64,000 bases of DNA, from the NCBI RefSeq assembly GCF_947492555.1, contig NZ_CANLNE010000001.1, forward strand, positions 682,001 to 746,000, written 5' to 3'. This stretch comes from an uncultured Roseobacter sp. GTDB lineage: Bacteria; Pseudomonadota; Alphaproteobacteria; Rhodobacterales; Rhodobacteraceae. Shown one piece after another: positions 1-64,000 of this stretch; position 1 is the first letter of the stretch, and each line of letters starts with the position of its first letter. The notes under the pieces were generated by a model. The model was given only the letters and a program-made list of their open reading frames with translations, ran no database searches and was not told the origin of the DNA. The position numbers and the translations under genes are program-made.

Positions 1-527
1 AGCGGCGAAAGATGCGATCCCCAGTCATTGATGCGAAAGACCTCGACCGGCGCCTCCGAAGCAGATGTTTCGAGGATGGCCGTCATGACCTCGGTCATCA
101 TGCCACCGCCCACCAGCGTTTCATCCGAGAAAGGCGGCTGATCGTTACCGGTGATCACACGAAGCGCCACAACAGGCTCGGGCGGTCTGTCTGCCGGTGT
201 ATCCAAGGTGGCTTGCTGTGTCGTGGCTTGAAGCGGTTCAATCTGGCTCACAACCGAAGCCGGTTCAGAGAGCCCCTGCGGCAGACCGCCAATGCAGGAT
301 AGCGTCAGCTCCGCGCCAACCAGAATCTTATCCGGGTCATCGCCGATTATCCCTTTGTTGTCAGCATGGATGCGCGTCCAGACGCCAGCATCTTTGTAGA
401 GCCTGTTGGCAATCAGCGACAAGCTGTCCCCGCGCGCCACCTCGTAACTGCCCCCGCAGATTTCCGCTGCCGATTGTCCTGCGCCAAATGCGCCAATGAA
501 TCCTGCGATAAGGCACAACCGCCTCAT
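1..527 (-). CDS. LysM domain / periplasmic solute-binding (family 3-like) protein, partial
   Basis: The open frame starts at ATG 527 and runs without a stop off the left edge, so only about 175 N-terminal residues are visible. A signal peptide (MRRLCLIAGFIGAFGAG, small residues at about 18-20) is followed by a LysM module (about residues 25-75: YEVARGDSLSLIANRLY, then the typical I..DN.....DPDKI..G..L). A linker leads to VALRVITGNDQPPFSDE, which looks like the start of a type-II solute-binding fold. LysM suggests peptidoglycan binding in the periplasm. The ligand is unknown because most of the binding domain lies outside the window. A GGGGGG stretch upstream may act as ribosome-binding site. 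Confidence 0.72.
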   Translation of the reverse strand, partial: MRRLCLIAGFIGAFGAGQSAAEICGGSYEVARGDSLSLIANRLYKDAGVWTRIHADNKGIIGDDPDKILVGAELTLSCIGGLPQGLSEPASVVSQIEPLQATTQQATLDTPADRPPEPVVALRVITGNDQPPFSDETLVGGGMMTEVMTAILETSASEAPVEVFRINDWGSHLSP

Positions 528-641
528 GGATCATCCCCCCAAAGATGAAACTGGCGACACTTTGCCTAAGTCACTGCTTCGGTCAACAATCAATCAACAT
601 ATTGTGGCCAAAATCTCAAAACTACACCATATGTTCTATTT

Positions 642-1274
642 TTACGGGAAGTTTATGCCGCGAAAAGGTGGGAAGTCTGCATAGCGGGCCTGTCGTTCCT
701 CCAGGGATTCGCCCGGTTCAGCACCTGAGCGCAGCAACATCCCCCTTGGCGCGATGTAGCTGGAGATTGTGCGCAGCGGCGCAGGTCGCCACACTATGTT
801 GAACGCGGCCAGCTTGGGAAAAAACCACAGTTCAGAATAGGGCAGATGATCGTGAATCCACCACGCTAAATCCCGCCAGTCGCGGCCCGCCTCATACCGA
901 TCCGTAAACCAGGGAATGGCCATCGATGTGCCTGCCACGGCTTCGTCGCCACTGGCGATATCCCAGATATGGCATTCGATTGGGTTATCATTGGCCGCGC
1001 AGTTCAGTTTGTGCGCATTCCCATAGCCATTCAACGTAGGCGAGCGGTACCCGGAACGGATGGCGAGGCGGCCAAAGGTCTCTTCCAGCGGATCCAGCAG
1101 TTCGGTGCACAGCATGCGCCCGTTCTCGATGGTCAGCTCCGGGTCGGGTGGCACGTTGGGCACCCCATGCATATTGCTGATTTCGGAATAGAGGAAATCG
1201 CGCATGTAGTAATGCTTTGACAGACGCACCCGGCCCAGCGTTTCAAGGCTCCACATGGATTTGGGGCTGCGCAT
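642..1274 (-). CDS. Peptidase M15-like protein of unknown function
   Basis: A 210-residue protein. The ATG at 1274 overlaps the stop of the upstream VOC gene as TGATG, so I prefer it to a longer frame beginning at 1298. The centre has SGYRSPTLN followed by an H...N and HIWD, reminiscent of the metal-site pattern SGYRS..N...H..G.A.D of M15 (D-Ala-D-Ala carboxypeptidase-like) proteins. The H..G.A.D part is not canonical, so peptidase activity is uncertain. No signal peptide is seen. It is the last gene of a three-gene operon with the VOC protein and the alpha/beta hydrolase. Confidence 0.6.
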   Translation of the reverse strand: MRSPKSMWSLETLGRVRLSKHYYMRDFLYSEISNMHGVPNVPPDPELTIENGRMLCTELLDPLEETFGRLAIRSGYRSPTLNGYGNAHKLNCAANDNPIECHIWDIASGDEAVAGTSMAIPWFTDRYEAGRDWRDLAWWIHDHLPYSELWFFPKLAAFNIVWRPAPLRTISSYIAPRGMLLRSGAEPGESLEERQARYADFPPFRGINFP

Positions 1275-1708
1275 CAGCCGTCCCCGTAGCCCAACCACCG
1301 AAATGCGCCGTCTTCTCTCAAGGGCGAAAAGGGGTTATGTGCGATTTCCCAGATGTGGCCCTCAGGGTCGGCGAAATAGCCATGGTGTCCGCCCCAGAAC
1401 ACATCCTGCGCGGGTTTGAGGATTTTCGCGCCCGCAGCCTCTGCCCGCGCCAAAAGCGGGGCGACGTCGCCTTTGTCGGGCAGGTTGTGGGCGAAGGTAC
1501 TGGCGCCATACCCAAGATCCGTCAGCGGGATACCGATGTCTTCTGCAAGCTTGTCCAAAGGGTAGAGCCCAAGGGTCTGGCCAATCAGGTCATAGGCGAT
1601 CACCCCGTCCGGCGACGGCGTGCGTTGCCAGCCCAAGGCATCGTAAAACGCCGCCAGTGCCGCTATGTCGCGCGCGCCAAGCGTGATGAGACTGATCCGC
1701 TGGTCCAT
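1274..1708 (-). CDS. VOC family (glyoxalase/bleomycin-resistance fold) protein
   Basis: A 144-residue protein with one vicinal-oxygen-chelate unit. It opens with ISLITLGARDIAALAAFYDALGW and ends with the usual GYFADPEGHIWEIAHNP strand-turn-strand. Such proteins bind a divalent metal between beta-alpha-beta-beta-beta modules and act as lyases, dioxygenases or antibiotic-binding proteins; the substrate here cannot be told. A strong Shine-Dalgarno sequence (AGGAGG) sits just before the ATG, immediately after the hydrolase stop. The stop overlaps the next gene's start, so it belongs to the same operon. Confidence 0.88.
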   Translation of the reverse strand: MDQRISLITLGARDIAALAAFYDALGWQRTPSPDGVIAYDLIGQTLGLYPLDKLAEDIGIPLTDLGYGASTFAHNLPDKGDVAPLLARAEAAGAKILKPAQDVFWGGHHGYFADPEGHIWEIAHNPFSPLREDGAFRWLGYGDG

Positions 1709-1717
1709 GTGATCCTC

Positions 1718-2470
1718 CTACTTCGTTGCATCCAATACATCGACAATCGCGTCTTCGATCAGCCCCAGGCACGGGCCGTCTGAAAACCGGTGGTCTGCGT
1801 CCTTGACGAGCGTAAGACGCATGTCCGGGCAGGTCGCATGCTCCATCAGCCGGAGGGCGGTTTCCGTGCTGACAGCGGTATCTGCCGTGCCCTGCAGGCA
1901 GCGCACCGGGAACGGCAGATCAAGCGGCGCGCGCAGGACGAGATTGCGCCGCCCGTCCTCGATCATCCCCCGCGTCACGATGTAGGGTTCCATATAGTCG
2001 GACGGGATCTCCACCTGGCCCTGTGTCATCACCTGCCGGCGTTGGGCCTCGGAAAACCCGGCCCAATAGCTGTCCTCCGTGAAGTCGGGCGCGGCCGCTA
2101 TGGTGACCAGCCCCGCCAGCCGATCCGGTATCCGCCGGGCCAGCAACAGCGCCTGCCAGCCCCCCATGGAAGATCCGACCGGGATGATCGGCCCCTCCGT
2201 CAGACCCGCCACGATGGCCGCGGTATCTTCTGCCCAATCCCCGATGGCGCCCTCTTCGAAGGTCCCGGAAGACTGACCATGCCCGGAGTAGTCGAACCGC
2301 AGGAAAGCACGGCCCTCGCGCCGCGCCCACTCCTCAAGATGCAGCGCCTTGGTGCCCTCCATATCGGATTTGAGCCCGCCCAGAAACACGACCCACGGGC
2401 CTGCACCCGGCGTGCGATGATAGGCAAGCCGTCGGCCCTGCGGCCCATCGAAGAAGCTTGGAGAGGTCAT
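1718..2470 (-). CDS. Alpha/beta hydrolase (ABHD10 / palmitoyl thioesterase-like)
   Basis: A 250-residue soluble alpha/beta hydrolase. It has the oxyanion region FLGGLKSDM, the GHGQSSG turn, the nucleophile elbow GSSMGG (catalytic Ser) and a C-terminal DADHRFSD carrying the catalytic His. The overall pattern resembles the ABHD10-like carboxylesterase/thioesterase group common in alphaproteobacteria. It is the first gene of a three-gene minus-strand operon and is divergent from the ArsR-SRPBCC regulator. Its promoter region therefore shares the palindrome at 2538-2581 and may be controlled by that regulator (inference). Confidence 0.87.
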   Translation of the reverse strand: MTSPSFFDGPQGRRLAYHRTPGAGPWVVFLGGLKSDMEGTKALHLEEWARREGRAFLRFDYSGHGQSSGTFEEGAIGDWAEDTAAIVAGLTEGPIIPVGSSMGGWQALLLARRIPDRLAGLVTIAAAPDFTEDSYWAGFSEAQRRQVMTQGQVEIPSDYMEPYIVTRGMIEDGRRNLVLRAPLDLPFPVRCLQGTADTAVSTETALRLMEHATCPDMRLTLVKDADHRFSDGPCLGLIEDAIVDVLDATK

Positions 2471-2537
2471 TCGGAGTGTCCTTTTTGGCTGCGATCATGT
2501 GCGCAAGCCCATTGGCCCGCAATCCGTTTTATATTTT

Positions 2538-2581
2538 TTATAGGTTACCATATTGTCACGTGACTAATAAGTAACTTATAA
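2538..2581. promoter_or_regulatory. 44-bp dyad operator before the ArsR-SRPBCC gene
   Basis: An outer inverted repeat, TTATAGGTTAC (2538-2548) with GTAACTTATAA (2571-2581), has one mismatch. It is exactly co-centred with the perfect palindrome GTCACGTGAC (2555-2564). Comparing the two 22-base halves gives 16 matches. The right arm abuts the AAGGAG ribosome-binding site of the gene at 2588. ArsR-family dimers bind such dyads and usually repress their own genes, so autoregulation, possibly with control of the divergent hydrolase operon, is likely. Confidence 0.7.
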
Positions 2582-2587
2582 GGAGCT

Positions 2588-3346
2588 ATGGATTCGATTT
2601 TCAAAGCCTTGGCCGACCCCACGCGCCGGACGCTGCTGGACAGCCTGCGTGCCAAACCGGGACAGAGCCTCCTTGATCTGCAAGGGCAGCTCGACATGTC
2701 GCGATTTGGCGTGATGAAGCATCTGGGCGTGCTGGAAGAGGCCGGGCTGATCGTGACCCACAAGAAAGGCCGGTTCAAATACCACTACCTCAACGCCCTG
2801 CCCCTGCAGGAAGCGATAGATCGCTGGGTGGAGCCCCTGCTCCAGCAACCGGCGGCACGAGCGGTGCTTAATCTCAAAACCCAACTTGAAGGAACACCGA
2901 GGATGACCAAACCCGATTTCATGATGCAGACCTATATTCACTGCACCCAGGACGCGCTGTGGCACGCATTGACGGACGCCGAGGCCAATGCCGCCTATAA
3001 CTTCGTGGCAGGCAGTTGCGTGCGCGAAGACAACAAGCTGATCCTGAAATTCGAGGACGGCACGCCGATGCTGATCCTGACGGAGACCAAGCTGACCCCC
3101 AAAACCCGGATTGAGAGCACATTCGAGCCGCATTGGGCCGGACCGGAGGTGCCGCTGGAGCATTCACGTTTTGTCTATCTGATTGAACCGCAGGGTGAAA
3201 ACTGCATGCTCACGCTTGAGCACTATGACATTCCCGCCGGTCAGGAAGGCGTGGCAGATGGTTGGCACCGCACCCTCGCTGGCCTGAAAACATGGCTGGA
3301 AACCGGGCAATCGGTGCGCTTTTCGCACGCAGAAGCGGAGGGGTGA
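2588..3346 (+). CDS. ArsR-family regulator fused to an SRPBCC (AHSA1-like) domain
   Basis: A 252-residue two-domain protein. Residues 1-95 form an ArsR winged helix (KALADPTRRTLLDSL, then DMSRFGVMKHLGVLEEAGL as recognition helix and a KKGRFKYHYLN wing). Residues about 110-245 form an SRPBCC/AHSA1 hydrophobic-pocket domain. No metal-binding Cys pair of the ArsR/SmtB type is seen in the helix, so the SRPBCC pocket is the likelier ligand sensor (inference). AGGAG precedes the ATG. The large dyad directly upstream suggests autoregulation. It is followed after 3 bases by the MAPEG gene. Confidence 0.88.
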   Translation: MDSIFKALADPTRRTLLDSLRAKPGQSLLDLQGQLDMSRFGVMKHLGVLEEAGLIVTHKKGRFKYHYLNALPLQEAIDRWVEPLLQQPAARAVLNLKTQLEGTPRMTKPDFMMQTYIHCTQDALWHALTDAEANAAYNFVAGSCVREDNKLILKFEDGTPMLILTETKLTPKTRIESTFEPHWAGPEVPLEHSRFVYLIEPQGENCMLTLEHYDIPAGQEGVADGWHRTLAGLKTWLETGQSVRFSHAEAEG

Positions 3347-3349
3347 GCG

Positions 3350-3763
3350 ATGCAGGCCGGAACACTTCCTACTGAAATGGGCGTGCTGATCATGCTCTGC
3401 ATTTTCGCAGCTTCCCTCTGGATCCCTTACATCGTCGGCGTGAACACGGACCCGCATCCGGCGGATAACTTCACTCGCCCCGGTGATCTGACGCAATTGC
3501 GGCCCTGGGTGCACCGGGCTTACCGCGCGCATCTGAACCTGCTGGAGCAGTTGCTGCCCTTTGCCATCCTGGTGCTGGTGATTGACCGTCTGGGCGGGTA
3601 CTCGACGCTGACCTACTGGACAGCCATCGCATTCTTCTGGCTGCGGGTCGCCCATGCGGTGGGGATGATTTCAGGTCTCGCAAGGCTTCCCCTGCGCCCC
3701 ATCATCTTCACTGCTGGCTGGATCTGTTGTCTGCTGATGGCCTACGCGGCCTACACGGCCTGA
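3350..3763 (+). CDS. MAPEG family membrane protein
   Basis: A 137-residue integral membrane protein with about four hydrophobic segments. It has the MAPEG signature region (RAHLNLLEQLLPFAILVLV, then a YWTAIAFFWLRVAHAVGM helix). MAPEG proteins include membrane-bound glutathione transferases and related small enzymes, but bacterial members are mostly uncharacterised. It lies 3 bases after the ArsR-SRPBCC stop and is almost certainly co-transcribed with it, so it probably answers to the same signal. Confidence 0.85.
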   Translation: MQAGTLPTEMGVLIMLCIFAASLWIPYIVGVNTDPHPADNFTRPGDLTQLRPWVHRAYRAHLNLLEQLLPFAILVLVIDRLGGYSTLTYWTAIAFFWLRVAHAVGMISGLARLPLRPIIFTAGWICCLLMAYAAYTA

Positions 3764-3784
3764 CTGCAACCGTCTTCGGCGCGG

Positions 3785-4030
3785 TTACCCGCCAACATAG
3801 GGGGCGGCGCCGGGGCGGTAAAAAATCTTCTGGTTGTGAAGACGCCCAAGCAGTTCTTCATTTTCCCGCTGATCTGCTTCGATGACAGTGATCGACTGCA
3901 GATCCGCAGGATTTTCTTCCGACAAAGCACGGCGCATCCTGCACAATTCCCGACCACGGGCCCGCAGAGATTCTTCGATCAAATCGACATCATGGATACT
4001 CAATTCGAATGTGCGGTTATAGCGCGGCAT
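3785..4030 (-). CDS. Small conserved hypothetical protein
   Basis: An 81-residue soluble protein. The ATG at 4030 is preceded by GGAAGGA at good spacing; longer upstream frames lack such a site. The chain is mostly helical and charged (DVDLIEESLRARGRELCRMRRAL, then an EADQRENEELLGRLHNQK helix) and ends FYRPGAAPYVGG. I do not recognise a named family. It is convergent with the MAPEG gene and divergent from thrS. The helix content suggests a small regulatory or adaptor protein, but no function can be assigned. Confidence 0.62.
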   Translation of the reverse strand: MPRYNRTFELSIHDVDLIEESLRARGRELCRMRRALSEENPADLQSITVIEADQRENEELLGRLHNQKIFYRPGAAPYVGG

Positions 4031-4223
4031 GACGATCCTTCCGGTCAATTCTACCATTTGAGTATATGTCGGATTTAGCATACGAGGTGTCGCAGTCAAC
4101 GTATTCTTGGGTATACATTGGACAGCGCTTCTTGACACATCTGCCCCTAGGCGTCATCAGCACGCTCACATAACCCGCAACCGGGCGTCTCGTAGGCGCC
4201 AAACCGACGAGGAGTGCCAGCAG

Positions 4224-6182
4224 ATGGCTCCCAAAGACAACGCAATCTCTCTCACCTTTCCCGATGGCAATGCGCGCAGCTTCGAGGCGGGCGTCACCGC
4301 AGGCGATGTGGCCGCCAGCATCTCCACCTCGCTGCGCAAAAAGGCGATCTCCGCCACCGTGAACGGGGTGCACTACGATCTCGCCTGGCCCATCGAAGAG
4401 GACGCCGAGATCGCCATTCACACCATGGCGGACGAAGAGCAGGCCAACGAGCTGGTGCGCCACGATCTGGCGCATATCATGGCCCGCGCCGTGCAGGAAA
4501 TCTGGCCCGATACCCAGGTCACCATCGGCCCGGTGATCAAGGATGGCTGGTACTATGATTTCGACCGTGCCGAGCCATTCACACCGGAAGACCTTGGCCT
4601 CATCGAAAAGAAGATGAAGGACATCATCAACAAACGTGATCCGGTCCGCACCGAGGTCTGGGACCGCGCGCGCGCGATCAAGCATTACGAGGACGCGGGC
4701 GAGCCCTATAAGGTGGAGCTGATCGACGCCATTCCGGGCAATGAGCCGTTGCGCATGTACTGGCACGGTGACTGGCAGGATCTCTGCCGGGGACCGCACC
4801 TGCAGCACACCGGGCAAGTGCCGGGCGACGCCTTCAAGCTGATGTCGATTGCCGGTGCCTACTGGCGCGGCGACAGCGATCGGGCGATGCTGCAACGCAT
4901 CTACGGCGTGGCTTTCACCGGCAAGGAAAAGCTGCGCGCGCATCTCAACATGCTCGAAGAGGCCGCCAAGCGGGATCACCGCAAGCTGGGTCGCGAGATG
5001 GATCTCTTCCACATGCAGGAAGAAGCACCGGGGCAGGTCTTCTGGCACGCGAATGGCTGGTCGATCTACACCACCTTGCAGGACTACATGCGCCGCAAAC
5101 AGCGCGCAGCAGGCTATCAGGAGGTCAACACCCCACAGGTTGTGGACCGCAAGCTCTGGGAAGCCTCCGGCCATTGGGACAAGTATCAGGAGCATATGTT
5201 CATCGTCGAAGTGGACGAGGAACACGCTCGGGAAAAGGCGATCAACGCGCTGAAACCGATGAACTGCCCCTGCCATGTCCAGATCTTCAACCAGGGCTTG
5301 AAATCCTACCGCGACCTGCCGCTGCGCATGGCCGAGTTTGGATCGTGCAACCGCTATGAACCGTCCGGCGCCCTGCACGGCATCATGCGGGTGCGCGGTT
5401 TTACCCAGGACGATGGCCATATCTTCTGCCGTGAAGACCAGATCGAGGCGGAATGCGCGGCGTTCATCACCTACCTGTCCTCGGTCTACCAGGATCTGGG
5501 CTTCGAAAGCTTCGAGATCATGTTCGCCACCCGGCCTGAAAAGCGCGTGGGGTCCGAGGAAAGCTGGGATCACGTCGAGGCCGCGCTGGAAAACGCGATC
5601 AAGGCCACTGGCCACCCCTACACGCTGGATGCAGGTGAAGGGGCGTTTTACGGTCCCAAGCTGGATTTCAAACTGACCGACGCCATCGGGCGCGAATGGC
5701 AATGCGGCACCTTCCAGGTGGACCCCAACCTGCCCGAGCGTCTGAGCGCGACTTACGTGGGTGAAGACGGCGCGAAGCATCGCCCTTATATGCTGCACCG
5801 CGCCTGTTTGGGATCTTTCGAGCGCTTTATCGGCATCCTGATTGAGAATTCGGCGGGCAAACTGCCGTTCTGGCTCGCCCCGCGACAGGTCGTCGTCGCC
5901 TCGATCATTTCCGACGCCGATGACTATGTGCATGAGGTCGTGGCGGCCCTGAAAGCCGCTGGCGTCCGCGCCGAAGCCGACGTGCGCAACGAGAAGATCA
6001 ACTACAAGGTCCGCGAACACTCCGTGGGCAAGGTGCCGGTCATCCTAGCCGTTGGTGCCCGCGAGGTCGAAGAACGCACCGTGACCCTCCGGCGTCTGGG
6101 CGAAAAACGCACAAGCGTTGAAGCGCTGGACAGCCTGACACAAACACTGGCACGGGAAGCAACGCCGCCCGATCTTTTGTAA
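4224..6182 (+). CDS. thrS: Threonyl-tRNA synthetase
   Basis: A 652-residue class II synthetase that charges tRNA-Thr. An N-terminal TGS domain (about 1-68) is followed by the editing domain with the HxxxH pair H80/H84. The catalytic core contains MNCPCH (zinc ligand Cys), [10 protein letters not shown] and motif 3 [17 protein letters not shown]-terminal anticodon-binding domain ends the chain. The start at 4224 has AGGAG ten bases upstream and gives the usual family length; the open frame extends 39 codons further upstream without a better signal. It stands alone on the plus strand. Confidence 0.97.
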
Positions 6183-6230
6183 CAATTCCCGTCTCCGCGT
6201 GCCGCGCAGCTGCCCGCGGGGACCGATTTT

Positions 6231-6255
6231 GTAACATTCCGTGAAGATTGGCGTG
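6231..6255 (+). promoter_or_regulatory. Candidate ECF-sigma promoter upstream of the bufferin operon
   Basis: GTAAC (6231-6235) is separated by exactly 16 bases from CGTG (6252-6255), a spacing and composition like ECF-sigma promoters. It lies about 130 bases before the precursor gene. Two copies of CCCAACGTCT (6272-6281 and 6328-6337) follow in the leader. Known bufferin operons of Caulobacter are controlled by an ECF sigma factor responding to metal stress; equating this site with that control is inference. Confidence 0.3.
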
Positions 6256-6388
6256 TTTTTGCCGCTGTCTACCCAACGTCTTCTGACGGCTGCGTGAGGC
6301 ACGACCTCGTGAGTGGAAAGTCCGTTTCCCAACGTCTAGATTTTGCCCTATCATTGACCGCGATGGTCCTCGAAAAAGGAATGAAATC

Positions 6389-6691
6389 ATGTCCAACACA
6401 ATGAAAACAGTCGCAATTGCCGGTGCTGTCGCTGCTGCCCTGACCGCACAGGTGACAACAGCCGAAGCGGCTGCGAAAGAAAAGTGCTACGGCGTTTCGC
6501 TGGCAGGCGCCAATGACTGCGCGGCCGGCCCCGGCACAACCTGCGCGGGCACATCCACCGTTGACTACCAGGGCAACGCCTGGACGCTGGTCGATGCTGG
6601 CACATGCGCCGAAATCGAACTGCCCGACCTGGCAGACGGCACACCGCGCCAAGGTTCGCTGGAAGAGCTGAGCCGCGATCTGCCTGCATAA
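6389..6691 (+). CDS. bufA: BufA1-type bufferin precursor (DUF2282), periplasmic metallophore peptide
   Basis: A 100-residue DUF2282 protein. An N-terminal signal peptide ([15 protein letters not shown], cleavage near AEA) is followed by a short core with four cysteines, C33, C44, C52 and C73, in the arrangement KCYGV..AG.NDC..GPGTTC...S.VDYQGNAW.....GTC. In the bufferin family such Cys residues are modified by a DUF692 MNIO enzyme, giving a ribosomally made copper-binding peptide exported to the periplasm. The rest of the pathway follows directly downstream. AAAGGA gives a good ribosome site. A stable hairpin separates it from the enzyme genes. Confidence 0.88.
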
Positions 6692-6707
6692 GCATGCATA
6701 CGAAATT

Positions 6708-6743
6708 GATCCCACCCGGTGATGCAGATCGCCGGGTGGGATC
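6708..6743 (+). promoter_or_regulatory. Strong hairpin between precursor and maturation genes
   Basis: A perfect 12-bp inverted repeat, GATCCCACCCGG (6708-6719) and CCGGGTGGGATC (6732-6743), flanks a 12-base loop in the 94-base gap between bufA and bufB. No U-tract follows, so a simple intrinsic terminator is unlikely. It could attenuate read-through or protect the 3' end of a processed precursor mRNA, giving more precursor than enzyme. That role is inference. Confidence 0.65.
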
Positions 6744-6785
6744 CCCCTGAAAACACCTCGGGACACATGACGTCGGAGGGCCAAG

Positions 6786-7640
6786 ATGTTAGATAACTCC
6801 CCTCGTTTTGAACACCTGCCGCCCGCGCCCGGTGTCGGATACAAACCCCAGCATTTTGCAGAGTTGCGCGCAGATCCCGGTGCGGTCGAATGGATCGAGG
6901 TCCACGCGGAAAACTACATGGGCGATGGCGGGCGTCCCTTGGCGCAGTTGCGGGCGCTGTCCGAGCAGTTTGCGCTGTCTGTGCATGGCGTCGGCCTCAG
7001 CATCGGCGGGGAGGATAAGCTGGACGCGGAGCACCTGGCACGGCTGAAGACCCTTGTGGGCTGGTCGAAACCAGCGAGTTTCTCGGAACATCTGGCGTGG
7101 TCCACCCATGGTGCGGAGTTCCTGAATGACCTGCTGCCCCTGCCCTACACAAACGACACGCTGACCCGCGTGGCCGATCACATCGATCAGGTGCAATCGG
7201 CGCTTGGGTGTCAGATGTTGCTGGAGAACCCGTCAAGCTATCTGGCCTTTGCCGAAAGCACCTGGTCGGAGACCGATTTTCTGACCGAATTGGTGCGGCG
7301 CACCGGCTGTGGCCTTTTGCTGGACGTGAACAACGTTTTCATCTCCGCCACTAATCTCGGGATGTCAGCACCGGACTACATCGACGCCTTCCCGCTGAAG
7401 GCCGTTGGCGAAATACATGTGGGCGGCCATGACGAAGAAGTCGACGATCACGGCGCCCCACTGCTGATCGACAGCCATGGCAGACCGGTGGATGATCCCG
7501 TCTGGGCGCTGCTGGACCTGACACTCGCCAAGTCCGGCGCGCGTCCCGTTCTCGTCGAATGGGACAATGATGTCCCCGACTGGCCGGTGTTGCGCAGCGA
7601 GGCCGACCGCGCAGCACAGGCGCTTGCTCTGGTCAAATGA
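6786..7640 (+). CDS. bufB: DUF692 multinuclear iron oxidative enzyme (MNIO), bufferin maturation
   Basis: A 284-residue TIM-barrel protein of the DUF692/MbnB family. Likely iron ligands are visible along the barrel strands: H40 (EVHAENY), H67 ([10 protein letters not shown]), H102 (SEHLAW), E147 (LLENPSSY), D180/N183 (LLDVNNV), H211/H215 (EIHVGGH) and D229/H231 ([12 protein letters not shown]). Family members bind two or three irons and oxidise precursor cysteines to heterocycles. Here the substrate is expected to be the DUF2282 peptide. A GGAGG site precedes the ATG, and the stop overlaps the next gene by four bases. Confidence 0.93.
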
Positions 7641-8392
7641 CAGTCTCACAATCCACATTTCGAAGCGCCCTGCTTGACGCGGCGCAGGACGTGCCCGACG
7701 GCTTGTTGGATGGCGATGCCGCCCCCGCAGGCCGTCGGTTTTCCGTCTACCGGAACAACGTCGTGGTATCGCTTACAGAGGCACTCCGCACAGCGTTTCC
7801 CTTGTTGCACAAGCTGTTGGGGGCCCGGACTTTCGACAGACTGGCCGCCGTCTATGTCCGTGCGCATCCACCGGGCTCGCCGCTGATGATGCACTACGGG
7901 GGAAAGCTGCCCGCGTTTCTGGAGAGCTTTGCCCCACTCCAGCACATTGGCTACCTGCCCGACTGCGCCCGGCTCGATCTGGCGCTGAGACGGTCTTACC
8001 ACGCGGCGGATGCCCCCCCCGTACCAGCCGAAACCTTCCAATGTGACCCCCAGGAGCTTGTTGAGATACGGCTGTCTTTTGCACCGGCCACGCAGGTCAT
8101 CAGGTCCGCCTGGCCTCTTTTTGATATCTGGCGGTTCAACACCGAAGAAAACGCGCCCAAACCGCGTACCGTGCCGCAGGATGTGCTGATCACACGACCG
8201 GAATTTGACCCTGCCCCACATCTGCTTCCAGATGGTGCAGCGGTGTGGCTGCAAAACCTGCAGTCCGGCCGGACGCTGGGCGATGCACATGAGGCAGCTC
8301 TTGCAGCATATCCCACTTTCGACCTTGCCACTTCTCTTTCGCAGGCTTTGCAAACCTGCGCCCTGACTGAATACAAGACAAAGGACAGCTAG
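7637..8392 (+). CDS. bufC: DUF2063 family protein, MNIO partner
   Basis: A 251-residue protein with an N-terminal DUF2063 domain ([53 protein letters not shown]) and a less conserved C-terminal half. DUF2063/MbnC-like proteins form a complex with DUF692 enzymes and help bind the precursor. The ATGA overlap with bufB implies translational coupling and an equal ratio of the two proteins. It is cytoplasmic, with no signal peptide. The DoxX gene starts on the base after its stop. Confidence 0.9.
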
Positions 8393-8941
8393 ATGATCTC
8401 TCTTTATGCTTCGGTGACACACCGCCTGTCGCAGGCGGACTGGCTGCTTGCGACGCTGGCGCGTCTGATCTTTGCAGGCACGCTGCTCATGTATTTCTGG
8501 GTGTCCGGGCTCACCAAACTCGGAGAGGGGTTCAAGGGCCTCTTTCAACCCTCCGTTGGGGCCTACGCCCAGATTTTCCCCAAAGCGATGGAGGCGGTGA
8601 CTTTCGACACTTCCCAGCTGTCGATCTTTCACTGGGCCGTTGTCGTGGCCGGCACCTGGGCGGAATTCATCCTGCCGGCCCTCATTGTCCTTGGTCTGCT
8701 GACGCGTCTCTCCGCCCTTGGGATGATCGGCTTCGTCGTCGTGCAGTCCCTGACCGACCTCTTTGGCCATGGCGGGTTGGAGCACAAGGAGACCTTCGGC
8801 GCGTGGTTTGACCGATTCCCCGACAGCGTGATCCTCGATCAGCGCAGTTTCTGGGTCTTTGTCCTGCTGGTGCTTGTTATCAAAGGCGCAGGCCCGCTGT
8901 CCCTGGACAACGCATTACGTAAACGCATCCCCGAGGCCTGA
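8393..8941 (+). CDS. DoxX family inner-membrane protein of the bufferin operon
   Basis: A 182-residue membrane protein with about four hydrophobic helices (LARLIFAGTLLMYFWVSGL, an AVVVAGTWAEFILPALIVLGLL pair, MIGFVVVQSL and a SFWVFVLLVLVIKGAGPLSLD end typical of DoxX). DoxX proteins often close bufferin operons. Their role is unknown; membrane redox chemistry or metal handling has been suggested. The start codon abuts the stop of bufC. The gene is convergent with the ArsC/Spx-like gene five bases away. Confidence 0.9.
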   Translation: MISLYASVTHRLSQADWLLATLARLIFAGTLLMYFWVSGLTKLGEGFKGLFQPSVGAYAQIFPKAMEAVTFDTSQLSIFHWAVVVAGTWAEFILPALIVLGLLTRLSALGMIGFVVVQSLTDLFGHGGLEHKETFGAWFDRFPDSVILDQRSFWVFVLLVLVIKGAGPLSLDNALRKRIPEA

Positions 8942-8946
8942 CGTGA

Positions 8947-9267
8947 TCAGGCGGCCCCTAGCGCCGCCTGTGTGTCCTTGGTCCAGCCCAGATGCATCTT
9001 GGCCCCGTCCACGATCAGGGGCCGCTTCATCAGGCTGGGGTGTGCCTTCAACTGTTCCAAGGGTGGTTTATTCCTGTCCGCCTCGTCCATCCCACGCCAG
9101 GTCGTCGAGCGCGTGTTGACCAAAGCGTCCCCAAACTGCGCCAGAGCAGCCGTCAGAACATCCCCCGGTACACCCTCGACCCGCACATCCACAAGCTCTG
9201 CCTTCGGCAAGGCTTTCAGTGCTTTACGGCAAGTGTCGCAATTTTTTAGTCCATATAGTCGCATCAT
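8947..9267 (-). CDS. ArsC/Spx family thioredoxin-fold protein
   Basis: A 106-residue thioredoxin-like protein with an N-terminal CDTC motif (C10 and C13, MRLYGLKNCDTCRKALKAL). Its C-terminal region MKRPLIVDGAKMHLGW is typical of the ArsC/YffB/Spx superfamily. The CxxC pair and the lack of the arsenate-site arginine pattern favour a YffB-like reductase of unknown substrate over true arsenate reductase. It is convergent with the bufferin operon, so shared control is not implied. Confidence 0.85.
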   Translation of the reverse strand: MMRLYGLKNCDTCRKALKALPKAELVDVRVEGVPGDVLTAALAQFGDALVNTRSTTWRGMDEADRNKPPLEQLKAHPSLMKRPLIVDGAKMHLGWTKDTQAALGAA

Positions 9268-9454
9268 TTACTCACAAATCAGATTATTCGGGGGGCAAAT
9301 CGCCGCGTTTCTTCCCGTTTTGCTTGATTTTTACACGCGAAGAGCAATCTCTTAAAGAGTAGCTGGTCTGATTTTTGCGATCAAACTGGCCGCACGAACA
9401 AGCTGCTCCGGAAGCGCTGGGGCAGTCAGGCAATACAAAGGAGGCACGGGACTG

Positions 9455-9661
9455 ATGCCAAACGGCACCGTGAAGTGGTTTAACACCACAAAAGGCTATG
9501 GCTTCATCGCTCCAGAAGGCGGTGGATCAGATGTGTTTGTACATATTTCAGCGGTTGAAAGGTCCGGGTTAACCGGCCTGGCCGATGACCAAAAAGTCAG
9601 CTTTGAGCTGTCCGAAGGACGCGATGGACGGCAGATGGCGAGTGATCTCAAGCTGCTCTAA
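9455..9661 (+). CDS. Cold-shock domain protein
   Basis: A 68-residue single CSD protein with both RNA-binding motifs, KGYGFIAPE (RNP1) and DVFVHISAV (RNP2), and the starting PNGTVKWFN. It binds single-stranded RNA/DNA and acts as RNA chaperone. AAAGGAGG lies about a dozen bases upstream. The 187-base gap in front gives room for a long leader like that of cspA-type mRNAs, but no specific thermoswitch can be shown by eye. Confidence 0.95.
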   Translation: MPNGTVKWFNTTKGYGFIAPEGGGSDVFVHISAVERSGLTGLADDQKVSFELSEGRDGRQMASDLKLL

Positions 9662-9778
9662 CGTTCTGACATAAAGCGGCCTTTTCAAACGGGCGGCCAT
9701 CGGGTCGGCCGTTAGCAAACGCGCCGTTTACACAATGTTTGCCAAACATGACGTATCTTTGCCCCTGAAGGTGAAGAT

Positions 9779-10021
9779 ATGACGGAATTCCTCTCGGTCC
9801 TGCTACTCTACTACGGCTGTAATGCAGCCGCTGAGACACGTGCGCTCAACCATGCGGAAGTCATGGAATGCATGGCACACTACCAACAAGTAAAAGAGTA
9901 TTTCACCGAGCCGGAGGCAAATGGCGCAGAGCGTTCCCAACGTGCCTACCAGAACTTCAAAGCGTGGGAGCACCGGAATGCCGAGACCGTCGCTGATCTG
10001 CGGCGCACAGCGTCGCGCTAA
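9779..10021 (+). CDS. Small hypothetical protein
   Basis: An 80-residue protein. A short hydrophobic N-terminus (TEFLSVLLLYYGCNAAAE) may act as a signal peptide or lipoprotein-like leader with Cys14, followed by a charged helical part (EVMECMAHYQQVKEYF). I do not recognise a family. A GAAG motif lies close before the ATG. It is convergent with the small secreted protein at 10037, only 15 bases away. It may be envelope-located; the function is unknown. Confidence 0.55.
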   Translation: MTEFLSVLLLYYGCNAAAETRALNHAEVMECMAHYQQVKEYFTEPEANGAERSQRAYQNFKAWEHRNAETVADLRRTASR

Positions 10022-10036
10022 GCAGGATCATGCCGT

Positions 10037-10297
10037 TCAGTGTTCACCCATCGCCACGATGCACGACGTGCCGGACGCATAGCGTACAACCATCGTCCAA
10101 TCGCCGCGCTGGTCCGTCCAGACCTCCATTACCTGCTCACGCCCGCGCAATCCACTGGCCTGCCGCTCACTGCCATACTGACGTGTCAGCCTGTCACGCA
10201 ACTCCTCTGACCGTGCACAGAACACATCGCCAATCGGAGAAGCCTGCGCTGTGATTGGGACCCCCAGTATTATGAGAGCGAGACCACGAAACAACAT
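10037..10297 (-). CDS. Small secreted hypothetical protein
   Basis: An 86-residue protein with a clear signal peptide (MLFRGLALIILGVPITAQA, cleavage before SPIGD). The mature part of about 67 residues has two cysteines (VFCARSEEL and TSCIVAMGE) that could form a disulfide. The mature domain reads as helix then beta-strands (VMEVWTDQRGDWTMVVRYASG). This looks like a conserved periplasmic protein of Rhodobacterales without known role. It lies 60 bases after the P450 start region on the same strand and could share its transcript. Confidence 0.68.
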   Translation of the reverse strand: MLFRGLALIILGVPITAQASPIGDVFCARSEELRDRLTRQYGSERQASGLRGREQVMEVWTDQRGDWTMVVRYASGTSCIVAMGEH

Positions 10298-10357
10298 GCG
10301 CTCGACGCACCAGTTTTACGAAGTGCTGTGGATAACAAACTGATCAGGTACGCACGT

Positions 10358-11536
10358 TTACACTTGAGCGTGCAGAGACGCATACCCGCGGAACCGAATA
10401 CGACCGCCCTGCACACGCCTCGTGATCGCGTAATCCGGAAAACGTCGCAGAAAGCGGGCCACAGCAATGCGTCCCTCCATCCGCGCAAGGGTCAGACCGA
10501 CGCAAACATGCGGCCCGCCAGCGAATGCCAGATGACGGTTTGGCTGGCGCGCGATGTCAAATCTCTGCGGATCATCAAAAACCACCGGATCACGATTTGC
10601 AGCGCCAATGCAAAGGTGCAGGTTGGTTCCCTTCGGGATTTCATGGCCACCAAGCGACACGTCCTGCGCGGTTTCCCGATTGCCAAACTGGTTCGGAGAG
10701 CGAAAGCGCAGGACCTCTTCAATCGCACCGTCGATAAGGGACGGATCAGAGATCAATTTTTCACGCTGGTCCGGGTGGTCGTGCAGCAGCGCAAGGCCAT
10801 TGCCGATCAGATTTGTGGTCGTTTCATGCCCTGCGTTCAGAATAAAGATACAATTCTGAATGAGTTCGATTTCTGACAGTTGCCCGCTTTCATCGCCCTG
10901 GATGAGGCGGGTCAGCACATCGGTCTCGGGGTCACCGGGTGCGGCGCGTCTCCGGTCGATAAGGTCCTGCAAATATGTTTTGAATGCCGTAACCGCCTGA
11001 TGGCCACGGGAGAGCTGTGCCTCGGTGAGCGTAGGCTCCAAAGCCCCGAGAATGGCCAGGGACCAGTCCCGCAGCGGACCGCGCTCGTCCATGGGCACGT
11101 CAAGCAGGTTGCCAATCACCTGAATGGGGATCGAGGCGGCGAAGTCTTCGATCAGGTCGCAGGGTTGCGGCAGCGCTTCGAGCAGTGCATCGACGGTGGC
11201 GATCAGGCCCGGTTCCATGCGCCTCAGCGCCTTCGGCGTAAGTGCCGATGTCATGATCCGTCGCACGCGCGTGTGCAGTGGCGGGTCGTTGAAAACCAGC
11301 GATGTCGTGTGGTGCTCGAAGAGCGGAGATCCTGTGCCGAATTTCGGAGCGAAGGCGGCCTTTTTGTCTGATTTGTAGAGGTCTACATCCCGGTAAATGG
11401 CGCTGAGATCCGCGTGGCGGGAGAGCAGGAAAGAGCCGTCAGGCTGCGCACAGACAGGCGCCTCGCGCAACAGGGCGTCATAGTGCGGAAAAGGATTTTC
11501 AACGAAATCGACCGGGGGCGCCGCGAGGATGAGCAT
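10358..11536 (-). CDS. Cytochrome P450
   Basis: A 392-residue soluble bacterial P450. The oxygen-binding I helix is GHETTTN, the K helix has EEVLRF (ExxR), and the heme loop FAGGPHVCVGLTLARME carries the Cys thiolate ligand. It resembles CYP107/CYP1xx-like monooxygenases that hydroxylate small molecules; the substrate is unknown. No ferredoxin or reductase gene is adjacent, so electron donors must come from elsewhere. Upstream lies the palindrome-rich mosaic at 11640-11910. Confidence 0.94.
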   Translation of the reverse strand: MLILAAPPVDFVENPFPHYDALLREAPVCAQPDGSFLLSRHADLSAIYRDVDLYKSDKKAAFAPKFGTGSPLFEHHTTSLVFNDPPLHTRVRRIMTSALTPKALRRMEPGLIATVDALLEALPQPCDLIEDFAASIPIQVIGNLLDVPMDERGPLRDWSLAILGALEPTLTEAQLSRGHQAVTAFKTYLQDLIDRRRAAPGDPETDVLTRLIQGDESGQLSEIELIQNCIFILNAGHETTTNLIGNGLALLHDHPDQREKLISDPSLIDGAIEEVLRFRSPNQFGNRETAQDVSLGGHEIPKGTNLHLCIGAANRDPVVFDDPQRFDIARQPNRHLAFAGGPHVCVGLTLARMEGRIAVARFLRRFPDYAITRRVQGGRIRFRGYASLHAQV

Positions 11537-11674
11537 GGGGGCAGTCTGCGCACCATAAATGTCTTGTCAATGCGCCGGCTTCGATGGGCTTGAAGCGCCC
11601 TGTGCATGAGTTTGATTGGAAAAAGGGAACTTCTCAAACTGGTGATCTTGCAGATTAAGAGCACCGCGCCCGCC

Positions 11675-11704
11675 CCGAGGGGCGGGGAAAAGCGAAGCGC
11701 CCGC
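11675..11704. repeat. 30-bp direct repeat, copy 1
   Basis: The unit begins CCGAGGGGCGGGGAAAAGCG and is identical over 30 bases to the copy at 11842-11871, in the same orientation, 167 bases apart. The left part forms a palindrome with the preceding CCCGCC. The unit has GGGCG and CGCCC ends around a GGAAAAGCGAAG core, so each copy could itself fold. Confidence 0.85.
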
Positions 11705-11742
11705 AACGTGGTGGGGTTGGCGCCGGTCCGGGCGCAGCCCGG

Positions 11743-11765
11743 CAATTGATCCGGGGGATCAATTG
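11743..11765. repeat. Perfect 10-bp inverted repeat with 3-base loop
   Basis: CAATTGATCC (11743-11752) and GGATCAATTG (11756-11765) pair perfectly around GGG. It directly follows a 6-bp GC hairpin (11728-11742). No T-tract follows in either direction, so it is not an obvious terminator. It is part of the repeat mosaic. Confidence 0.8.
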
Positions 11766-11841
11766 AGGCGACAACGGGCGGAGCCCCGGGAGAGAGGCGC
11801 TTTGAGAGTGGTGATGTGGGTGGTGCTACTCGGCGCCCGGA

Positions 11842-11871
11842 CCGAGGGGCGGGGAAAAGCGAAGCGCCCGC
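11842..11871. repeat. 30-bp direct repeat, copy 2
   Basis: Identical to 11675-11704. It is preceded by CGGCGCCCGGA and followed by CCCCGTGGGGGCGG, so it again sits in palindromic surroundings. Its distance from copy 1 and the unrelated sequence between them argue against a simple tandem array. Confidence 0.85.
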
Positions 11872-11920
11872 CCCGTGGGGGCGGTTCGGGCGCTACCCGC
11901 CTCCGGCGGGCAACAATGGA

Positions 11921-12757
11921 TCATTTTGCGGTCGGGTCGTATTCAATTCGAATAGAAAGATCATTCATTGCGTAATGAACAAACTGCTGGCCAAGTGCTG
12001 TAAGCTCATAGCCATCTTCTTCGTCAAAGGCGGACTTAGCAGTGCTCGAAGCGGGTCGCTTTGGACGACCCCGAACCGACTTGTTTAGAAAATTGCCATG
12101 ATAATCCACTTCCCGATGCTGTCGGATGACACTCCCCATCGATAAGTCGCGGATCAGTAACTTAAAAAGATCTGCATCCGCAGAGTCCTCACGGACTGGG
12201 CCTCGCCCGATTTTTTGCCACATCGCGCCTCTTGTGATCCCATCGCTGTTATAGATGGCACCAATCACTTCGAAGTGCATGTCAGAAAAGCTCTTCATCC
12301 AGTCCAAGAACATTCTAACGACATCGTCGCTGGTTACTGAAGAAGATGCCGCATTGGCTAAGATATTACGGACAAGAATTCGTTTTCTCTCACTCTCAGA
12401 GGCTGCCCATTCTCGAAAAGTCTTCTTGACCAAAGACTGATACTCACTGCTTTTGATCCTCTCTTGAATCGCTTCATCGTGCATGTCTAGTCGCGCCATC
12501 ACTTCCACGATTGTTCTTTGCTTCTCTTCCAGTTCCTCTTTCAGCATCTCCATCCAGTGCTTCAAGAAGTCGTTCACTTTCTCTTGTTCCTGCTCGGACC
12601 AATAGCCAGCAGCGGCCGAGAAGAGGCCGCCAGCAAATGGGATTGCGCCACCAATCGCACTAAGCGCGGCCCGCCCTACCCGCGAGCTTCTACTGGATGC
12701 TGGAGTCTTCGGACTACTTTGTTCTTCATTCTCCGAGCTGCTGTCGTTAACCACCAA
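11921..12757 (-). CDS. Orphan accessory protein with glycine-rich hydrophobic segment
   Basis: A protein of up to 278 residues starting at TTG 12757 (or GTG 12754) inside the end of thyX; no ATG start fits. A Ser-rich N-terminus (about 1-30) is followed by a glycine/alanine hydrophobic stretch (about 30-53, [20 protein letters not shown]) that could insert in a membrane. Long charged helices follow ([19 protein letters not shown]). The C-terminal part ends [12 protein letters not shown], which looks like a winged-helix end. Codon use is less GC-rich than its neighbours. I do not recognise the family; a toxin- or defence-like membrane effector is conceivable but unproven. Confidence 0.6.
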
Positions 12758-13655
12758 TCATACCCTGAAATTCTCGCCACTCGCCCTTGCTCATCCCGGA
12801 GGTCTCCTGCGTGACCTCCTCTCCGGCGAGCATCTTTTTGACGCACTCCAGCGCGCGACCCGACAGTGTTGCGCCGCCTAAGCGGTAGTCCTCAAAGGCG
12901 CCGTAGGCGGCGGGGACCCAGTCCTTGACCATGGCGCAGATGGCGTCCGCGTAGACGCGGATTTCATATTGCGCGTGCGCATCGGCGCGCAGGCGCAGGA
13001 AGTGGAAGAGGTTGTGCAAGTCTACCTTCCAATACCATTGGGTGTAGACGTTGGCGGGAAGGTTCATGCGGGCGAGTTCGCGCGCGAGGCCCTGCTGGCC
13101 GTCCTGGCTGATCATCTCTTCGTAGTGGTCATAGCATTGCATCGCGTCCTGTTGCAGGTAGCGCAGGACGCGTTCGGCCTCGTCTCCGGTGAGCGCCTCG
13201 CCCCGGCCCTGGTTGTTGACCACCGATTGGGCGGCGAGGTCGTCGGGCGCCGGAATGTAGAATTCGCGGTCGAGGATCGAGTAACGGGCGGAGTATTCGT
13301 TCACGTTGGCGGTGCGGTGGCGGATCCACTGGCGGGCGACGAAAACGGGCAGTTTCACGTGCAACTTGACCTCGCACATCTCGAAGGGGGTGGAGTGCCA
13401 GTGGCGCATGAGGTAGCGAATGAGCCCTTCGTCGTTCTGCACCGATTTGGTACCGCGCCCGTAGGAAACGCGGGCGGCCTGGCAGATGGCGGCGTCGTCG
13501 CCCATGTAGTCGATGACACGGACAAAGCCATGATCGAGCACGGGCTGCGCGGTGTAGAGGTGCTTTTCCATACCGGGGGCGGTGGCGCGCAGGGTCGGCT
13601 GCGGTTGGCTGCGTTGTTCGTCGATTTCGGCTTGGTGCTCGGGCGTGAGCGGCAT
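12747..13655 (-). CDS. thyX: FAD-dependent thymidylate synthase
   Basis: A 302-residue ThyX that makes dTMP from dUMP with methylene-tetrahydrofolate and FAD/NADPH. The signature RHRX7S is present (R112-H113-R114, S122 in [14 protein letters not shown]). The family core [20 protein letters not shown] precedes it, and [12 protein letters not shown] lies in the C-terminal half. It replaces the unrelated ThyA. The last bases overlap the start of the orphan gene at 12757, so that gene may be translated by coupling to thyX. Confidence 0.96.
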
Positions 13656-13837
13656 GGGAACATCCTTTCGAGGGCATGAGTCGCATACGACTATATCTGG
13701 GCGCGGGTCATCGCGGAACAGCTATATGATGTATTCTGGAAATGGATTTCCTGAAGAGCGATCAGCGCGATGTGACTGGCATCCCGGGGCGGGCGTGCTA
13801 GTGTTGCGGGAAGTTAACGAAGTGATGGAGGGGCAGC

Positions 13838-14266
13838 ATGAGCCTTAAGTATCTGCACACGATGGTGCGCGTGAAGGATCTGGAGAAATCGATCGCATTT
13901 TACGAGCTGTTGGGACTGAAGGAGACGCGGCGGATGGACAGCGAGGGCGGGCGCTTCACGCTGGTATTCATGGCACCGCCCGGACAGGAGGAATGCCCGG
14001 TCGAATTGACCTACAACTGGGATGGCGATGAAGGGTTGCCCGATGACAGTCGTCATTTCGGGCATCTGGCATACCGTGTCGGCAACATCTACGAGGTCTG
14101 TCAGCATCTGATGGACAATGGTGTGACGATCAACCGGCCACCCCGCGATGGGCATATGGCCTTCGTCCGCTCGCCCGACAACATTTCCATCGAGCTGCTA
14201 CAGGAAGGCGACAATCTGGCCTCGGCCGAGCCTTGGGCGAGCATGGAAAACACAGGCCACTGGTGA
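13838..14266 (+). CDS. gloA: Lactoylglutathione lyase (glyoxalase I)
   Basis: A 142-residue VOC protein. The start region YLHTMVRVKDLEKSIAFYELLGL and the ELTYNW, GHLAYRV and SPDNISIELLQ segments carry the His/Glu metal ligands of glyoxalase I. It isomerises the methylglyoxal-glutathione adduct to S-lactoylglutathione in the cytoplasm. GGAGG precedes the ATG. The stop overlaps the GTG start of a DUF1194 gene as GTGA, so it heads a three-gene coupled operon with two unrelated secreted proteins. Confidence 0.93.
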   Translation: MSLKYLHTMVRVKDLEKSIAFYELLGLKETRRMDSEGGRFTLVFMAPPGQEECPVELTYNWDGDEGLPDDSRHFGHLAYRVGNIYEVCQHLMDNGVTINRPPRDGHMAFVRSPDNISIELLQEGDNLASAEPWASMENTGHW

Positions 14267-14973
14267 TCCGCGCGGGCCTCTGCGCAGGTCTGCTGCTGGC
14301 GGGTCCGGCGGCAGCAGAGTGTCGGCTGGCGCTGGTTCTGGCGCTGGATGTGTCAAGCTCGGTCGATGCCGCGGAGGACAGGTTGCAGCGGGGCGGTCTG
14401 GTGGCCGCTCTCACCGCACCCGAAGTGGAAGCGGCCTTTTTCGCGGCGGACAGCCACGTGGCGCTTGCCGCTTACGAGTGGTCCGGGCGCTACAATCAGG
14501 AAGTGCTGCTGGAGTGGACGTTGATCGATAGCCGCGCCGCACTGTTGCACGCAGCGGAGACGATCGCGGCGAGCAGTCGCAGTCACAATGATTTCCCAAC
14601 GGCGATGGGGTATGCGCTGGGATATGGCGCAGGATTGCTCACGCGAGGGCCGCGCTGTCTCTACAGGACACTGGATATGGCCGGGGATGGGCAGAACAAT
14701 GAGGGGTTCGGCCCAGCACAGGCCTATGCCGAATTTCCCTTTGACGGGGTTACGGTCAACGGTCTGGTGGTCAATGGAGCGGACTACGAGGCCGAAACCG
14801 GGTTGATCGCATTTTATCAGGCACAAGTCCTGCATGGGCCCGGAGCCTTTCTGGAAATTGCGCAGGGGTTTGAGGACTATGAGCGCGCCATGCGGCGCAA
14901 GCTGGAAAGGGAACTGACACCTCCTGTGATCGGAGCGCTGACCTCAGGTTCCGACGGGGAACCGAAGGGATGA
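14263..14973 (+). CDS. DUF1194 secreted VWA-like protein, copy 1
   Basis: A 236-residue protein starting at GTG 14263, which overlaps the gloA stop (GTGA). An upstream TTG at 14233 is possible but would spoil the signal peptide IRAGLCAGLLLAGPAAAEC. The mature part has the MIDAS-like DxSxS (LALDVSSSVD), an EWSG motif, LDMAGDGQNN and a C-terminal GFEDYERAMRRKLEREL. It is a periplasmic von Willebrand A-like domain with unknown ligand. The stop overlaps the next DUF1194 gene. Confidence 0.87.
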   Translation: MIRAGLCAGLLLAGPAAAECRLALVLALDVSSSVDAAEDRLQRGGLVAALTAPEVEAAFFAADSHVALAAYEWSGRYNQEVLLEWTLIDSRAALLHAAETIAASSRSHNDFPTAMGYALGYGAGLLTRGPRCLYRTLDMAGDGQNNEGFGPAQAYAEFPFDGVTVNGLVVNGADYEAETGLIAFYQAQVLHGPGAFLEIAQGFEDYERAMRRKLERELTPPVIGALTSGSDGEPKG

Positions 14974-15686
14974 GACAGGCCTGGTGCGTGGGTCTGCTCT
15001 TGACCATTGGGATGCCAATCGATGCACATGCCAATTGCCGTCAGGCGCTGGCGCTGGGGTTAGATGTCTCAGGGTCCGTTGACTTGCGGGAGTACCGGTT
15101 GCAGCTTGATGGGCTGGTCACAGCATTGAATGATCCGGAGGTCGTCCGCATCTTGCTGGCGGTGCCGACCGCGCCAATCTCCCTGATGGTGTTCGAATGG
15201 AGCGGGCCTGCAGATCACACGGTGCTTGTCCCATGGACGGCCATGGCCAATCGCGAGACGCTCGCAACCATCAGCACCACGTTGGCGGAGACGGAAAGAC
15301 GGGACACCACGCCCGGCACGGCGCTCGGTGTCGCAATGGACACCGGTGCTGCCTATCTCGATCAAAAAAAAGGGTGTTGGAAACGCACATTGGACATTTC
15401 TGGCGATGGGCAATCCAATCTGGGCCCACGGCCCCGAGACGTGAAGAATGCCATCGGCGCGCGCGGGATCACCATCAATGCGTTGGTGATTGGCGCCGAC
15501 GCCCCTGCGACAGGAGATCTCCGCCAAAGTGAGATTGGCGAGCTATCGTCCTACTTCCGGGCCGAAGTGATAACAGGGCCGGATGCATTTGTGCAAACGG
15601 CCCTTGGGTTTGAAGATTATGCGGCAGCAATGACCGCCAAGCTGAAAAGGGAACTCGACGATCTGACGATCAGCGCGCTTCAGTAG
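14970..15686 (+). CDS. DUF1194 secreted VWA-like protein, copy 2
   Basis: A 238-residue paralogue of the gene before it, overlapping it by ATGA. It has a signal peptide (VGLLLTIGMPIDAHA), DVSGSVD as MIDAS-like motif, EWSG, LDISGDGQSN and GFEDYAAAMTAKLKREL. The two copies have clearly diverged, so they are not a recent duplication. They may form a heterodimer or act on different partners (inference). Its end overlaps the end of the convergent LdtR-like gene by seven bases. Confidence 0.87.
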   Translation: MRQAWCVGLLLTIGMPIDAHANCRQALALGLDVSGSVDLREYRLQLDGLVTALNDPEVVRILLAVPTAPISLMVFEWSGPADHTVLVPWTAMANRETLATISTTLAETERRDTTPGTALGVAMDTGAAYLDQKKGCWKRTLDISGDGQSNLGPRPRDVKNAIGARGITINALVIGADAPATGDLRQSEIGELSSYFRAEVITGPDAFVQTALGFEDYAAAMTAKLKRELDDLTISALQ

Positions 15687-16192
15687 ATGTAGCGGATCTG
15701 GTCGGACCAGTAACGTTCCATACGTTTCAGCGAGCGTGTGATGTCATCGATGCCATCCGGTCCCAGAACCCCTTTGGCTTCAAGACCGTCCGCATGGCGA
15801 GAGAACAACTCCGACACGACAACCCGGATTTTCTGCCCCTTGTCGGTCAGCTTTACGCGCACCGAACGCCGGTCAATCTCGCAACGCTGGTGATGCATGT
15901 AGCCCATATCCACCAGCTTCTTCAGGTTGTAGCTGACGTTGCTGCCCTGATAGTAACCGCGGCTTTTCAATTCGCCCGCTGTTACCTCATTGTCGCCGAT
16001 GTTGAAGAGCAGCAGTGCCTGTACCGCGTTGATCTCCAGGACGCCAACCCGCTCAAATTCGTCTTTGATGACGTCCAGCAGCAGGCGGTGCAGACGCTCC
16101 ACCAGTGACAGCGCCTCCAAATAGCTGACCATGAAACCTTGTGTTCGGCTCATGGACGCAGGGTCTGACGGAATTTGATCTTGTATGCTCAT
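15680..16192 (-). CDS. MarR/LdtR-like transcriptional regulator
   Basis: A 170-residue winged-helix protein. The N-terminal helices (VSYLEALSLVERLHRLLLDVIKDEF) form the dimer interface. The reading head TAGELKSRGYYQGSNVSYNLKKLVDMGYM and wing CEIDRRSVRVKLTDKG are typical of the alphaproteobacterial LdtR group of MarR proteins. LdtR in related bacteria controls an L,D-transpeptidase and stress tolerance; that target is not adjacent here, so regulation of cell-wall genes is only suggested. It stands alone. Confidence 0.82.
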   Translation of the reverse strand: MSIQDQIPSDPASMSRTQGFMVSYLEALSLVERLHRLLLDVIKDEFERVGVLEINAVQALLLFNIGDNEVTAGELKSRGYYQGSNVSYNLKKLVDMGYMHHQRCEIDRRSVRVKLTDKGQKIRVVVSELFSRHADGLEAKGVLGPDGIDDITRSLKRMERYWSDQIRYIY

Positions 16193-16286
16193 TTACGCGC
16201 TCCGACTCGTTCTAATTTGGTCGGAATTTGCGCGAGAAACGCCAATAATTCGTTAAAAACGCGAAAATGGGTCGTACGGTGCCGAG

Positions 16287-16553
16287 TCAGGCAGGAGTGC
16301 GCGGCAGCTGGTCAACGATCTGATCTATGAGCGCGGCATAGCGGTCTGGCGCCTGTGTCTGCCTGCTAACCCATTGATAAAGATCGTGGTCATTCTCGCT
16401 GAGCATATCGTCGTAAAGAGACAGCCCGGCTTCATCCATGGCCTCGAGGTTGGCCTCGGCAAAGGGTTGCAGGATCACATCCATTTCCTTGATCCCGCGC
16501 CGCATCGACCGCATTTTCAGACGTTTGATACGCGTCTCACGCGGCTCTTTCAT
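16287..16553 (-). CDS. sdhE: FAD assembly factor SdhE
   Basis: An 88-residue protein of the SdhE/Sdh5 family that helps attach FAD to the flavoprotein subunit of succinate dehydrogenase. The conserved motif RSMRRGIKEMD (RGxxExD) is near residue 15-25, and LYQWVSRQ follows in the five-helix fold. Its start lies 17 bases inside the end of the upstream XRE gene on the same strand, so the two are co-translated. Length is normal for the family. Confidence 0.93.
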   Translation of the reverse strand: MKEPRETRIKRLKMRSMRRGIKEMDVILQPFAEANLEAMDEAGLSLYDDMLSENDHDLYQWVSRQTQAPDRYAALIDQIVDQLPRTPA

Positions 16554-16944
16554 GCAGATCTTCCTTCAGCGCCGCGCGCAATTTCTTCTCCAGTCGGCCC
16601 ATCTGCTCAACACGCGCAATCATGTCCGTGCGTAAGTCGCGCAGTTCATTGAGGATTTCATGCGCGGAGGCTGGCAGGCTGGCCTCTTCCATCGGTGCAT
16701 CAAGGCCTTCGCCCTGTCCGTTGATCAGCCACATCATCGACACGTTCAAGAGCCCCGCCATCATCGACAGGCGATTGGCGCGAGGCTCGCTGAGATCGTT
16801 TTCCCAAGCCCGGAGCGTGGAGACGCGCACCCCAAGGCGGCGGGCCAGCTGAGCCTGCGTCATATCGGCCATGTCACGGGCCGCAGCCACGCGGTCGCCA
16901 AATGTCGCTGTCTCGGGACCGTACCAGTCTTGAGTATCGTGCAT
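16537..16944 (-). CDS. XRE-family helix-turn-helix regulator
   Basis: A 135-residue protein starting at ATG 16944, which has AAAGGAG at good spacing; the open frame reaches 16986 without such a site. A Cro/CI-type HTH (about residues 16-70: MTQAQLARRLGVRVSTLRAWENDLSEPRANRL) is followed by a coiled-coil-like C-terminus (HEILNELRDLRTDMIARVEQ). It lies upstream of and overlaps sdhE, an arrangement that hints at control of respiratory or flavin-related genes, but the targets are unknown. Confidence 0.88.
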   Translation of the reverse strand: MHDTQDWYGPETATFGDRVAAARDMADMTQAQLARRLGVRVSTLRAWENDLSEPRANRLSMMAGLLNVSMMWLINGQGEGLDAPMEEASLPASAHEILNELRDLRTDMIARVEQMGRLEKKLRAALKEDLHERAA

Positions 16945-16966
16945 GCTTTGATCTCCTTTGCGATGA

Positions 16967-18235
<1,269 letters not shown>

Positions 18236-18248
18236 AGAAGGACGAGGT

Positions 18249-18656
18249 ATGTCGGGAGAGCTGCCGGAATACTATTTTCGCGTCCGGGAAAACGGGGCCG
18301 CGGTGTTTCGTGTAGACACCGAAAACCGGCAGCGGCGCATCGAGATGGATCAGATTGCGGTTGTGAACATCCGCAACGGCGATATCAAGCCGCAAGGCGA
18401 CCGAACCCTTTCAGATGCCGATCTGACAGTCATTCAGGACTGGATGGCCGAGCGCACCGCCCTTCTTGCCAGGCGAGACATCGACGATATCCACCGCGCG
18501 GTGGACCACATGAACCTGACCACGCAATGGGCGCAATCGCGCGCAACAGCCGATCAGCTGGATGCCGTGACCGACGATTTGCTGCTGGCGATGCATGATC
18601 TGAGATCGGTGCTGGTGCGCAAGAAGGCAGACCGGCTGATGAAGGGTGACGATTGA
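18249..18656 (+). CDS. Conserved hypothetical protein
   Basis: A 135-residue cytoplasmic protein. A beta-rich N-terminal half (YYFRVRENGAAVFRVDTENRQRRIEM) precedes a helical C-terminal half (DDIHRAVDHMNLTTQWAQSRAT and LAMHDLRSVLVRKKADRLM). I recognise it only as a protein commonly found next to the aminotransferase gene in roseobacters, with no assigned role. GAAGGACGAGGT before the ATG gives a good ribosome site, 13 bases after the aminotransferase stop, so the two form an operon. Confidence 0.75.
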   Translation: MSGELPEYYFRVRENGAAVFRVDTENRQRRIEMDQIAVVNIRNGDIKPQGDRTLSDADLTVIQDWMAERTALLARRDIDDIHRAVDHMNLTTQWAQSRATADQLDAVTDDLLLAMHDLRSVLVRKKADRLMKGDD

Positions 18657-18971
18657 GTCGCTGACCCCTCTTGTGCAGGGTCCCGGCGGCATCAGCCTTA
18701 GCATAGTCGGCAAATCATTCAATTTCTAACAACCTCGATCATGGCGCAATCAGCACAGACCAATCTCTTGGTTTGAACCGATCCAAAGGTCGCGGGAGCC
18801 CTGATCTTAAACGGTTTTCTCAACGGACGCCTATGTCGCCCGCGTGACCTTCAGCATAAATCGGCCTTGGCGCGGCGCTGCAATCCTTACCATTCCCATG
18901 ACGCATTAAATGTTTGTTGAGTTCTGCGCGCCTTATTGTCGCGGACTGACAACAGCTTTCGGGATATTATC
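18657..18971 (+). other. Non-coding gap before the binding-protein gene
   Basis: This 315-base stretch holds no convincing open frame. A GGTTTGAACC palindrome near 18770 looks superficially like a tRNA T-loop, but no acceptor stem or anticodon arm fits around it. The gap probably contains the promoter of the periplasmic binding protein. I see no clear terminator or riboswitch. Confidence 0.5.
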
Positions 18972-20126
18972 ATGTTTCACTTTTCGCGCGCCGCCGCCTT
19001 TGCCGCGATGGCACTGGCCGCCGGGCCGCTTGCCGCTGAGCAAGGCGTCACCGACGACAGTATTCAATTTGCCCAAGTCGCCGCCCTCGAAGGTCCGGCT
19101 GCCGCCCTCGGGACCGGCATGCGCCAGGGTCTGCTGGCGGCCTTCGAAGAAGCTAACCGCGCAGGCGGGATCAACGGGCGCAGCATCAGCCTGACCAGCA
19201 TGGACGACGGGTATGAGCCCGACCGCTCCGTCACGCAGACCCGCTCGGTCATCGACAGCGGTGACTATCTCGCGCTGGTCGGCCCGGTGGGCACCCCCAC
19301 AACCAAGGCCACGCAACCCATTGCCACCGAAGCGAACATGCCGATGATCGCGCCCTTCACCGGCGCCGGTTTCTTGCGCGACTCCGCGCTTCAGAACGTC
19401 GTCAACGTCCGCGCGACCTATGATGCGGAAACGCAGGCGTGGGTGGATTATCTGGTGGATGACCTGGGTCTGACCGACATCGCGATCCTGTTCCAGGATG
19501 ACGGTTTCGGTCGCGTCGGTCTGGCAGGCGTTGAGAAAGCGCTGGACGCGCGCGGCATGTCGCTGGTGGCGCAAGGCAGCTACACCCGCAACACGGTCGC
19601 GGTAAAATCCGCGCTGCTGGATATCCGTAAGGCAAAGCCTCAGGCGATCGTTATGGTTGGTGCCTACAAGCCGCTGGCCGAATTCATCAAACTGTCGCGC
19701 AAGATGAAAATGGACCCGACATTCGTCACCATCTCCTTTGTCGGATCAAAAGCACTGGCCGCTGAGCTGGGCCCCGATGGTGACGGCGTGATCGTCAGCC
19801 AGGTTGTACCGCAGCCCTGGGACACCAATCTGGCCATCGTGGCAGAGTATCAGGCCGCCCTCAGCGCGCTTGACGCAAGCGCCGAGCCCGGTTTCGTGTC
19901 GCTGGAAGGCTATGTCGCAGGCCGGTTGGTTGTCGAAGGTCTCCGCAAGGCCGGGGCCGATCTGACGCGCGACAGCTTTATGACGGCGATGAACACGCTC
20001 GGCACCATCGATCTGGGTGGCATGACGCTGACGTTCGGCCCGGGCGATAATCAGGGGTCCGAAGATGTCTTCCTGACACGTATTCTGTCTGATGGCACTT
20101 TTGAGGCCATGCATCCGGGCAGCTGA
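18972..20126 (+). CDS. Type-I periplasmic binding protein (Leu/Ile/Val-like)
   Basis: A 384-residue secreted protein starting at ATG 18972 with signal peptide FSRAAAFAAMALAAGPLAA. The mature protein is a type-I periplasmic binding fold of the Peripla_BP_6 family (VTDDSIQFAQVAALEGPAAALGTGMRQG, GPVGTPTTKATQPIA, AILFQDDGFGRVGLAGVEKAL, SLEGYVAGRLVVEGL). Such proteins normally feed branched-chain amino-acid ABC importers, but no permease or ATPase gene is near. The next gene, 94 bases on, is a chemoreceptor, so it may present its ligand to that receptor (inference). Confidence 0.88.
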   Translation: MFHFSRAAAFAAMALAAGPLAAEQGVTDDSIQFAQVAALEGPAAALGTGMRQGLLAAFEEANRAGGINGRSISLTSMDDGYEPDRSVTQTRSVIDSGDYLALVGPVGTPTTKATQPIATEANMPMIAPFTGAGFLRDSALQNVVNVRATYDAETQAWVDYLVDDLGLTDIAILFQDDGFGRVGLAGVEKALDARGMSLVAQGSYTRNTVAVKSALLDIRKAKPQAIVMVGAYKPLAEFIKLSRKMKMDPTFVTISFVGSKALAAELGPDGDGVIVSQVVPQPWDTNLAIVAEYQAALSALDASAEPGFVSLEGYVAGRLVVEGLRKAGADLTRDSFMTAMNTLGTIDLGGMTLTFGPGDNQGSEDVFLTRILSDGTFEAMHPGS

Positions 20127-20220
20127 TACAGGATCGGGGCCCGGGTGATTATCCGGGTCCCTTCCAGCGATGAATACACTGCGGCACCGCCCGCATCGAC
20201 TGAATGGGAAGGGCACCACT

Positions 20221-23007
20221 ATGGGTTCCATCGTTTCTAACCTCTTTGGATCCGTCCTGATGCGCCTTGCGCTGATTTTTGGCGCGCTGGCCGCGATGAC
20301 CGCCGCGGCCATTATCATCGGCTGGATGGTGTTTCAGTCGATTGCAACGAACATGGCAGTGCTATCGGATGAACGCCTGCCCGTCCTGCGCAACAGCGCA
20401 CAGGTTGTGGCCGCCGCTGATCGGGTGCGCGATGTCCTCTCCAACATCCTGATCGCCCGCAACGAAGAGGAGTTGAGCAACCTGTCAGGTCGCACGCAAC
20501 TGGTGATCGCAGACATCAGCGATGCCGTCCAAAACCTCGACCCCGAGCAGGCCAGCGTTCTTACCGATGACATAACGCAGGTGGAAAGCGCCCTGACAGC
20601 GCTCAGCAACGCCCGGTCGGAAGCATTTGCCCGCGCCGACAGTCTTGCGGCAGATGTTGAAAACGCGCTGATACTCTCAACCACCGCAAGCGCATTGCTC
20701 GATCAAGCCTCTGATGATGCCTACTTCGACCTGGTCATCGGGGCAGACGACACGATTGTCAACATCGACGAAACCCTGACGCAATTGATCGAAAAAGACT
20801 TCGCCGTCTATCAGGCAACGTTGCAGGTGCGCGCGGAAATCAACCTGCTCTCGGGCATTGCGCTGAGCTCCCTGAACACGCGCGATCCCGCGCTGATTTC
20901 CATCCTGGCAGACCTGTCTGACGCGGCTCAGGATCAATTGAAAACGTTGCTGCCGGTGATCGAGGAAGCCGGTGGGTCGTCGGAGCTCTATACGCTCGTG
21001 CAAAAGGCCGAAGCCGATTTCCAGACCATTTTCTCCTCTGGTCGTACATCACTCCAACCTGAAGAAATACTGTCGTTGCGCCAGGAGATTGATGCGGCGC
21101 TGGCGACCGCACTGGACGACATCTACTTTGAGCTTGTGATCAATGGCGATGACGCAAAGACCACCAACGACGACTCCATTCGTAGTCTGATGGATGACCA
21201 GGTGACGCGCATCCGGCGGCAGGCCGCGCTTGACGCGGCAACAAAGTCCTTCTTTGCCGCCGCCATGCAAACAGCCCTGGCGCGCGATCCACAGGAACTC
21301 GCACGTCTTCAGGACGCGCTGAATGTGAATGCTGCGAAACTGCGAGACGCGATGGAAAACGCTTCTCAGGAGATCACGCAAAACCTTGAGGCCATTCTCG
21401 CAATTGCTGATGCGGAGACGGGAATTGGCGCGACAAGGTCAGCCGCCTTTGATGCGCAGCAAAAGGCCGTGGTTTCTGCACAGAGCGCCGCCCGTGCCGT
21501 TCAAGAAATTGGTTCAGAAATCAGTGCCTTTGCGGGCGCAGCCCAGGACAAGATTGACGCCACGTCGGAGGCGCTGAACCTCGAGGTTGCTCAGGCACGC
21601 GGACGGATGCAGCAAATTGCCTGGGCAAGCCTGGCATTGGTGCTGCTGGCCCCTGTGCTGATCTGGAAGATGGTCACGCAACCTTTGAACAAGGTGACGT
21701 CTGTGACAGAGCGCCTGGCCTCGGGAGATCTGTCGGAGATCGAAGGATTGGGCAGTAAGAAGGGCGAGATTGGACGCCTCGCACATGCACTCGAGGTCTT
21801 CCGGGATGGCGCGCTTGAACGCATTCGCCTGCAGGAGGAAGACCAGCGCCGGCAAAAAGAAATGCTGGAGGCCGAGCGTGCAGCCGAGAAAGCCAAGCAG
21901 GAGGCAGAACAGCGGGACCGCGACGCAGAAGCCAAACGGGAGCGCGAAGAACGGGAGCGAGAGGCCGCTGAACAAGCGCGAAATGAAGAAGCTCGCGCCG
22001 CAGCCGAGGCGGAGCGCAAGGCGCATGCAGATGAGCAAGAGGCCGTGGTTTCAGAGCTTGCCCGCAGCTTGCAGCGTCTCTCCGCGGGAGACCTCAGCCG
22101 CACGATCGACACCGAGTTTCCTGGCGCATACGAGGCCTTGCGTCAGGATTTCAATGATGCGGTGGCAAACCTGGCGGACCTCATCCGCAGAATCGGTGAC
22201 AGCTCAGGTATGATTGACGCCAGCAGTACCGAGATCGCTTCTTCGTCGCTTGATCTGTCACGCAGAACGGAGAATGCAGCCGCGACCCTGGAGGAAACTG
22301 CCGCTGCCTTGAGTGAACTGACAAGCAGCGTTTCCTCGGCTGCACAGGGCGCATCAGACGCGACCAATACCGTGGAGACGGTCAAAAAAGACGCAGAAAC
22401 CAGTCAGCAGGTGATGCATGACGCGGTGAACGCGATGAGCGAGATCGAGACATCCTCTTCGAAAATCTCCAAAATCGTCGAGGTCATCGATTCCATTGCC
22501 TTTCAGACGAATCTGCTGGCCCTGAACGCGGGCGTCGAGGCTGCCCGCGCGGGTGAAGCCGGGCGCGGCTTTGCCGTTGTCGCCTCCGAAGTGCGCATCC
22601 TCGCGCATCGGTGTTCGGAAGCAGCGTTGCAAATCAATGGGTTGATCTCGGAGTCCGCAGGGCATGTTGAAAGCGGCGTCGCGTTGATCGATCAAACCAG
22701 CGAGGCGCTTGAGACAATTCTCAAAGGTATCACCAACGTGTCGCAAAATGTGTCCGAAATCGCCAACTCCGCCAATGAGCAATCGACCGGCATTACCGAG
22801 ATCAACACCGCCGTGGAACAACTCGACAGATCGACCCAGCAGAACGCCGCGATGTTCGAGACCACGACAGCGGCGAGCCAGGCCCTCACCGGTGAAGCCG
22901 GAAAGCTTGCAAAGCTTGTCGCCGGGTTTGTCGTGGATCAAAAAAACGCCCAACGCGACGATCAGGCAACTGCGCCGATGCAAGAGGAACCGGCCAAATC
23001 AGCCTGA
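20221..23007 (+). CDS. Methyl-accepting chemotaxis protein with large TorS-like periplasmic domain
   Basis: A 928-residue receptor. TM1 (about 12-40) is followed by about 420 periplasmic residues of helices that look duplicated ([14 protein letters not shown] and [16 protein letters not shown] repeats). Then come TM2 (about 464-485), HAMP, a highly charged coiled coil (about 537-610), a second HAMP ([20 protein letters not shown]) and the signalling tip [20 protein letters not shown]. The periplasmic part resembles TorS-type sensor domains that bind a periplasmic binding protein. The start at 20221 follows GGGAAGGG; an earlier ATG at 20170 would add 17 residues. Confidence 0.9.
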
Positions 23008-23158
23008 AGGAGTAGCCGGATATGAAGTACTATCGGCGGATGTCCTGAACATCGACTGCGCAAACAGAGGCGCGCATCAAGGAAAAATGCACGAGGCTGG
23101 TTCATTGCCATGGCCCGTCGTGGCGGGCGTGCACACGGGGCTGGGAGGTAAGGGGCCT

Positions 23159-24256
23159 TTACGTATTGAACAGGAAGTGAAGGACATCACCGTCTTTGAC
23201 CAGGTATGATTTGCCCTCTGCGCGCATCTTACCCGCTTCCTTGGCAGGCTGTTCGCCGCCCAGCGATACGAAGTCATTGTAGCTAATCGTCTCTGCCCGG
23301 ATGAACCCCTTCTCGAAGTCTCCGTGAATGACCCCGGCCGCCTTCGGTGCACTGGTACCATGCCGAATGGTCCAGGCGCGGGCTTCCTTCGGGCCAACGG
23401 TAAAATACGTCTCGAGGTGCAGCAGCGCATATCCCGCCTGGATCAAGCGATCCAGACCCGCTTCCGCGAGGCCCATTTCCTCCAGAAACATGGTCGCTTC
23501 TTCGGGCTCAAGCTGGCTGATCTCTTCTTCGATCTGCGCAGAGATCACGACGTGGGCATTGCCTTCGGCGGCCGCCATTTCGGCCACTTTGGCGGCATGC
23601 GCATTGCCTTCCGCGGCCTCCGCCTCGCCTACGTTACACACGTAGAGCACAGGTTTGGTCGTCAGAAGCTGCAGCAGCTTCCAGGCGCGCAGATCTTCGG
23701 CGTCGACCTCAACCACGCGTGCGGGCTTGCCCTGCTCCAGAGCTTCCAACGCGGCACGCATCAACCGTTCCTGTTGAACCGCCTCCTTGTCGCCACCCCG
23801 CACCTTGCGCACGATGTTCTGCAAGCGTTTTTCAATACTTTCGATATCCGCCAGCATCAGTTCGGTTTCGATGGTCTCTGCGTCCGCAACCGGATCGACC
23901 CGGCCTTCGACGTGGGTGACATCCCCATCTTCGAAACAGCGCAATACATGCGCGATCGCATCCACTTCGCGGATGTTGGCCAGAAACTGGTTGCCCAGCC
24001 CCTCGCCCTTTGAGGCCCCCTTCACCAGACCGGCGATATCGACAAAGGTCATGCGGGTAGGAATGATCTGTTTTGACTGCGCGATTCCGGCCAGACGATC
24101 CAGACGCGCATCCGGCACCGCAACATCCCCGACATTTGGTTCGATGGTGCAGAATGGAAAATTCGCGGCCTGCGCTGCAGCGGTGCGGGTCAACGCGTTG
24201 AAAAGAGTGGATTTGCCAACGTTCGGCAGCCCCACGATACCCATCTTGAAACCCAT
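23159..24256 (-). CDS. ychF: Redox-regulated GTPase/ATPase YchF
   Basis: A 365-residue OBG-family P-loop protein. G1 is GLPNVGKSTLFNAL, switch region FPFCTIEPNVG, G3 DIAGLVKGASKGEGLGNQFL, and the altered G4 (NVGE instead of NKxD) explains ATP rather than GTP preference in this family. A helical insert and C-terminal TGS domain (IHGDFEKGFIRAETISY) follow. It binds ribosomes and is linked to stress and translation control. It stands alone; the 150 bases between it and the convergent chemoreceptor gene hold nothing recognisable. Confidence 0.96.
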   Translation of the reverse strand: MGFKMGIVGLPNVGKSTLFNALTRTAAAQAANFPFCTIEPNVGDVAVPDARLDRLAGIAQSKQIIPTRMTFVDIAGLVKGASKGEGLGNQFLANIREVDAIAHVLRCFEDGDVTHVEGRVDPVADAETIETELMLADIESIEKRLQNIVRKVRGGDKEAVQQERLMRAALEALEQGKPARVVEVDAEDLRAWKLLQLLTTKPVLYVCNVGEAEAAEGNAHAAKVAEMAAAEGNAHVVISAQIEEEISQLEPEEATMFLEEMGLAEAGLDRLIQAGYALLHLETYFTVGPKEARAWTIRHGTSAPKAAGVIHGDFEKGFIRAETISYNDFVSLGGEQPAKEAGKMRAEGKSYLVKDGDVLHFLFNT

Positions 24257-24315
24257 ATCGACGTCCTTGTTGTGGTGGCGCTTGTCCTAGGAGGTCTGAC
24301 GGGCCAAGACAAGAC

Positions 24316-24507
24316 CTAGCGGTGGCGCTGATCTTCGCGGGCGTGAAAGATCAAGAACCACGCCAGAAGAATGAACATCGGATGAGTCAAGCCACCTGAA
24401 AAGATAAGTGCCGGGATCCAGATGAGAAACACCAGAATGGCAAGGATCACCCGCCCGGTCAGCAGGATTGAGAGCGGCGGCAGCAGAATGGCGAGCAAGT
24501 AATTCAT
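24316..24507 (-). CDS. YqaE/Pmp3 family small membrane protein
   Basis: A 63-residue protein with two transmembrane helices. The start at 24507 gives the family N-terminus NYLLAILLPPLSILLTG; the longer frame upstream is non-hydrophobic and unlikely. The second helix is MFILLAWFLIFHA and the tail is charged (REDQRHR). Pmp3/YqaE proteins are small stress-associated inner-membrane proteins. It lies 59 bases after the ychF start region on the same strand, upstream of ychF, and may be co-transcribed with it. Confidence 0.8.
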   Translation of the reverse strand: MNYLLAILLPPLSILLTGRVILAILVFLIWIPALIFSGGLTHPMFILLAWFLIFHAREDQRHR

Positions 24508-24658
24508 GGCTGATAGGTAGGCGGTCTTTGGAAAATCTAAAGGGGGAAATCCTGATAGGCCGCGCCATTTCCGACAAGTGGCACAGAGTAGCTGTTGATG
24601 CATTGATTTTCCCTTTGGTTTTCGGCATTGCGGGGCGATACCACGAAAGGCCAGCCCG

Positions 24659-25450
24659 ATGACCCGAATTGACGCCAAGTTTGCAGAGCTTTCCAAAGCC
24701 GGAAAGAAGGCCTTTGTTGCCTATGTCATGGCGGGGGACCCGGATTTCGAGACGTCGCTGGAGGTGGTGCGCGGCCTGCCCGCAGCGGGGGTGGATGTGA
24801 TCGAGCTGGGGTTGCCCTTCACCGATCCGATGGCTGATGGCCCGACAATCCAACTGGCCGGGCAGCGCGCCTTGGAAGGCGGGATGACATTGCAGCGCAC
24901 GCTGGATCTGGCCCGTGCCTTTCGGGAAGAGGATCAGACGACGCCGATTGTCCTGATGGGCTATTACAATCCAATCTACAGCCGGGGCGTTGACCGGTTT
25001 CTCGCCGAGTCTATCGACGCGGGTATCGACGGATTGATCGTTGTGGACCTGCCACCGGAAGAAGACAGCGAATTATGTCTTCCCGCACAGGCGGCCGGAC
25101 TCAACTTCATCCGTCTGGCGACCCCTACGACGGATGCGAAACGGCTGCCGCGGGTGCTGCAGAACACTTCGGGCTTTGTATATTACGTCTCCATCACCGG
25201 GATCACCGGCGCTGCCGAAGCGCAAGCCGGGGATGTCGGCCCCGAAGTGGCCCGGATCAAATCGGCCAGTGGCCTGCCCGTCATCGTCGGGTTTGGCGTG
25301 AACACGCCGGAAAAGTCGCGCGCAATTGCCGATGTGGCGGACGGCGTTGTCGTGGGCTCGGCTATTGTCGGCAAGATAGGTGCAGGTGAAACCGTTTCGG
25401 ACGTTTTGGCCTTCGTGAAAACCCTCTCGGATGGGGCGCATAGCGCCTAG
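24659..25450 (+). CDS. trpA: Tryptophan synthase alpha subunit
   Basis: A 263-residue TIM barrel that cleaves indole-glycerol phosphate to indole. The catalytic Glu ([17 protein letters not shown]) and Asp ([11 protein letters not shown]) are both present, as are [11 protein letters not shown] and the phosphate loop [10 protein letters not shown] and GSAIVGKI. The partner genes trpF and trpB are 9-12 kb away on the other strand, so the trp genes are split. It is convergent with a MarR gene whose end overlaps by four bases. Confidence 0.97.
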
Positions 25451-25908
25451 GCTCCGCCCGACGGATTTCTGTCCTCATCCAGAAAGATACGAAGATCCCG
25501 CAGTACCGGTAGGATCGCGTCGAGACGATGCGTGTCGAACCCCGATGCAAGGCGCTCAAAATCTGGGGTGAGATCTGCAATCGCCTGATCCCGGGTGGCG
25601 CGGCCCTTCTGCGTGATCCAGACCAGTTTCGACCGACCGTCTTCAGGATTGGGGCGCACATCGACAAGCCCCTGCGCCTCCAGGCCCTTGACCGTATGGG
25701 TCATTGAGGTCTTGGGCACCTGAAAAGCGCGCGCCATATCGATTGGTGCGCGCCCGTCGCCCAATCGGATCAAGTGGTTCAAAACAGCGAAATGCGGAGC
25801 AATCAGACCGTCCGGCAAGCGCGCTTCAAGCAATGTGCGGCTGAGCTGTTCGATGATTCCGATCTCGTTGAAAACATCGAAATAGGTGGCGCGGGCGTCG
25901 TCAGGCAT
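25447..25908 (-). CDS. MarR-family transcriptional regulator
   Basis: A 153-residue winged-helix regulator. The dimer helices include [32 protein letters not shown]; the recognition part is [26 protein letters not shown] and the wing [17 protein letters not shown]. Its start overlaps the end of the Acg-like gene by eight bases. The pair is a minus-strand operon and the dyad at 27021-27060 before the first gene is a likely operator, which would give autoregulation. The signal molecule is not known. Confidence 0.88.
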
Positions 25909-27007
25909 TCAGCAGCTTTGTCTCCAGAGGCCAGCGCGGCGTGCGGGGCGTTTGCGGACCGTAGCCCAATCGACCCAGCATTTGAACCGTCTGTCCCGGC
26001 GCTGCCAGAAGATCATGCGCCTTGTCAAAGTACGGTGACATTTCGGGGTATTCCTGCAGACACTGGCTCACCGGATGCAGGGCGAGGCCAAGGGCCGTGC
26101 ATTTGAGGTTCAGTCGGAGCCAGCGCCGCCCGGCCTCAATCTGGTCCCTGCGCGTGTTCCCATCGCTGGTCAGCGCGGCGTAAGCCGGTGTTGCCGCGAG
26201 CATTTCGCGGTAGATCTCGACACCCTGCTTGAAGCTCGCGCTCTCCGGATCAGACTGTGCATCCCGGCTCAACATGCCGACCAACATCAGGCTCTCCAAA
26301 AATGGGCCGCCGAGGTCTATCCCATCCGGGTTCGCATTGATCTCGGCCTTGCCAAAGCGCATCAGGTCAACGGATTCCATCATCGTCCGGCGTGTCTGCG
26401 CCTCGGTTTCCCACGCCTCCCAGGTGAGCGATTTCAGCACGCTGACCATCGTCTCATCTGTATAGATATCGGCGAAGAGCTCCAATTCATTCGCCTGCAC
26501 ACCATCAATTGGCCGCGCGTCGAATGGTTCCTTACAGGACCTGCGCGCGAGGATTTGCGTGCTGAGCGGATCAGGCACTCCGCCGGAGGAAAACGTTGCA
26601 CGCGCAACCGGGCCATCGGCGCCGTCGGGATAGAGGGATAAATGGACTGTCTGTCCCGCAGCGCCGGCGGCCAAAACCATCTGTTCCAGAAAACATCCCA
26701 AACCGATGGTAATCTGCCGGTCATAGGGGTCAGTTTCCGGCAAGCGACGGGCCGGGTCCAGATAGATGGACAGGCTGTCCTGCCCTTCGAGTTCCGCCTG
26801 CCAAGGCTGCAGATTGTGAGGGTTCGGCGCCAGCAATGCAAAGCTGAGCGCGTTGAGGCGGGGATCATCATAGCTCCCGGCAAGGTCCCACGGTGCGAGA
26901 GCGGTGTGTGGGGTTCGGCTGGCGAGAAACCCGGCGGCAGACGCGGATGCAGCCAATACGGTCCCCCCACCGATTAGGGACAAGGCTTTGCGGCGAGACA
27001 GGTTCAT
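25901..27007 (-). CDS. Tat-exported Acg-like nitroreductase-fold flavoprotein
   Basis: A 368-residue protein starting at ATG 27007 (GGAGAG upstream). The N-terminus NLSRRKALSLIGGGTVLAASASAAGF is a twin-arginine signal, so the protein should be exported folded with cofactor. The rest matches the Acg/nitroreductase FMN family, with FALLAPNPHNLQPWQ as a likely FMN-binding segment. Acg-type proteins are thought to sequester or use flavin; an enzymatic reaction is not established. It is co-transcribed with the MarR regulator. Confidence 0.78.
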   Translation of the reverse strand: MNLSRRKALSLIGGGTVLAASASAAGFLASRTPHTALAPWDLAGSYDDPRLNALSFALLAPNPHNLQPWQAELEGQDSLSIYLDPARRLPETDPYDRQITIGLGCFLEQMVLAAGAAGQTVHLSLYPDGADGPVARATFSSGGVPDPLSTQILARRSCKEPFDARPIDGVQANELELFADIYTDETMVSVLKSLTWEAWETEAQTRRTMMESVDLMRFGKAEINANPDGIDLGGPFLESLMLVGMLSRDAQSDPESASFKQGVEIYREMLAATPAYAALTSDGNTRRDQIEAGRRWLRLNLKCTALGLALHPVSQCLQEYPEMSPYFDKAHDLLAAPGQTVQMLGRLGYGPQTPRTPRWPLETKLLNA

Positions 27008-27020
27008 GGTGCTCTCCATT

Positions 27021-27060
27021 TGGTGCGATATTGAACTATATAAAGTACGATATCGCACCA
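27021..27060. promoter_or_regulatory. Dyad operator before the Acg-like/MarR operon
   Basis: TGGTGCGATAT (27021-27031) is repeated as its exact inverse at 27050-27060 around an AT-rich 18-base spacer that likely holds the promoter. The left arm begins 14 bases before the ATG at 27007. MarR dimers bind such palindromes; the operon's own MarR protein is the natural candidate. Confidence 0.65.
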
Positions 27061-27143
27061 ATCAAGCCAATCTGTGTAATTTTTCGACGATTGATCTTTC
27101 TACGGCGAATTGGTAATCAAAACTGACCAATATGAGAGTGCCC

Positions 27144-28313
27144 ATGCCAACCATCACCACGATCCAGGATCTCAAGGACCTTCACCAACGTCGTGTGCCC
27201 CGAATGTTCTACGACTATGCGGAATCGGGCAGCTGGACGGAGCAGACCTTTCGCGAGAACACCACCGACTTCGAAAAGATCAGGCTGCGCCAGCGCGTGG
27301 CGGTGGACATGACAGGCCGCTCGACCGCCAGCCAGATGATCGGCGAGGATGTGGCGATGCCGGTGGCCCTGGCGCCGGTCGGATCAACCGGCATGCAACA
27401 TGCAGATGGTGAGATCCTGGCGGCCAAGGCTGCCGAGGCCTTCGGCGTGCCCTTCACGCTCTCCACCATGTCGATCTGCTCGATCGAAGACGTGGCGGAA
27501 AACACCAGCAAACCCTTCTGGTTCCAGCTTTATGCCATGCGCGACAAGACCTTCATCAAGAACATCATCCAACGGGCCAAGGATGCGAAGTGCTCGGCGC
27601 TTGTGGTCACGCTCGACCTGCAAATCCTCGGGCAGCGTCACAAGGACATCAAGAACGGGCTATCGGTCCCGATCCGGCCAACGGTCGGGAATATCTTGAA
27701 TCTGGCCACCAAATGGCGCTGGATCGCGGGCATGGCCAAGACCAGGCGGCACCAGTTCGGCAATATCGTCGGCCACATCGACGGTATCAGTGATCTGTCA
27801 TCTCTTTCGGTCTGGGCGGCCGAAAGCTTCGATCCGCAGTTGAACTGGGACGAGGTCAAAGAGATCAAGAAAATGTGGGGCGGGCCGCTGATCCTCAAGG
27901 GCATTCTGGATGCGGAAGACGCCAAGATGGCGCTGCAGGTCGGTGCGGATGCGATCATCGTGTCCAACCACGGCGGGCGGCAGCTGGACGGTGCGCTGAG
28001 CTCAATCCGCGTTCTGCCCTCCATCATGGACGCGGTCGGAGACAAGGTCGAGGTGCATCTGGACAGCGGCATCCGGTCCGGGCAGGACGTGCTCAAGGCG
28101 CTGGCGCTGGGAGCCAAGGGGACCTACGTCGGGCGCGCCTTTGTGCATGGCCTAGGCGCAATGGGTCAGGCCGGTGTGACGCGGGCACTGGAGGTGATCC
28201 ACAAGGAGCTGGACACGACCATGGCGCTCTGTGGCGAGACCAGCGTGGAGGGTCTTGGCCGGCACAACCTGCTCATTCCCGAGGATTTCGAGGGGCGCTG
28301 GCTGGATCAGTAG
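27144..28313 (+). CDS. lldD: FMN-dependent alpha-hydroxy-acid dehydrogenase (L-lactate dehydrogenase type)
   Basis: A 389-residue member of the glycolate oxidase/lactate dehydrogenase family. YDYAESGSWTEQT, APVGSTGMQHADGE, the FMN segment LILKGILDAEDA, the catalytic His in VSNHGGRQLDG and the DSGIRSGQDVLKALALGA phosphate loop are all present. It oxidises L-lactate (or another alpha-hydroxy acid) and passes electrons on. I chose ATG 27144, with GAGAG upstream, over 27132. It is convergent with the MFS gene, whose end overlaps by seven bases. Confidence 0.9.
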   Translation: MPTITTIQDLKDLHQRRVPRMFYDYAESGSWTEQTFRENTTDFEKIRLRQRVAVDMTGRSTASQMIGEDVAMPVALAPVGSTGMQHADGEILAAKAAEAFGVPFTLSTMSICSIEDVAENTSKPFWFQLYAMRDKTFIKNIIQRAKDAKCSALVVTLDLQILGQRHKDIKNGLSVPIRPTVGNILNLATKWRWIAGMAKTRRHQFGNIVGHIDGISDLSSLSVWAAESFDPQLNWDEVKEIKKMWGGPLILKGILDAEDAKMALQVGADAIIVSNHGGRQLDGALSSIRVLPSIMDAVGDKVEVHLDSGIRSGQDVLKALALGAKGTYVGRAFVHGLGAMGQAGVTRALEVIHKELDTTMALCGETSVEGLGRHNLLIPEDFEGRWLDQ

Positions 28314-29473
28314 GCCTGCTGCGTGCGGGCCGCGATGCGCGCGGCCAGTACCGGCACCAGCGCGGCAATGCAGATCAACAGCAGCGCGGCGACCACCCAG
28401 AAACCGGCGCGCAGGCCAAGCGCTTCGGAGGTGAAGCCCATCAGCGGCGGGCTCACGAAAAATGCAGCGTACCCAAGCGCCGAGGCGCGGCTGATCGCGG
28501 CAAGGCGTGCCTTGGGCGGAACCAGCCGCCCGATCAGCGCAAGCGCCAGCGGAGCGACCACTGAAATGCCGAGGCCGGTGAGGGCGAAGCCGATGTAGGC
28601 CGTCATCAATGTCGGTGCAGCGCCCACCAGAATCAGCCCCGCCGCCGCGACGACTGAGGCCACCGTGATGAAGGGCAAGGTCGGCACCCGGTCTGACAGG
28701 AAGTGCCCCGAAAGCCGTCCGATCCCCATGCTCAGCCCCAAAAGCGCAGGCCCCAGCGCCCCTTCGGCCGGTCCACCGCCCAGCGTGCGTTCCAGATGCA
28801 GTGCAGACCATCCCTCAGACGCGGCCTCCGTCAGGAAGGCAACTAGCACGATGGCACCGACACCCCAAACCAGCAGATGGGGCAGCGGCGCATCACCAGG
28901 GGTTTCGTCCGTTGGGATGGGCGGAGCGCGTCTTTCCAGCATGACCCAGCCTGCAAGCGCCGTCAGCCCGATCAGAACGGTGAAGACCTGTGCAGGCGTC
29001 CAGCCCAGTTCACGCATGATGCCGGTTGCCAGGGCGCAGCCCGCGTAGGTGAAAGAGAACATCGCGTGATTGAGGTTCATCAGGTGGCGTCCGCTACTCT
29101 CCTCAATCTCGGAAACCCGCACATTGGCCAGCACATCCGTAATCCCTGCCCCGACCGAGGCACAGGTCATCGCAATCCCAAAGGCCACGATCTCGGCGGA
29201 CATGCCCGCCCCCAACATGCCGCCCGACATGATCATCGCCCCCAGCGGCAAGGCCCAGCGGCCTGCAATCCGGTGCGCCAGCGGGGCCAGCCACATGGCA
29301 GCAAGCGCGCCCAGAGAGGCCAGCAGCATGACCGCGCCATAGACGCCGTCAGAGGCCCCAATCGCCGCCTTGATGACTGGCATCTGGGCGAAATAGCTGG
29401 ACCAGGCCGCACCAACGATGACGAAGCCGGCAACTGATTTTCGGGACAGCCAGAGATCGCTCACCAAACGCAT
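28307..29473 (-). CDS. MFS transporter
   Basis: A 388-residue protein with about twelve hydrophobic helices in two halves. It has an MFS-like loop [17 protein letters not shown] between helices 8 and 9 and a first helix [20 protein letters not shown]. It is similar to FucP/YbjJ-type major facilitators. The substrate is unknown. It is divergent from rplY with a 149-base gap in which both promoters must lie. Confidence 0.88.
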
Positions 29474-29622
29474 GCGCCAGCGGTGACACGGGGCGGCAAC
29501 ACGTGCAAGAGAGCATCTGCGAAAAACCTCTTTTCACGAGCCACAAACCAGTCTATACGCGCGGCTTCACGCGGGTCTACAGCCTTGGAGGAGGCCCGCC
29601 CTTAACATATTGGAGATTAAAG

Positions 29623-30279
29623 ATGGCTGGAGCAATTCCGGATCTTGAAGCTCAGGAACGGACGGGGACAGGCAAGGGCGCCGCTCGTCAGGCACGCCGC
29701 GATGGCATGGTTCCTGGGATTGTATTTGGTGGCGACGTTGACCCGCTGCCGATCAACATTCCGTTCAACGTGCTGATCAAGAAACTGCGGGCAGGACGGT
29801 TCAAGTCGACCCTGTTCAACATGAAGGTGGAAGGCCACGAAGACGTGCGCGTGATCTGCCGCGACGTGCAGCGCCACGTGGTCAAGGACCTGCCGACGCA
29901 TATCGACTTCATGCGCCTGCGCCGCACCACAAAGATCAACCTCTTCATTGCCGTGGAAGTGGAAGGCGAAGACGTCTCGCCCGGCTTGAAGAAGGGCGGC
30001 GTTCTGACACTCGTGCGGCCCGAAGTCGAGCTGATCGTGACGGCGGGTGACATCCCCGATCACATCACCATCGACGTCTCCGAAATGGAGATTGGCGACA
30101 ACGTCACAATCTCTTCGGTGACCCTGCCCGAGGGCGCAAAGCCGACAATAGACCGTGATTTCGTGATTGCCCAGCTTTCCGCACCAGCGGGTCTGGCCTC
30201 GTCTGATGACGAAGATGAGGATGACGCAGTCGAGGGTGAAGACGCACCTGAGACAGAAGCAGAAGCTACTGAAGAATAA
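29623..30279 (+). CDS. rplY: 50S ribosomal protein L25/general stress protein Ctc
   Basis: A 218-residue L25 of the long Ctc type. The N-terminal 5S rRNA-binding part is [27 protein letters not shown]. The middle has [19 protein letters not shown] and a beta-rich C-terminal domain. The tail is acidic ([15 protein letters not shown]). The start at 29623 has GGAGAT upstream; the frame reaches 29503 without a site. A terminator follows at 30307 and pth comes next. Confidence 0.95.
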
Positions 30280-30306
30280 GACATATCCTTTCGAGGACGT
30301 TGAATG

Positions 30307-30336
30307 CGGGGCCCTTTGCGGCCCCGTATTTCGTTT
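30307..30336 (+). terminator. Intrinsic terminator after rplY
   Basis: CGGGGCC and GGCCCCG form a 7-bp stem around CTTTGC (30307-30326), followed by a T-rich run (TATTTCGTTT). It lies 27 bases past the rplY stop and before pth. Some read-through into pth is likely because pth has no other obvious promoter. Confidence 0.72.
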
Positions 30337-30383
30337 GGGTGCCAGCTTTGCTATGCTGCACCGCAACATGAAGGAGCATTGCC

Positions 30384-31070
30384 ATGAAGCTGATCGTGGG
30401 TCTGGGCAATCCAGGTGCAAAGTACAGCAGAAACCGCCACAATATCGGGTTCATGGCCCTGGACCGGATCGCCGCTGATCACGGGTTTCCGGCGTGGAAG
30501 GGCAAGCATCAGGGCGCGATCAGCGAGGGTCGCTTTGGCGCCGACCGGGCGGTGCTGCTGAAACCCGAAACCTTCATGAACAACTCCGGCCAGTCGGTGC
30601 AATCCGCGCTGCGGTTCTACAAGTTGGCGCCCGAGGATGTGGTTGTGCTGCATGACGAGATCGACCTTGCCCCCGGCAAGATCAAGCATAAGGTCGGCGG
30701 CGGTCACGCAGGGCACAATGGCCTGCGCTCGGTGCATGCGCATATCGGGCCGGACTACGCACGTGTCCGTCTGGGTGTTGGTCATCCGGGGCACAAGGAC
30801 GCTGTGCCAGGGTATGTGCTGCGCGATTTCGCCAAGGCGGATGAGGGTTGGCTGGATGACGTGTTGCGCGGTGTGAGCGACGGTGCGCCCTATCTGGTCA
30901 CCGGCGATGCGGCGAAATTCATGAATGCAGTCGGGCTGCGCGTGTCGCCCCAGCGATCCAGTACGGGCCAAAAGAAGCCCGAGGCGGCAACGCCCAAGCC
31001 AGCAGAGGCCCCGAAGCCTGAGCCAGAGGCACTGTCACCGCTACAAAAACTGATGGAGCGCTTCAGGTGA
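30384..31070 (+). CDS. pth: Peptidyl-tRNA hydrolase
   Basis: A 228-residue enzyme that frees tRNA from stalled peptidyl-tRNA. LIVGLGNPGAKYSRNRHNIGFMALD contains the catalytic His. LKPETFMNNSGQSV, DEIDLAPGKIKHKVGGGHAGHNGLRSV and RLGVGHPG complete the set of conserved motifs. A roughly 40-residue Pro/Ala/Glu-rich C-terminal extension (PEAATPKPAEAPKPEPEAL) goes beyond the usual length. The gene order rplY-pth is widely conserved. Its stop overlaps the GTG start of the next gene. Confidence 0.97.
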   Translation: MKLIVGLGNPGAKYSRNRHNIGFMALDRIAADHGFPAWKGKHQGAISEGRFGADRAVLLKPETFMNNSGQSVQSALRFYKLAPEDVVVLHDEIDLAPGKIKHKVGGGHAGHNGLRSVHAHIGPDYARVRLGVGHPGHKDAVPGYVLRDFAKADEGWLDDVLRGVSDGAPYLVTGDAAKFMNAVGLRVSPQRSSTGQKKPEAATPKPAEAPKPEPEALSPLQKLMERFR

Positions 31071-32116
31071 GGCTGGCTGAGGCCTTTGCGCATCAGGCCA
31101 TCAGTTGCGAGCGCATGGGGTCGCCGTTTATGGGGCAACTGCTGCGTATCCTGGCGGAGCACTGGCCGAAAGACAGCGCCCTGGCGCATCGTTTTGCGCA
31201 GTTCGACGGGGATGTTGGGCCCGCAGGCGCCTCGCTGCCCCTGCGCACGGCGGGCGGGCTGCATGCGCTGGTCCTCGCCGCGCGCGCGCCGGAGCTGGCC
31301 GCCCTCTATCCACCGGCACAGGTGAATGATGATGTATTGCGCGACGGCGTGCTGGAGGCGTTCGAGCGGCATGAAGCCTTCATGCTCGGCTGGGTCGAAA
31401 GCCCGCCTCAGACGAACGAAGTGCGCCGCTCCGCTGCGCTGATCGCGGGCGCTGCCGTGGCTGCGGAACGGTTCGACCTGCCCTTTACCGTCTCGGAACT
31501 CGGCGCCAGTGCAGGATTGAACCTGATGTGGGACCGCTATGCGCTGTCTTTGGCTGGCATGGACATAGCGCCCGCCGACCCCGCTCTTACACTGACGCCC
31601 GATTGGGAGGGCCCCCTGCCCCCGCGCATCCGCCCTGTCATTGCGGAGCGTGCGGGCGTCGATCTCAACCCGCTCGATCCAAGTGATCCACAGGATCTGT
31701 TGCGCCTGACGGCCTACCTCTGGCCTGATCAACCGGAGCGCCTGGCGCTCACCCGCGCCGCTGCTGCAGTGACCGATGCGCCGATCCACCGGGGTGATGC
31801 GATAGAGTGGCTGGCAACCCGTCTGGCATCGGCACCCGAAGGTCATCTGCACCTGATCCAACATACGGTTGCCTGGCAGTATTTTCCCGCTGACGTTCAG
31901 GCCCGCGGTCAGGAAATGATCGAGGCCGCCGGGGCGACGGCGACACCGACCCGCCCGCTGGCCTGGCTCTCGATGGAAAGCGACGGGGACACAACCGGCG
32001 GCATCGGTGCCGCACTGGTGCTCCGGCTCTGGCCCGGCGATATCACCCTGCCCCTGGGACGCGCCGATTTTCATGGCCGCTGGATCCGCTGGAATGGGGC
32101 ACGGGGTACGGGCTGA
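31067..32116 (+). CDS. DUF2332 family protein
   Basis: A 349-residue protein starting at GTG that overlaps the pth stop (GTGA). DUF2332 features are CERMGSPFMGQLLRILAEHW, LHALVLAARAPELAALYPP, NEVRRSAALIAGA, ELGASAGLNLMWDRY and HTVAWQYFP. The ELGASAGLNL segment resembles a methyltransferase-like SAM loop, but activity has not been shown to my knowledge. It is cytoplasmic. Coupling to pth is probably only positional. Confidence 0.85.
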   Translation: MRLAEAFAHQAISCERMGSPFMGQLLRILAEHWPKDSALAHRFAQFDGDVGPAGASLPLRTAGGLHALVLAARAPELAALYPPAQVNDDVLRDGVLEAFERHEAFMLGWVESPPQTNEVRRSAALIAGAAVAAERFDLPFTVSELGASAGLNLMWDRYALSLAGMDIAPADPALTLTPDWEGPLPPRIRPVIAERAGVDLNPLDPSDPQDLLRLTAYLWPDQPERLALTRAAAAVTDAPIHRGDAIEWLATRLASAPEGHLHLIQHTVAWQYFPADVQARGQEMIEAAGATATPTRPLAWLSMESDGDTTGGIGAALVLRLWPGDITLPLGRADFHGRWIRWNGARGTG

Positions 32117-32119
32117 GCC

Positions 32120-33283
32120 ATGCGCAAACTGTTGAAATGGGTGCTGCGGCTGACCCTAGCCCTGGCGCTCGCCGCATTGGTGGTCGGCGTCTGGAAGCGG
32201 GACGAAATTTCGCGCCTGATGGCGGTCAACAGCCTATTCCTGCCGGACCGGATCGCCCGGAACTTCAGCCACATGGATCAGGCATTCCTGCACAGCCCGA
32301 TCAGCCGGGGAACAGGTACGATTGTGCCGCTGCCCGCCGGAGCCAGCATCGGGCTGCCGGATGGTTTTGAGCAATTCGTTCGGGATCGGCGGGTGACATC
32401 AGTAGTCGTTCTGAAGGATGGCAAGCTGGTCCACGAAAGCTATCATCTCGACACCAAGCCAGAGGACCTGCGCATCAGCTGGTCTATGGCAAAAAGCTAT
32501 CTCTCTGCCCTGACCGGCGTCCTGCTGGCCGAAGGCGTGATTGCCTCGCTTGACGATCCAGTCATTAGATATGCGCCCGCGCTGACGGGGAGCGCTTATG
32601 ATGGCACCACGATCCGCCATGTCCTCAACATGGCAACCGGTGTGACATTCGACGAGGACTACACCGATAAAAATTCGGACATCAACCGCATGGGCAGAGT
32701 TCTGGCACTGGGTGCACAGATGGATGCCTTTGCCGCCGGGCTGACGGAGACCTTTGCAGCGCCCGGCACCCAATGGCAGTATGTCTCAATCGACACCCAT
32801 GTGCTGGGCATGGTGTTGCGCGGCGCTACGGGGCGCACGGTCATTGACCTGATGAGCGAGAAGATCATCGCACCGCTGGGCGTGGAACAGGAACCCTATT
32901 ATCTGACAGATGGCACCGGCGTGGCCTTCGTCTTGGGCGGCTTCAATGGCACAACCCGTGACTATGCCCGTTTTGGCCAGATGTTCCTGCAGCACGGGCA
33001 GTGGCACGACCAGCAGGTGGTGCCGGAAGCCTGGGTGATCGCCTCGACAACTGCGTCAGCGCCGACAGCCCCCGATCAATATGGGTATGGATACCAATGG
33101 TGGATGCCCCGCGATGCGCGCCCCCGCGAATACATGGGGCGTGGCATTTACGGCCAATACCTCTACATCAATGAAAGACAAGGCATCGTGATCGCACTGA
33201 CCGCAGTCGACCCACAGTTTCGCGACAAGGCGGTGCAACGCAGTCACATCGAAATGTTCCGCGCCATTGCCGACGGGACGTAA
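32120..33283 (+). CDS. Serine hydrolase, beta-lactamase class C / penicillin-binding-like
   Basis: A 387-residue protein with an N-terminal membrane anchor or signal (LLKWVLRLTLALALAALVVGVW). The catalytic SxxK is S122-M-A-K125 (ISWSMAKSYLSAL). The YxN-like motif is QYVSIDTH, and a GIYGQYLYINER segment near the end replaces the KTG-type strand. Such proteins hydrolyse esters, amides or peptidoglycan-like substrates in the periplasm; real beta-lactam resistance is not implied. It is 3 bases after DUF2332 and 10 bases before DUF2237, so the three are one transcript. Confidence 0.9.
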   Translation: MRKLLKWVLRLTLALALAALVVGVWKRDEISRLMAVNSLFLPDRIARNFSHMDQAFLHSPISRGTGTIVPLPAGASIGLPDGFEQFVRDRRVTSVVVLKDGKLVHESYHLDTKPEDLRISWSMAKSYLSALTGVLLAEGVIASLDDPVIRYAPALTGSAYDGTTIRHVLNMATGVTFDEDYTDKNSDINRMGRVLALGAQMDAFAAGLTETFAAPGTQWQYVSIDTHVLGMVLRGATGRTVIDLMSEKIIAPLGVEQEPYYLTDGTGVAFVLGGFNGTTRDYARFGQMFLQHGQWHDQQVVPEAWVIASTTASAPTAPDQYGYGYQWWMPRDARPREYMGRGIYGQYLYINERQGIVIALTAVDPQFRDKAVQRSHIEMFRAIADGT

Positions 33284-33293
33284 GGAGGAGAGG

Positions 33294-33668
33294 ATGGAAA
33301 AAGACGACAGCCTCAATGTGCAGGGAGAGGCGCTGGCGCTCTGCGGGGCGGACCCGGTGACAGGCTTCTTCCGCGACGGTCACTGCAATACCTGTGCCGC
33401 AGATCAGGGTAGCCACACGGTCTGTGCGGTGATGACCGATGAATTTCTCGCCTACTCGAAATACGTCGGCAACGACCTCAGCACCCCGCGACCCGAGTTC
33501 GGGTTCCAGGGCCTGAAGGCGGGCGACAGCTGGTGCCTGTGCGCGGGGCGTTTTCTGCAGGCCCACGACGAGGGTTGCGCGCCCAAGGTCCACTTGGCCG
33601 CCACACACAAACGCGCACTGGAGATCGTACCGCTGCAGGTTCTCGAAGAGCACGCCCTGCAGAATTGA
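33294..33668 (+). CDS. DUF2237 family protein
   Basis: A 124-residue protein starting at ATG 33294 after AAGGAGGAGAGG. DUF2237 motifs: NVQGEALALCGADPVTGFFRDGHC, HTVCAVMTDEFL, SKYVGNDLSTPRPEFGFQGLKAGDSWCLCAGRF and GCAPKVHLAATH. Seven Cys residues are present, several in conserved family positions. Function is unknown in spite of very strong conservation in bacteria and algae. It is the last gene of the rplY-side operon. Confidence 0.9.
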   Translation: MEKDDSLNVQGEALALCGADPVTGFFRDGHCNTCAADQGSHTVCAVMTDEFLAYSKYVGNDLSTPRPEFGFQGLKAGDSWCLCAGRFLQAHDEGCAPKVHLAATHKRALEIVPLQVLEEHALQN

Positions 33669-33753
33669 TTTTACATTTCGGGCGCTAAAACAGACCCATT
33701 AGCCGAGTATTGGTGGCCGACATCAGGCATTATCAGTGTCCAATGCTGTTTGA

Positions 33754-34341
33754 CTAGAAGTTATAGCCAAAACGCTCCAAGTCCTCGGCAAAGATTTGCT
33801 CTGCACGCGACCGGGTCGATTTGTCAAAGTAGCTGCGATAGTCGCGCGGCGGCGTGTTGCGCCGGTGCGGGATAATTTCCGGCTCTTCCATACCAAGTTG
33901 CCGATACACATGTCGGCAATCCTGGTCGAAACGCTCGAACCTGCCAATAAAGTCAGCCTCATTCAGGAAATACGTACCGTGCGTCATTTGTATCGCGTGC
34001 TGTCGCAACTTACTGACATAGGTTTCTCCTGCGATTGGGATGGTATCGTCTTCGATGACATCCATCACGTCGTGAAGGCCCAGACCTGACCTGATGCTTG
34101 CATCCTGTTCAGATTTGACGGGATATGTCTGGAACATTTCCAAGCTCGACACCAGTCGGTCAAAGGGGTTTCGCACAAAAGCAAAGACAAAGCGCGACTT
34201 CCACTCGGGTGGGAAAGAACTGCCGGTGACCGTGTGCGCGACGCCGCGCCCCTTGAATATCCCCCGAACGATCGACGTGGAACCTGTCTTCCGGATGCGG
34301 ATAAAGACTGCCGGCGGCGTGTCAAATACCCAAATCGACAT
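33754..34341 (-). CDS. Sulfotransferase family 2-like protein
   Basis: A 195-residue protein with the PAPS-binding 5'-phosphosulfate loop RIRKTGSTSIVRG and the 3'-phosphate motif FVRNPFDRLVSSLEMF. The C-terminal half ends in RAEQIFAEDLERFGYNF, typical for sulfotransferase_2 proteins that modify glycans. It has no signal peptide. The gene stands alone without sulfation or polysaccharide genes nearby. Its isolation may point to horizontal acquisition; the acceptor cannot be guessed. Confidence 0.85.
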   Translation of the reverse strand: MSIWVFDTPPAVFIRIRKTGSTSIVRGIFKGRGVAHTVTGSSFPPEWKSRFVFAFVRNPFDRLVSSLEMFQTYPVKSEQDASIRSGLGLHDVMDVIEDDTIPIAGETYVSKLRQHAIQMTHGTYFLNEADFIGRFERFDQDCRHVYRQLGMEEPEIIPHRRNTPPRDYRSYFDKSTRSRAEQIFAEDLERFGYNF

Positions 34342-34529
34342 ACCGTGAGCTCCATGAAAGTTGTGTCGTCAGCCATGCAAATCCCGACCAGCCCACATCG
34401 TGAGAAAACCCCGCGGACCGCCGTTTCACCAAGCCGCGTTTCCTTAAAAGTACAGGTAGGATCGACAGGGGTCGCGCCGGGATTGTGGACAGGATCACGA
34501 TCCCTGTTCCTTTTGACTATCAAACCGCC

Positions 34530-35762
34530 TCAGGCGAACTCACCCATTTCGAAACCCAGCGCCTTGGCAACGGTGAAGATGTCCTTGTCACCACGGCCGC
34601 ACATGTTCATGCAGATGATGTGATCCTTGGGCAGCTCGGGCGCGATCTTCATCACATGGGCGAGCGCATGGGACGGTTCCAGCGCTGGAATAATGCCTTC
34701 GAGTTCGCAGCAGAGCTGGAAGGCCTTCAGCGCTTCCTTATCCGTGATCGCGACGTATTCCGCGCGTCCGATGTCGTGCAGCCAGGCGTGTTCCGGACCA
34801 ATGCCCGGATAGTCGAGCCCTGCGGAGATCGAGAATCCTTCGAGAATCTGCCCGTCATCGTCCTGCAGCAAATACGTGCGGTTGCCGTGCAGCACGCCGG
34901 GGCGCCCACCGGTCAGCGAGGCGCAATGCTCCATCTTGGCGTTCACACCCTTGCCACCTGCCTCAACACCGATGATGCCGACCTCCTTGTCATCAAGGAA
35001 CGGGTAGAAAAGGCCCATTGCATTAGACCCCCCGCCAATGGCGGCAATTACCGTGTCAGGGAAGCGACCCTCGGCGGCGGTCATCTGTTCGCGGACTTCC
35101 TTGCCGATGATGCTCTGGAAGTCGCGCACCATAGCCGGGTACGGGTGCGGGCCAGCGACCGTGCCGATGCAGTAGAAGGTATCACGGACATTGGTCACCC
35201 AGTCGCGCAACGCGTCGTTCATCGCATCCTTCAGCGTGCCACGCCCGGAGGTCACGGGCACCACTTCCGCGCCCAAAAGGCGCATGCGAAACACGTTCGG
35301 TGCCTGACGTTCAACGTCATGCGCGCCCATGTAGACCACACATTTCAAACCGAACTTGGCGCAGACGGTGGCGGTGGCCACGCCGTGCTGGCCCGCGCCG
35401 GTTTCGGCGATGATCCGGGTCTTGCCCATGCGGCGGGCGAGGATGATCTGGCCCAGCACGTTGTTGATCTTATGCGCGCCGGTGTGGTTCAGCTCGTCGC
35501 GTTTCATATAGACCTTGGCACCGCCCAGATGCGCGGTCAGGCGTTCCGCCAGATAAAGCGGGCTGGGGCGGCCCACGTAGTGAGTCCACAGGTGGTTCAT
35601 CTCCGCCCAGAAACTGTCGTCGGTCTTGGCCTTCTCGTATTGTTCTTCCAGTTCCAGGATCAGCGGCATCAGCGTCTCGGACACGAACCGCCCACCGAAA
35701 TCGCCAAACCGACCGTTTTCATCCGGGCCGGTCATGAAAGAATTGAAAAGATCGTTCGCCAT
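34530..35762 (-). CDS. trpB: Tryptophan synthase beta subunit
   Basis: A 410-residue PLP enzyme joining indole and serine. PLP lysine is in [15 protein letters not shown]; the phosphate loop is [12 protein letters not shown]; the start region is [19 protein letters not shown] choose ATG 35762 with AGGAG eight bases upstream; a GTG at 35771 sits too close to that site. It lies after a GNAT gene in a minus-strand trpF-GNAT-trpB operon, while trpA is about 10 kb away. Confidence 0.97.
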
Positions 35763-35776
35763 CCCGCGCACTCCTG

Positions 35777-36226
35777 TCAGATCAGATTGCGTTTATACCC
35801 GATGTGCGAAGGCGTAAAGCCAAGGTCGCCGTAGAACCGCGCGCTGTCGGTGCGGCTTTTATTCATGGTGAGCTGGATGAGACTGCATCCGGCGTCCCTA
35901 GCGCGCTGCACCGCATCCTCGATCATCCGGTGGCCGACCCCCTGCCCGCGCAGATCGCTGGACACCCGCACGCTTTCGATCTGCGCGCGGCGTGCGGCGC
36001 GCAGCGAAAGGCCCGAGATGAAGGTCAGCTGATAGGTGGCCACGACCTGATTGCCGTCGATACCCACAATAAGCTGGTTGCCGCCCTCGGTCGTCATCCG
36101 GTCGAAGGCCGCAAGATAGGTTTCAAGGTCGCTGCCTTCCCGGGCGGATCCCAACATGTCGTCCTGCAGTAAAGCGACAATGGCCGCGACCTCGTGACGC
36201 TCCGCCGGGCGGAAGGTGAGTGTCAT
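35777..36226 (-). CDS. GNAT family N-acetyltransferase
   Basis: A 149-residue acetyltransferase. The start ATG 36226 overlaps the trpF stop (ATGA). The acetyl-CoA loop is [22 protein letters not shown] (Q/RxxGxG/A), followed by [25 protein letters not shown]. The substrate is unknown. It sits inside the trpF-trpB operon with tight overlaps, so it is expressed with tryptophan genes; whether it acts in that pathway is doubtful. Confidence 0.9.
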
Positions 36227-36867
36227 GCCTTGACCGCGTGCACGAAGCTGCGGACCATATCGTGATCCTTGATCCCCGGCGCGCTTTCGACGCCGGACGC
36301 CACATCCACCTGTTTCGCGCCCGTCAAGGCAATGGCTTCGGCCACGTTGTCCGGGGTTAGCCCCCCCGCCAGCATCCACGGCACCGGCCACCGGCGCCCC
36401 GCGACAAGCCGCCAGTCAAAGGTGAGACCATTCCCGCCCGGCAACTCAGATGTCTTGGGCGGCTTCGCATCGACCAGAATCTGGTCCGCCACCTTCAGAT
36501 AGTGGTCAAGCTCTGCAAGGTCGTCCGCGTCAGCAATCCCCACCGCCTTCATCACCGGCAATCCATACCGGGCCTTGACCGCCGCGACCCGTTCAGGCGT
36601 TTCATGCCCATGCAATTGCAGCATGTCGAGCGGGACCTGTCGGGTGAGATCATCCAGAAAGGCATCATCTGCGTCGACCGTCAGCGCGACCTTGGCAAGG
36701 CCCGGCGGTGACGCTATGGCAAGCGCCCGCGCGTCCTCAAAGCCGATGCTGCGCGGGGATCTGGTGAAGAAGGTAAACCCACAGTAAGACGCACCTGCCC
36801 CGGCCACCGCCGCGACATCTTCGGGCGTGCGCAGACCGCAGATTTTTACAGATACATCGTCAGGCAT
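36223..36867 (-). CDS. trpF: Phosphoribosylanthranilate isomerase
   Basis: A 214-residue TIM barrel performing the Amadori step of tryptophan synthesis. [12 protein letters not shown] carries the catalytic Cys; [30 protein letters not shown] with catalytic Asp, and AGGLTPDNV and [14 protein letters not shown] for phosphate binding are all present. The ATG 36867 is preferred over a GTG at 36888, although neither has a strong ribosome site. It heads the trpF-GNAT-trpB group and is preceded by the lapA-like gene 46 bases away. Confidence 0.96.
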
Positions 36868-36912
36868 GGGCGCGTTTGAACACGGCACTGCCGCAGATAC
36901 AAGAGTGCAGGA

Positions 36913-37263
36913 TCAGCTGGCTTCGTCCAGCAACGCCAGAACTTCATCTTTGCCCGCGTGCTTTTCACCTTTGAGCTTGGCGATCTCGCGTTCCAGCCGG
37001 CGCATTTCGCGGGCCTGACGCGCCGCCTCGGCCCGTTGCCCGTGTTCGCGAATCCATTCCCAGACAAAGCCGATCAGCAGGCCCGAAACGATGCCGCCAA
37101 AGATGACTAGAAAGAGCGGCAGTTCGATCTGCGGCGTGACCGAGAACCAGCCTGCCACTTCCGAGGGGATCAACTGCAAGGACACCATGCCACGGTTGGC
37201 AATGGCCACAGCAATCAAGGCAATCCCAAAGGTCGCGATGCAGGCGTAGCGGATGTAGCGCAT
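36913..37263 (-). CDS. LapA-domain (DUF1049) membrane protein
   Basis: A 116-residue inner-membrane protein with two helices (RYACIATFGIALIAVAIAN and LPLFLVIFGGIVSGLLIGFVWEW) followed by a cytoplasmic coiled coil (AARQAREMRRLEREIAKLKGEKH). LapA/LapB proteins in E. coli regulate LPS synthesis; alphaproteobacterial homologues commonly follow ihfB. Its start overlaps the ihfB stop by one base, so translation is coupled. Confidence 0.88.
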   Translation of the reverse strand: MRYIRYACIATFGIALIAVAIANRGMVSLQLIPSEVAGWFSVTPQIELPLFLVIFGGIVSGLLIGFVWEWIREHGQRAEAARQAREMRRLEREIAKLKGEKHAGKDEVLALLDEAS

Positions 37264-37547
37264 CAGGATTTCCCGTTCAGACGATCACGCAACAGCTTTC
37301 CGGTCTTGAAAAACGGCACGTGTTTTTCCTCCACATGCACGGTTTCGCCGGTGCGCGGGTTGCGCCCCACACGGGAGTCACGCTTCTTGACCGAGAACGC
37401 GCCGAAGCCGCGCAGCTCAACCCGGTCTCCCCGCGCCATTGCGCCGGTCACCTCCTCGAAGATAGTGTTGACGATACGCTCCACGTCGCGCTGATACAGA
37501 TGTGGATTTTCATCGGCGATCTTTTGAATCAGCTCCGAACGGATCAT
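37263..37547 (-). CDS. ihfB: Integration host factor beta subunit
   Basis: A 94-residue HU/IHF-family DNA-bending protein. It has [24 protein letters not shown], the beta-arm core [17 protein letters not shown], and the arm tip [12 protein letters not shown] with the intercalating Pro. It pairs with IhfA. It is followed by the lapA-like gene and trpF. In relatives rpsA usually lies just upstream of ihfB, but here about 3 kb of other genes separate them. Confidence 0.96.
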
Positions 37548-38016
37548 GGCAGCGTCCCCTTGTTGGTTGTTGGCACTTTTGCCGCGCCTATGCCGGAACT
37601 ATAGAAAGAAACCGGGCTTACGGAAAGTGAGCCTGTGGCCAGGTTATCACTTTTTTAACGCCGAACACGCTGTATTATAGCGCTTTTTCCGATCCCTGCG
37701 CGACTGTGCGCGCTTGCAGGCGGATGTATGCCAAATGCCGCAGCGCAGCGTCGCGATATGATTCGGAACCGCCGAGAGAGAGTTTGTCCGGCACCCGGAC
37801 ACGAGACTTTTCGCGTCGCAAACCATCAAATGCGCGCAGCCAATGCCCAGCCGTTTGGCACATCACTCCAGAACGCCCCTGCATTGAACGCTTGGCAAGC
37901 GCACGCATTGCGCGAAAACCCCGTTTCTGCTTAGCTGGCGGCGGGGTTGCCCGCAAATTTCCATCGAGAGAAATGGGCCTAGAAACGATAGCACCACGGC
38001 GAGGGATAGAACGGGA
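37548..38016. other. Non-coding gap between ihfB and the flavoprotein gene
   Basis: This 469-base gap separates divergent genes. A TATAAT hexamer on the minus strand (37674-37679) could be the -10 box of ihfB, leaving a leader of about 120 bases. A minus-strand open frame (37675-38025) has no ribosome site and low-complexity arginine-rich content, so I do not call it. No RNA gene was recognised. Confidence 0.5.
37674..37679 (-). promoter_or_regulatory. Possible -10 element of ihfB
   Basis: On the minus strand this reads TATAAT within CGCTATAATACAGCG, 127 bases before the ihfB start. No clear TTGACA-like -35 box is found at the right distance, so assignment is weak. Confidence 0.3.
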
Positions 38017-39663
38017 ATGACACAAAGCGATGGACCACGCGATGTCTGCGTGATCGGATCAGGTCCGGCAGGGCTTCAGGCCGGATATTACTTCCAGAAA
38101 AAGGGGATGGATTTTGTCATCCTCGAGCGCGGTTCGGAGGTGTGCAGTTTCTTTCGTACATTTCCCCGACATCGCCAGTTCATTTCGATCAACAAGGTAC
38201 ACACCGGTCTCTCGAACGCTGAGACACGCCTGCGCTACGACTGGAATTCCCTGTTGAATGATGAAGGGACGCTCTTCAAGGACTGGAGCCGGAAGTATTT
38301 CCCCTCTGCCGAGGATTTCGTGGACTACGCCGAGGCTTTTGCCGCCCAGATGCAGGACCGCATCCTGTGCGACAGCAACGTGGTCGAGATCTCGAAAACC
38401 GATGACGTCTTTGCCCTGCGGTGTTCCGATGGCACGACGCATCACGCCCGCAATGTGATCGTCGCCACTGGCGTGTCGCAGCCCTGGGATCCGGGGATCG
38501 AGGGGTTCGATCTGGTCGACAACTATTTCGATTTCGACCCGACGCCCGAGCAGTTTGAAAACGAACGCGTGCTGATCCTTGGCAAGGGCAATTCCGCCTT
38601 CGAGACCGCGGATTCGCTGGTCGAGCATGCGGCCTCGATCCACGTGATGAGCCCGAACCCGGTGCGCTTTGCCTGGCAGACGCATTTTGTCGGACACCTG
38701 CGGGCGGTAAACAACAACTTCCTCGACACCTATCAGTTGAAATCGCAAAACGCTGTGATCGACGCCAAAGCGGTGAAGATCGAACGTAAAGATGGGCTCT
38801 ATACCGTCACGGCGCAGATGCGTGCGGCGGAGGGTCACGAGATTACGCTGACGTATGACCGGGTCATTGCCTGCACCGGGTTCCGCTTTGACGCCGATAT
38901 CTTTGCCGAAGATATCCGGCCCGCGCTGCGTCACTTCGGCAAGTTCCCGGCGATGACGTCGGAGTGGGAAAGCGAGAATGTAGAAGGGTTGTTTTTCGCG
39001 GGCACGATCATGCAGTCGCGCGACTATCGCAAGACCATGTCCGGCTTTGTGCACGGCTTTCGACACAACGTGAAATGCTTGTCTGAATTTGTGGCCGGGC
39101 GTGTTCAGGGTACCGTTTATCCGACCACGCAGACCGCGCTTGCCCGCAATGCTTTGACCCGCGCGATCATTGACCGGATCAGCACCTGTGCCGGCGTGTT
39201 TCTGCAACCAGGATTTCTATGCGACGTGATCCTGCTGGACAAGGAGGACGCAGGGCGCAGTTATCATGATGTGCCCGTTGAATGGGTGCAGGAGGCCGGG
39301 GATTTCTCTGGCAGGGAATATCTGATGGTGACCCTTGAGTATGGCGATTTCGGCACGGATACGATGCATGTGAAACGCGAGCACAATGTTTTCGGCGATA
39401 CGCCCGATGCCTTCATTCATCCCGTCATCCGGCACGTCAGAGACGGCACGAAAATAGCGGAGGTTCACCTCGCGGATCATCTGGACGCTGATTGGCGACC
39501 CCGGACAGAACGGGACGCCAATGCCGCAACTGTGCTGCGGATGACCTTCAAGGATGCGGGGGACGCTCTGCCGCCCTCCGAAGTCGCCCATCGTCAGATC
39601 AGCAGCTTTTTGGAACAGCAGGTCATTGGCGAGACCAGTTCAAACCGGACGGCGGCGGAATAG
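38017..39663 (+). CDS. FOXRED2-like FAD-dependent oxidoreductase
   Basis: A 548-residue flavoprotein. FAD loop VIGSGPAGLQAGYYFQKKG near residue 12; NAD(P)H loop LILGKGNSAFETADSL near 190; IACTGFRFD closes the FAD domain. The sequence SFFRTFPRHRQFISINK, then NAETRLRYDWNSLL and NNFLDTYQLKS match the pattern I recall for eukaryotic FOXRED2/ERFAD proteins rather than classical flavin monooxygenases. A C-terminal domain of about 150 residues is unique to that group. There is no signal peptide, so it is cytoplasmic; substrate unknown. It lies between ihfB and rpsA. Confidence 0.8.
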   Translation: MTQSDGPRDVCVIGSGPAGLQAGYYFQKKGMDFVILERGSEVCSFFRTFPRHRQFISINKVHTGLSNAETRLRYDWNSLLNDEGTLFKDWSRKYFPSAEDFVDYAEAFAAQMQDRILCDSNVVEISKTDDVFALRCSDGTTHHARNVIVATGVSQPWDPGIEGFDLVDNYFDFDPTPEQFENERVLILGKGNSAFETADSLVEHAASIHVMSPNPVRFAWQTHFVGHLRAVNNNFLDTYQLKSQNAVIDAKAVKIERKDGLYTVTAQMRAAEGHEITLTYDRVIACTGFRFDADIFAEDIRPALRHFGKFPAMTSEWESENVEGLFFAGTIMQSRDYRKTMSGFVHGFRHNVKCLSEFVAGRVQGTVYPTTQTALARNALTRAIIDRISTCAGVFLQPGFLCDVILLDKEDAGRSYHDVPVEWVQEAGDFSGREYLMVTLEYGDFGTDTMHVKREHNVFGDTPDAFIHPVIRHVRDGTKIAEVHLADHLDADWRPRTERDANAATVLRMTFKDAGDALPPSEVAHRQISSFLEQQVIGETSSNRTAAE

Positions 39664-39778
39664 CACACCCGGGCGAAACTCGGGGGCCTGCCATATCAGC
39701 GCGACCCTCGCCGCATTGTGCGGCAAGGGTCTTTTCTCAATCTGATCAGCTTTCTGCTTGAGGTGTCGCGGCAGCGGT

Positions 39779-40201
39779 TTACTGCACCGGCTGGAAATCA
39801 AAAGCGCCGTCCTGATACAGATACGCGATGCAGGGCGTCGCCGAAACACATGCAGACACATGTGCAAGACCCCGCGGGATTTCATAGAAAGCGCCCGCAC
39901 CTATGGGCTGAGCCTCGGCCGGATCGGTACCCCGTACGTAGTGAATCATCTCGCCTTGCAGCAAGACACCGAACATATTTGCGGATTTGACATGCAGCGG
40001 ACTGGTGATCCCGGCTGGAAGCCGCACCATCGCCTGATAAGCCCCGACAAAGCGGTCGCCTTGCAGGGGCGCGAATGCGACCCCCTCAGGCGTCGTTTCC
40101 CAGTCGAAGCTGTCGGTGTCGGTCAGTGTTATCCCATCCCCGGCTGCAGCGGTTGCAGCCAGAGTAAGGGAGAGAGCAAGTGCTGGTAGCTGTGTTGTCA
40201 T
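39779..40201 (-). CDS. Secreted cupin-domain protein
   Basis: A 140-residue protein. I choose ATG 40201 (GAGG six bases upstream); ATG 40213 would add four residues. A signal peptide (QLPALALSLTLAATAAAGDG) leads to one cupin barrel (FVGAYQAMVRLPAGITSPLHVKSANMFGVLLQGEM and AGAFYEIPRGLAHVSACV). Putative metal ligands are the two His and a Glu. It is a periplasmic sugar/ligand-binding or dioxygenase-like cupin of unknown role. A pair of strong palindromes covers its promoter. Confidence 0.8.
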   Translation of the reverse strand: MTTQLPALALSLTLAATAAAGDGITLTDTDSFDWETTPEGVAFAPLQGDRFVGAYQAMVRLPAGITSPLHVKSANMFGVLLQGEMIHYVRGTDPAEAQPIGAGAFYEIPRGLAHVSACVSATPCIAYLYQDGAFDFQPVQ

Positions 40202-40213
40202 GATGAACCTCAT

Positions 40214-40254
40214 AATACCTTTTGGTATCCCTTTATATGATACCAAATAGTATT
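40214..40254. promoter_or_regulatory. Tandem ATAC-N6-GTAT operator
   Basis: Two palindromes, ATAC-CTTTTG-GTAT (40215-40228) and ATAC-CAAATA-GTAT (40241-40254), lie in front of the cupin gene. They form a larger dyad: AATAC-NN-TTTGGTATC and GATACCAAA-NN-GTATT around a 9-base spacer. Such spaced tandem sites fit cooperative binding by two dimers of a small HTH repressor. No regulator gene is adjacent, so the protein is unknown. Confidence 0.7.
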
Positions 40255-40326
40255 ACGTCAACCTGTCGTTCCAGCTGATTTTCGTATCGTCGGGGTCATC
40301 TGTTGGCGCACCTGCTGATTGGCAGG

Positions 40327-40593
40327 CTATGTGCAGACACCGACGAAGGACTGCCCCTTGCGTTTGTGCACCTCGCCCAGTTGCAATGCCGCAAGCGTTT
40401 TGCCCGCTCCTGCGCAGTCACGTTCCAGGGATTTGCGAACCTCGGTTTCGGTCCAGTTTTTCCCGTAGTGGCCGTGCATCTGTATTTGACCTTGCACAAC
40501 CTTGGTTTTGAAGGAGAAAAAGTTGTCCTTGTTGCCAGCCTGAGCGCTGGTTGCCACCAGGCAGAGACAAAGGCTCATCGCCAGTTTCCGCAT
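40327..40593 (-). CDS. Small secreted hypothetical protein
   Basis: An 88-residue protein with a signal peptide (RKLAMSLCLCLVATSAQAG). The mature part of about 68 residues contains two cysteines (ERDCAGAGKT and VGVCT at the very end) that may form a disulfide, and a basic KTKVVQGQIQMHGHYGKNW region. I do not recognise a family. It is the next minus-strand gene after rpsA but is separated from it by a terminator, so it has its own promoter or depends on read-through. Confidence 0.65.
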   Translation of the reverse strand: MRKLAMSLCLCLVATSAQAGNKDNFFSFKTKVVQGQIQMHGHYGKNWTETEVRKSLERDCAGAGKTLAALQLGEVHKRKGQSFVGVCT

Positions 40594-40610
40594 TGTCGTT
40601 CTCCGAATAG

Positions 40611-40644
40611 AAAAGCCCCACAGAATGACTTCTGCGGGGCTTTT
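40611..40644 (-). terminator. Intrinsic terminator of rpsA
   Basis: On the minus strand AAAAGCCCCGCAGA pairs with TCTGTGGGGCTTTT around a 6-base loop (one G-U pair). The run of T at the end makes it a strong Rho-independent terminator 26 bases after the rpsA stop. The sequence is nearly symmetric, so it could also stop plus-strand transcripts. Confidence 0.88.
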
Positions 40645-40670
40645 GTGGCAATTTAAGGACCGGTTGCGGG

Positions 40671-42347
40671 TCAGTCGTCGCCCTTGTTGAGCGCGGCACC
40701 CAGGATATCGCCCAGCGATGCACCGGAGTCCGAGGAGCCGTACTGTTCCACGGCCTCTTTCTCTTCCGCGATCTCGCGCGCCTTGATGGACACACCAAGA
40801 CGGCGGGATTTGTTGTCCACATTCGTGATGCGCACGTCGACCTTGTCCCCGACGGAGAACCGCTCGGGGCGCTGCTCTGCACGGTCACGCGACAGGTCGG
40901 AGCGGCGGATGAAGGATTTCATGCCTTCGTATTCCACCTCGACACCACCGTCCTCGATGGCCGTTACGGTCACGGTCACGATGGAGCCGCGCTTCACGCC
41001 GCCCACGGCTTCGGCGAACTTGTCGCCACCAACCGCTTTGATCGAGAGCGAGATGCGCTCTTTCTCGACGTCCACTTCGGAGACCACGGCCTGCACCATG
41101 TCGCCCTTGCGGTAGTCCTGGATCGCCTCTTCGCCACGCTGGTCCCAGCTGAGGTCGGAGAGGTGCACCATGCCGTCGATGTCGCCGTCGAGGCCCACGA
41201 ACAGACCGAATTCGGTGATGTTCTTGACCTCGCCTTCGACTTCCGTGCCCTCGGGGTGTGTCTCGGCAAAGACTTCCCACGGGTTGCGCATGGTCTGTTT
41301 CAGGCCCAGAGACACACGGCGCTTGGCCCCGTCGATTTCCAGAACCATGACTTCGACTTCCTGGGAGGTCGACACGATCTTGCCCGGATGCACGTTCTTC
41401 TTGGTCCAGGACATCTCGGAGACGTGCACCAGACCTTCGACACCGGCTTCGAGCTCAACAAAGGCACCGTAGTCGGTGATGTTGGTCACGCGGCCAGTGT
41501 GCGTGGAATCCAGCGGGTACTTCGCGGCCACCAGATCCCATGGATCTTCCTGCAGCTGCTTCATACCAAGGCTGATGCGGTGTGTTTCCTTGTTGATCTT
41601 GATGACCTGCACCTTGATGGTCTCGCCAATCGACAGGATTTCGGACGGGTGGTTGACCCGGCGCCATGCCATATCGGTGACGTGCAGCAGGCCGTCAACA
41701 CCGCCGAGGTCCACAAAGGCCCCGTATTCGGTGATGTTCTTGACCACACCATCGACCGTCTGGCCTTCGGTCAGGTTGCCGATGACTTCGGCGCGCTGTT
41801 CAGCACGGGATTCTTCGAGGATCGCACGGCGCGACACAACGATGTTGCCCCGGCGACGGTCCATTTTCAGGATCTGGAACGGTTGTTTCAGACCCATCAG
41901 CGGGCCCGCGTCACGCACGGGGCGCACGTCAACCTGCGAGCCGGGCAGGAAGGCCACGGCACCGCCGAGGTCAACGGTGAAGCCGCCTTTGACACGGCCA
42001 AAGATGGCGCCTTCGACGCGCTCTTCGTCTGCGTATGCTTTTTCGAGACGATCCCAGGCTTCTTCACGGCGGGCCATTTCACGGGAAATGACGGCTTCGC
42101 CACGGGAGCTTTCGACCTGACGCAGGAAGACTTCTACTTCGTCGCCAACTTCAATTTTGGGAGCTTCGCCGGGATCAGCGAATTCTTTGAGCTCGACGCG
42201 GCCTTCCATCTTGTAGCCGACGTCGATGATGGCCTGGCCCGCTTCGATCGCGATCACCTTGCCTTTGACAACAGACCCTTCTTCGGGTGTGTCCATTTCG
42301 AAGCTTTCTTCTAAGAGTGCTTCAAACTCATCCATCATATTTGCCAT
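40671..42347 (-). CDS. rpsA: 30S ribosomal protein S1
   Basis: A 558-residue protein with six S1 RNA-binding domains (repeats such as TEYGAFVDLGGVDGLLHVTDMAW, TDYGAFVELEAGVEGLVHVSEMSW and TEFGLFVGLDGDIDGMVHLSDLSW). It starts MANMMDEFEALLEESF and ends with an acidic/basic tail. It brings mRNA to the ribosome. Upstream lie cmk and aroA as in most proteobacteria, here separated by the VPLPA genes and a secreted protein, and ihfB is displaced downstream. Confidence 0.97.
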   Translation of the reverse strand: MANMMDEFEALLEESFEMDTPEEGSVVKGKVIAIEAGQAIIDVGYKMEGRVELKEFADPGEAPKIEVGDEVEVFLRQVESSRGEAVISREMARREEAWDRLEKAYADEERVEGAIFGRVKGGFTVDLGGAVAFLPGSQVDVRPVRDAGPLMGLKQPFQILKMDRRRGNIVVSRRAILEESRAEQRAEVIGNLTEGQTVDGVVKNITEYGAFVDLGGVDGLLHVTDMAWRRVNHPSEILSIGETIKVQVIKINKETHRISLGMKQLQEDPWDLVAAKYPLDSTHTGRVTNITDYGAFVELEAGVEGLVHVSEMSWTKKNVHPGKIVSTSQEVEVMVLEIDGAKRRVSLGLKQTMRNPWEVFAETHPEGTEVEGEVKNITEFGLFVGLDGDIDGMVHLSDLSWDQRGEEAIQDYRKGDMVQAVVSEVDVEKERISLSIKAVGGDKFAEAVGGVKRGSIVTVTVTAIEDGGVEVEYEGMKSFIRRSDLSRDRAEQRPERFSVGDKVDVRITNVDNKSRRLGVSIKAREIAEEKEAVEQYGSSDSGASLGDILGAALNKGDD

Positions 42348-42426
42348 GTGGCGTCGTTTTCCTAACTTGGTTTTGTGTCTGGCCGTGCGGTTGTCTCCGC
42401 CGGTCTTTGGGGTTTCAATTGGTCAA

Positions 42427-42462
42427 AGCGAAAAACGAGAAAGGGCCGGAAGAACCGGCCCT
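42427..42462 (-). terminator. Intrinsic terminator after the VPLPA-CTERM genes
   Basis: AGGGCCGG (42442-42449) and CCGGCCCT (42455-42462) form a perfect 8-bp stem with a 5-base loop. On the minus strand it is followed by TTCTCGTTTTT. It lies 73 bases past the stop at 42535 and insulates rpsA from that operon. Confidence 0.75.
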
Positions 42463-42534
42463 GCTCGCCACTGCGGTGTTTTCCCCGCTTTAACGAGGCC
42501 GCGTATAGGGGCAAACGGCGTCCATCGCAAGTGA

Positions 42535-43236
42535 TTAAGCGCGGTCTTTGCGGCGTTTCGCCATACCAAGGGCACCAAATGCCGCCAAAACCAACGGTAA
42601 GCTCGCAGGCAGTGGCACAGCAGAGGGTGGGGTATCACCGGAAGACATGTCATCGACGACCTCAATGCTGTCAAAGTCGATTGCAAACCTGATCCCGAAT
42701 CCCATGCCGTCGACCTCCGTGAAGAGGTCTATGCGGCCCGTGTGCATCGCCTGCAAGGTTTGCGTGGTCAGCTGATCCAGCCCACTGCCCGAGAAGATGT
42801 TGGTGTCGCCTTCAATGAACATCAATAGCGTTTCGAGCGGCGCTGGCCCGGTCACCGTGTTCGACTGCACAGTGAACAAGTCAATATTTTCAATTGGCGT
42901 GTCGATCACGCCCATCGACAGATCGGCCACTGACCAGAGGCCCAGCGATGCTCCGCCTGCACCGAACGCTTCGTAGGTGAAGGACGTAACGGCGCTGCTG
43001 TAAGCTGAGATCGATCCGTTTCCGGGCACTTCCTGATAGGTTTCTGGCTGCACCTCCGGGTCGATCTCGATCACCATGTCCAGCGTCGCCGGCTGTTCTG
43101 CGAAGGGGCTCGACCCGCCGGGGTAGTTTTCGGCCTCAAACAGACCTGTGAAGCTAATGGTTTTCGCAGCCACGGGAGCTGCGAAGGCCATGAGCAGAGC
43201 AGTGATCATCGCACCAGTTTTCAAAGAACGGATCAT
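42535..43236 (-). CDS. VPLPA-CTERM sorting-domain protein, copy 1
   Basis: A 233-residue secreted protein. A signal peptide (TGAMITALLMAFAAPVAA) is followed by a beta-rich domain (SFTYEAFGAGGASLGLWSVADLSMGV) and a C-terminal sorting signal: AVPLPASLPLVLAAFGAL, then a basic KRRKDRA tail. VPLPA-CTERM proteins are substrates of an exosortase; the enzyme is not in this window. Start overlaps the stop of copy 2 as ATGA. Its surface role is unknown. Confidence 0.88.
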   Translation of the reverse strand: MIRSLKTGAMITALLMAFAAPVAAKTISFTGLFEAENYPGGSSPFAEQPATLDMVIEIDPEVQPETYQEVPGNGSISAYSSAVTSFTYEAFGAGGASLGLWSVADLSMGVIDTPIENIDLFTVQSNTVTGPAPLETLLMFIEGDTNIFSGSGLDQLTTQTLQAMHTGRIDLFTEVDGMGFGIRFAIDFDSIEVVDDMSSGDTPPSAVPLPASLPLVLAAFGALGMAKRRKDRA

Positions 43237-43928
43237 GCGCGATCCTCTGTCTTGCCTGCCCGCACACGACGGACCAACCCGAAAGCACCCAACCCGGCCA
43301 ACAGGAGCGGTAGGCCCGCAGGAAGCGGCACGGGTGAGGGGCGCGGTTTGCTCGGGTCGCCGACCACGATGGTTGCGGGGTCAATTGCCCAGCGTCCGCC
43401 GATGACGCTTTCGCCGATCATCATATTGACGTCGATCCAGGTGGTTGTCATCGCTTGCAAGCTGCCTTGTGTCAGCCCATCAAGACCGAGGTCAGACCAA
43501 CTATCGGGACTGCCCTCCAGAAGCAACTGCATCTGGTTGAGAGGTTCCGGGCCGCTGATGTTGGTGGAAAACATCCGCACCGCATCGCCAAGAAAGAAAT
43601 CAATCATGTCCAGTTGGACATCGAAAGCAGACCATTGACCGAGCGACTCCTCCGCATCGTTAAACGCCTCATAGGAAAAGGAGGTCACCGCGGTAAAGTA
43701 GGAGCCAATCTGGCCAATCCCGCCACCGTTGACCACATCGGGCGCCGCCACGTCATCGATCTCTATGGAGACCTGGAGCAATGCCGGTGTTTCGGAGAAT
43801 GGCGATCCCGCCCCTCCGACATTATAGAATTCAAGCACGCCGGTTAGATCGATCGTTTTAGCGGCCACGGGCACGGAAAACGCCATCATGGCTACGGAAA
43901 AAAGTGCTGACTTAAGGATATGTTGCAT
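43233..43928 (-). CDS. VPLPA-CTERM sorting-domain protein, copy 2
   Basis: A 231-residue paralogue of the next gene. I start it at ATG 43928 (signal peptide SALFSVAMMAFSVPVAA); the longer frame adds a non-signal extension. Shared with copy 1 are AAKTI.LTG, GSPF.E.PA.L...IEID, AVTSFSYEAF and a C-terminal PVPLPAGLPLLLAGLGAFG with a basic tail. The two genes overlap by four bases, so equal amounts are made, perhaps for a common surface layer or matrix. Confidence 0.87.
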   Translation of the reverse strand: MQHILKSALFSVAMMAFSVPVAAKTIDLTGVLEFYNVGGAGSPFSETPALLQVSIEIDDVAAPDVVNGGGIGQIGSYFTAVTSFSYEAFNDAEESLGQWSAFDVQLDMIDFFLGDAVRMFSTNISGPEPLNQMQLLLEGSPDSWSDLGLDGLTQGSLQAMTTTWIDVNMMIGESVIGGRWAIDPATIVVGDPSKPRPSPVPLPAGLPLLLAGLGAFGLVRRVRAGKTEDRA

Positions 43929-44261
43929 TTTGGAACTCACGCTGATCAACGACAAAAAGCGCGGCGCAGACCCATCTTTGACACCACACCCAGAGTATCC
44001 GCTGCAGGCAAAATTGCCGTGCTCGACCAAGAAATTGCAGTAGAAAAACAGGAAAAAACTGCAGCCTTGTGTCATGGTATGCCGACTTCAGGTCCCGCCA
44101 GGGGGTTTCAGACCTGAGAAGGACTAGAATGTGGTGACTGCGAGAAAATGGGCCTGCGCAGCCCATTCACCCTGCCTTGGTTAACAATTTCTTACCAACA
44201 AAAGGCCGGACATACGGCATAAGCTACCTTAATGAGGAGGAGCGCATCGGATGACCCGGCC
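43929..44261 (-). other. Non-coding gap upstream of the VPLPA operon
   Basis: A 333-base gap, AT-richer than average near 44150-44230, which should hold the promoter of the VPLPA operon. A loose inverted repeat TCAGGTC/GACCTGA (44088-44117) with a 16-base loop has no T-tract and may be chance. No gene or RNA is recognised. Confidence 0.5.
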
Positions 44262-44807
44262 TCAGAGCGCCTGCCCTTTGCGCAGATCATCCAACAGGTC
44301 CTGGTAGATGCCATTGCTGTCACCACCGCCAAAAACCTGGGCACCGCCGGAATAGGTTTGCCCGTAGGTGCGTGCCACGTTCACGGTCTGCACCAGAGCC
44401 GAGAGGAACTGGTCCTGCTCCAGCGGCGACAGCGGGTGGATGAACACGCCCCAGAGCCTGCCGCGCGCGACGGCATATCGGGCGTCCAGCGCGCTGTCGA
44501 AATTGGCCTGCATTAAGCGCATCAACTCTTCGGGGTCCAATCCATCCGCCGAGCGGATCGGCACCATGGCCCGCATCCGGTCAGCACGGGGATCCGTCAC
44601 CACGATCACCGGGATATCCTGGATTGTGAACTCGATGGCAGAGCCCCGCAGCTGTGCATCTTCATCGATGTTCAGAATGATGTTCGCCAGCCGCTCCAGT
44701 GTCATCGGCGGTTCGGACAGGGGTTCCGGGGCAGGCGTCTCGCCTTGCTGTGCGAGGCCGAGGGTGGCGTAGAGTACCAGCGCCAGCGTCAAAAGAAGTC
44801 GTGCCAT
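44262..44807 (-). CDS. Secreted YbjN/sensory-transduction-like hypothetical protein
   Basis: A 181-residue protein starting at ATG 44807 with AAAGGG upstream. A signal peptide (RLLLTLALVLYATLGLAQQ) is followed by an acidic Pro-rich linker and a domain LERLANIILNIDEDAQLRG, EFTIQDIPVIVVTDPRADRM, LMQANFDSALDARYAVARGRLWGVFIHPLSPL. The alpha-beta pattern is similar to T3SS-chaperone-like/YbjN proteins. It is periplasmic and of unknown function. It lies 113 bases after the cmk stop on the same strand. Confidence 0.72.
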   Translation of the reverse strand: MARLLLTLALVLYATLGLAQQGETPAPEPLSEPPMTLERLANIILNIDEDAQLRGSAIEFTIQDIPVIVVTDPRADRMRAMVPIRSADGLDPEELMRLMQANFDSALDARYAVARGRLWGVFIHPLSPLEQDQFLSALVQTVNVARTYGQTYSGGAQVFGGGDSNGIYQDLLDDLRKGQAL

Positions 44808-44920
44808 GGAAGTGCCCTTTCGCGATGTCTGCACCCTCAAGGCTAGACCCGGATGGCGTCAAACACCAAGCACCCTTTGGTGATCATCCTGCAATATTCA
44901 CCCCGGCAGGGCGTGCAGTA

Positions 44921-45535
44921 TCAGGATCTGCGCGCCTCGATGGCAGCGATTGCCGCAGCAATTGCGTCCTCGATGCTCATGTCAGAGGTGTCGATTTCCA
45001 CGGCATCCTGCGCGGGGATCAGTGGCGCTGCCGCCCGTTCGCGATCCCGCGCATCACGTTCCTTCACATCCGCGAGCACCTGCGCCCGGCTGACGGCAGC
45101 GCCTGCAGCGCTCAATTCGGCAAAACGCCTGTCGGCCCGCACCTCGGCGCGCGCGGTGACAAAGAGTTTGGCCTCTGCATTTGGGCAAATCACCGTGCCG
45201 ATGTCGCGACCATCCAGCACCGCCCCACCCGCCCGTCGCGCAAAGCTGCGCTGGAAATCAAGCAGGGCCGCGCGCACGTCACCGATCACCGCCACCTTGC
45301 TGGCAGCCTGCGCCACTTCCGGGCTGCGCAAATCACCGCCCCGCAGATCTTCAGCCGCGAGTGTCCGCGCCGCGACCACCGGGTCCATGCCCAGCAACAG
45401 CTTGGCCCCGACGGCCCGGTAGAGCAGCCCGGTGTCCAGATGCGCAAACCCGAAATGCGCGGCCACGGCCTTGGAGATCGTGCCCTTGCCCGCCGCTGCC
45501 GGCCCGTCAATCGCGATGGTGAACGGCGCGCTCAT
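44921..45535 (-). CDS. cmk: Cytidylate kinase
   Basis: A 204-residue P-loop kinase for CMP/dCMP. Walker A is [17 protein letters not shown], the substrate part [12 protein letters not shown], and [26 protein letters not shown] is the family signature; the lid is [13 protein letters not shown]. Its ATG overlaps the aroA stop (ATGA), giving an aroA-cmk operon as in many proteobacteria. Confidence 0.96.
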
Positions 45536-46884
45536 GCATTGTCGCGCACCAGATGCGCGCCCAGGCCTAACATCAGCGGCTCGAAAATCGGGAAGGAGGT
45601 GGCAATCGGGCCGCCGTCATCCACGCCCACCGGTTTCTGCGCGGCCATGCCAAGGATCAGAAAAGACATTGCGATCCGGTGATCGAGATGGCTGGCGCAG
45701 GTGGCCCCGCCCGGTACATTGCCATGCCCAAGTCCGGTCACGGTCCACCAGTCAGGGCCTTCATCCACGGTGATCCCATTGGCGCGCAGCCCGACGGCCA
45801 TGGCGTCAATCCGGTCGCTTTCCTTGACGCGCAGCTCTTTCACGCCACGCATCACCGTTTCGCCTTGCGCAAAAGCCGCCACAACAGAGAGGACCGGGTA
45901 TTCATCGATCATGCTGGCCGCACGCTCGGGCGGCACCTCAATGCCTTTCATATCCGGCGAGAAACGCGCGCGCAGGTCGGCGACGGGTTCACCGCCTTCG
46001 GTGCGTTCGTTCTCGTAGGTCAGATCCGCACCCATTTCGCGCAGCGTGGTGTAAAGCCCAGCACGCGTCGGGTTGAGCCCGATCCCCGGCACCAGCACGT
46101 CCGACCCCGGCACGATGAGTGCGGCGCAAACGGGGAATGCGGCAGAGGACGGATCACGTGGCACGTCGATCTTTTGCGGTTTGAGCTCCGGCTGGCCGGT
46201 CAGGGTGATCACCCGGCCCTCTTCGGTGTCTTCCACTGTGATCTCAGCACCGAAACCTTCCAGCATGCGTTCGGTGTGATCCCGTGTGGCTTCCGCTTCG
46301 ATCACCACGGTCTTGCCCGGCGCGTTCAACCCCGCCAGCAGCACCGCCGACTTCACCTGCGCGGAGGGCACCGGCACCGTGTAGGTAACCGGTACTGTAT
46401 CAACGGCCCCCAGAATGGTCATCGGCAACCGCCCCCCTGCCCGGCCGAACGCCTGCGTGCCGAAAAGCGCCAGCGGGTCGGTCACCCGCGCCATCGGCCG
46501 TCCGTTCAGGGACGCGTCACCGGTAAAGGTCGCAGCAATCGGCGAGGTGGCCATGGCGCCCATGATCAGCCGCACACCGGTGCCGGAATTGCCGCAATCA
46601 ATCACCTGCTCAGGTTCGGCAAAGCCGCCCACGCCGACACCATGAACGCTCCAGTTGCCGCCGCCGTGATCGGTGACCTCGGCCCCAAAGGCCCGCATCG
46701 CCTTGGCCGTGTCCAGCACGTCCTGCCCTTCGAGCAGGCCGGTGATCTCGGTTTCGCCCACGCAGAGCGCCCCAAGGATCAGCGACCGGTGCGAGATCGA
46801 CTTGTCGCCCGGCACCCGCGCTTCGCCCTTCAGCGGACCACAGGGGCGGGATGTCATGGGGATGGGGGCGCCGTGGCTGGACAT
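45532..46884 (-). CDS. aroA: 5-enolpyruvylshikimate-3-phosphate synthase
   Basis: A 450-residue two-domain enzyme of the shikimate pathway. [37 protein letters not shown], the [13 protein letters not shown] turn and [20 protein letters not shown] are diagnostic. The pattern GNSGTGVR with [10 protein letters not shown] fits the class II-like alphaproteobacterial type with alanine in the LxxNxGTAxR-like loop replaced; herbicide tolerance is not claimed from sequence. It heads the operon with cmk. Confidence 0.97.
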
Positions 46885-46966
46885 GGGATTTCTCGTATCG
46901 GTCAGAGGTTCCGCGAGGCTTAGCCGCTGTCTCTGTCCGGGTCCAGCCCTTTAGCCGCCCGGACTG

Positions 46967-47668
46967 TTAGCGCTTGCGGAAAGTCAGGTAGTGCGGCGTA
47001 CGGCCTTCGCGCAGGGCTTTCTGTTCATAGCGCGTCGACAGCCAATCCCCCCAGGGCTGCTGCCAGTCCTGCGGTCTTTCGGCCAGCCAGTCAAAGCCGT
47101 GACGCGGCACCTCTTCCAAGGTCTGGCGCACGTAGTCCTCAATGTCCGTTGCAACGCGGAAAATTGATCCGGGCTTCAGCACCCGCGCCAATGGCTCCAA
47201 ATGCTCCGGCGTGACGAAACGGCGGCGATGGTGCCGGTTCTTGGGCCAGGGATCGGGATAGAGCAAGAAGGCGCGCTCGATGGACTGATCCGGCAGGACG
47301 TCGAAAAGGTCGCGCACGTCTCCGGGGTGCACAGCAAGGTTCGACACGCCTGCCCGCCTAATTTTACCCAGGAGCATGGCGACGCCGTTGATGTAGGGTT
47401 CCGCGCCGATCAGCCCGACCTGCGGGTTTTGTGCTGCCTGGTGCACCATATGCTCACCCCCGCCAAACCCAATCTCCAGCCAGACCGGCTTGCCGTCAAA
47501 AAGCTGCTGCAGATCAATCGGCGTCCGATCCGGATTGTCCTCCCAACTCACCGCACCGGGTGACAAGGCGTCGAGATCCTCGTCCAGATACCCCTTTTGC
47601 GACTGCTTTAGGGATTTCCCCTTGAGGCGGCCATAAAAGTTTCTGCGGGGTCTGTTTTCGTGCGTCAT
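46967..47668 (-). CDS. trmB: tRNA (guanine-N7)-methyltransferase
   Basis: A 233-residue SAM-dependent enzyme that methylates G46 of tRNA. The motif I region is VWLEIGFGGGEHMVHQAAQNP; LYPDPWPKNRHHRRRFV carries the catalytic PDPWxKxRHxKRR; the C-terminal GDWLSTRYEQKAL fits the family. It is upstream of aroA on the same strand with an 82-base gap, and divergent from the response regulator. Confidence 0.96.
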   Translation of the reverse strand: MTHENRPRRNFYGRLKGKSLKQSQKGYLDEDLDALSPGAVSWEDNPDRTPIDLQQLFDGKPVWLEIGFGGGEHMVHQAAQNPQVGLIGAEPYINGVAMLLGKIRRAGVSNLAVHPGDVRDLFDVLPDQSIERAFLLYPDPWPKNRHHRRRFVTPEHLEPLARVLKPGSIFRVATDIEDYVRQTLEEVPRHGFDWLAERPQDWQQPWGDWLSTRYEQKALREGRTPHYLTFRKR

Positions 47669-47786
47669 GCGCGGCCTCTACCCCGGACCGAGCTCTGCTG
47701 CAACGCTCTGACCGGGCACTTGTCGGGTTTCATCAAGAATTAAGACAGGTCGCCTACAAATCCTCTGCCTAAAAGGAGATGTGCCC

Positions 47787-48680
47787 GTGGCCGAGATTGG
47801 AAGAATTCACGCCAAAGTGCGTCCTGAAACTGCAGAGCTTCCCAAGCTTGCCAGTATTCTGGTGGTAGATGACCAACGATTTGACCGCGCCCGGCTCAAA
47901 CGACTGATCAACGGGCTGGAATTCGAAACCCATGTTGTGGAGGCTGACAGGCTGGAGAGCATGGGCACAATGCTCCAGCGAGATAAATTCGACCTGATCC
48001 TCATTGACTACAATCTGCCGGACGGGAACGGCCTGATGGCCCTGGATGCCATACGCGTTGATCCCAAAAACAGGCAAGCTGCAACAATCATGGTTGCAGG
48101 CGATGGCCAAAGCGAGGTTGCGATCGAAGCGCTTAAACGCGGATGCAGCGACTACATCACCAAGGATGATCTGTCTCCTGCGTCCTTCAAGAGAGCCACG
48201 ATCAACGCACTGCAGAAATCTTCGCTCTCCATAGGCATGGAAACGCAAGACGTAAGACGTCAGCAAATAGAAGCGATGCTGGAACGGTTTTCAACCGAAT
48301 GCGCAAATGAAATCAAACCAGTCCTGAGCCGGCTGATGCGTCAGTTGCGTGACCTGCGCGAAGCCCCCAATCTCAGTGAAGATCAGACAAGCGAGCGGTT
48401 TGGCCGGATCGAAAACTCCTGCATGCGATTGTGGGAGTTCCTCGACGATCTTGAGCAATATCAGGGCACTGACCTGTCAGGGGCACCTCTGTCTGGCTCT
48501 GCGACGGCAAGCGCGGCGCAACCTCCTGTGATCGTTAATGAGTTTGCAAATCAGGCGGTGCCAGAGAGCGGCGCGTCAGCGACACAGCCGCGACGTATCA
48601 AAGCTGCGCAAAAGGCCGGTGTCGCGGGAACCAGCATGACAGGGAGAAAACCCCGTCCAAGCCTGTTTGGGAAGCACTGA
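47787..48680 (+). CDS. Stand-alone response regulator
   Basis: A 297-residue protein. I start at GTG 47787, eight bases after AAGGAG; the GTG at 47781 is too close. A receiver domain (about 20-135) has the acid pair VVDDQRFDR, phospho-Asp 74 in LILIDYNLPDG and Lys 126 in SDYITKDD. A helical domain (MLERFSTECANEIKPVLSRLMRQLRDL) follows that resembles a dimerisation/histidine-transfer helix without His. The tail is low-complexity and ends basic. No kinase is adjacent and no DNA-binding domain is visible. Confidence 0.86.
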   Translation: MAEIGRIHAKVRPETAELPKLASILVVDDQRFDRARLKRLINGLEFETHVVEADRLESMGTMLQRDKFDLILIDYNLPDGNGLMALDAIRVDPKNRQAATIMVAGDGQSEVAIEALKRGCSDYITKDDLSPASFKRATINALQKSSLSIGMETQDVRRQQIEAMLERFSTECANEIKPVLSRLMRQLRDLREAPNLSEDQTSERFGRIENSCMRLWEFLDDLEQYQGTDLSGAPLSGSATASAAQPPVIVNEFANQAVPESGASATQPRRIKAAQKAGVAGTSMTGRKPRPSLFGKH

Positions 48681-48774
48681 GCATCAGAAAAGCGACCCCG
48701 GCACAACCGAAGGGACCACAGGCGCTTGCCGCCTGAGGAAACACGCACGCCTGTCGCCGGTAAAGCTGCGCCCT

Positions 48775-49956
48775 TTAGACAGCCGCTTTCAGAGCTTCGA
48801 CCAGATCGGTCTTCTCCCAACTGAACCCACCATCCGGATCCGGCGCACGTCCAAAGTGGCCATAGGCCGCGGTGCGCGCATAGATCGGACGGTTCAGATG
48901 CAGATGCTCACGAATACCCCGTGGTGTCAGATCGATAGTCTGGCCGATCGCACTTTCAATCGCTGCATCATCCACTTGCCCGGTGCCAAAGGTGTCGCAG
49001 TAGATCGAGAGTGGTTTGCTGACCCCAATCGCATAGCTGAGCTGGATTGTGCATTTGTCTGCCATACCCGACGCGACAACGTTCTTCGCAAGATAACGCG
49101 CGACATAGGCCGCCGAGCGATCCACCTTGGTCGGGTCCTTCCCGGAAAACGCACCGCCGCCATGCGGCGCTGCGCCGCCATAGGTGTCCACGATGATCTT
49201 CCGGCCCGTCAGGCCCGCGTCCCCGTCCGGGCCGCCAATCACGAATGTGCCCGTGGGGTTCACCCACCATTCGGTCGCGTCCGTGATCCAGCCCTGCGGC
49301 AACACCTCGCGAATGTAGGGTTCAACAATGGCCCGAATATCCTCGGAGGTCTGGCTCTCCTCCGCGTGCTGCGTGGACAGCACGATTGAGGTGACGCCGA
49401 CAGGGCGACCATCTTCATACCGCACCGACAGCTGGCTTTTGGCATCCGGCCGAAGGGTCGGTTCGGTACCGTCCTTGCGGACTTCGGCCAGGCGGCGCAA
49501 AACCGCGTGGGCGTAGTGAATCGGCGCGGGCATCAATTCCGGCGTCTCATTGGTGGCGAAACCGAACATAATGCCCTGGTCACCCGCTCCCTCATCCTTG
49601 TTGCCGCTGGCATCCACGCCCTGAGCGATATGGGCAGACTGCTCATGCAGCAGATTGGTCACTTCGCAGGTAGCGTGGTGAAACTTGTCCTGCTCGTATC
49701 CGATATCCTTGATGCACGCGCGCGCGATCTCTTCGATCCGCCCCATGTAGTCTTTCAACGCGTCCTTGTCGGACAGCCCAACCTCGCCGCCGATTACAAC
49801 GCGGTTGGTGGTGGCGAATGTCTCGGCTGCAACGCGCGCTTCCGGCTCTGCCGCCAGGAATGCGTCCAGAACGGCATCGGAAATCCGGTCACAGACTTTA
49901 TCGGGGTGTCCCTCGGAAACGGACTCCGAGGTGAAAACATAGTTTTTACGGGACAT
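48775..49956 (-). CDS. metK: S-adenosylmethionine synthetase
   Basis: A 393-residue enzyme making SAM from ATP and methionine. [21 protein letters not shown], the [10 protein letters not shown] hexapeptide region and [19 protein letters not shown] are diagnostic. The start ATG 49956 follows GGAG in the riboswitch pseudoknot; a frame extending to 49980 would pass through the riboswitch and is rejected. Expression is very probably reduced when SAM is plentiful. Confidence 0.97.
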
Positions 49957-49960
49957 GCAG

Positions 49961-50007
49961 TGCTCCAATGAAAAAATCACGCCACGTCAGGAAGCCGTTG
50001 TGGCATG
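49961..50007 (-). promoter_or_regulatory. SAM/SAH riboswitch upstream of metK
   Basis: On the minus strand an 8-bp stem CATGCCAC (50007-50000) / GTGGCGTG (49985-49978) closes a loop with the conserved AACGGCUUCCUGACG. A U-rich linker leads to AUUGGAGCA, whose GGAGC pairs with GCUUCC of the loop to form the H-type pseudoknot. The same GGAG is the metK Shine-Dalgarno, so ligand binding would hide it. The conserved loop and tail match the SAM/SAH class known from Rhodobacterales metK leaders. Confidence 0.93.
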
Positions 50008-50048
50008 GGTCGCGCGTGCTTACGTGCCCTGATAAGCACCGTCAATTG

Positions 50049-51584
50049 CTATTTCGACGCGGCACGACGGATAGCGGCGCCGACGAGTCCAATGAGCAAC
50101 AGAAGAACGAGGGGGCCGTCGCCCGTGCGGCTGTAAAGGGTGGGCTCCAGTGGTTCAGGAAGTTGCGCATCCAGAAAGCCCGACACGCCCATCGGCAGGC
50201 TGGTCAGCACACGACCACGAGGGTCGATCATGGCCGAAATGCCGGTATTGGCCGCCCGCATCAGCGGCACGCCCTGTTCAATCGCACGCATCCGCGCCTG
50301 TGCGAGATGCTGTTGCGGTCCGACATCCCGGCCAAACCATGCATCATTGGTAATCTGCACGATGAAATCGGGGCGGTCGGGAGTTGCGTTCACGTCATGT
50401 GCAAAAACAGCCTCATAGCAGATCAATGGCAGACCGCGCCCGAGCGCGCCAAAGTCCAGTGTCCTTGCACCGGGCCCGCGCGCAAATCCTGTGGCCGAGA
50501 CCTGCGCCATCCCGGTCAGTCCAAACCGTTCGGCGAAACTGGCCAGCGGGATGTATTCACCAAAAGGCACAAGGTGATGCTTGTCATAGATTTGGGCGGC
50601 TTGTCCCGCAGTATCCAGAACAACCATGCTGTTGAACAGATCATCGCCCGGCTGCCGCAGCATGCCGAGTGCAACTGGTGTTCCTCGCGCGGCAGCAGAA
50701 ATCATCTCAAGCGCGCCTCCGGCGTCAGGATACACCCAGGGAATTGCCGTTTCGGGCCAGATTGTGAGATCAGGCTGCGCCGCGCCCGTTTCTGGTGGCG
50801 CAGCGGTGAGCGCCAGCTGACGGTCAAAAAAGCCGCGGGCATGCTCAGGATGCCATTTGAGATGCTGTTCCGCATTGGGCTGCACCAACCGGACCCAATG
50901 GGGGGTCAGTGGCGTCTCTTGCGCGGAGGGAGGCAGATAGAACAGGGCTGCAGCGCTTCCCAAAAGTGCGGCTTGCCCCAAACGCATGACGTGGCGGCGG
51001 CGATAGATGGCGGGAAAGGACAGGGCCCATGCCAGTGACATCAACCAGAGTGTGACTCCATGCGGACCAACCCAGGCCAGACCTTGCCCGGCGGCCCCAT
51101 TCACCAGGGCCTGCGCCGGGCTGGCCCAGGGAAACCCCGTCAGCGCGTAGGCGCGCAACACTTCCGTAGCCGTCCACGTGAGGATCAGGGGCCATGTGCG
51201 ATTGGACAAAAGGCGGGCCACCCAAAACGCCGCCGCCCAAAAGAGCGCAAGCCCCGTGCTCATGAAGAGCAGGGCAAAAGGCGCCATCCATGCGTGTTTG
51301 TCAGGGTCAATCTGAAACGGTTGCAGAATCCAGATCAGCGCAACGCTGAAATAACCAATCCCAAAGCACCACCCAACGAGAGCCGCGTCGCGCGCATGCT
51401 TTTGCCGTCGCAACATCAAAAAGGCCAGTGAGAAGACCAGTAGCATGACCAGCGGCTGATCGTATGGGGCCTGCCCCAGCGGCCCCAAAGCCCCGACAAA
51501 TGCCGCGATCGCGGCGCGGCCCCAGCGCGGCAACCGCGCGTACCATCCCCATGGTTTACTGGCTCGGGAGCCAGCTCTTGCCAT
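50049..51584 (-). CDS. lnt: Apolipoprotein N-acyltransferase
   Basis: A 511-residue membrane enzyme adding the third acyl chain to lipoproteins. Several N-terminal helices are followed by a periplasmic nitrilase-like domain. The catalytic triad is Glu in IWPETAIPWV, Lys in YDKHHLVPFGEYIPL and Cys in LICYEAVFAHDV. Its ATG overlaps the stop of the CBS-domain gene (TGATG). It ends the phoH-ybeY-CBS-lnt group, the common order in alphaproteobacteria. Confidence 0.96.
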   Translation of the reverse strand: MARAGSRASKPWGWYARLPRWGRAAIAAFVGALGPLGQAPYDQPLVMLLVFSLAFLMLRRQKHARDAALVGWCFGIGYFSVALIWILQPFQIDPDKHAWMAPFALLFMSTGLALFWAAAFWVARLLSNRTWPLILTWTATEVLRAYALTGFPWASPAQALVNGAAGQGLAWVGPHGVTLWLMSLAWALSFPAIYRRRHVMRLGQAALLGSAAALFYLPPSAQETPLTPHWVRLVQPNAEQHLKWHPEHARGFFDRQLALTAAPPETGAAQPDLTIWPETAIPWVYPDAGGALEMISAAARGTPVALGMLRQPGDDLFNSMVVLDTAGQAAQIYDKHHLVPFGEYIPLASFAERFGLTGMAQVSATGFARGPGARTLDFGALGRGLPLICYEAVFAHDVNATPDRPDFIVQITNDAWFGRDVGPQQHLAQARMRAIEQGVPLMRAANTGISAMIDPRGRVLTSLPMGVSGFLDAQLPEPLEPTLYSRTGDGPLVLLLLIGLVGAAIRRAASK

Positions 51585-52480
51585 CAGTGGCCACGCGTAT
51601 CTGCGCGCACCCGCAGGCGCTTGATGCGACGCGGATCGGCATCGATCACCTCGAATTCAGGTCCATCGGGGTGGATGACAACCTCGCCCCGCGCGGGAAC
51701 CCGGCCCGACAACATGAAGACCAGCCCGCCCAGCGTATCGATCTCTTCCTCGTCGACCTCATCGTGATCAGTCAGCGATTGCCCGATCTCCGCCTCGAAA
51801 TCCTCAAGCGGTGTTTTGGCCAGGGCCAGGTAGCACCCGGGTTTTTCCTTGGTCCAATAAAGACCCTCGTCGACATCGTGCTCGTCTTCGATTTCGCCGA
51901 TCACCTGTTCGATCAAATCCTCAATGGTCACCAGCCCGTCGACACCGCCATATTCATCGATCACCAGCGCCATATGGCGCCGCTCCGCCTGCATCTTTGT
52001 CAGCAGCACACCGATCGTCATGGAGGGCGGCACAAAGAGCAACGGGCGCAACATGGCGCGCAGGTCGAAATCGTGGCTGTCCCCGTTGAAGCCGTGTGTC
52101 AGCGCGAGATCCTTGAGGTGCAAAAGGCCGATGGGCGTATCCAGCGTGCCCTCGAAAGCGGGCAGACGGGTCAACCCGCTGTCTTTGAAAATCGCCACCA
52201 CCTCGTCCAGCGTGGCCGTTGTCGGGATCGCGGTGATCTCCGCTTTGGGGACGGAAACGTCCTCCACCCGCATGCGCCGCAGGTTCATCATACCGTGGGT
52301 TTGCGGGCGCATCTGAAGTGCTGGCGGCATGGGAGCCGCTTCCGCGTTCTCCGCGGGGCTCAGTGCTTCGATCACGCGGCTGAAAAAGCCGCCTTGCCTG
52401 GAAGGTTCCGGTTCTGGAGAGGTGTCTGTATCGACATGCGCGCGTTGCGCTGCGTCAGATTGTCCGTCGTTGTCGCCCAT
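51584..52480 (-). CDS. CBS-pair / CorC-HlyC transporter-associated domain protein
   Basis: A 298-residue cytoplasmic protein starting at ATG 52480. Two CBS units (VEDVSVPKAEITAIPTTATLDEV, then LLFVPPSMTIGVLLTKMQAERRHMALVIDEYGGVDGLVTIEDL) are followed by the CorC_HlyC domain (LGGLVFMLSGRVPARGEVV, then RRIKRLRVRAD). Related CorC/YbeX proteins are linked to magnesium and ribosome homeostasis. No membrane DUF21 domain is present. It lies between ybeY and lnt. Confidence 0.92.
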   Translation of the reverse strand: MGDNDGQSDAAQRAHVDTDTSPEPEPSRQGGFFSRVIEALSPAENAEAAPMPPALQMRPQTHGMMNLRRMRVEDVSVPKAEITAIPTTATLDEVVAIFKDSGLTRLPAFEGTLDTPIGLLHLKDLALTHGFNGDSHDFDLRAMLRPLLFVPPSMTIGVLLTKMQAERRHMALVIDEYGGVDGLVTIEDLIEQVIGEIEDEHDVDEGLYWTKEKPGCYLALAKTPLEDFEAEIGQSLTDHDEVDEEEIDTLGGLVFMLSGRVPARGEVVIHPDGPEFEVIDADPRRIKRLRVRADTRGH

Positions 52481-52517
52481 TGGGTCCTGTTCTAGAATGG
52501 CTCGGCACGTAGACCGA

Positions 52518-53015
52518 TCAGCTCCTATATGGGTCATCCAGACCCAGTTTGCCAAGTATTTCGGTTTCCAACCCCTGCATCAGCGTAGCATCCGGGTCAC
52601 GGATGTGGTCATAACCGAAAAGATGCAAAATTCCATGAACGAGCAGATGGGTGACGTGATCGTCCAGTGATTTACCGAATTCGCGGGCCTCACGGGCGCA
52701 GGTTTCATAGGCAATCGCGACGTCGCCAAGCGCCAGAGAGCCGTCAAAATCGGGTGTGGGCATCAGCGGGGATTTGCCGGCGACCTCGGCGGAAAGATCT
52801 TCGGTAGGCCAGCTGAGCACGTTGGTGGGACCCGGCTTGTCACGGAATGCACCATTCAGCTCAGCGATGCGCGCATCATTGCAGGCCAAAAGCGAAACGC
52901 TCACGGATTCCGGCGGCACACCCAACTGGTGGAGTGTTTCGGTCATCGCACGCTCGGCCAGTGCCGCCAGCGGAACCTCTTGCCATTGGGAATCGTCGAT
53001 CAGAATGTCGATCAT
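52518..53015 (-). CDS. ybeY: Endoribonuclease YbeY
   Basis: A 165-residue metalloprotein for rRNA maturation. The zinc motif is HLLVHGILHLFGYDH (HGxxHLxGYDH), and TNVLSWPTEDL and LGDVAIAYETCAREA are family regions. It is followed 37 bases on by the CBS-domain gene and preceded 43 bases upstream by phoH, the normal order of the ybeZ-ybeY-ybeX-lnt cluster. Confidence 0.95.
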   Translation of the reverse strand: MIDILIDDSQWQEVPLAALAERAMTETLHQLGVPPESVSVSLLACNDARIAELNGAFRDKPGPTNVLSWPTEDLSAEVAGKSPLMPTPDFDGSLALGDVAIAYETCAREAREFGKSLDDHVTHLLVHGILHLFGYDHIRDPDATLMQGLETEILGKLGLDDPYRS

Positions 53016-53058
53016 CGGATCAGCGCTATTCCAGACCAGACTTCGAAAACCCCGGCCA

Positions 53059-54075
53059 TCACGCGGGCGGCGTTTCCGCCTCGTAGGCTTCGATGATGGC
53101 GGCGACCAGCGGGTGGCGCACCACGTCCTTGGAGGTAAAATAGTTAAAGCTGATCTTGGGAATGGTTTTCAGCAGCCGTTCCGCATCTGCCAGACCGGAC
53201 GACACGCCGCGCGGCAGATCGATCTGGGTCCGGTCACCGGTGATCACCATGCGGGAGCCTTCGCCGAGGCGGGTCAGGAACATCTTCATCTGCATCGACG
53301 TCGCATTCTGCGCCTCGTCCAGCACGACAAAGGCGTTGCTGAGCGTGCGCCCTCGCATAAAGGCCAGCGGTGCGATCTCGATCTGCTTTTCCTCGATCAG
53401 CTTGGCCAACTGCTTGCCCGGCAGAAAATCCCCCAGGGCGTCGTAGAGCGGCTGCATATAAGGATCGACCTTGTCTTTCATATCACCGGGCAGAAAGCCC
53501 AGCCGCTCGCCCGCTTCCACGGCTGGACGGGACAGGATGATCTTGTCCACATGGCCGGTGAGGAACATCGACACGCCAACTGCCACCGCCAAATAGGTCT
53601 TGCCAGTGCCCGCCGGGCCAATGCCAAAGGCCAGCTCATTGTCAAACAGCGATTGGACATATGCCTTTTGCGCATCCGTGCGCGGCTCCACACGCTTCTT
53701 GCGGGTCTGGATTTCGACACGGCTGCCGATGGGCATTTCCATCTGGTCGCCGTCCTGAACGCCGGTTGCCTCCTCAAAAGGCCCCATGCGCAATTCGCGG
53801 TCCACATCGCCCGGCTCCACCGCGCGCCCGCTTTCCAAGCGGGCATAGAGCGCATGCAAAACCCGCATCGCATCGGTTTGGGCGTCCGTGTCCCCCACGA
53901 CGGCCAGTTGATTGCCCCGACGCACGATCTGAACCCCGAGCGCCTTTTCGATCAACGCCAGGTTGGCGTCATAGGCACCACATAGATCGATCAGAAGTCT
54001 GTTGTCCGGGAATTCAACCGTGCCACCGGGCGCTGCGGTTGTTGTGTCTGTCGGGCTCTGGTCGCTGACGGCCAA
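53059..54075 (-). CDS. ybeZ: PhoH-like ATPase (YbeZ)
   Basis: A 338-residue protein. It starts at TTG 54075 with GAGGA seven bases upstream; there is no in-frame ATG near. An N-terminal RNA-binding-like part (IEKALGVQIVRRGNQLAVVGD) precedes the PhoH ATPase: Walker A FGIGPAGTGKTYLAVA and Walker B NAFVVLDEAQNATSMQMKMFL. It works with YbeY in RNA handling. It starts the ybeZ-ybeY-CBS-lnt operon. Confidence 0.94.
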   Translation of the reverse strand: MAVSDQSPTDTTTAAPGGTVEFPDNRLLIDLCGAYDANLALIEKALGVQIVRRGNQLAVVGDTDAQTDAMRVLHALYARLESGRAVEPGDVDRELRMGPFEEATGVQDGDQMEMPIGSRVEIQTRKKRVEPRTDAQKAYVQSLFDNELAFGIGPAGTGKTYLAVAVGVSMFLTGHVDKIILSRPAVEAGERLGFLPGDMKDKVDPYMQPLYDALGDFLPGKQLAKLIEEKQIEIAPLAFMRGRTLSNAFVVLDEAQNATSMQMKMFLTRLGEGSRMVITGDRTQIDLPRGVSSGLADAERLLKTIPKISFNYFTSKDVVRHPLVAAIIEAYEAETPPA

Positions 54076-54164
54076 TCGCTGTTCCTCAGGATTAAACTAT
54101 GCCTGACGGTGCCAATTCCGCGCGGCAGGTGCAAGCGCAACTGCATGGAATTCACATGTTTGAA

Positions 54165-54200
54165 ACAAAAAAGGACATGGGCGGGAAAGTGCCGCCCATG
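54165..54200 (-). terminator. Intrinsic terminator after the lipoprotein gene
   Basis: On the minus strand CATGGGCGG pairs with CCGCCCATG (54176-54184 with 54192-54200, 7-base loop), followed by TCCTTTTTTG. It lies 27 bases after the lipoprotein stop and ends the OmpA/lipoprotein transcript before ybeZ. Confidence 0.82.
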
Positions 54201-54226
54201 CCCGAAATGTCAAAACCGATCCGGTC

Positions 54227-54535
54227 TTAGAACGGGTCGCCGATGATCTCGGTGCCACCGCGTTTGAAATCACCCACCGTCTGGGTTGGTGCTGCAACGC
54301 CGGAACACACGGGTTTGCCGGTGTTGCGATCAAGCCGGGCAGAGAGATACCCTTCGATCCCGTCGTCGATGATCCAGTGATCACAGCCATTGGGATCGAC
54401 CCAGATACCTGCCTGCAGATCCAGCAAGTCCTTGGAGTCGGGCCCGCGGTCAAAGGCTTTGTCAGAACCCAACTCACCGCATCCGGCCACCGCAAGCGCG
54501 GCCAAGACCAGCAGAGAATTATTAAATCGTGTCAT
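54227..54535 (-). CDS. Lipoprotein with IWVDPxGCxHW domain
   Basis: A 102-residue lipoprotein starting at ATG 54535. The lipobox is LAVAGC with Cys19. The central block (44-77: IWVDPNGCDHW, DDGIEGYLS, GKPVC) is shared with the OmpA protein encoded just upstream and has a Cys pair C51/C77. The C-terminus is KRGGTEIIGDPF. The gene lies 13 bases after the OmpA gene, so both are co-transcribed. The block's function is unknown; it looks like a small disulfide-stabilised envelope domain. Confidence 0.82.
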   Translation of the reverse strand: MTRFNNSLLVLAALAVAGCGELGSDKAFDRGPDSKDLLDLQAGIWVDPNGCDHWIIDDGIEGYLSARLDRNTGKPVCSGVAAPTQTVGDFKRGGTEIIGDPF

Positions 54536-54548
54536 GTGCCGGCCCTCG

Positions 54549-55124
54549 TTACTGAATACAGATAATTTCAACGCGACGATTCTGCGCGCGCCCTTCGGCA
54601 GTCGCATTCGATGCTGCAGGTTGGCGTTCGCCCAGACCACGTACATCTGAGACAACGGCCCCCTGCGCGCGCGCAATACTTGCAACCGCATTGGCCCGAT
54701 TGATCGACAACTGCATGTTGTACGCGTCAGAAGCGTTACTGTCCGTGTGACCTGTTATGATGAACGCGCTTGCATTCGAGGTGCGGAAAAACTCTCCCAG
54801 GCTCGCGCGACCGGATTGACTGACCCGGAAACTGTCGGTGGCAAAGAATTGGTCCGAGTTCATCACGGCACAGACATCCGCCGCGCGGCAAACCGGAATG
54901 CCTTCGCGGCTCACATGCGGGGTCATGAACCCTTCCGCGCCGTCATCCATTACCCAGTGTTCACAGCCGTCGGGATCAACCCAGATGCTGGGAATGTACT
55001 GTCCCCTGTCCAAACCACCCTGAGAGGGGGTCTGTGCCATTGCGACGCCGCCTTGTACTGCGACAACCGCACCCAAGACCAAACCGGCCAGACCACGCCC
55101 GGCATCCGAAAAAGTGAAATTCAC
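54549..55124 (-). CDS. OmpA-family protein with IWVDPxGCxHW domain
   Basis: A 191-residue secreted protein. The signal sequence (LAGLVLGAVVAVQGGVAMAQ) is followed by the block IWVDPDGCEHW, DDGAEGFMT, GIPVC (about 47-79, C54/C79) and then an OmpA peptidoglycan-binding domain (90-191: ITGHTDSNASDAYNMQLSINRANAVASIA and GRAQNRRVEIICIQ). The OmpA part should anchor it to peptidoglycan. A short AAGGAAG precedes the ATG. It heads a two-gene operon with the lipoprotein. Confidence 0.9.
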   Translation of the reverse strand: MNFTFSDAGRGLAGLVLGAVVAVQGGVAMAQTPSQGGLDRGQYIPSIWVDPDGCEHWVMDDGAEGFMTPHVSREGIPVCRAADVCAVMNSDQFFATDSFRVSQSGRASLGEFFRTSNASAFIITGHTDSNASDAYNMQLSINRANAVASIARAQGAVVSDVRGLGERQPAASNATAEGRAQNRRVEIICIQ

Positions 55125-55308
55125 GGTCTCTTCCTTTACTGATCACACACCCAAACCCCGGCTTAAAAAGTGCGAGGAACGAAAACACACTGACAGTTTG
55201 TGTAAATTCTAACAGATACTGTGGCAAGACACCGTCGGCATTGTATCCGCTCAAGCAACACCGCGCCTAAAAATGCCACATTCGGGCCAATTCGTGAAAG
55301 GTTAACCC

Positions 55309-56634
55309 TTAATTCTGCCTTATTGCTGCCAAAGAGTTTCGTTTCGCCTCGGTGATTCTAACGGGCACAACGTCTCCGACGGCGGCATCAGAATTCTCAA
55401 TATGCACCGCGTGCAGGTATTCAGACTTCCCCACCATCTGGCCGTCTTCGCGACCCGGTTTCTCGACCAGGACCTGCACGTGACGGCCGACCATCGCATT
55501 CTGGATCTCTTGCTGCTGACGGGTGATCAGGGCCTGAATGCGCTGCAGTCTCTCATCCGCCACCTCCGCGTCCACCTGTGCGCGTTCCGCCGCAGGTGTG
55601 CCAGGGCGCGTAGAATACTTGAAGGAATAGGCGTAACCGTATTTCACCTCTTCGATCAGATCGAGCGTCGCCTGAAAATCTTCCTCCGTTTCTTCCGGGA
55701 AGCCAACGATGAAGTCACCCGACATCAGGATATCCGGACGCGCTGCCCGAATACGTTCGATCACGCGCAGATAGCTTTCCGCAGTGTGGCTGCGGTTCAT
55801 GCGTTTGAGGATTTTGTCTGACCCCGACTGCACAGGCAGATGCAGATAGGGCATCAGCTTCTTGCAAGACCCATGTGCCTCGATCAGATCGTCGGTCATA
55901 TCATTGGGATGCGAGGTGGTGAACCTTATGCGCTCCAACCCGTCGATGTCGTTAAGCGCCCAAATCAGACCGGCTAGGCTTTGCTCTCGCCCATCCGCGC
56001 CCATCCCGTGATAGGCATTCACATTCTGCCCAAGCAGGGTGACTTCGCGCACACCGCGCTCCACCAAATCCTGCGCTTCTTCGAGAATGCGGGCCACCGG
56101 GCGGCTGGTTTCCGCACCGCGTGTATAAGGCACCACACAGAAAGCGCAGAACTTGTCGCAGCCTTCCTGCACAGTCAAAAACGCCGACGGCGCACGCGCC
56201 GCCTTGGGGCGCCGTTTCAGCCGTTCGAACTTATCCTCTTCGGGGAAATCCGTATCGAGCGCTTTGCGGCCCTCCCGCACCCGTGCCTCCATCTGAGGCA
56301 GGCGGTGATAGGACTGCGGGCCCACCACCAGATCGACGGCGGGCTGGCGACGCATGATCTCTTCGCCCTCGGCCTGCGCCACGCACCCGGTGACGCCGAT
56401 CTTCAGCTCCGGGTTGCTCGCCTTCAAACCTTTCAAGCGCCCAAGCTCGGAATAGACTTTTTCAGCCGCTTTTTCCCGAATATGACAGGTGTTCAGCAGG
56501 ATCATATCCGCCTCTTCCGCGCTGTCGGTCGGTTGGTATCCCTGTTCGCCCAGCGCCTCGGCCATGCGTTCGCTGTCATAGACATTCATCTGACAGCCAT
56601 AAGTCTTAACGAAGAGCTTTTTGGGCGCGGTCAT
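55309..56634 (-). CDS. miaB: tRNA-2-methylthio-N6-dimethylallyladenosine synthase
   Basis: A 441-residue radical SAM methylthiotransferase modifying A37 of tRNAs. The N-terminal UPF0004 part is [16 protein letters not shown] with three cluster cysteines. The radical SAM motif is [17 protein letters not shown], and a C-terminal TRAM domain ([24 protein letters not shown]) closes it. ATG 56634 gives the common start [13 protein letters not shown]; a GTG at 56652 is possible. Confidence 0.96.
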
Positions 56635-56745
56635 GCGTGGAATCCGGATCACTGTGGGTTGGCGCGCTGCTTACCAGCCACAGCACCGGCTTGCAATGAA
56701 CGCAGAATTAACTGATTCTGTCTCATGCAGCCACCCGGAGCGACG

Positions 56746-57615
56746 ATGCACTACGAGAGCCTCAAGGATTTTCTGACCGCCCCCCCTAGCGCCCTGCGCA
56801 AAGGGCCGGTTGCGATGATATTCGTCGAAGATGATGTGGAGGTGGCGACCACGTTGCGCCATCACGACCAGATGGGGTTTACCACCGTCATCGCCCTGAT
56901 GCCTGCTGCATTTGACCTGCCCGGAGACCTGCAGGAAACAGTGCACAGGATTGACTATGACGCAACGGCTGAACGCGCTGTGGAACATGCAGTCAACAGC
57001 ATCGGCGCAGCAGCCCCCGGCGCCTGGATGTATTACTGTTTCAATGCCGAATACCTGTTTTTTCCCTTCTGCGAGACCCGGACTGTCGGCGAGATGCTGG
57101 CGTTTCACACAGAAGAGCGGCGCGACGCGATGTTGACCTATGTCGTCGACCTTTACTCGGACGATCTGGCAGAACACCCCGATGCCGTTTCACTGGACCG
57201 GGCACACCTGGACCGTTCGGGCTACTACGCGCTGGCACGCAAGGATGTCGCCAAAAATTATCACCCGAAAGAAAGACAGTTGGATTTCTTCGGGGGGCTG
57301 CGATGGCGGTTCGAAGAACATGTGCCCTACACACGGCGCAAAATCGACCGCATTGCCCTTTTCCGGGCGAAACCGGGGCTGGAATTGCGGGAGGATCACA
57401 CATTCTCAGACGAGGAATACAACACCTATGCCTGCCCGTGGCATCACAACATTACCGCCGCCGTATGCTCTTTCCGCACCGCCAAGGCGTTGAAAAGCAA
57501 TCCCGGCAGCACCTACGATATTCATACGTTCAAGTGGCACAACTCGGCGCCTTTTGAGTGGCATTCACGACAGTTGCTTGATCTGGGGTTGATGGAGCCC
57601 GGGCAGTGGTTCTGA
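56746..57615 (+). CDS. Conserved roseobacter protein, possible GT2-like glycosyltransferase
   Basis: A 289-residue soluble protein starting at ATG 56746 after GGAG. ALRKGPVAMIFVEDDVEVATTLRHHDQMGF resembles the first beta-alpha of a GT-A fold. Strongly patterned regions are WMYYCFNAEYLFFPFCETRTVGEM, RQLDFFGGLRWRFEEHVP and CPWHHNITAAVCSFRTAKAL. A clear DxD with known partner is not evident. It seems common in Rhodobacteraceae, where I recall it being annotated as glycosyltransferase family 2; I am not sure of that function. Confidence 0.6.
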   Translation: MHYESLKDFLTAPPSALRKGPVAMIFVEDDVEVATTLRHHDQMGFTTVIALMPAAFDLPGDLQETVHRIDYDATAERAVEHAVNSIGAAAPGAWMYYCFNAEYLFFPFCETRTVGEMLAFHTEERRDAMLTYVVDLYSDDLAEHPDAVSLDRAHLDRSGYYALARKDVAKNYHPKERQLDFFGGLRWRFEEHVPYTRRKIDRIALFRAKPGLELREDHTFSDEEYNTYACPWHHNITAAVCSFRTAKALKSNPGSTYDIHTFKWHNSAPFEWHSRQLLDLGLMEPGQWF

Positions 57616-57638
57616 ACAGCGACTGAATCTACACTGCG

Positions 57639-58448
57639 TCAGGCAGCTGCATCGCGGTCCAGCAACACCGGGAACCAATCCGCGCGCAACCGCTGGCCCG
57701 GCTGCATGTCATGGCCCGGAAAAGGTGGCGAGGTCGGACCGGGACGCGCCACATAACGCGCATCATCTCCGAGAAGACGCAGAGAAAACGCCCGCCGCCG
57801 GGTACTTGCATCGTTGCCACGCGCGCCGTGCAACACGCGGTAGTGAAACGCGACCGCATCGCCCGGCGCCATCTGGAATTCCCGAATGTCCATACCTTCG
57901 GCATCCGGATCCGGAACCGGGATGTAAGCCTCGCTGTCCGGGTAGAAATCTGTCTCGGCCAACCAGCGTGTGGGCAGCACCGGTTTCGGCCAGCGATGTG
58001 ACCCCGCAACACAACGCAGCGTCGCCTCCTTCACCGGATCAAGCGGTGACCAGAAGCTGATCGTCTGCTCCCCTTCCACAAAGTAATAAGGGGCGTCCTG
58101 ATGCCAGGGCGTCGGTTTCGAGGTACCTGGCTCTTTGACAAGCACATGATCGTGGAAAAGCTGCACCCGGCGGCTTTGCATCAGATCGGCGGCGACCTCC
58201 GCAACAGCAGAGCTGCGAATGACCTCGCTGAACGCGTCAATCCGGTTCCAATTGCAATAATCGTCGAAAAAGCGACCGCTCTCGTGTTTGTGCAGATTCT
58301 CAGCGGCGTAAGGCCCGGGATGCGCCATGTTCTGCGCCACCCCCGCGCGGAGCGCCTCGACATGATCGGCAAAGAGCCCACGGATCAACACCACCCCATC
58401 GCGGGTATAGGTATCAATGTCTTCTTTTGTGATCAAAGGATGCGGCAC
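57639..58448 (-). CDS. Phytanoyl-CoA dioxygenase family protein
   Basis: A 269-residue Fe(II)/2-oxoglutarate dioxygenase. Iron ligands H116 and D118 (TPWHQDAPYYF) and H207 (YRVLHGARGN) are present; the arginines near 218-220 (RRRAFSLRL) likely bind oxoglutarate. The start region has ITKEDIDTYTRDGVVLIRGLF typical for PhyH. The substrate in bacteria may be a small organic acid, alkyl or phosphonate compound. It stands alone, 47 bases from the irr stop on the same strand. Confidence 0.9.
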   Translation of the reverse strand: MPHPLITKEDIDTYTRDGVVLIRGLFADHVEALRAGVAQNMAHPGPYAAENLHKHESGRFFDDYCNWNRIDAFSEVIRSSAVAEVAADLMQSRRVQLFHDHVLVKEPGTSKPTPWHQDAPYYFVEGEQTISFWSPLDPVKEATLRCVAGSHRWPKPVLPTRWLAETDFYPDSEAYIPVPDPDAEGMDIREFQMAPGDAVAFHYRVLHGARGNDASTRRRAFSLRLLGDDARYVARPGPTSPPFPGHDMQPGQRLRADWFPVLLDRDAAA

Positions 58449-58495
58449 GGCGGGTCTTTTCTGCGCTGTATCTGGCGAACGATCACCCCAGTGGA

Positions 58496-58915
58496 TCAGG
58501 ATTTCCGGCGCAGGCGGATCACGACATCCACCGAAGCGATTTCCGCCCCTTCCGGTGCGTCGGGCAACTGTGCAATCACCAATTGCTCTGAGGGTGCATC
58601 AGTCAGCTTGGCCTCATCTTCCCAGAAAAAATGCGGATGATCATGCGTGTTCGTATCGAAATAGCTCTTGGAGCCATCGACGGTGACTTCCTGCATCAAC
58701 CCTGCGTCGCAAAAGGCGCGCAGCGTATTGTAGACCGTCGCAAGAGAGACCGCCTCGCCCTGATCCTTGGCCGCATCAAACAGGCTCTCTGCGGTCACAT
58801 GGCGGTGCTGGCCGTCGCCAATCAGCAACGTCGCTAGGGCTACCCGCTGGCGGGTAGGCCGCAGCCCGGCTTTGGCCAGCCAGCTTGTCCCGATTGTCTG
58901 TTGCGCAGGCGTCAT
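58496..58915 (-). CDS. irr: Fur-family iron response regulator Irr
   Basis: A 139-residue Fur-family protein starting at ATG 58915 with AGAGGG upstream. The N-terminal helix GLRPTRQRVALATLLIGDGQHRHVTAESLF and LATVYNTLRAFCDAGLMQEV match Irr. The His-rich THDHPHFFW lies in the metal/heme-sensing region. The N-terminal heme regulatory Cys-Pro motif of Bradyrhizobium Irr is absent, as in other Rhodobacterales. It controls iron and heme genes. It is divergent from fabA, and a Fur-like box lies upstream. Confidence 0.9.
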   Translation of the reverse strand: MTPAQQTIGTSWLAKAGLRPTRQRVALATLLIGDGQHRHVTAESLFDAAKDQGEAVSLATVYNTLRAFCDAGLMQEVTVDGSKSYFDTNTHDHPHFFWEDEAKLTDAPSEQLVIAQLPDAPEGAEIASVDVVIRLRRKS

Positions 58916-58954
58916 GGCACCCTCTCGTGGCCTCATTCCCTTCATATAAGGGTC

Positions 58955-58967
58955 AATGCGAGTCATT
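58955..58967. promoter_or_regulatory. Fur-like box upstream of irr
   Basis: AATG-CGAGT-CATT is an inverted repeat matching the outer bases of the Fur core AATGATAATCATT. It lies 40 bases before the irr start in the 206-base gap to fabA. In some alphaproteobacteria Fur/Mur represses or tunes irr; control by a Fur-family protein here is inference. Confidence 0.42.
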
Positions 58968-59121
58968 TTCAATTGGATTCAATGGATTTAGTCCGTCGTA
59001 ATTGACGCAGTCTCCATCAAACCGGACAGATAAGCGGTGTCCTCACCCGCCCTTGCAGAGGCCGCAAACCCGATGCTAGACGGGATTGACGAAAAGAATA
59101 CCGAGCAGGAGACGCGCCAAA

Positions 59122-59631
59122 ATGGCCCAATACCCGACCAGCTTCACCAAGGACGACCTGCTTAAATGCGCACGCGGAGACCTTTTTGGCCCCGGCAACG
59201 CACAGCTTCCCGAACCGCCGATGCTGATGATGGACAGGATTACCGACATCTCCGGCGATGCAGGCGAGCACGGCAAGGGACACGTCGTTGCCGAATTCGA
59301 TATCCAGCCGGATCTGTGGTTTTTCGATTGCCATTTCCCCGGCAATCCGATCATGCCCGGCTGTCTGGGCCTTGACGGCCTGTGGCAGCTGACCGGGTTC
59401 AATCTGGGCTGGCGCGGCTGGCAGGGGCGCGGCTATGCGCTTGGGGTCGGTGAGGTCAAATTGACCGGCATGGTCCGCCCTGATCGAAAAATGATCACCT
59501 ATTACGTAGATTTCACAAAAGCCATTCAGACCAGACGCTTGACAATGGGTGTCGCCAATGGCCGTGTGGAAGCAGATGGGGAAACCATCTATCAGGTCAC
59601 CGATATGAAAGTCGCGCTGTCAGAAAACTGA
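59122..59631 (+). CDS. fabA: 3-hydroxydecanoyl-ACP dehydratase/isomerase
   Basis: A 169-residue hot-dog enzyme that makes the cis double bond for unsaturated fatty acids. The catalytic residues are H71 ([14 protein letters not shown]) and D85 (LGLDGLWQL). The start at ATG 59122 has GGAG upstream. With fabB and fabI directly downstream on the same strand it forms an operon for anaerobic-type unsaturated fatty-acid synthesis, the normal order in Rhodobacterales. Confidence 0.97.
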
Positions 59632-59669
59632 CCCCGCGAAAGCGATCTGCAAGAGGGAAGGAGAGCGCC

Positions 59670-60899
59670 ATGCGCCGCGTCGTCGTGACAGGGTTGGGGA
59701 TCGTCTCATCCATCGGAAACAACGCCGAAGAGGTCATGGCCTCGCTGAAATCCGGCGCCAGCGGCATCGTTGCCAGTGACGAGATGGCCGAACACGGGTT
59801 CCGCAGCAGGGTCGCGGGCACGCTCAAGCTCGACGTGGCAGAGCATGTCGACAAACGCACATTGCGATTCATGGGGCCGGGTGCGGCCTATGCCTATATC
59901 GCGATGGATCAGGCGATCCAGGACGCGGGTCTCGGTGAGGACGTCGTCTCCCATCCGCGCACCGGCCTTGTCGCCGGGTCGGGCGGTCCCTCGACCAGCG
60001 CCATGCTCACGGCCCACACGGTCGTCAAGGATACAGGTGCCACGAAACGCATCGGTCCCTTCGCCGTGCCCAAGTGCATGTCCTCGACCGTCAGTGCCAA
60101 CTTATCCACAGCCTACAAGATCAAGGGTATCAATTATTCGATCACCTCGGCCTGTTCGACGTCTTTGCACTGCATCGGCAACGCCGCTGAACAGATCATG
60201 CTCGGCAAGCAGGACGTGATGTTTGCGGGCGGCGGGGAAGAGCTCGACTGGACGCTGTCCTGCCTCTTTGACGCCATGGGCGCGATGAGCAGCAAGTACA
60301 ATGACACCCCCGACAAGGCGTCGCGTGCGTTTGATGCGAACCGCGATGGTTTCGTAATCTCTGGCGGTGGTGGCATAGTCGTGCTGGAAGACCTGGAGCA
60401 CGCACTGGCCCGCGGCGCCCATATCTATGCCGAGGTTACCGGCTACGCCGCCACCTCCGACGGGCACGACATGGTTGCCCCTTCAGGCGAGGGCGGCGGG
60501 CGTGCCATGCAACTGGCCCTCGAGACACTTCCCGAAGGGCGCAGCGTGAGCTACATCAACGCCCATGGCACCAGTACCCCTGCCGGGGATCAGCCCGAGA
60601 TCGAAGCCGTACGTCGCGCGTTCGACGGGTTGGCCCAACCGCCGGTGAGCTCGACAAAGTCGATGACGGGGCACAGCCAGGGAGCAGCGGGCGCGCAGGA
60701 AGCCATTTACTGTCTGCTGATGCTCAAGGATGATTTCATCGCCCCTTCGATCAACGTCGAAACGCTGGATCCCGCCTTTGAGCCCTCGGAGATCGCCACA
60801 GAACTGGTGGAGAATGCCGGACTCGATTCGGTCATGACAAACTCTTTCGGGTTCGGCGGCACAAACGGATCAATGATCCTGTCCAAATATCTCGGGTAA
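59670..60899 (+). CDS. fabB: 3-oxoacyl-ACP synthase I
   Basis: A 409-residue condensing enzyme of thiolase fold. The catalytic Cys162 is in [18 protein letters not shown]; the two His lie in [11 protein letters not shown] and TGHSQGAAG. FabB extends the cis-3-decenoyl product of FabA. GGAAGGAG precedes the ATG. It lies 38 bases after fabA and 9 before fabI. Confidence 0.97.
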
Positions 60900-60908
60900 G
60901 GTACAATT

Positions 60909-61700
60909 ATGTCTGGTCTATTGAACGGAAAACGCGGCCTGATCATGGGCGTGGCGAATGAACGCTCCATCGCCTGGGGCATTGCCAAGGCAATGTCAGA
61001 GGCCGGAGCGGAGCTGGCCTTTACCTATCAGGGCGACGCCTTCGGGTCACGGCTGGCACCTCTCGCGGCTTCCATCGGGTCCGATTTCATGGTGGATGTC
61101 GATGTCACGGATGATGCTTCGCTGGATGCAGCCTTCGAAAAGCTGGGCGCACGCTGGCCGACGCTGGATTTCGTGGTGCACGCCATCGCCTTTTCCGACA
61201 AGACCGAGCTGACGGGCCGGTTCCTCAACACCACCCGCGCCAACTTCAAACAGACGATGGACATCAGCGCCTACTCCCTGATCGAGGTTGCCCGCCGCGC
61301 GCACCCGTTGATGGTCGAAAACGGGGGCACGCTGATGACCCTGACCTATCAGGGCAGCAACACCGTTGTGCCGAATTACAACGTGATGGGTGTTGCCAAG
61401 GCCGCGCTGGAGAGCGCCACGCGCTATCTGGCAAACGATCTCGGTCCGGAAGGAATTCGCGTGAACGCGATCTCGCCGGGGCCGATGAAAACGCTGGCCG
61501 GAGCCGCCATTGGCGGCGCGCGCAAGACCTATAAGTTCACCGACCAGAACGCGCCAATGCGCTCGAACGCCACGCTGGAGGCGGTGGGCGGTACGGCTGT
61601 TTATCTGGCGTCTGACGCCGGGGCTTGTACCACCGGAGAGATCATCCGGGTGGATGGCGGATATCACGTGCTGGGCATGCCGCAATTCGAAAACATCTAA
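60909..61700 (+). CDS. fabI: Enoyl-ACP reductase (NADH)
   Basis: A 263-residue short-chain dehydrogenase-type reductase. The cofactor loop is IMGVANERSIAWGIAKAM, and the catalytic Tyr-x6-Lys sits in NYNVMGVAKAALESATRYLA. NAISPGPMKTLAGAAIG and SDAGACTTGEIIRVDGGYH complete the family pattern. It performs the last step of each elongation round. It is third in the fabA-fabB-fabI operon. Confidence 0.97.
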   Translation: MSGLLNGKRGLIMGVANERSIAWGIAKAMSEAGAELAFTYQGDAFGSRLAPLAASIGSDFMVDVDVTDDASLDAAFEKLGARWPTLDFVVHAIAFSDKTELTGRFLNTTRANFKQTMDISAYSLIEVARRAHPLMVENGGTLMTLTYQGSNTVVPNYNVMGVAKAALESATRYLANDLGPEGIRVNAISPGPMKTLAGAAIGGARKTYKFTDQNAPMRSNATLEAVGGTAVYLASDAGACTTGEIIRVDGGYHVLGMPQFENI

Positions 61701-61764
61701 TCCACCGGCATCCGCGCCGCGATTGAGCCAAACTGATGCCATATTCAACTTCTACGAATACGGT

Positions 61765-62109
61765 ATGTACAATTATGCCGATTCCCGAACTCTGCGACAG
61801 GCGCGCTATATCCGGCGGTCGAGCCGTGCGCGCCTTTATGCATGGCTCTTGATGCCTGTTACTGCAGCTGTGTTTTCCGCTGCTCTGTGGTCGGACCCGG
61901 CGCTTCAACCCAAGCTGCAAAGCGGGCTGGATGAAGTCAAACCCTTCATCTCCGCGATGATGGAAGGCGAATTCCCGACGGACGAAGCCCGTGAGTTACA
62001 GGCGGCTGCTGTACAAAAAGCCACTGAACTGAACGCAAAAATCGCCGGTCTGCCGATCGCGCGAACACCGGTGAACCGTCCCGAGCCGGCCACCGGGGAA
62101 GAGGGTTGA
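61765..62109 (+). CDS. Small single-pass membrane hypothetical protein
   Basis: A 114-residue protein starting at ATG 61765. A basic N-terminus (TLRQARYIRRSSRARLY) leads to one transmembrane helix (LLMPVTAAVFSAALW). A periplasmic tail (ELQAAAVQKATELNAKIAGL) ends in TPVNRPEPATGEEG. No good ribosome site is seen and I do not know the family, so the gene is tentative. It is convergent with the FKBP gene. Confidence 0.55.
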   Translation: MYNYADSRTLRQARYIRRSSRARLYAWLLMPVTAAVFSAALWSDPALQPKLQSGLDEVKPFISAMMEGEFPTDEARELQAAAVQKATELNAKIAGLPIARTPVNRPEPATGEEG

Positions 62110-62118
62110 CCCGCCGCC

Positions 62119-62547
62119 TCAGGAAATCGACATTAATTCGATATCGAACTTGAGGTCCTGACCGGCCAGCGGGTGATTGGCGTCGATCGTCACCGTTGCC
62201 TCGTCCACCGCGACAACCATCACCTGCATCGCCTGCCCCTCGGGTGTCTGCACGTTCAGCTGTATACCAATATCGAGCGGAACATCGTCCGGAATGCCCT
62301 CGCGCGGTACTGCCTGTCGCATTTGCGGATTGATCGGACCATAGGCCTCGGCGCAGGGTACCTCCACCGTCTTCTTGTCGCCCACGCTCATGCCGGGCAA
62401 CGCCTCGTCCAGCCCGGGAATGATCTGGCCGGACCCCACTTCGAATTCCAGCGGATCACGCCCTTCGGAGCTGTCGAACTTTGTGCCATCCAACAGGGTG
62501 CCTGTGTAGTGAATGCCAACCGTGTCGCCCGTTTTCACCTGGGTCAT
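62119..62547 (-). CDS. FKBP-type peptidyl-prolyl isomerase, SlyD-like
   Basis: A 142-residue protein starting at ATG 62547 (CGGAGC upstream); the long upstream frame is non-coding. The N-terminal FKBP motif DTVGIHYTGTLLDGTKFDSSEGRDPLEFEVGSGQIIPGLDEAL and an inserted flap (AEAYGPINPQMRQAVPREGIPDD) fit the SlyD group. The C-terminus is NHPLAGQDLKFDIELMSI as in SlyD, without a His-rich tail. It folds proteins in the cytoplasm. It is alone. Confidence 0.92.
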   Translation of the reverse strand: MTQVKTGDTVGIHYTGTLLDGTKFDSSEGRDPLEFEVGSGQIIPGLDEALPGMSVGDKKTVEVPCAEAYGPINPQMRQAVPREGIPDDVPLDIGIQLNVQTPEGQAMQVMVVAVDEATVTIDANHPLAGQDLKFDIELMSIS

Positions 62548-62731
62548 TGATGCTCCGATCATATCTGGAAAAGGATGTGCGAGGCCGCGTATCTGCGCGG
62601 GTTCTCCTGAGATGAGCTCAGCCTGCCTGTCCGATCCGCATGAGTAAAGGTGTAAAACCCTGCATTTGGGCCTTTTCGCTTGAGCTGAGCCGTGACACTC
62701 TGGCGGCGAGCATTTGTGAAGGGGTCCGCCC

Positions 62732-63418
62732 ATGTCGATTACGACCTGTGTCTTTGACGCATACGGCACCTTGTTCGATGTTGCGGCGGCAGCACGACAG
62801 GCCGCGTCCGAGCCGGATTTCTCCAAACTGGAAAGCACCTGGCCCGCGCTGGCGGAGCATTGGCGGCTGAAACAGCTGCAGTACACATGGCTGCGGGCGG
62901 TCACCGATGATCATTGTGATTTCTGGGAAGTCACGCAGCAGGGTCTTGATTGGGCGCTGGAGAAAACCGGGCTGGCGGGCGATGCCGCCCTGCGCGAACG
63001 GCTGCTGGCGCTCTATTGGGAATTGCAGAGTTATCCGGAAGTGCCGGACATGCTGCAGCAGCTCAAAGCAGGCGATATGGCCACAGCCATTTTGTCAAAC
63101 GGCTCCCCTGATATGCTGAACGGGGCGGTCACCTCCGCTGGCATCGGTGCGGTGCTGGATGACACGCTCTCGGTACAAAGTGTCGGGGTCTTCAAGCCGG
63201 ACGCGCGGGTCTACGACCTCGTCGCCAAGCGGTTCGGCTGTGACAAGGAAGAGGTGCTCTTTGTCTCCTCCAACGGGTGGGACGCGGGCTGTGCCACCGG
63301 CTACGGGTTCACCACCGCCTGGGTCAACCGTGCGGGTGATCCGGTGGATCGTCTGCCATGGACACCAACGCACATCCTGTCCGATCTCATCGGCATTCCG
63401 GCATTGGCGGGGCTCTGA
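62732..63418 (+). CDS. Haloacid dehalogenase type II (2-haloacid dehalogenase-like)
   Basis: A 228-residue HAD enzyme. The nucleophile Asp is in TTCVFDAYGTLFDVA; the second motif is ILSNGSPDML, the Lys is in GVFKPDARVYDL, and the last acidic motif is LFVSSNGWDAGCATGYGF, the signature of L-2-haloacid dehalogenases. It hydrolyses the C-halogen bond without a metal. The stop overlaps the next gene (TGATG). Confidence 0.93.
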   Translation: MSITTCVFDAYGTLFDVAAAARQAASEPDFSKLESTWPALAEHWRLKQLQYTWLRAVTDDHCDFWEVTQQGLDWALEKTGLAGDAALRERLLALYWELQSYPEVPDMLQQLKAGDMATAILSNGSPDMLNGAVTSAGIGAVLDDTLSVQSVGVFKPDARVYDLVAKRFGCDKEEVLFVSSNGWDAGCATGYGFTTAWVNRAGDPVDRLPWTPTHILSDLIGIPALAGL

Positions 63419-64000
63419 TGGCGTTTTTCCGAACTTCCGACAAGCTATCGCTCTACTACACCGACGAGGGTACGGGCCCGCCGATACTCTGCCTTGCCGG
63501 GTTGACCCGGACGACGGCGGATTTCGACTATGTCACCCCGCATCTCAACGGCGTGCGTCTGATCAAGATGGACTATCGCGGACGTGGTCGTTCGGATTGG
63601 GACACGACCTGGCAGAATTATGCGTTACCCGTCGAATGCCGCGACGTGATCGAGCTGCTGGACCATCTGGGGCTGGATAAGGTTGCGATCCTCGGCACCT
63701 CGCGCGGCGGTCTTAATGCGATGGGCCTTGCCATGGGGGCAAAGGACCGACTGACCGGCGTGGCGCTGAACGACATCGGCCCGATTATTGAGCCGGAAGG
63801 GCTGGAGTTCATCTCAAACTATCTCGGGCGTCCCCCGGCGGCGAAAACCCTTGCGGACGCGGCCCATGGCATGGGCAGCACCTACACCGGCTTCAAGGAT
63901 GTGCCGCAATCGCGCTGGATCGAAGAGGCGCACAAGCATTTTCGGCAGACGGACAATGGGCTGAGCATCACCTATGATCCACGCCTGCGCGACGCCTTCG
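63418..64000 (+). CDS. Alpha/beta-fold hydrolase, partial
   Basis: The frame starts at ATG 63418 within the stop of the dehalogenase gene and runs off the right edge; 194 residues are visible. It has the oxyanion region ILCLAGLTRTTADF, MDYRGRGRSDW and the nucleophile elbow GTSRGG with the catalytic Ser. The lid (EGLEFISNYLGRPP) is seen, but the C-terminal Asp/His lie outside. Coupling with the dehalogenase suggests co-expression. Confidence 0.85.
   Translation, partial: MAFFRTSDKLSLYYTDEGTGPPILCLAGLTRTTADFDYVTPHLNGVRLIKMDYRGRGRSDWDTTWQNYALPVECRDVIELLDHLGLDKVAILGTSRGGLNAMGLAMGAKDRLTGVALNDIGPIIEPEGLEFISNYLGRPPAAKTLADAAHGMGSTYTGFKDVPQSRWIEEAHKHFRQTDNGLSITYDPRLRDAF

Follow-up and report, generated by a model that had tools for sequence, protein, structure and literature searches.

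Several operons that make thiooxazole peptides have been described, and the closest to the one studied here is found in Caulobacter. In that organism copper induces operons of this type, and mutation of sigF makes the cells sensitive to copper (PMC8224329). The Caulobacter operon, CCNA_03363-03366 (CC3254-3257), whose DUF2282 and DoxX genes lead us to class it as Buf1, is under the control of SigF with NrsF, with the promoter motif GTAACC-N16-CGAA; 5' RACE served to map SigF-dependent promoters of that organism (PMC3511200). In bufferins of the Buf1 type, modification falls on the central cysteines, which become thiooxazoles, and a disulphide joins the first and last cysteines; copper binding has been published, and a DoxX gene is part of the bufferin cluster core (PMC12452194). 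The oxazolin (HvfABCX), fontiphorin (FonABC) and gonophorin operons likewise pair an MNIO enzyme with a PME type 1 partner and, by our reading of BufB, have the conserved Asp base in common with the present system. They make 5-thiooxazoles, and the proof of the thiooxazole comes from these relatives (PMC12668002). The oxazolin and fontiphorin precursors carry EGKCG repeats (PMC12668002), whereas the precursor described here is a DUF2282 protein. Methanobactin MbnBC and TglHI share the MNIO family and its iron ligands, and our BufC model resembles TglI; however, product, precursor and partner type are different, and their precursor has no signal peptide (PMC12452194).

The operon examined here lies in a 64,000-nucleotide stretch of DNA from an uncultured Roseobacter sp. 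(NZ_CANLNE010000001.1, positions 682,001 to 746,000), hereafter the window. Its four gene families and their sequence along the DNA are those of the Caulobacter operon, a likeness of families and gene order rather than of aligned sequences. Its control region is different, in that NrsF was not found and a double palindrome stands upstream of bufA. Judged by its sequence, the operon itself is a complete, ordinary Buf1 bufferin operon. The new part is the conserved double palindrome (the array), which apparently replaces SigF control.

The operon and its modification enzymes

All four reading frames are open, and all four products, that of the doxX gene included, score above the curated Pfam cut-offs of their families (Table 1). 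bufB overlaps bufC by ATGA, and doxX starts directly after the bufC stop codon. Coordinates and Pfam thus bear out the gene order, the overlap and the zero gap given in the preliminary description of this DNA. The claim that the bufferin operon is complete also stands, for the Buf1 type, on the gene families, the BufB score and the BufC fold. Indeed, BufB reached 363.7 bits with NCBIfam NF050167 (MNIO_BufB, 'MNIO family bufferin maturase'; curated cut-off 310), compared with 225 bits for the HvfB model, whose cut-off is 360. In the NCBIfam search of the window proteins, BufA matched no model, BufC stayed below the HvfC cut-off, and DoxX matched the HvfX family weakly (27.3 bits, below the cut-off of 80). 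A genome-wide profile search found one DUF2282 gene and one MNIO gene in the source genome.

Table 1. Coordinates of the bufferin operon and its associated DNA elements in the window
Feature	Position	Strand	Description
Double palindrome, predicted operator	6284..6312	+	TGACG-N4-CGTGA-NN-CACG-N4-CGTGA; 29 bp, 0 mismatches
Candidate promoter (inferred)	6314..6342	+	TGGAAA (6314-6319) - 17 bp - TAGATT (6337-6342)
bufA	6389..6691	+	Buf1 precursor, 100 aa; PF10048 (DUF2282) 85.9 bits, cut-off 22.4
Stem-loop between bufA and bufB	6708..6743	+	16 pairs, 4-nt loop, z -3.9
bufB	6786..7640	+	MNIO bufferin maturase; Pfam MbnB_TglH_ChrH 334.4 bits, cut-off 25
bufC	7637..8392	+	PME type 1, DUF2063 plus predicted RRE-like partner; PF09836 86.6 bits, cut-off 27.2
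doxX	8393..8941	+	DoxX-family membrane protein; PF07681 29.9 bits, cut-off 23.6

Two neighbouring frames may be mentioned here. An ArsC/Spx-like protein is encoded convergently with doxX (8947-9267, minus strand); it passes the Pfam ArsC cut-off, and all NCBIfam names fall below theirs. Further on, an 80-aa open reading frame (9779-10021) has no Pfam match at E 0.01.

We then considered the active site of BufB. The iron ligands of TglH are H71, H107, E151, D184, H216 and E258, to which N187, D229 and H231 are added for the third iron (PMC10880893). With positions counted by hand in the alignment, all nine have a counterpart in BufB (H67, H102, E147, D180, H211, E258, N183, D229 and H231), and these nine residues are invariant in eight aligned sequences, namely that of the window and seven relatives. 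The residues that HvfB requires, N175, D242 and H244 (PMC13419390), were taken from the motif pattern as BufB N183, D229 and H231. Moreover, by our reading of the ERD/EWD motif, BufB D260 corresponds to FonB D249, the proposed catalytic base (PMC12668002). The preliminary description had named a DUF692 site deprived of most of its ligands as a reason to abandon its reading; this objection fails because BufB retains all nine TglH ligands as well as the putative catalytic Asp.

In BufC, Pfam detected DUF2063 only at residues 5-95, and neither the sequence nor a BufC profile matched a solved structure. An AlphaFold2 model built with 15 sequences (the window and 14 named loci; mean pLDDT 89.8) matched TglI (8hci, E 1.7e-06) and NGO1945 (3dee, E 3.6e-04, TM 0.64 by target), in both cases over most of its length. 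An RRE-like half is therefore predicted, and BufC as a whole is predicted to be a DUF2063 plus RRE-like partner folding like TglI and NGO1945. For decay of the operon in the source strain, or for a peptide left unmodified, we found no supporting evidence; the four open frames and the intact mapped active-site residues argue against it, as does the retention of DUF2282 in 211 of 295 sampled genomes of the bacterial family, and we hold this explanation to be highly improbable.

The precursor and its cysteines

BufA has cysteines at positions 33, 44, 52 and 73. In an alignment of 132 rows (63 from 61 loci of the family and 69 from named loci) the four are fixed wherever the row is complete. Once identical rows and rows shorter than 90 aa had been removed, each of the 120 distinct sequences had exactly four cysteines and the same core pattern. 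A signal peptide can be read by eye, with K6, a hydrophobic run and AEA just before position 28, and position 27 is Ala in all 132 aligned rows. No solved structure was matched by the BufA sequence. The tail RxGSLxxLxRDLPA (window 6647-6691), which lies outside the Pfam match, is conserved in 115 of the 120 distinct sequences.

The preliminary description expected heterocycles, and mass shifts, on all of C33, C44, C52 and C73. This part of it conflicts with the Buf1 chemistry published in PMC12452194. Since in Buf1 the two central cysteines are modified and the two outer ones form a disulphide, a change is to be expected at C44 and C52 and not at all four positions; the analogy predicts modification of C44 and C52 and a C33-C73 disulphide. 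The corrected chemistry narrows the cysteines that should now be examined. Copper binding and periplasmic buffering by BufA are likewise carried over from the family and would make the peptide a copper buffer. One could also imagine that the modified peptide serves chiefly another purpose, such as the handling of gold, cadmium or chromium, or the response to oxidative stress: in Caulobacter, the bufferin genes under SigF show a response to dichromate and to cadmium (PMC3511200), and the gold-induced gig operons are bufferin clusters (PMC12452194). However, thiooxazole peptides bind copper (PMC12452194, PMC12668002), and loss of sigF in Caulobacter impairs growth in copper, with chromate and cadmium sensitivity reported as similar (PMC8224329). 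We therefore regard a chiefly non-copper function as unlikely and retain copper as the probable ligand.

Probable absence of SigF/NrsF-type control

The SigF/NrsF type of control is recognized by an NrsF gene and a GTAAC-N17-CGAA promoter; the search covered these two features, and neither was found. A profile search of the source genome gave no NrsF match, and the closest approach to a SigF promoter, at two mismatches, falls within the coding sequence of bufA rather than before the gene. The preliminary description, whose bufferin assignment is sound, overlooked these absences together with the upstream array and the gap after bufA with its hairpin.

We compared 31 loci for promoter type, made up of the window and the loci with the highest DUF2282 scores and so not a random sample. 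Sixteen came from NrsF-positive genomes. Of these, 13 carried GTAACC-N16-CGAA at no more than one mismatch (11 on the bufA strand; L005 and L023 on the opposite one), and none carried the array at up to three mismatches, the lowest count being four, in L002 and L023. Among the 15 other loci the SigF motif was found in none at the same limit, and the array was found in 11 at up to three mismatches; L020 and L031 had it with four, and L010 and L025 had neither motif. In a search of the class, 24 of 30 loci were readable, and exact GTAAC-N17-CGAA occurred in 7 of the 24 and the array (up to four mismatches) in none; L164 went unscored owing to too little upstream sequence. Many SigF-type promoters carry one such palindrome. 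A single palindrome matching at least 8 of 10 positions starts 18-20 bp before GTAAC in 13 of 21 exact GTAAC-N16/17-CGAA sites, comprising 10 of the 11 from the family and 3 of the 10 from elsewhere in the class; the rest of the -50 to -11 interval of these sites held one palindrome match, at -29. According to these sequence comparisons, the array probably stands in for SigF control in this lineage. The split is not absolute, since L024, from an NrsF-positive genome, has a SigF-type promoter within the array clade (see below) and L010 and L025 lack both motifs.

A double palindrome upstream of bufA

The array was characterized in 61 loci, namely the window and 60 genomes chosen as NrsF-negative, one of which (G228) has a sub-cut-off NrsF match at E 3.8e-4. 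Its consensus before bufA is T(N)ACG-N4-CGTGA-NN-CACG-N4-CGTGA-N-T, two palindromes in a 15-bp register. At no more than 4 mismatches in 18 positions it was found in 59 of the 61 loci (13 exact), versus 0.16% of dinucleotide-shuffled upstream regions; L095 and L078 exceed this limit, with 5 and 8 mismatches, respectively. Against the exact copy of the window, the expected number of matches at up to three mismatches was 0.10 (sd 0.36). Leaving aside its own reverse strand, the window array is the sole site of the source genome with fewer than three mismatches. When the same genome was searched for a regulon with the full array at up to three mismatches, the bufA site and two others were returned versus three matches to the reversed-pattern control, and the 15-base core at up to two mismatches gave 61 matches versus 34 in the control. 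The other exact core match lies inside an rpsD-like gene and was taken for chance, as were three one-mismatch matches, two within reading frames and one over a start codon.

Across the family, the array at no more than one mismatch was present in 71 of 295 genomes, with zero reversed-pattern control matches. A comparison by hand showed DUF2282 in 70 of these 71, the exception being G112. Twenty family sites with no known bufA nearby were fetched for a closer look; bufA proved to lie beside the array in 14, and the other six (L116-L120, L122) had none, the arrays of L116-L120 lying in or near unrelated genes. An exact scan of named genomes gave 96 stretches, and bufA is downstream in 68 of the 80 listed. 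Within those 80, L178 (Nereida) has thrS and the buf genes on either side of the array but on the opposite strand, the stretch of L176 is cut, and ten had no buf gene in the screen. In two of these ten, L184 (an Alphaproteobacteria MAG) and L216 (a Rhodospirillaceae MAG), the array stands together with another palindrome some 95 bp ahead of the start of a small exported protein rich in Met and Lys, which has a weak DUF6488 match (E 0.0036, below the cut-off); neither MAG, for which completeness is not given, has a DUF2282 match. The other eight, some of which were inspected, look like chance matches.

We propose from the sequence pattern that the array is the operator of a dimeric regulator. 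The element is palindromic and sits between thrS and bufA, and it might instead be a structural element, of RNA or of another kind, or belong to the thrS transcription unit. Several features argue against this. The half-sites hardly vary, in contrast to the spacers, the array precedes the predicted -10 box at a near-fixed spacing, and single palindromes recur ahead of SigF -35 boxes at a set distance. The genomes with such single palindromes (e.g. G254, G114 and G149) carry nrsF on the opposite strand, some 1 kb ahead of bufA. A structural or thrS-related role is therefore rather improbable, and an operator remains our preferred reading. Next to bufA in nine class loci, seven of them readable, we found one TetR-like frame (L146) and no recurrent regulator gene. 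The literature searches found no paper linking a CGTGA palindrome with copper and a regulon, and, among the matches listed, nothing on topic that joined roseobacters or Rhodobacter to DUF692, DUF2063 or DUF2282. The available parts of PMC3511200 do not mention a palindrome for the Caulobacter SigF promoters, and the word 'promoter' is absent from the main text of PMC12452194. The operator is thus called new only within the reach of these searches.

Distribution and phylogeny

NrsF was found in 45 of the 295 family genomes at E <=0.001, 40 of them above the cut-off. Listings compared by hand put DUF2282 and NrsF together in 37 genomes and left 174 of the 211 DUF2282 genomes with no NrsF match. 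The gene order thrS-bufA-bufB-bufC-doxX-arsC-like(-)-cspA (window 4230-9661) was complete, with all seven genes, in 47 of the 61 loci. In L061 and L072 the contig ends before bufC; the remaining incomplete loci showed no thrS, arsC-like or cspA flanking gene in the screen.

For the BufB tree, 111 of 121 loci were labelled by promoter, and removal of ten duplicates and the short L021, L151 and L160 left 98 rows. The tree was made by a quick method with SH-aLRT support only, and it has several long outgroup branches and many weak inner forks. A clade with support 100 contains 65 rows, the window among them: 60 array, 4 unlabelled and 1 SigF (L024). A second group of 15 rows (support 88), one of them from another family, takes in the family's 12 remaining SigF rows. 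The array label changes 7 times on the tree versus a shuffled mean of 29.9; the NrsF-positive L023 bears this label only under the loose 4-mismatch rule.

Promoter and proposed mechanism

The array abuts the candidate promoter. Measured from the first CGTGA, a TANNNT begins at +43 to +45 in 33 of the 55 array loci; the promoter scanner preferred a rival, TTCCCA-17-TATCAT at 6326-6354. If TAGATT is the -10 box, the palindromes lie near -43 and -58, which suggests an activator-like position.

We propose the following mechanism, in which we are confident as a whole. BufA would be made with a Sec signal peptide, and a complex of BufB, a multi-iron MNIO, and BufC, its RRE partner, would oxidise C44 and C52 to 5-thiooxazoles before export. 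By analogy with the family, the Sec pathway would then export the peptide, C33 and C73 would form the disulphide, and the thiooxazoles would bind surplus copper in the periplasm; DoxX may be an accessory membrane protein. Expression is probably not driven by SigF/NrsF; a dimeric regulator would bind the pair of palindromes that stand in tandem immediately before a sigma-70-like promoter, and the hairpin after bufA may keep the precursor more abundant than the enzymes. Beyond this locus, we speculate that many alphaproteobacterial bufferin operons are controlled by a dimeric regulator, hitherto undescribed and probably responsive to copper, whose binding sequence is TCACG-N4-CGTGA, with one site against the ECF -35 box in SigF-type operons and a doubled site replacing the sigma factor in the thrS-linked lineage. 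The Met-rich protein of the two DUF2282-less MAGs would then be a plausible second copper-buffering target. This wider proposal could equally well prove right or wrong. As the 29-bp element stands mainly before bufA, it makes the stress sensing of most bufferin operons of the family directly testable and offers a route to the regulator; the same array could serve, in roseobacters and related bacteria, as a reporter of the stress that induces the operon.

The bufA-bufB gap

The gap between bufA and bufB is 94 bp long in the window. Stems of at least 11 pairs occur in 34 of 56 such gaps, the window included, versus 1.6% of mononucleotide shuffles, and the folding energy has z < -2 in 35 of the 56. 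The hairpin may have a role in the balance of precursor and enzymes. Two loci, L078 and L081, have two tandem bufA genes ahead of bufB.
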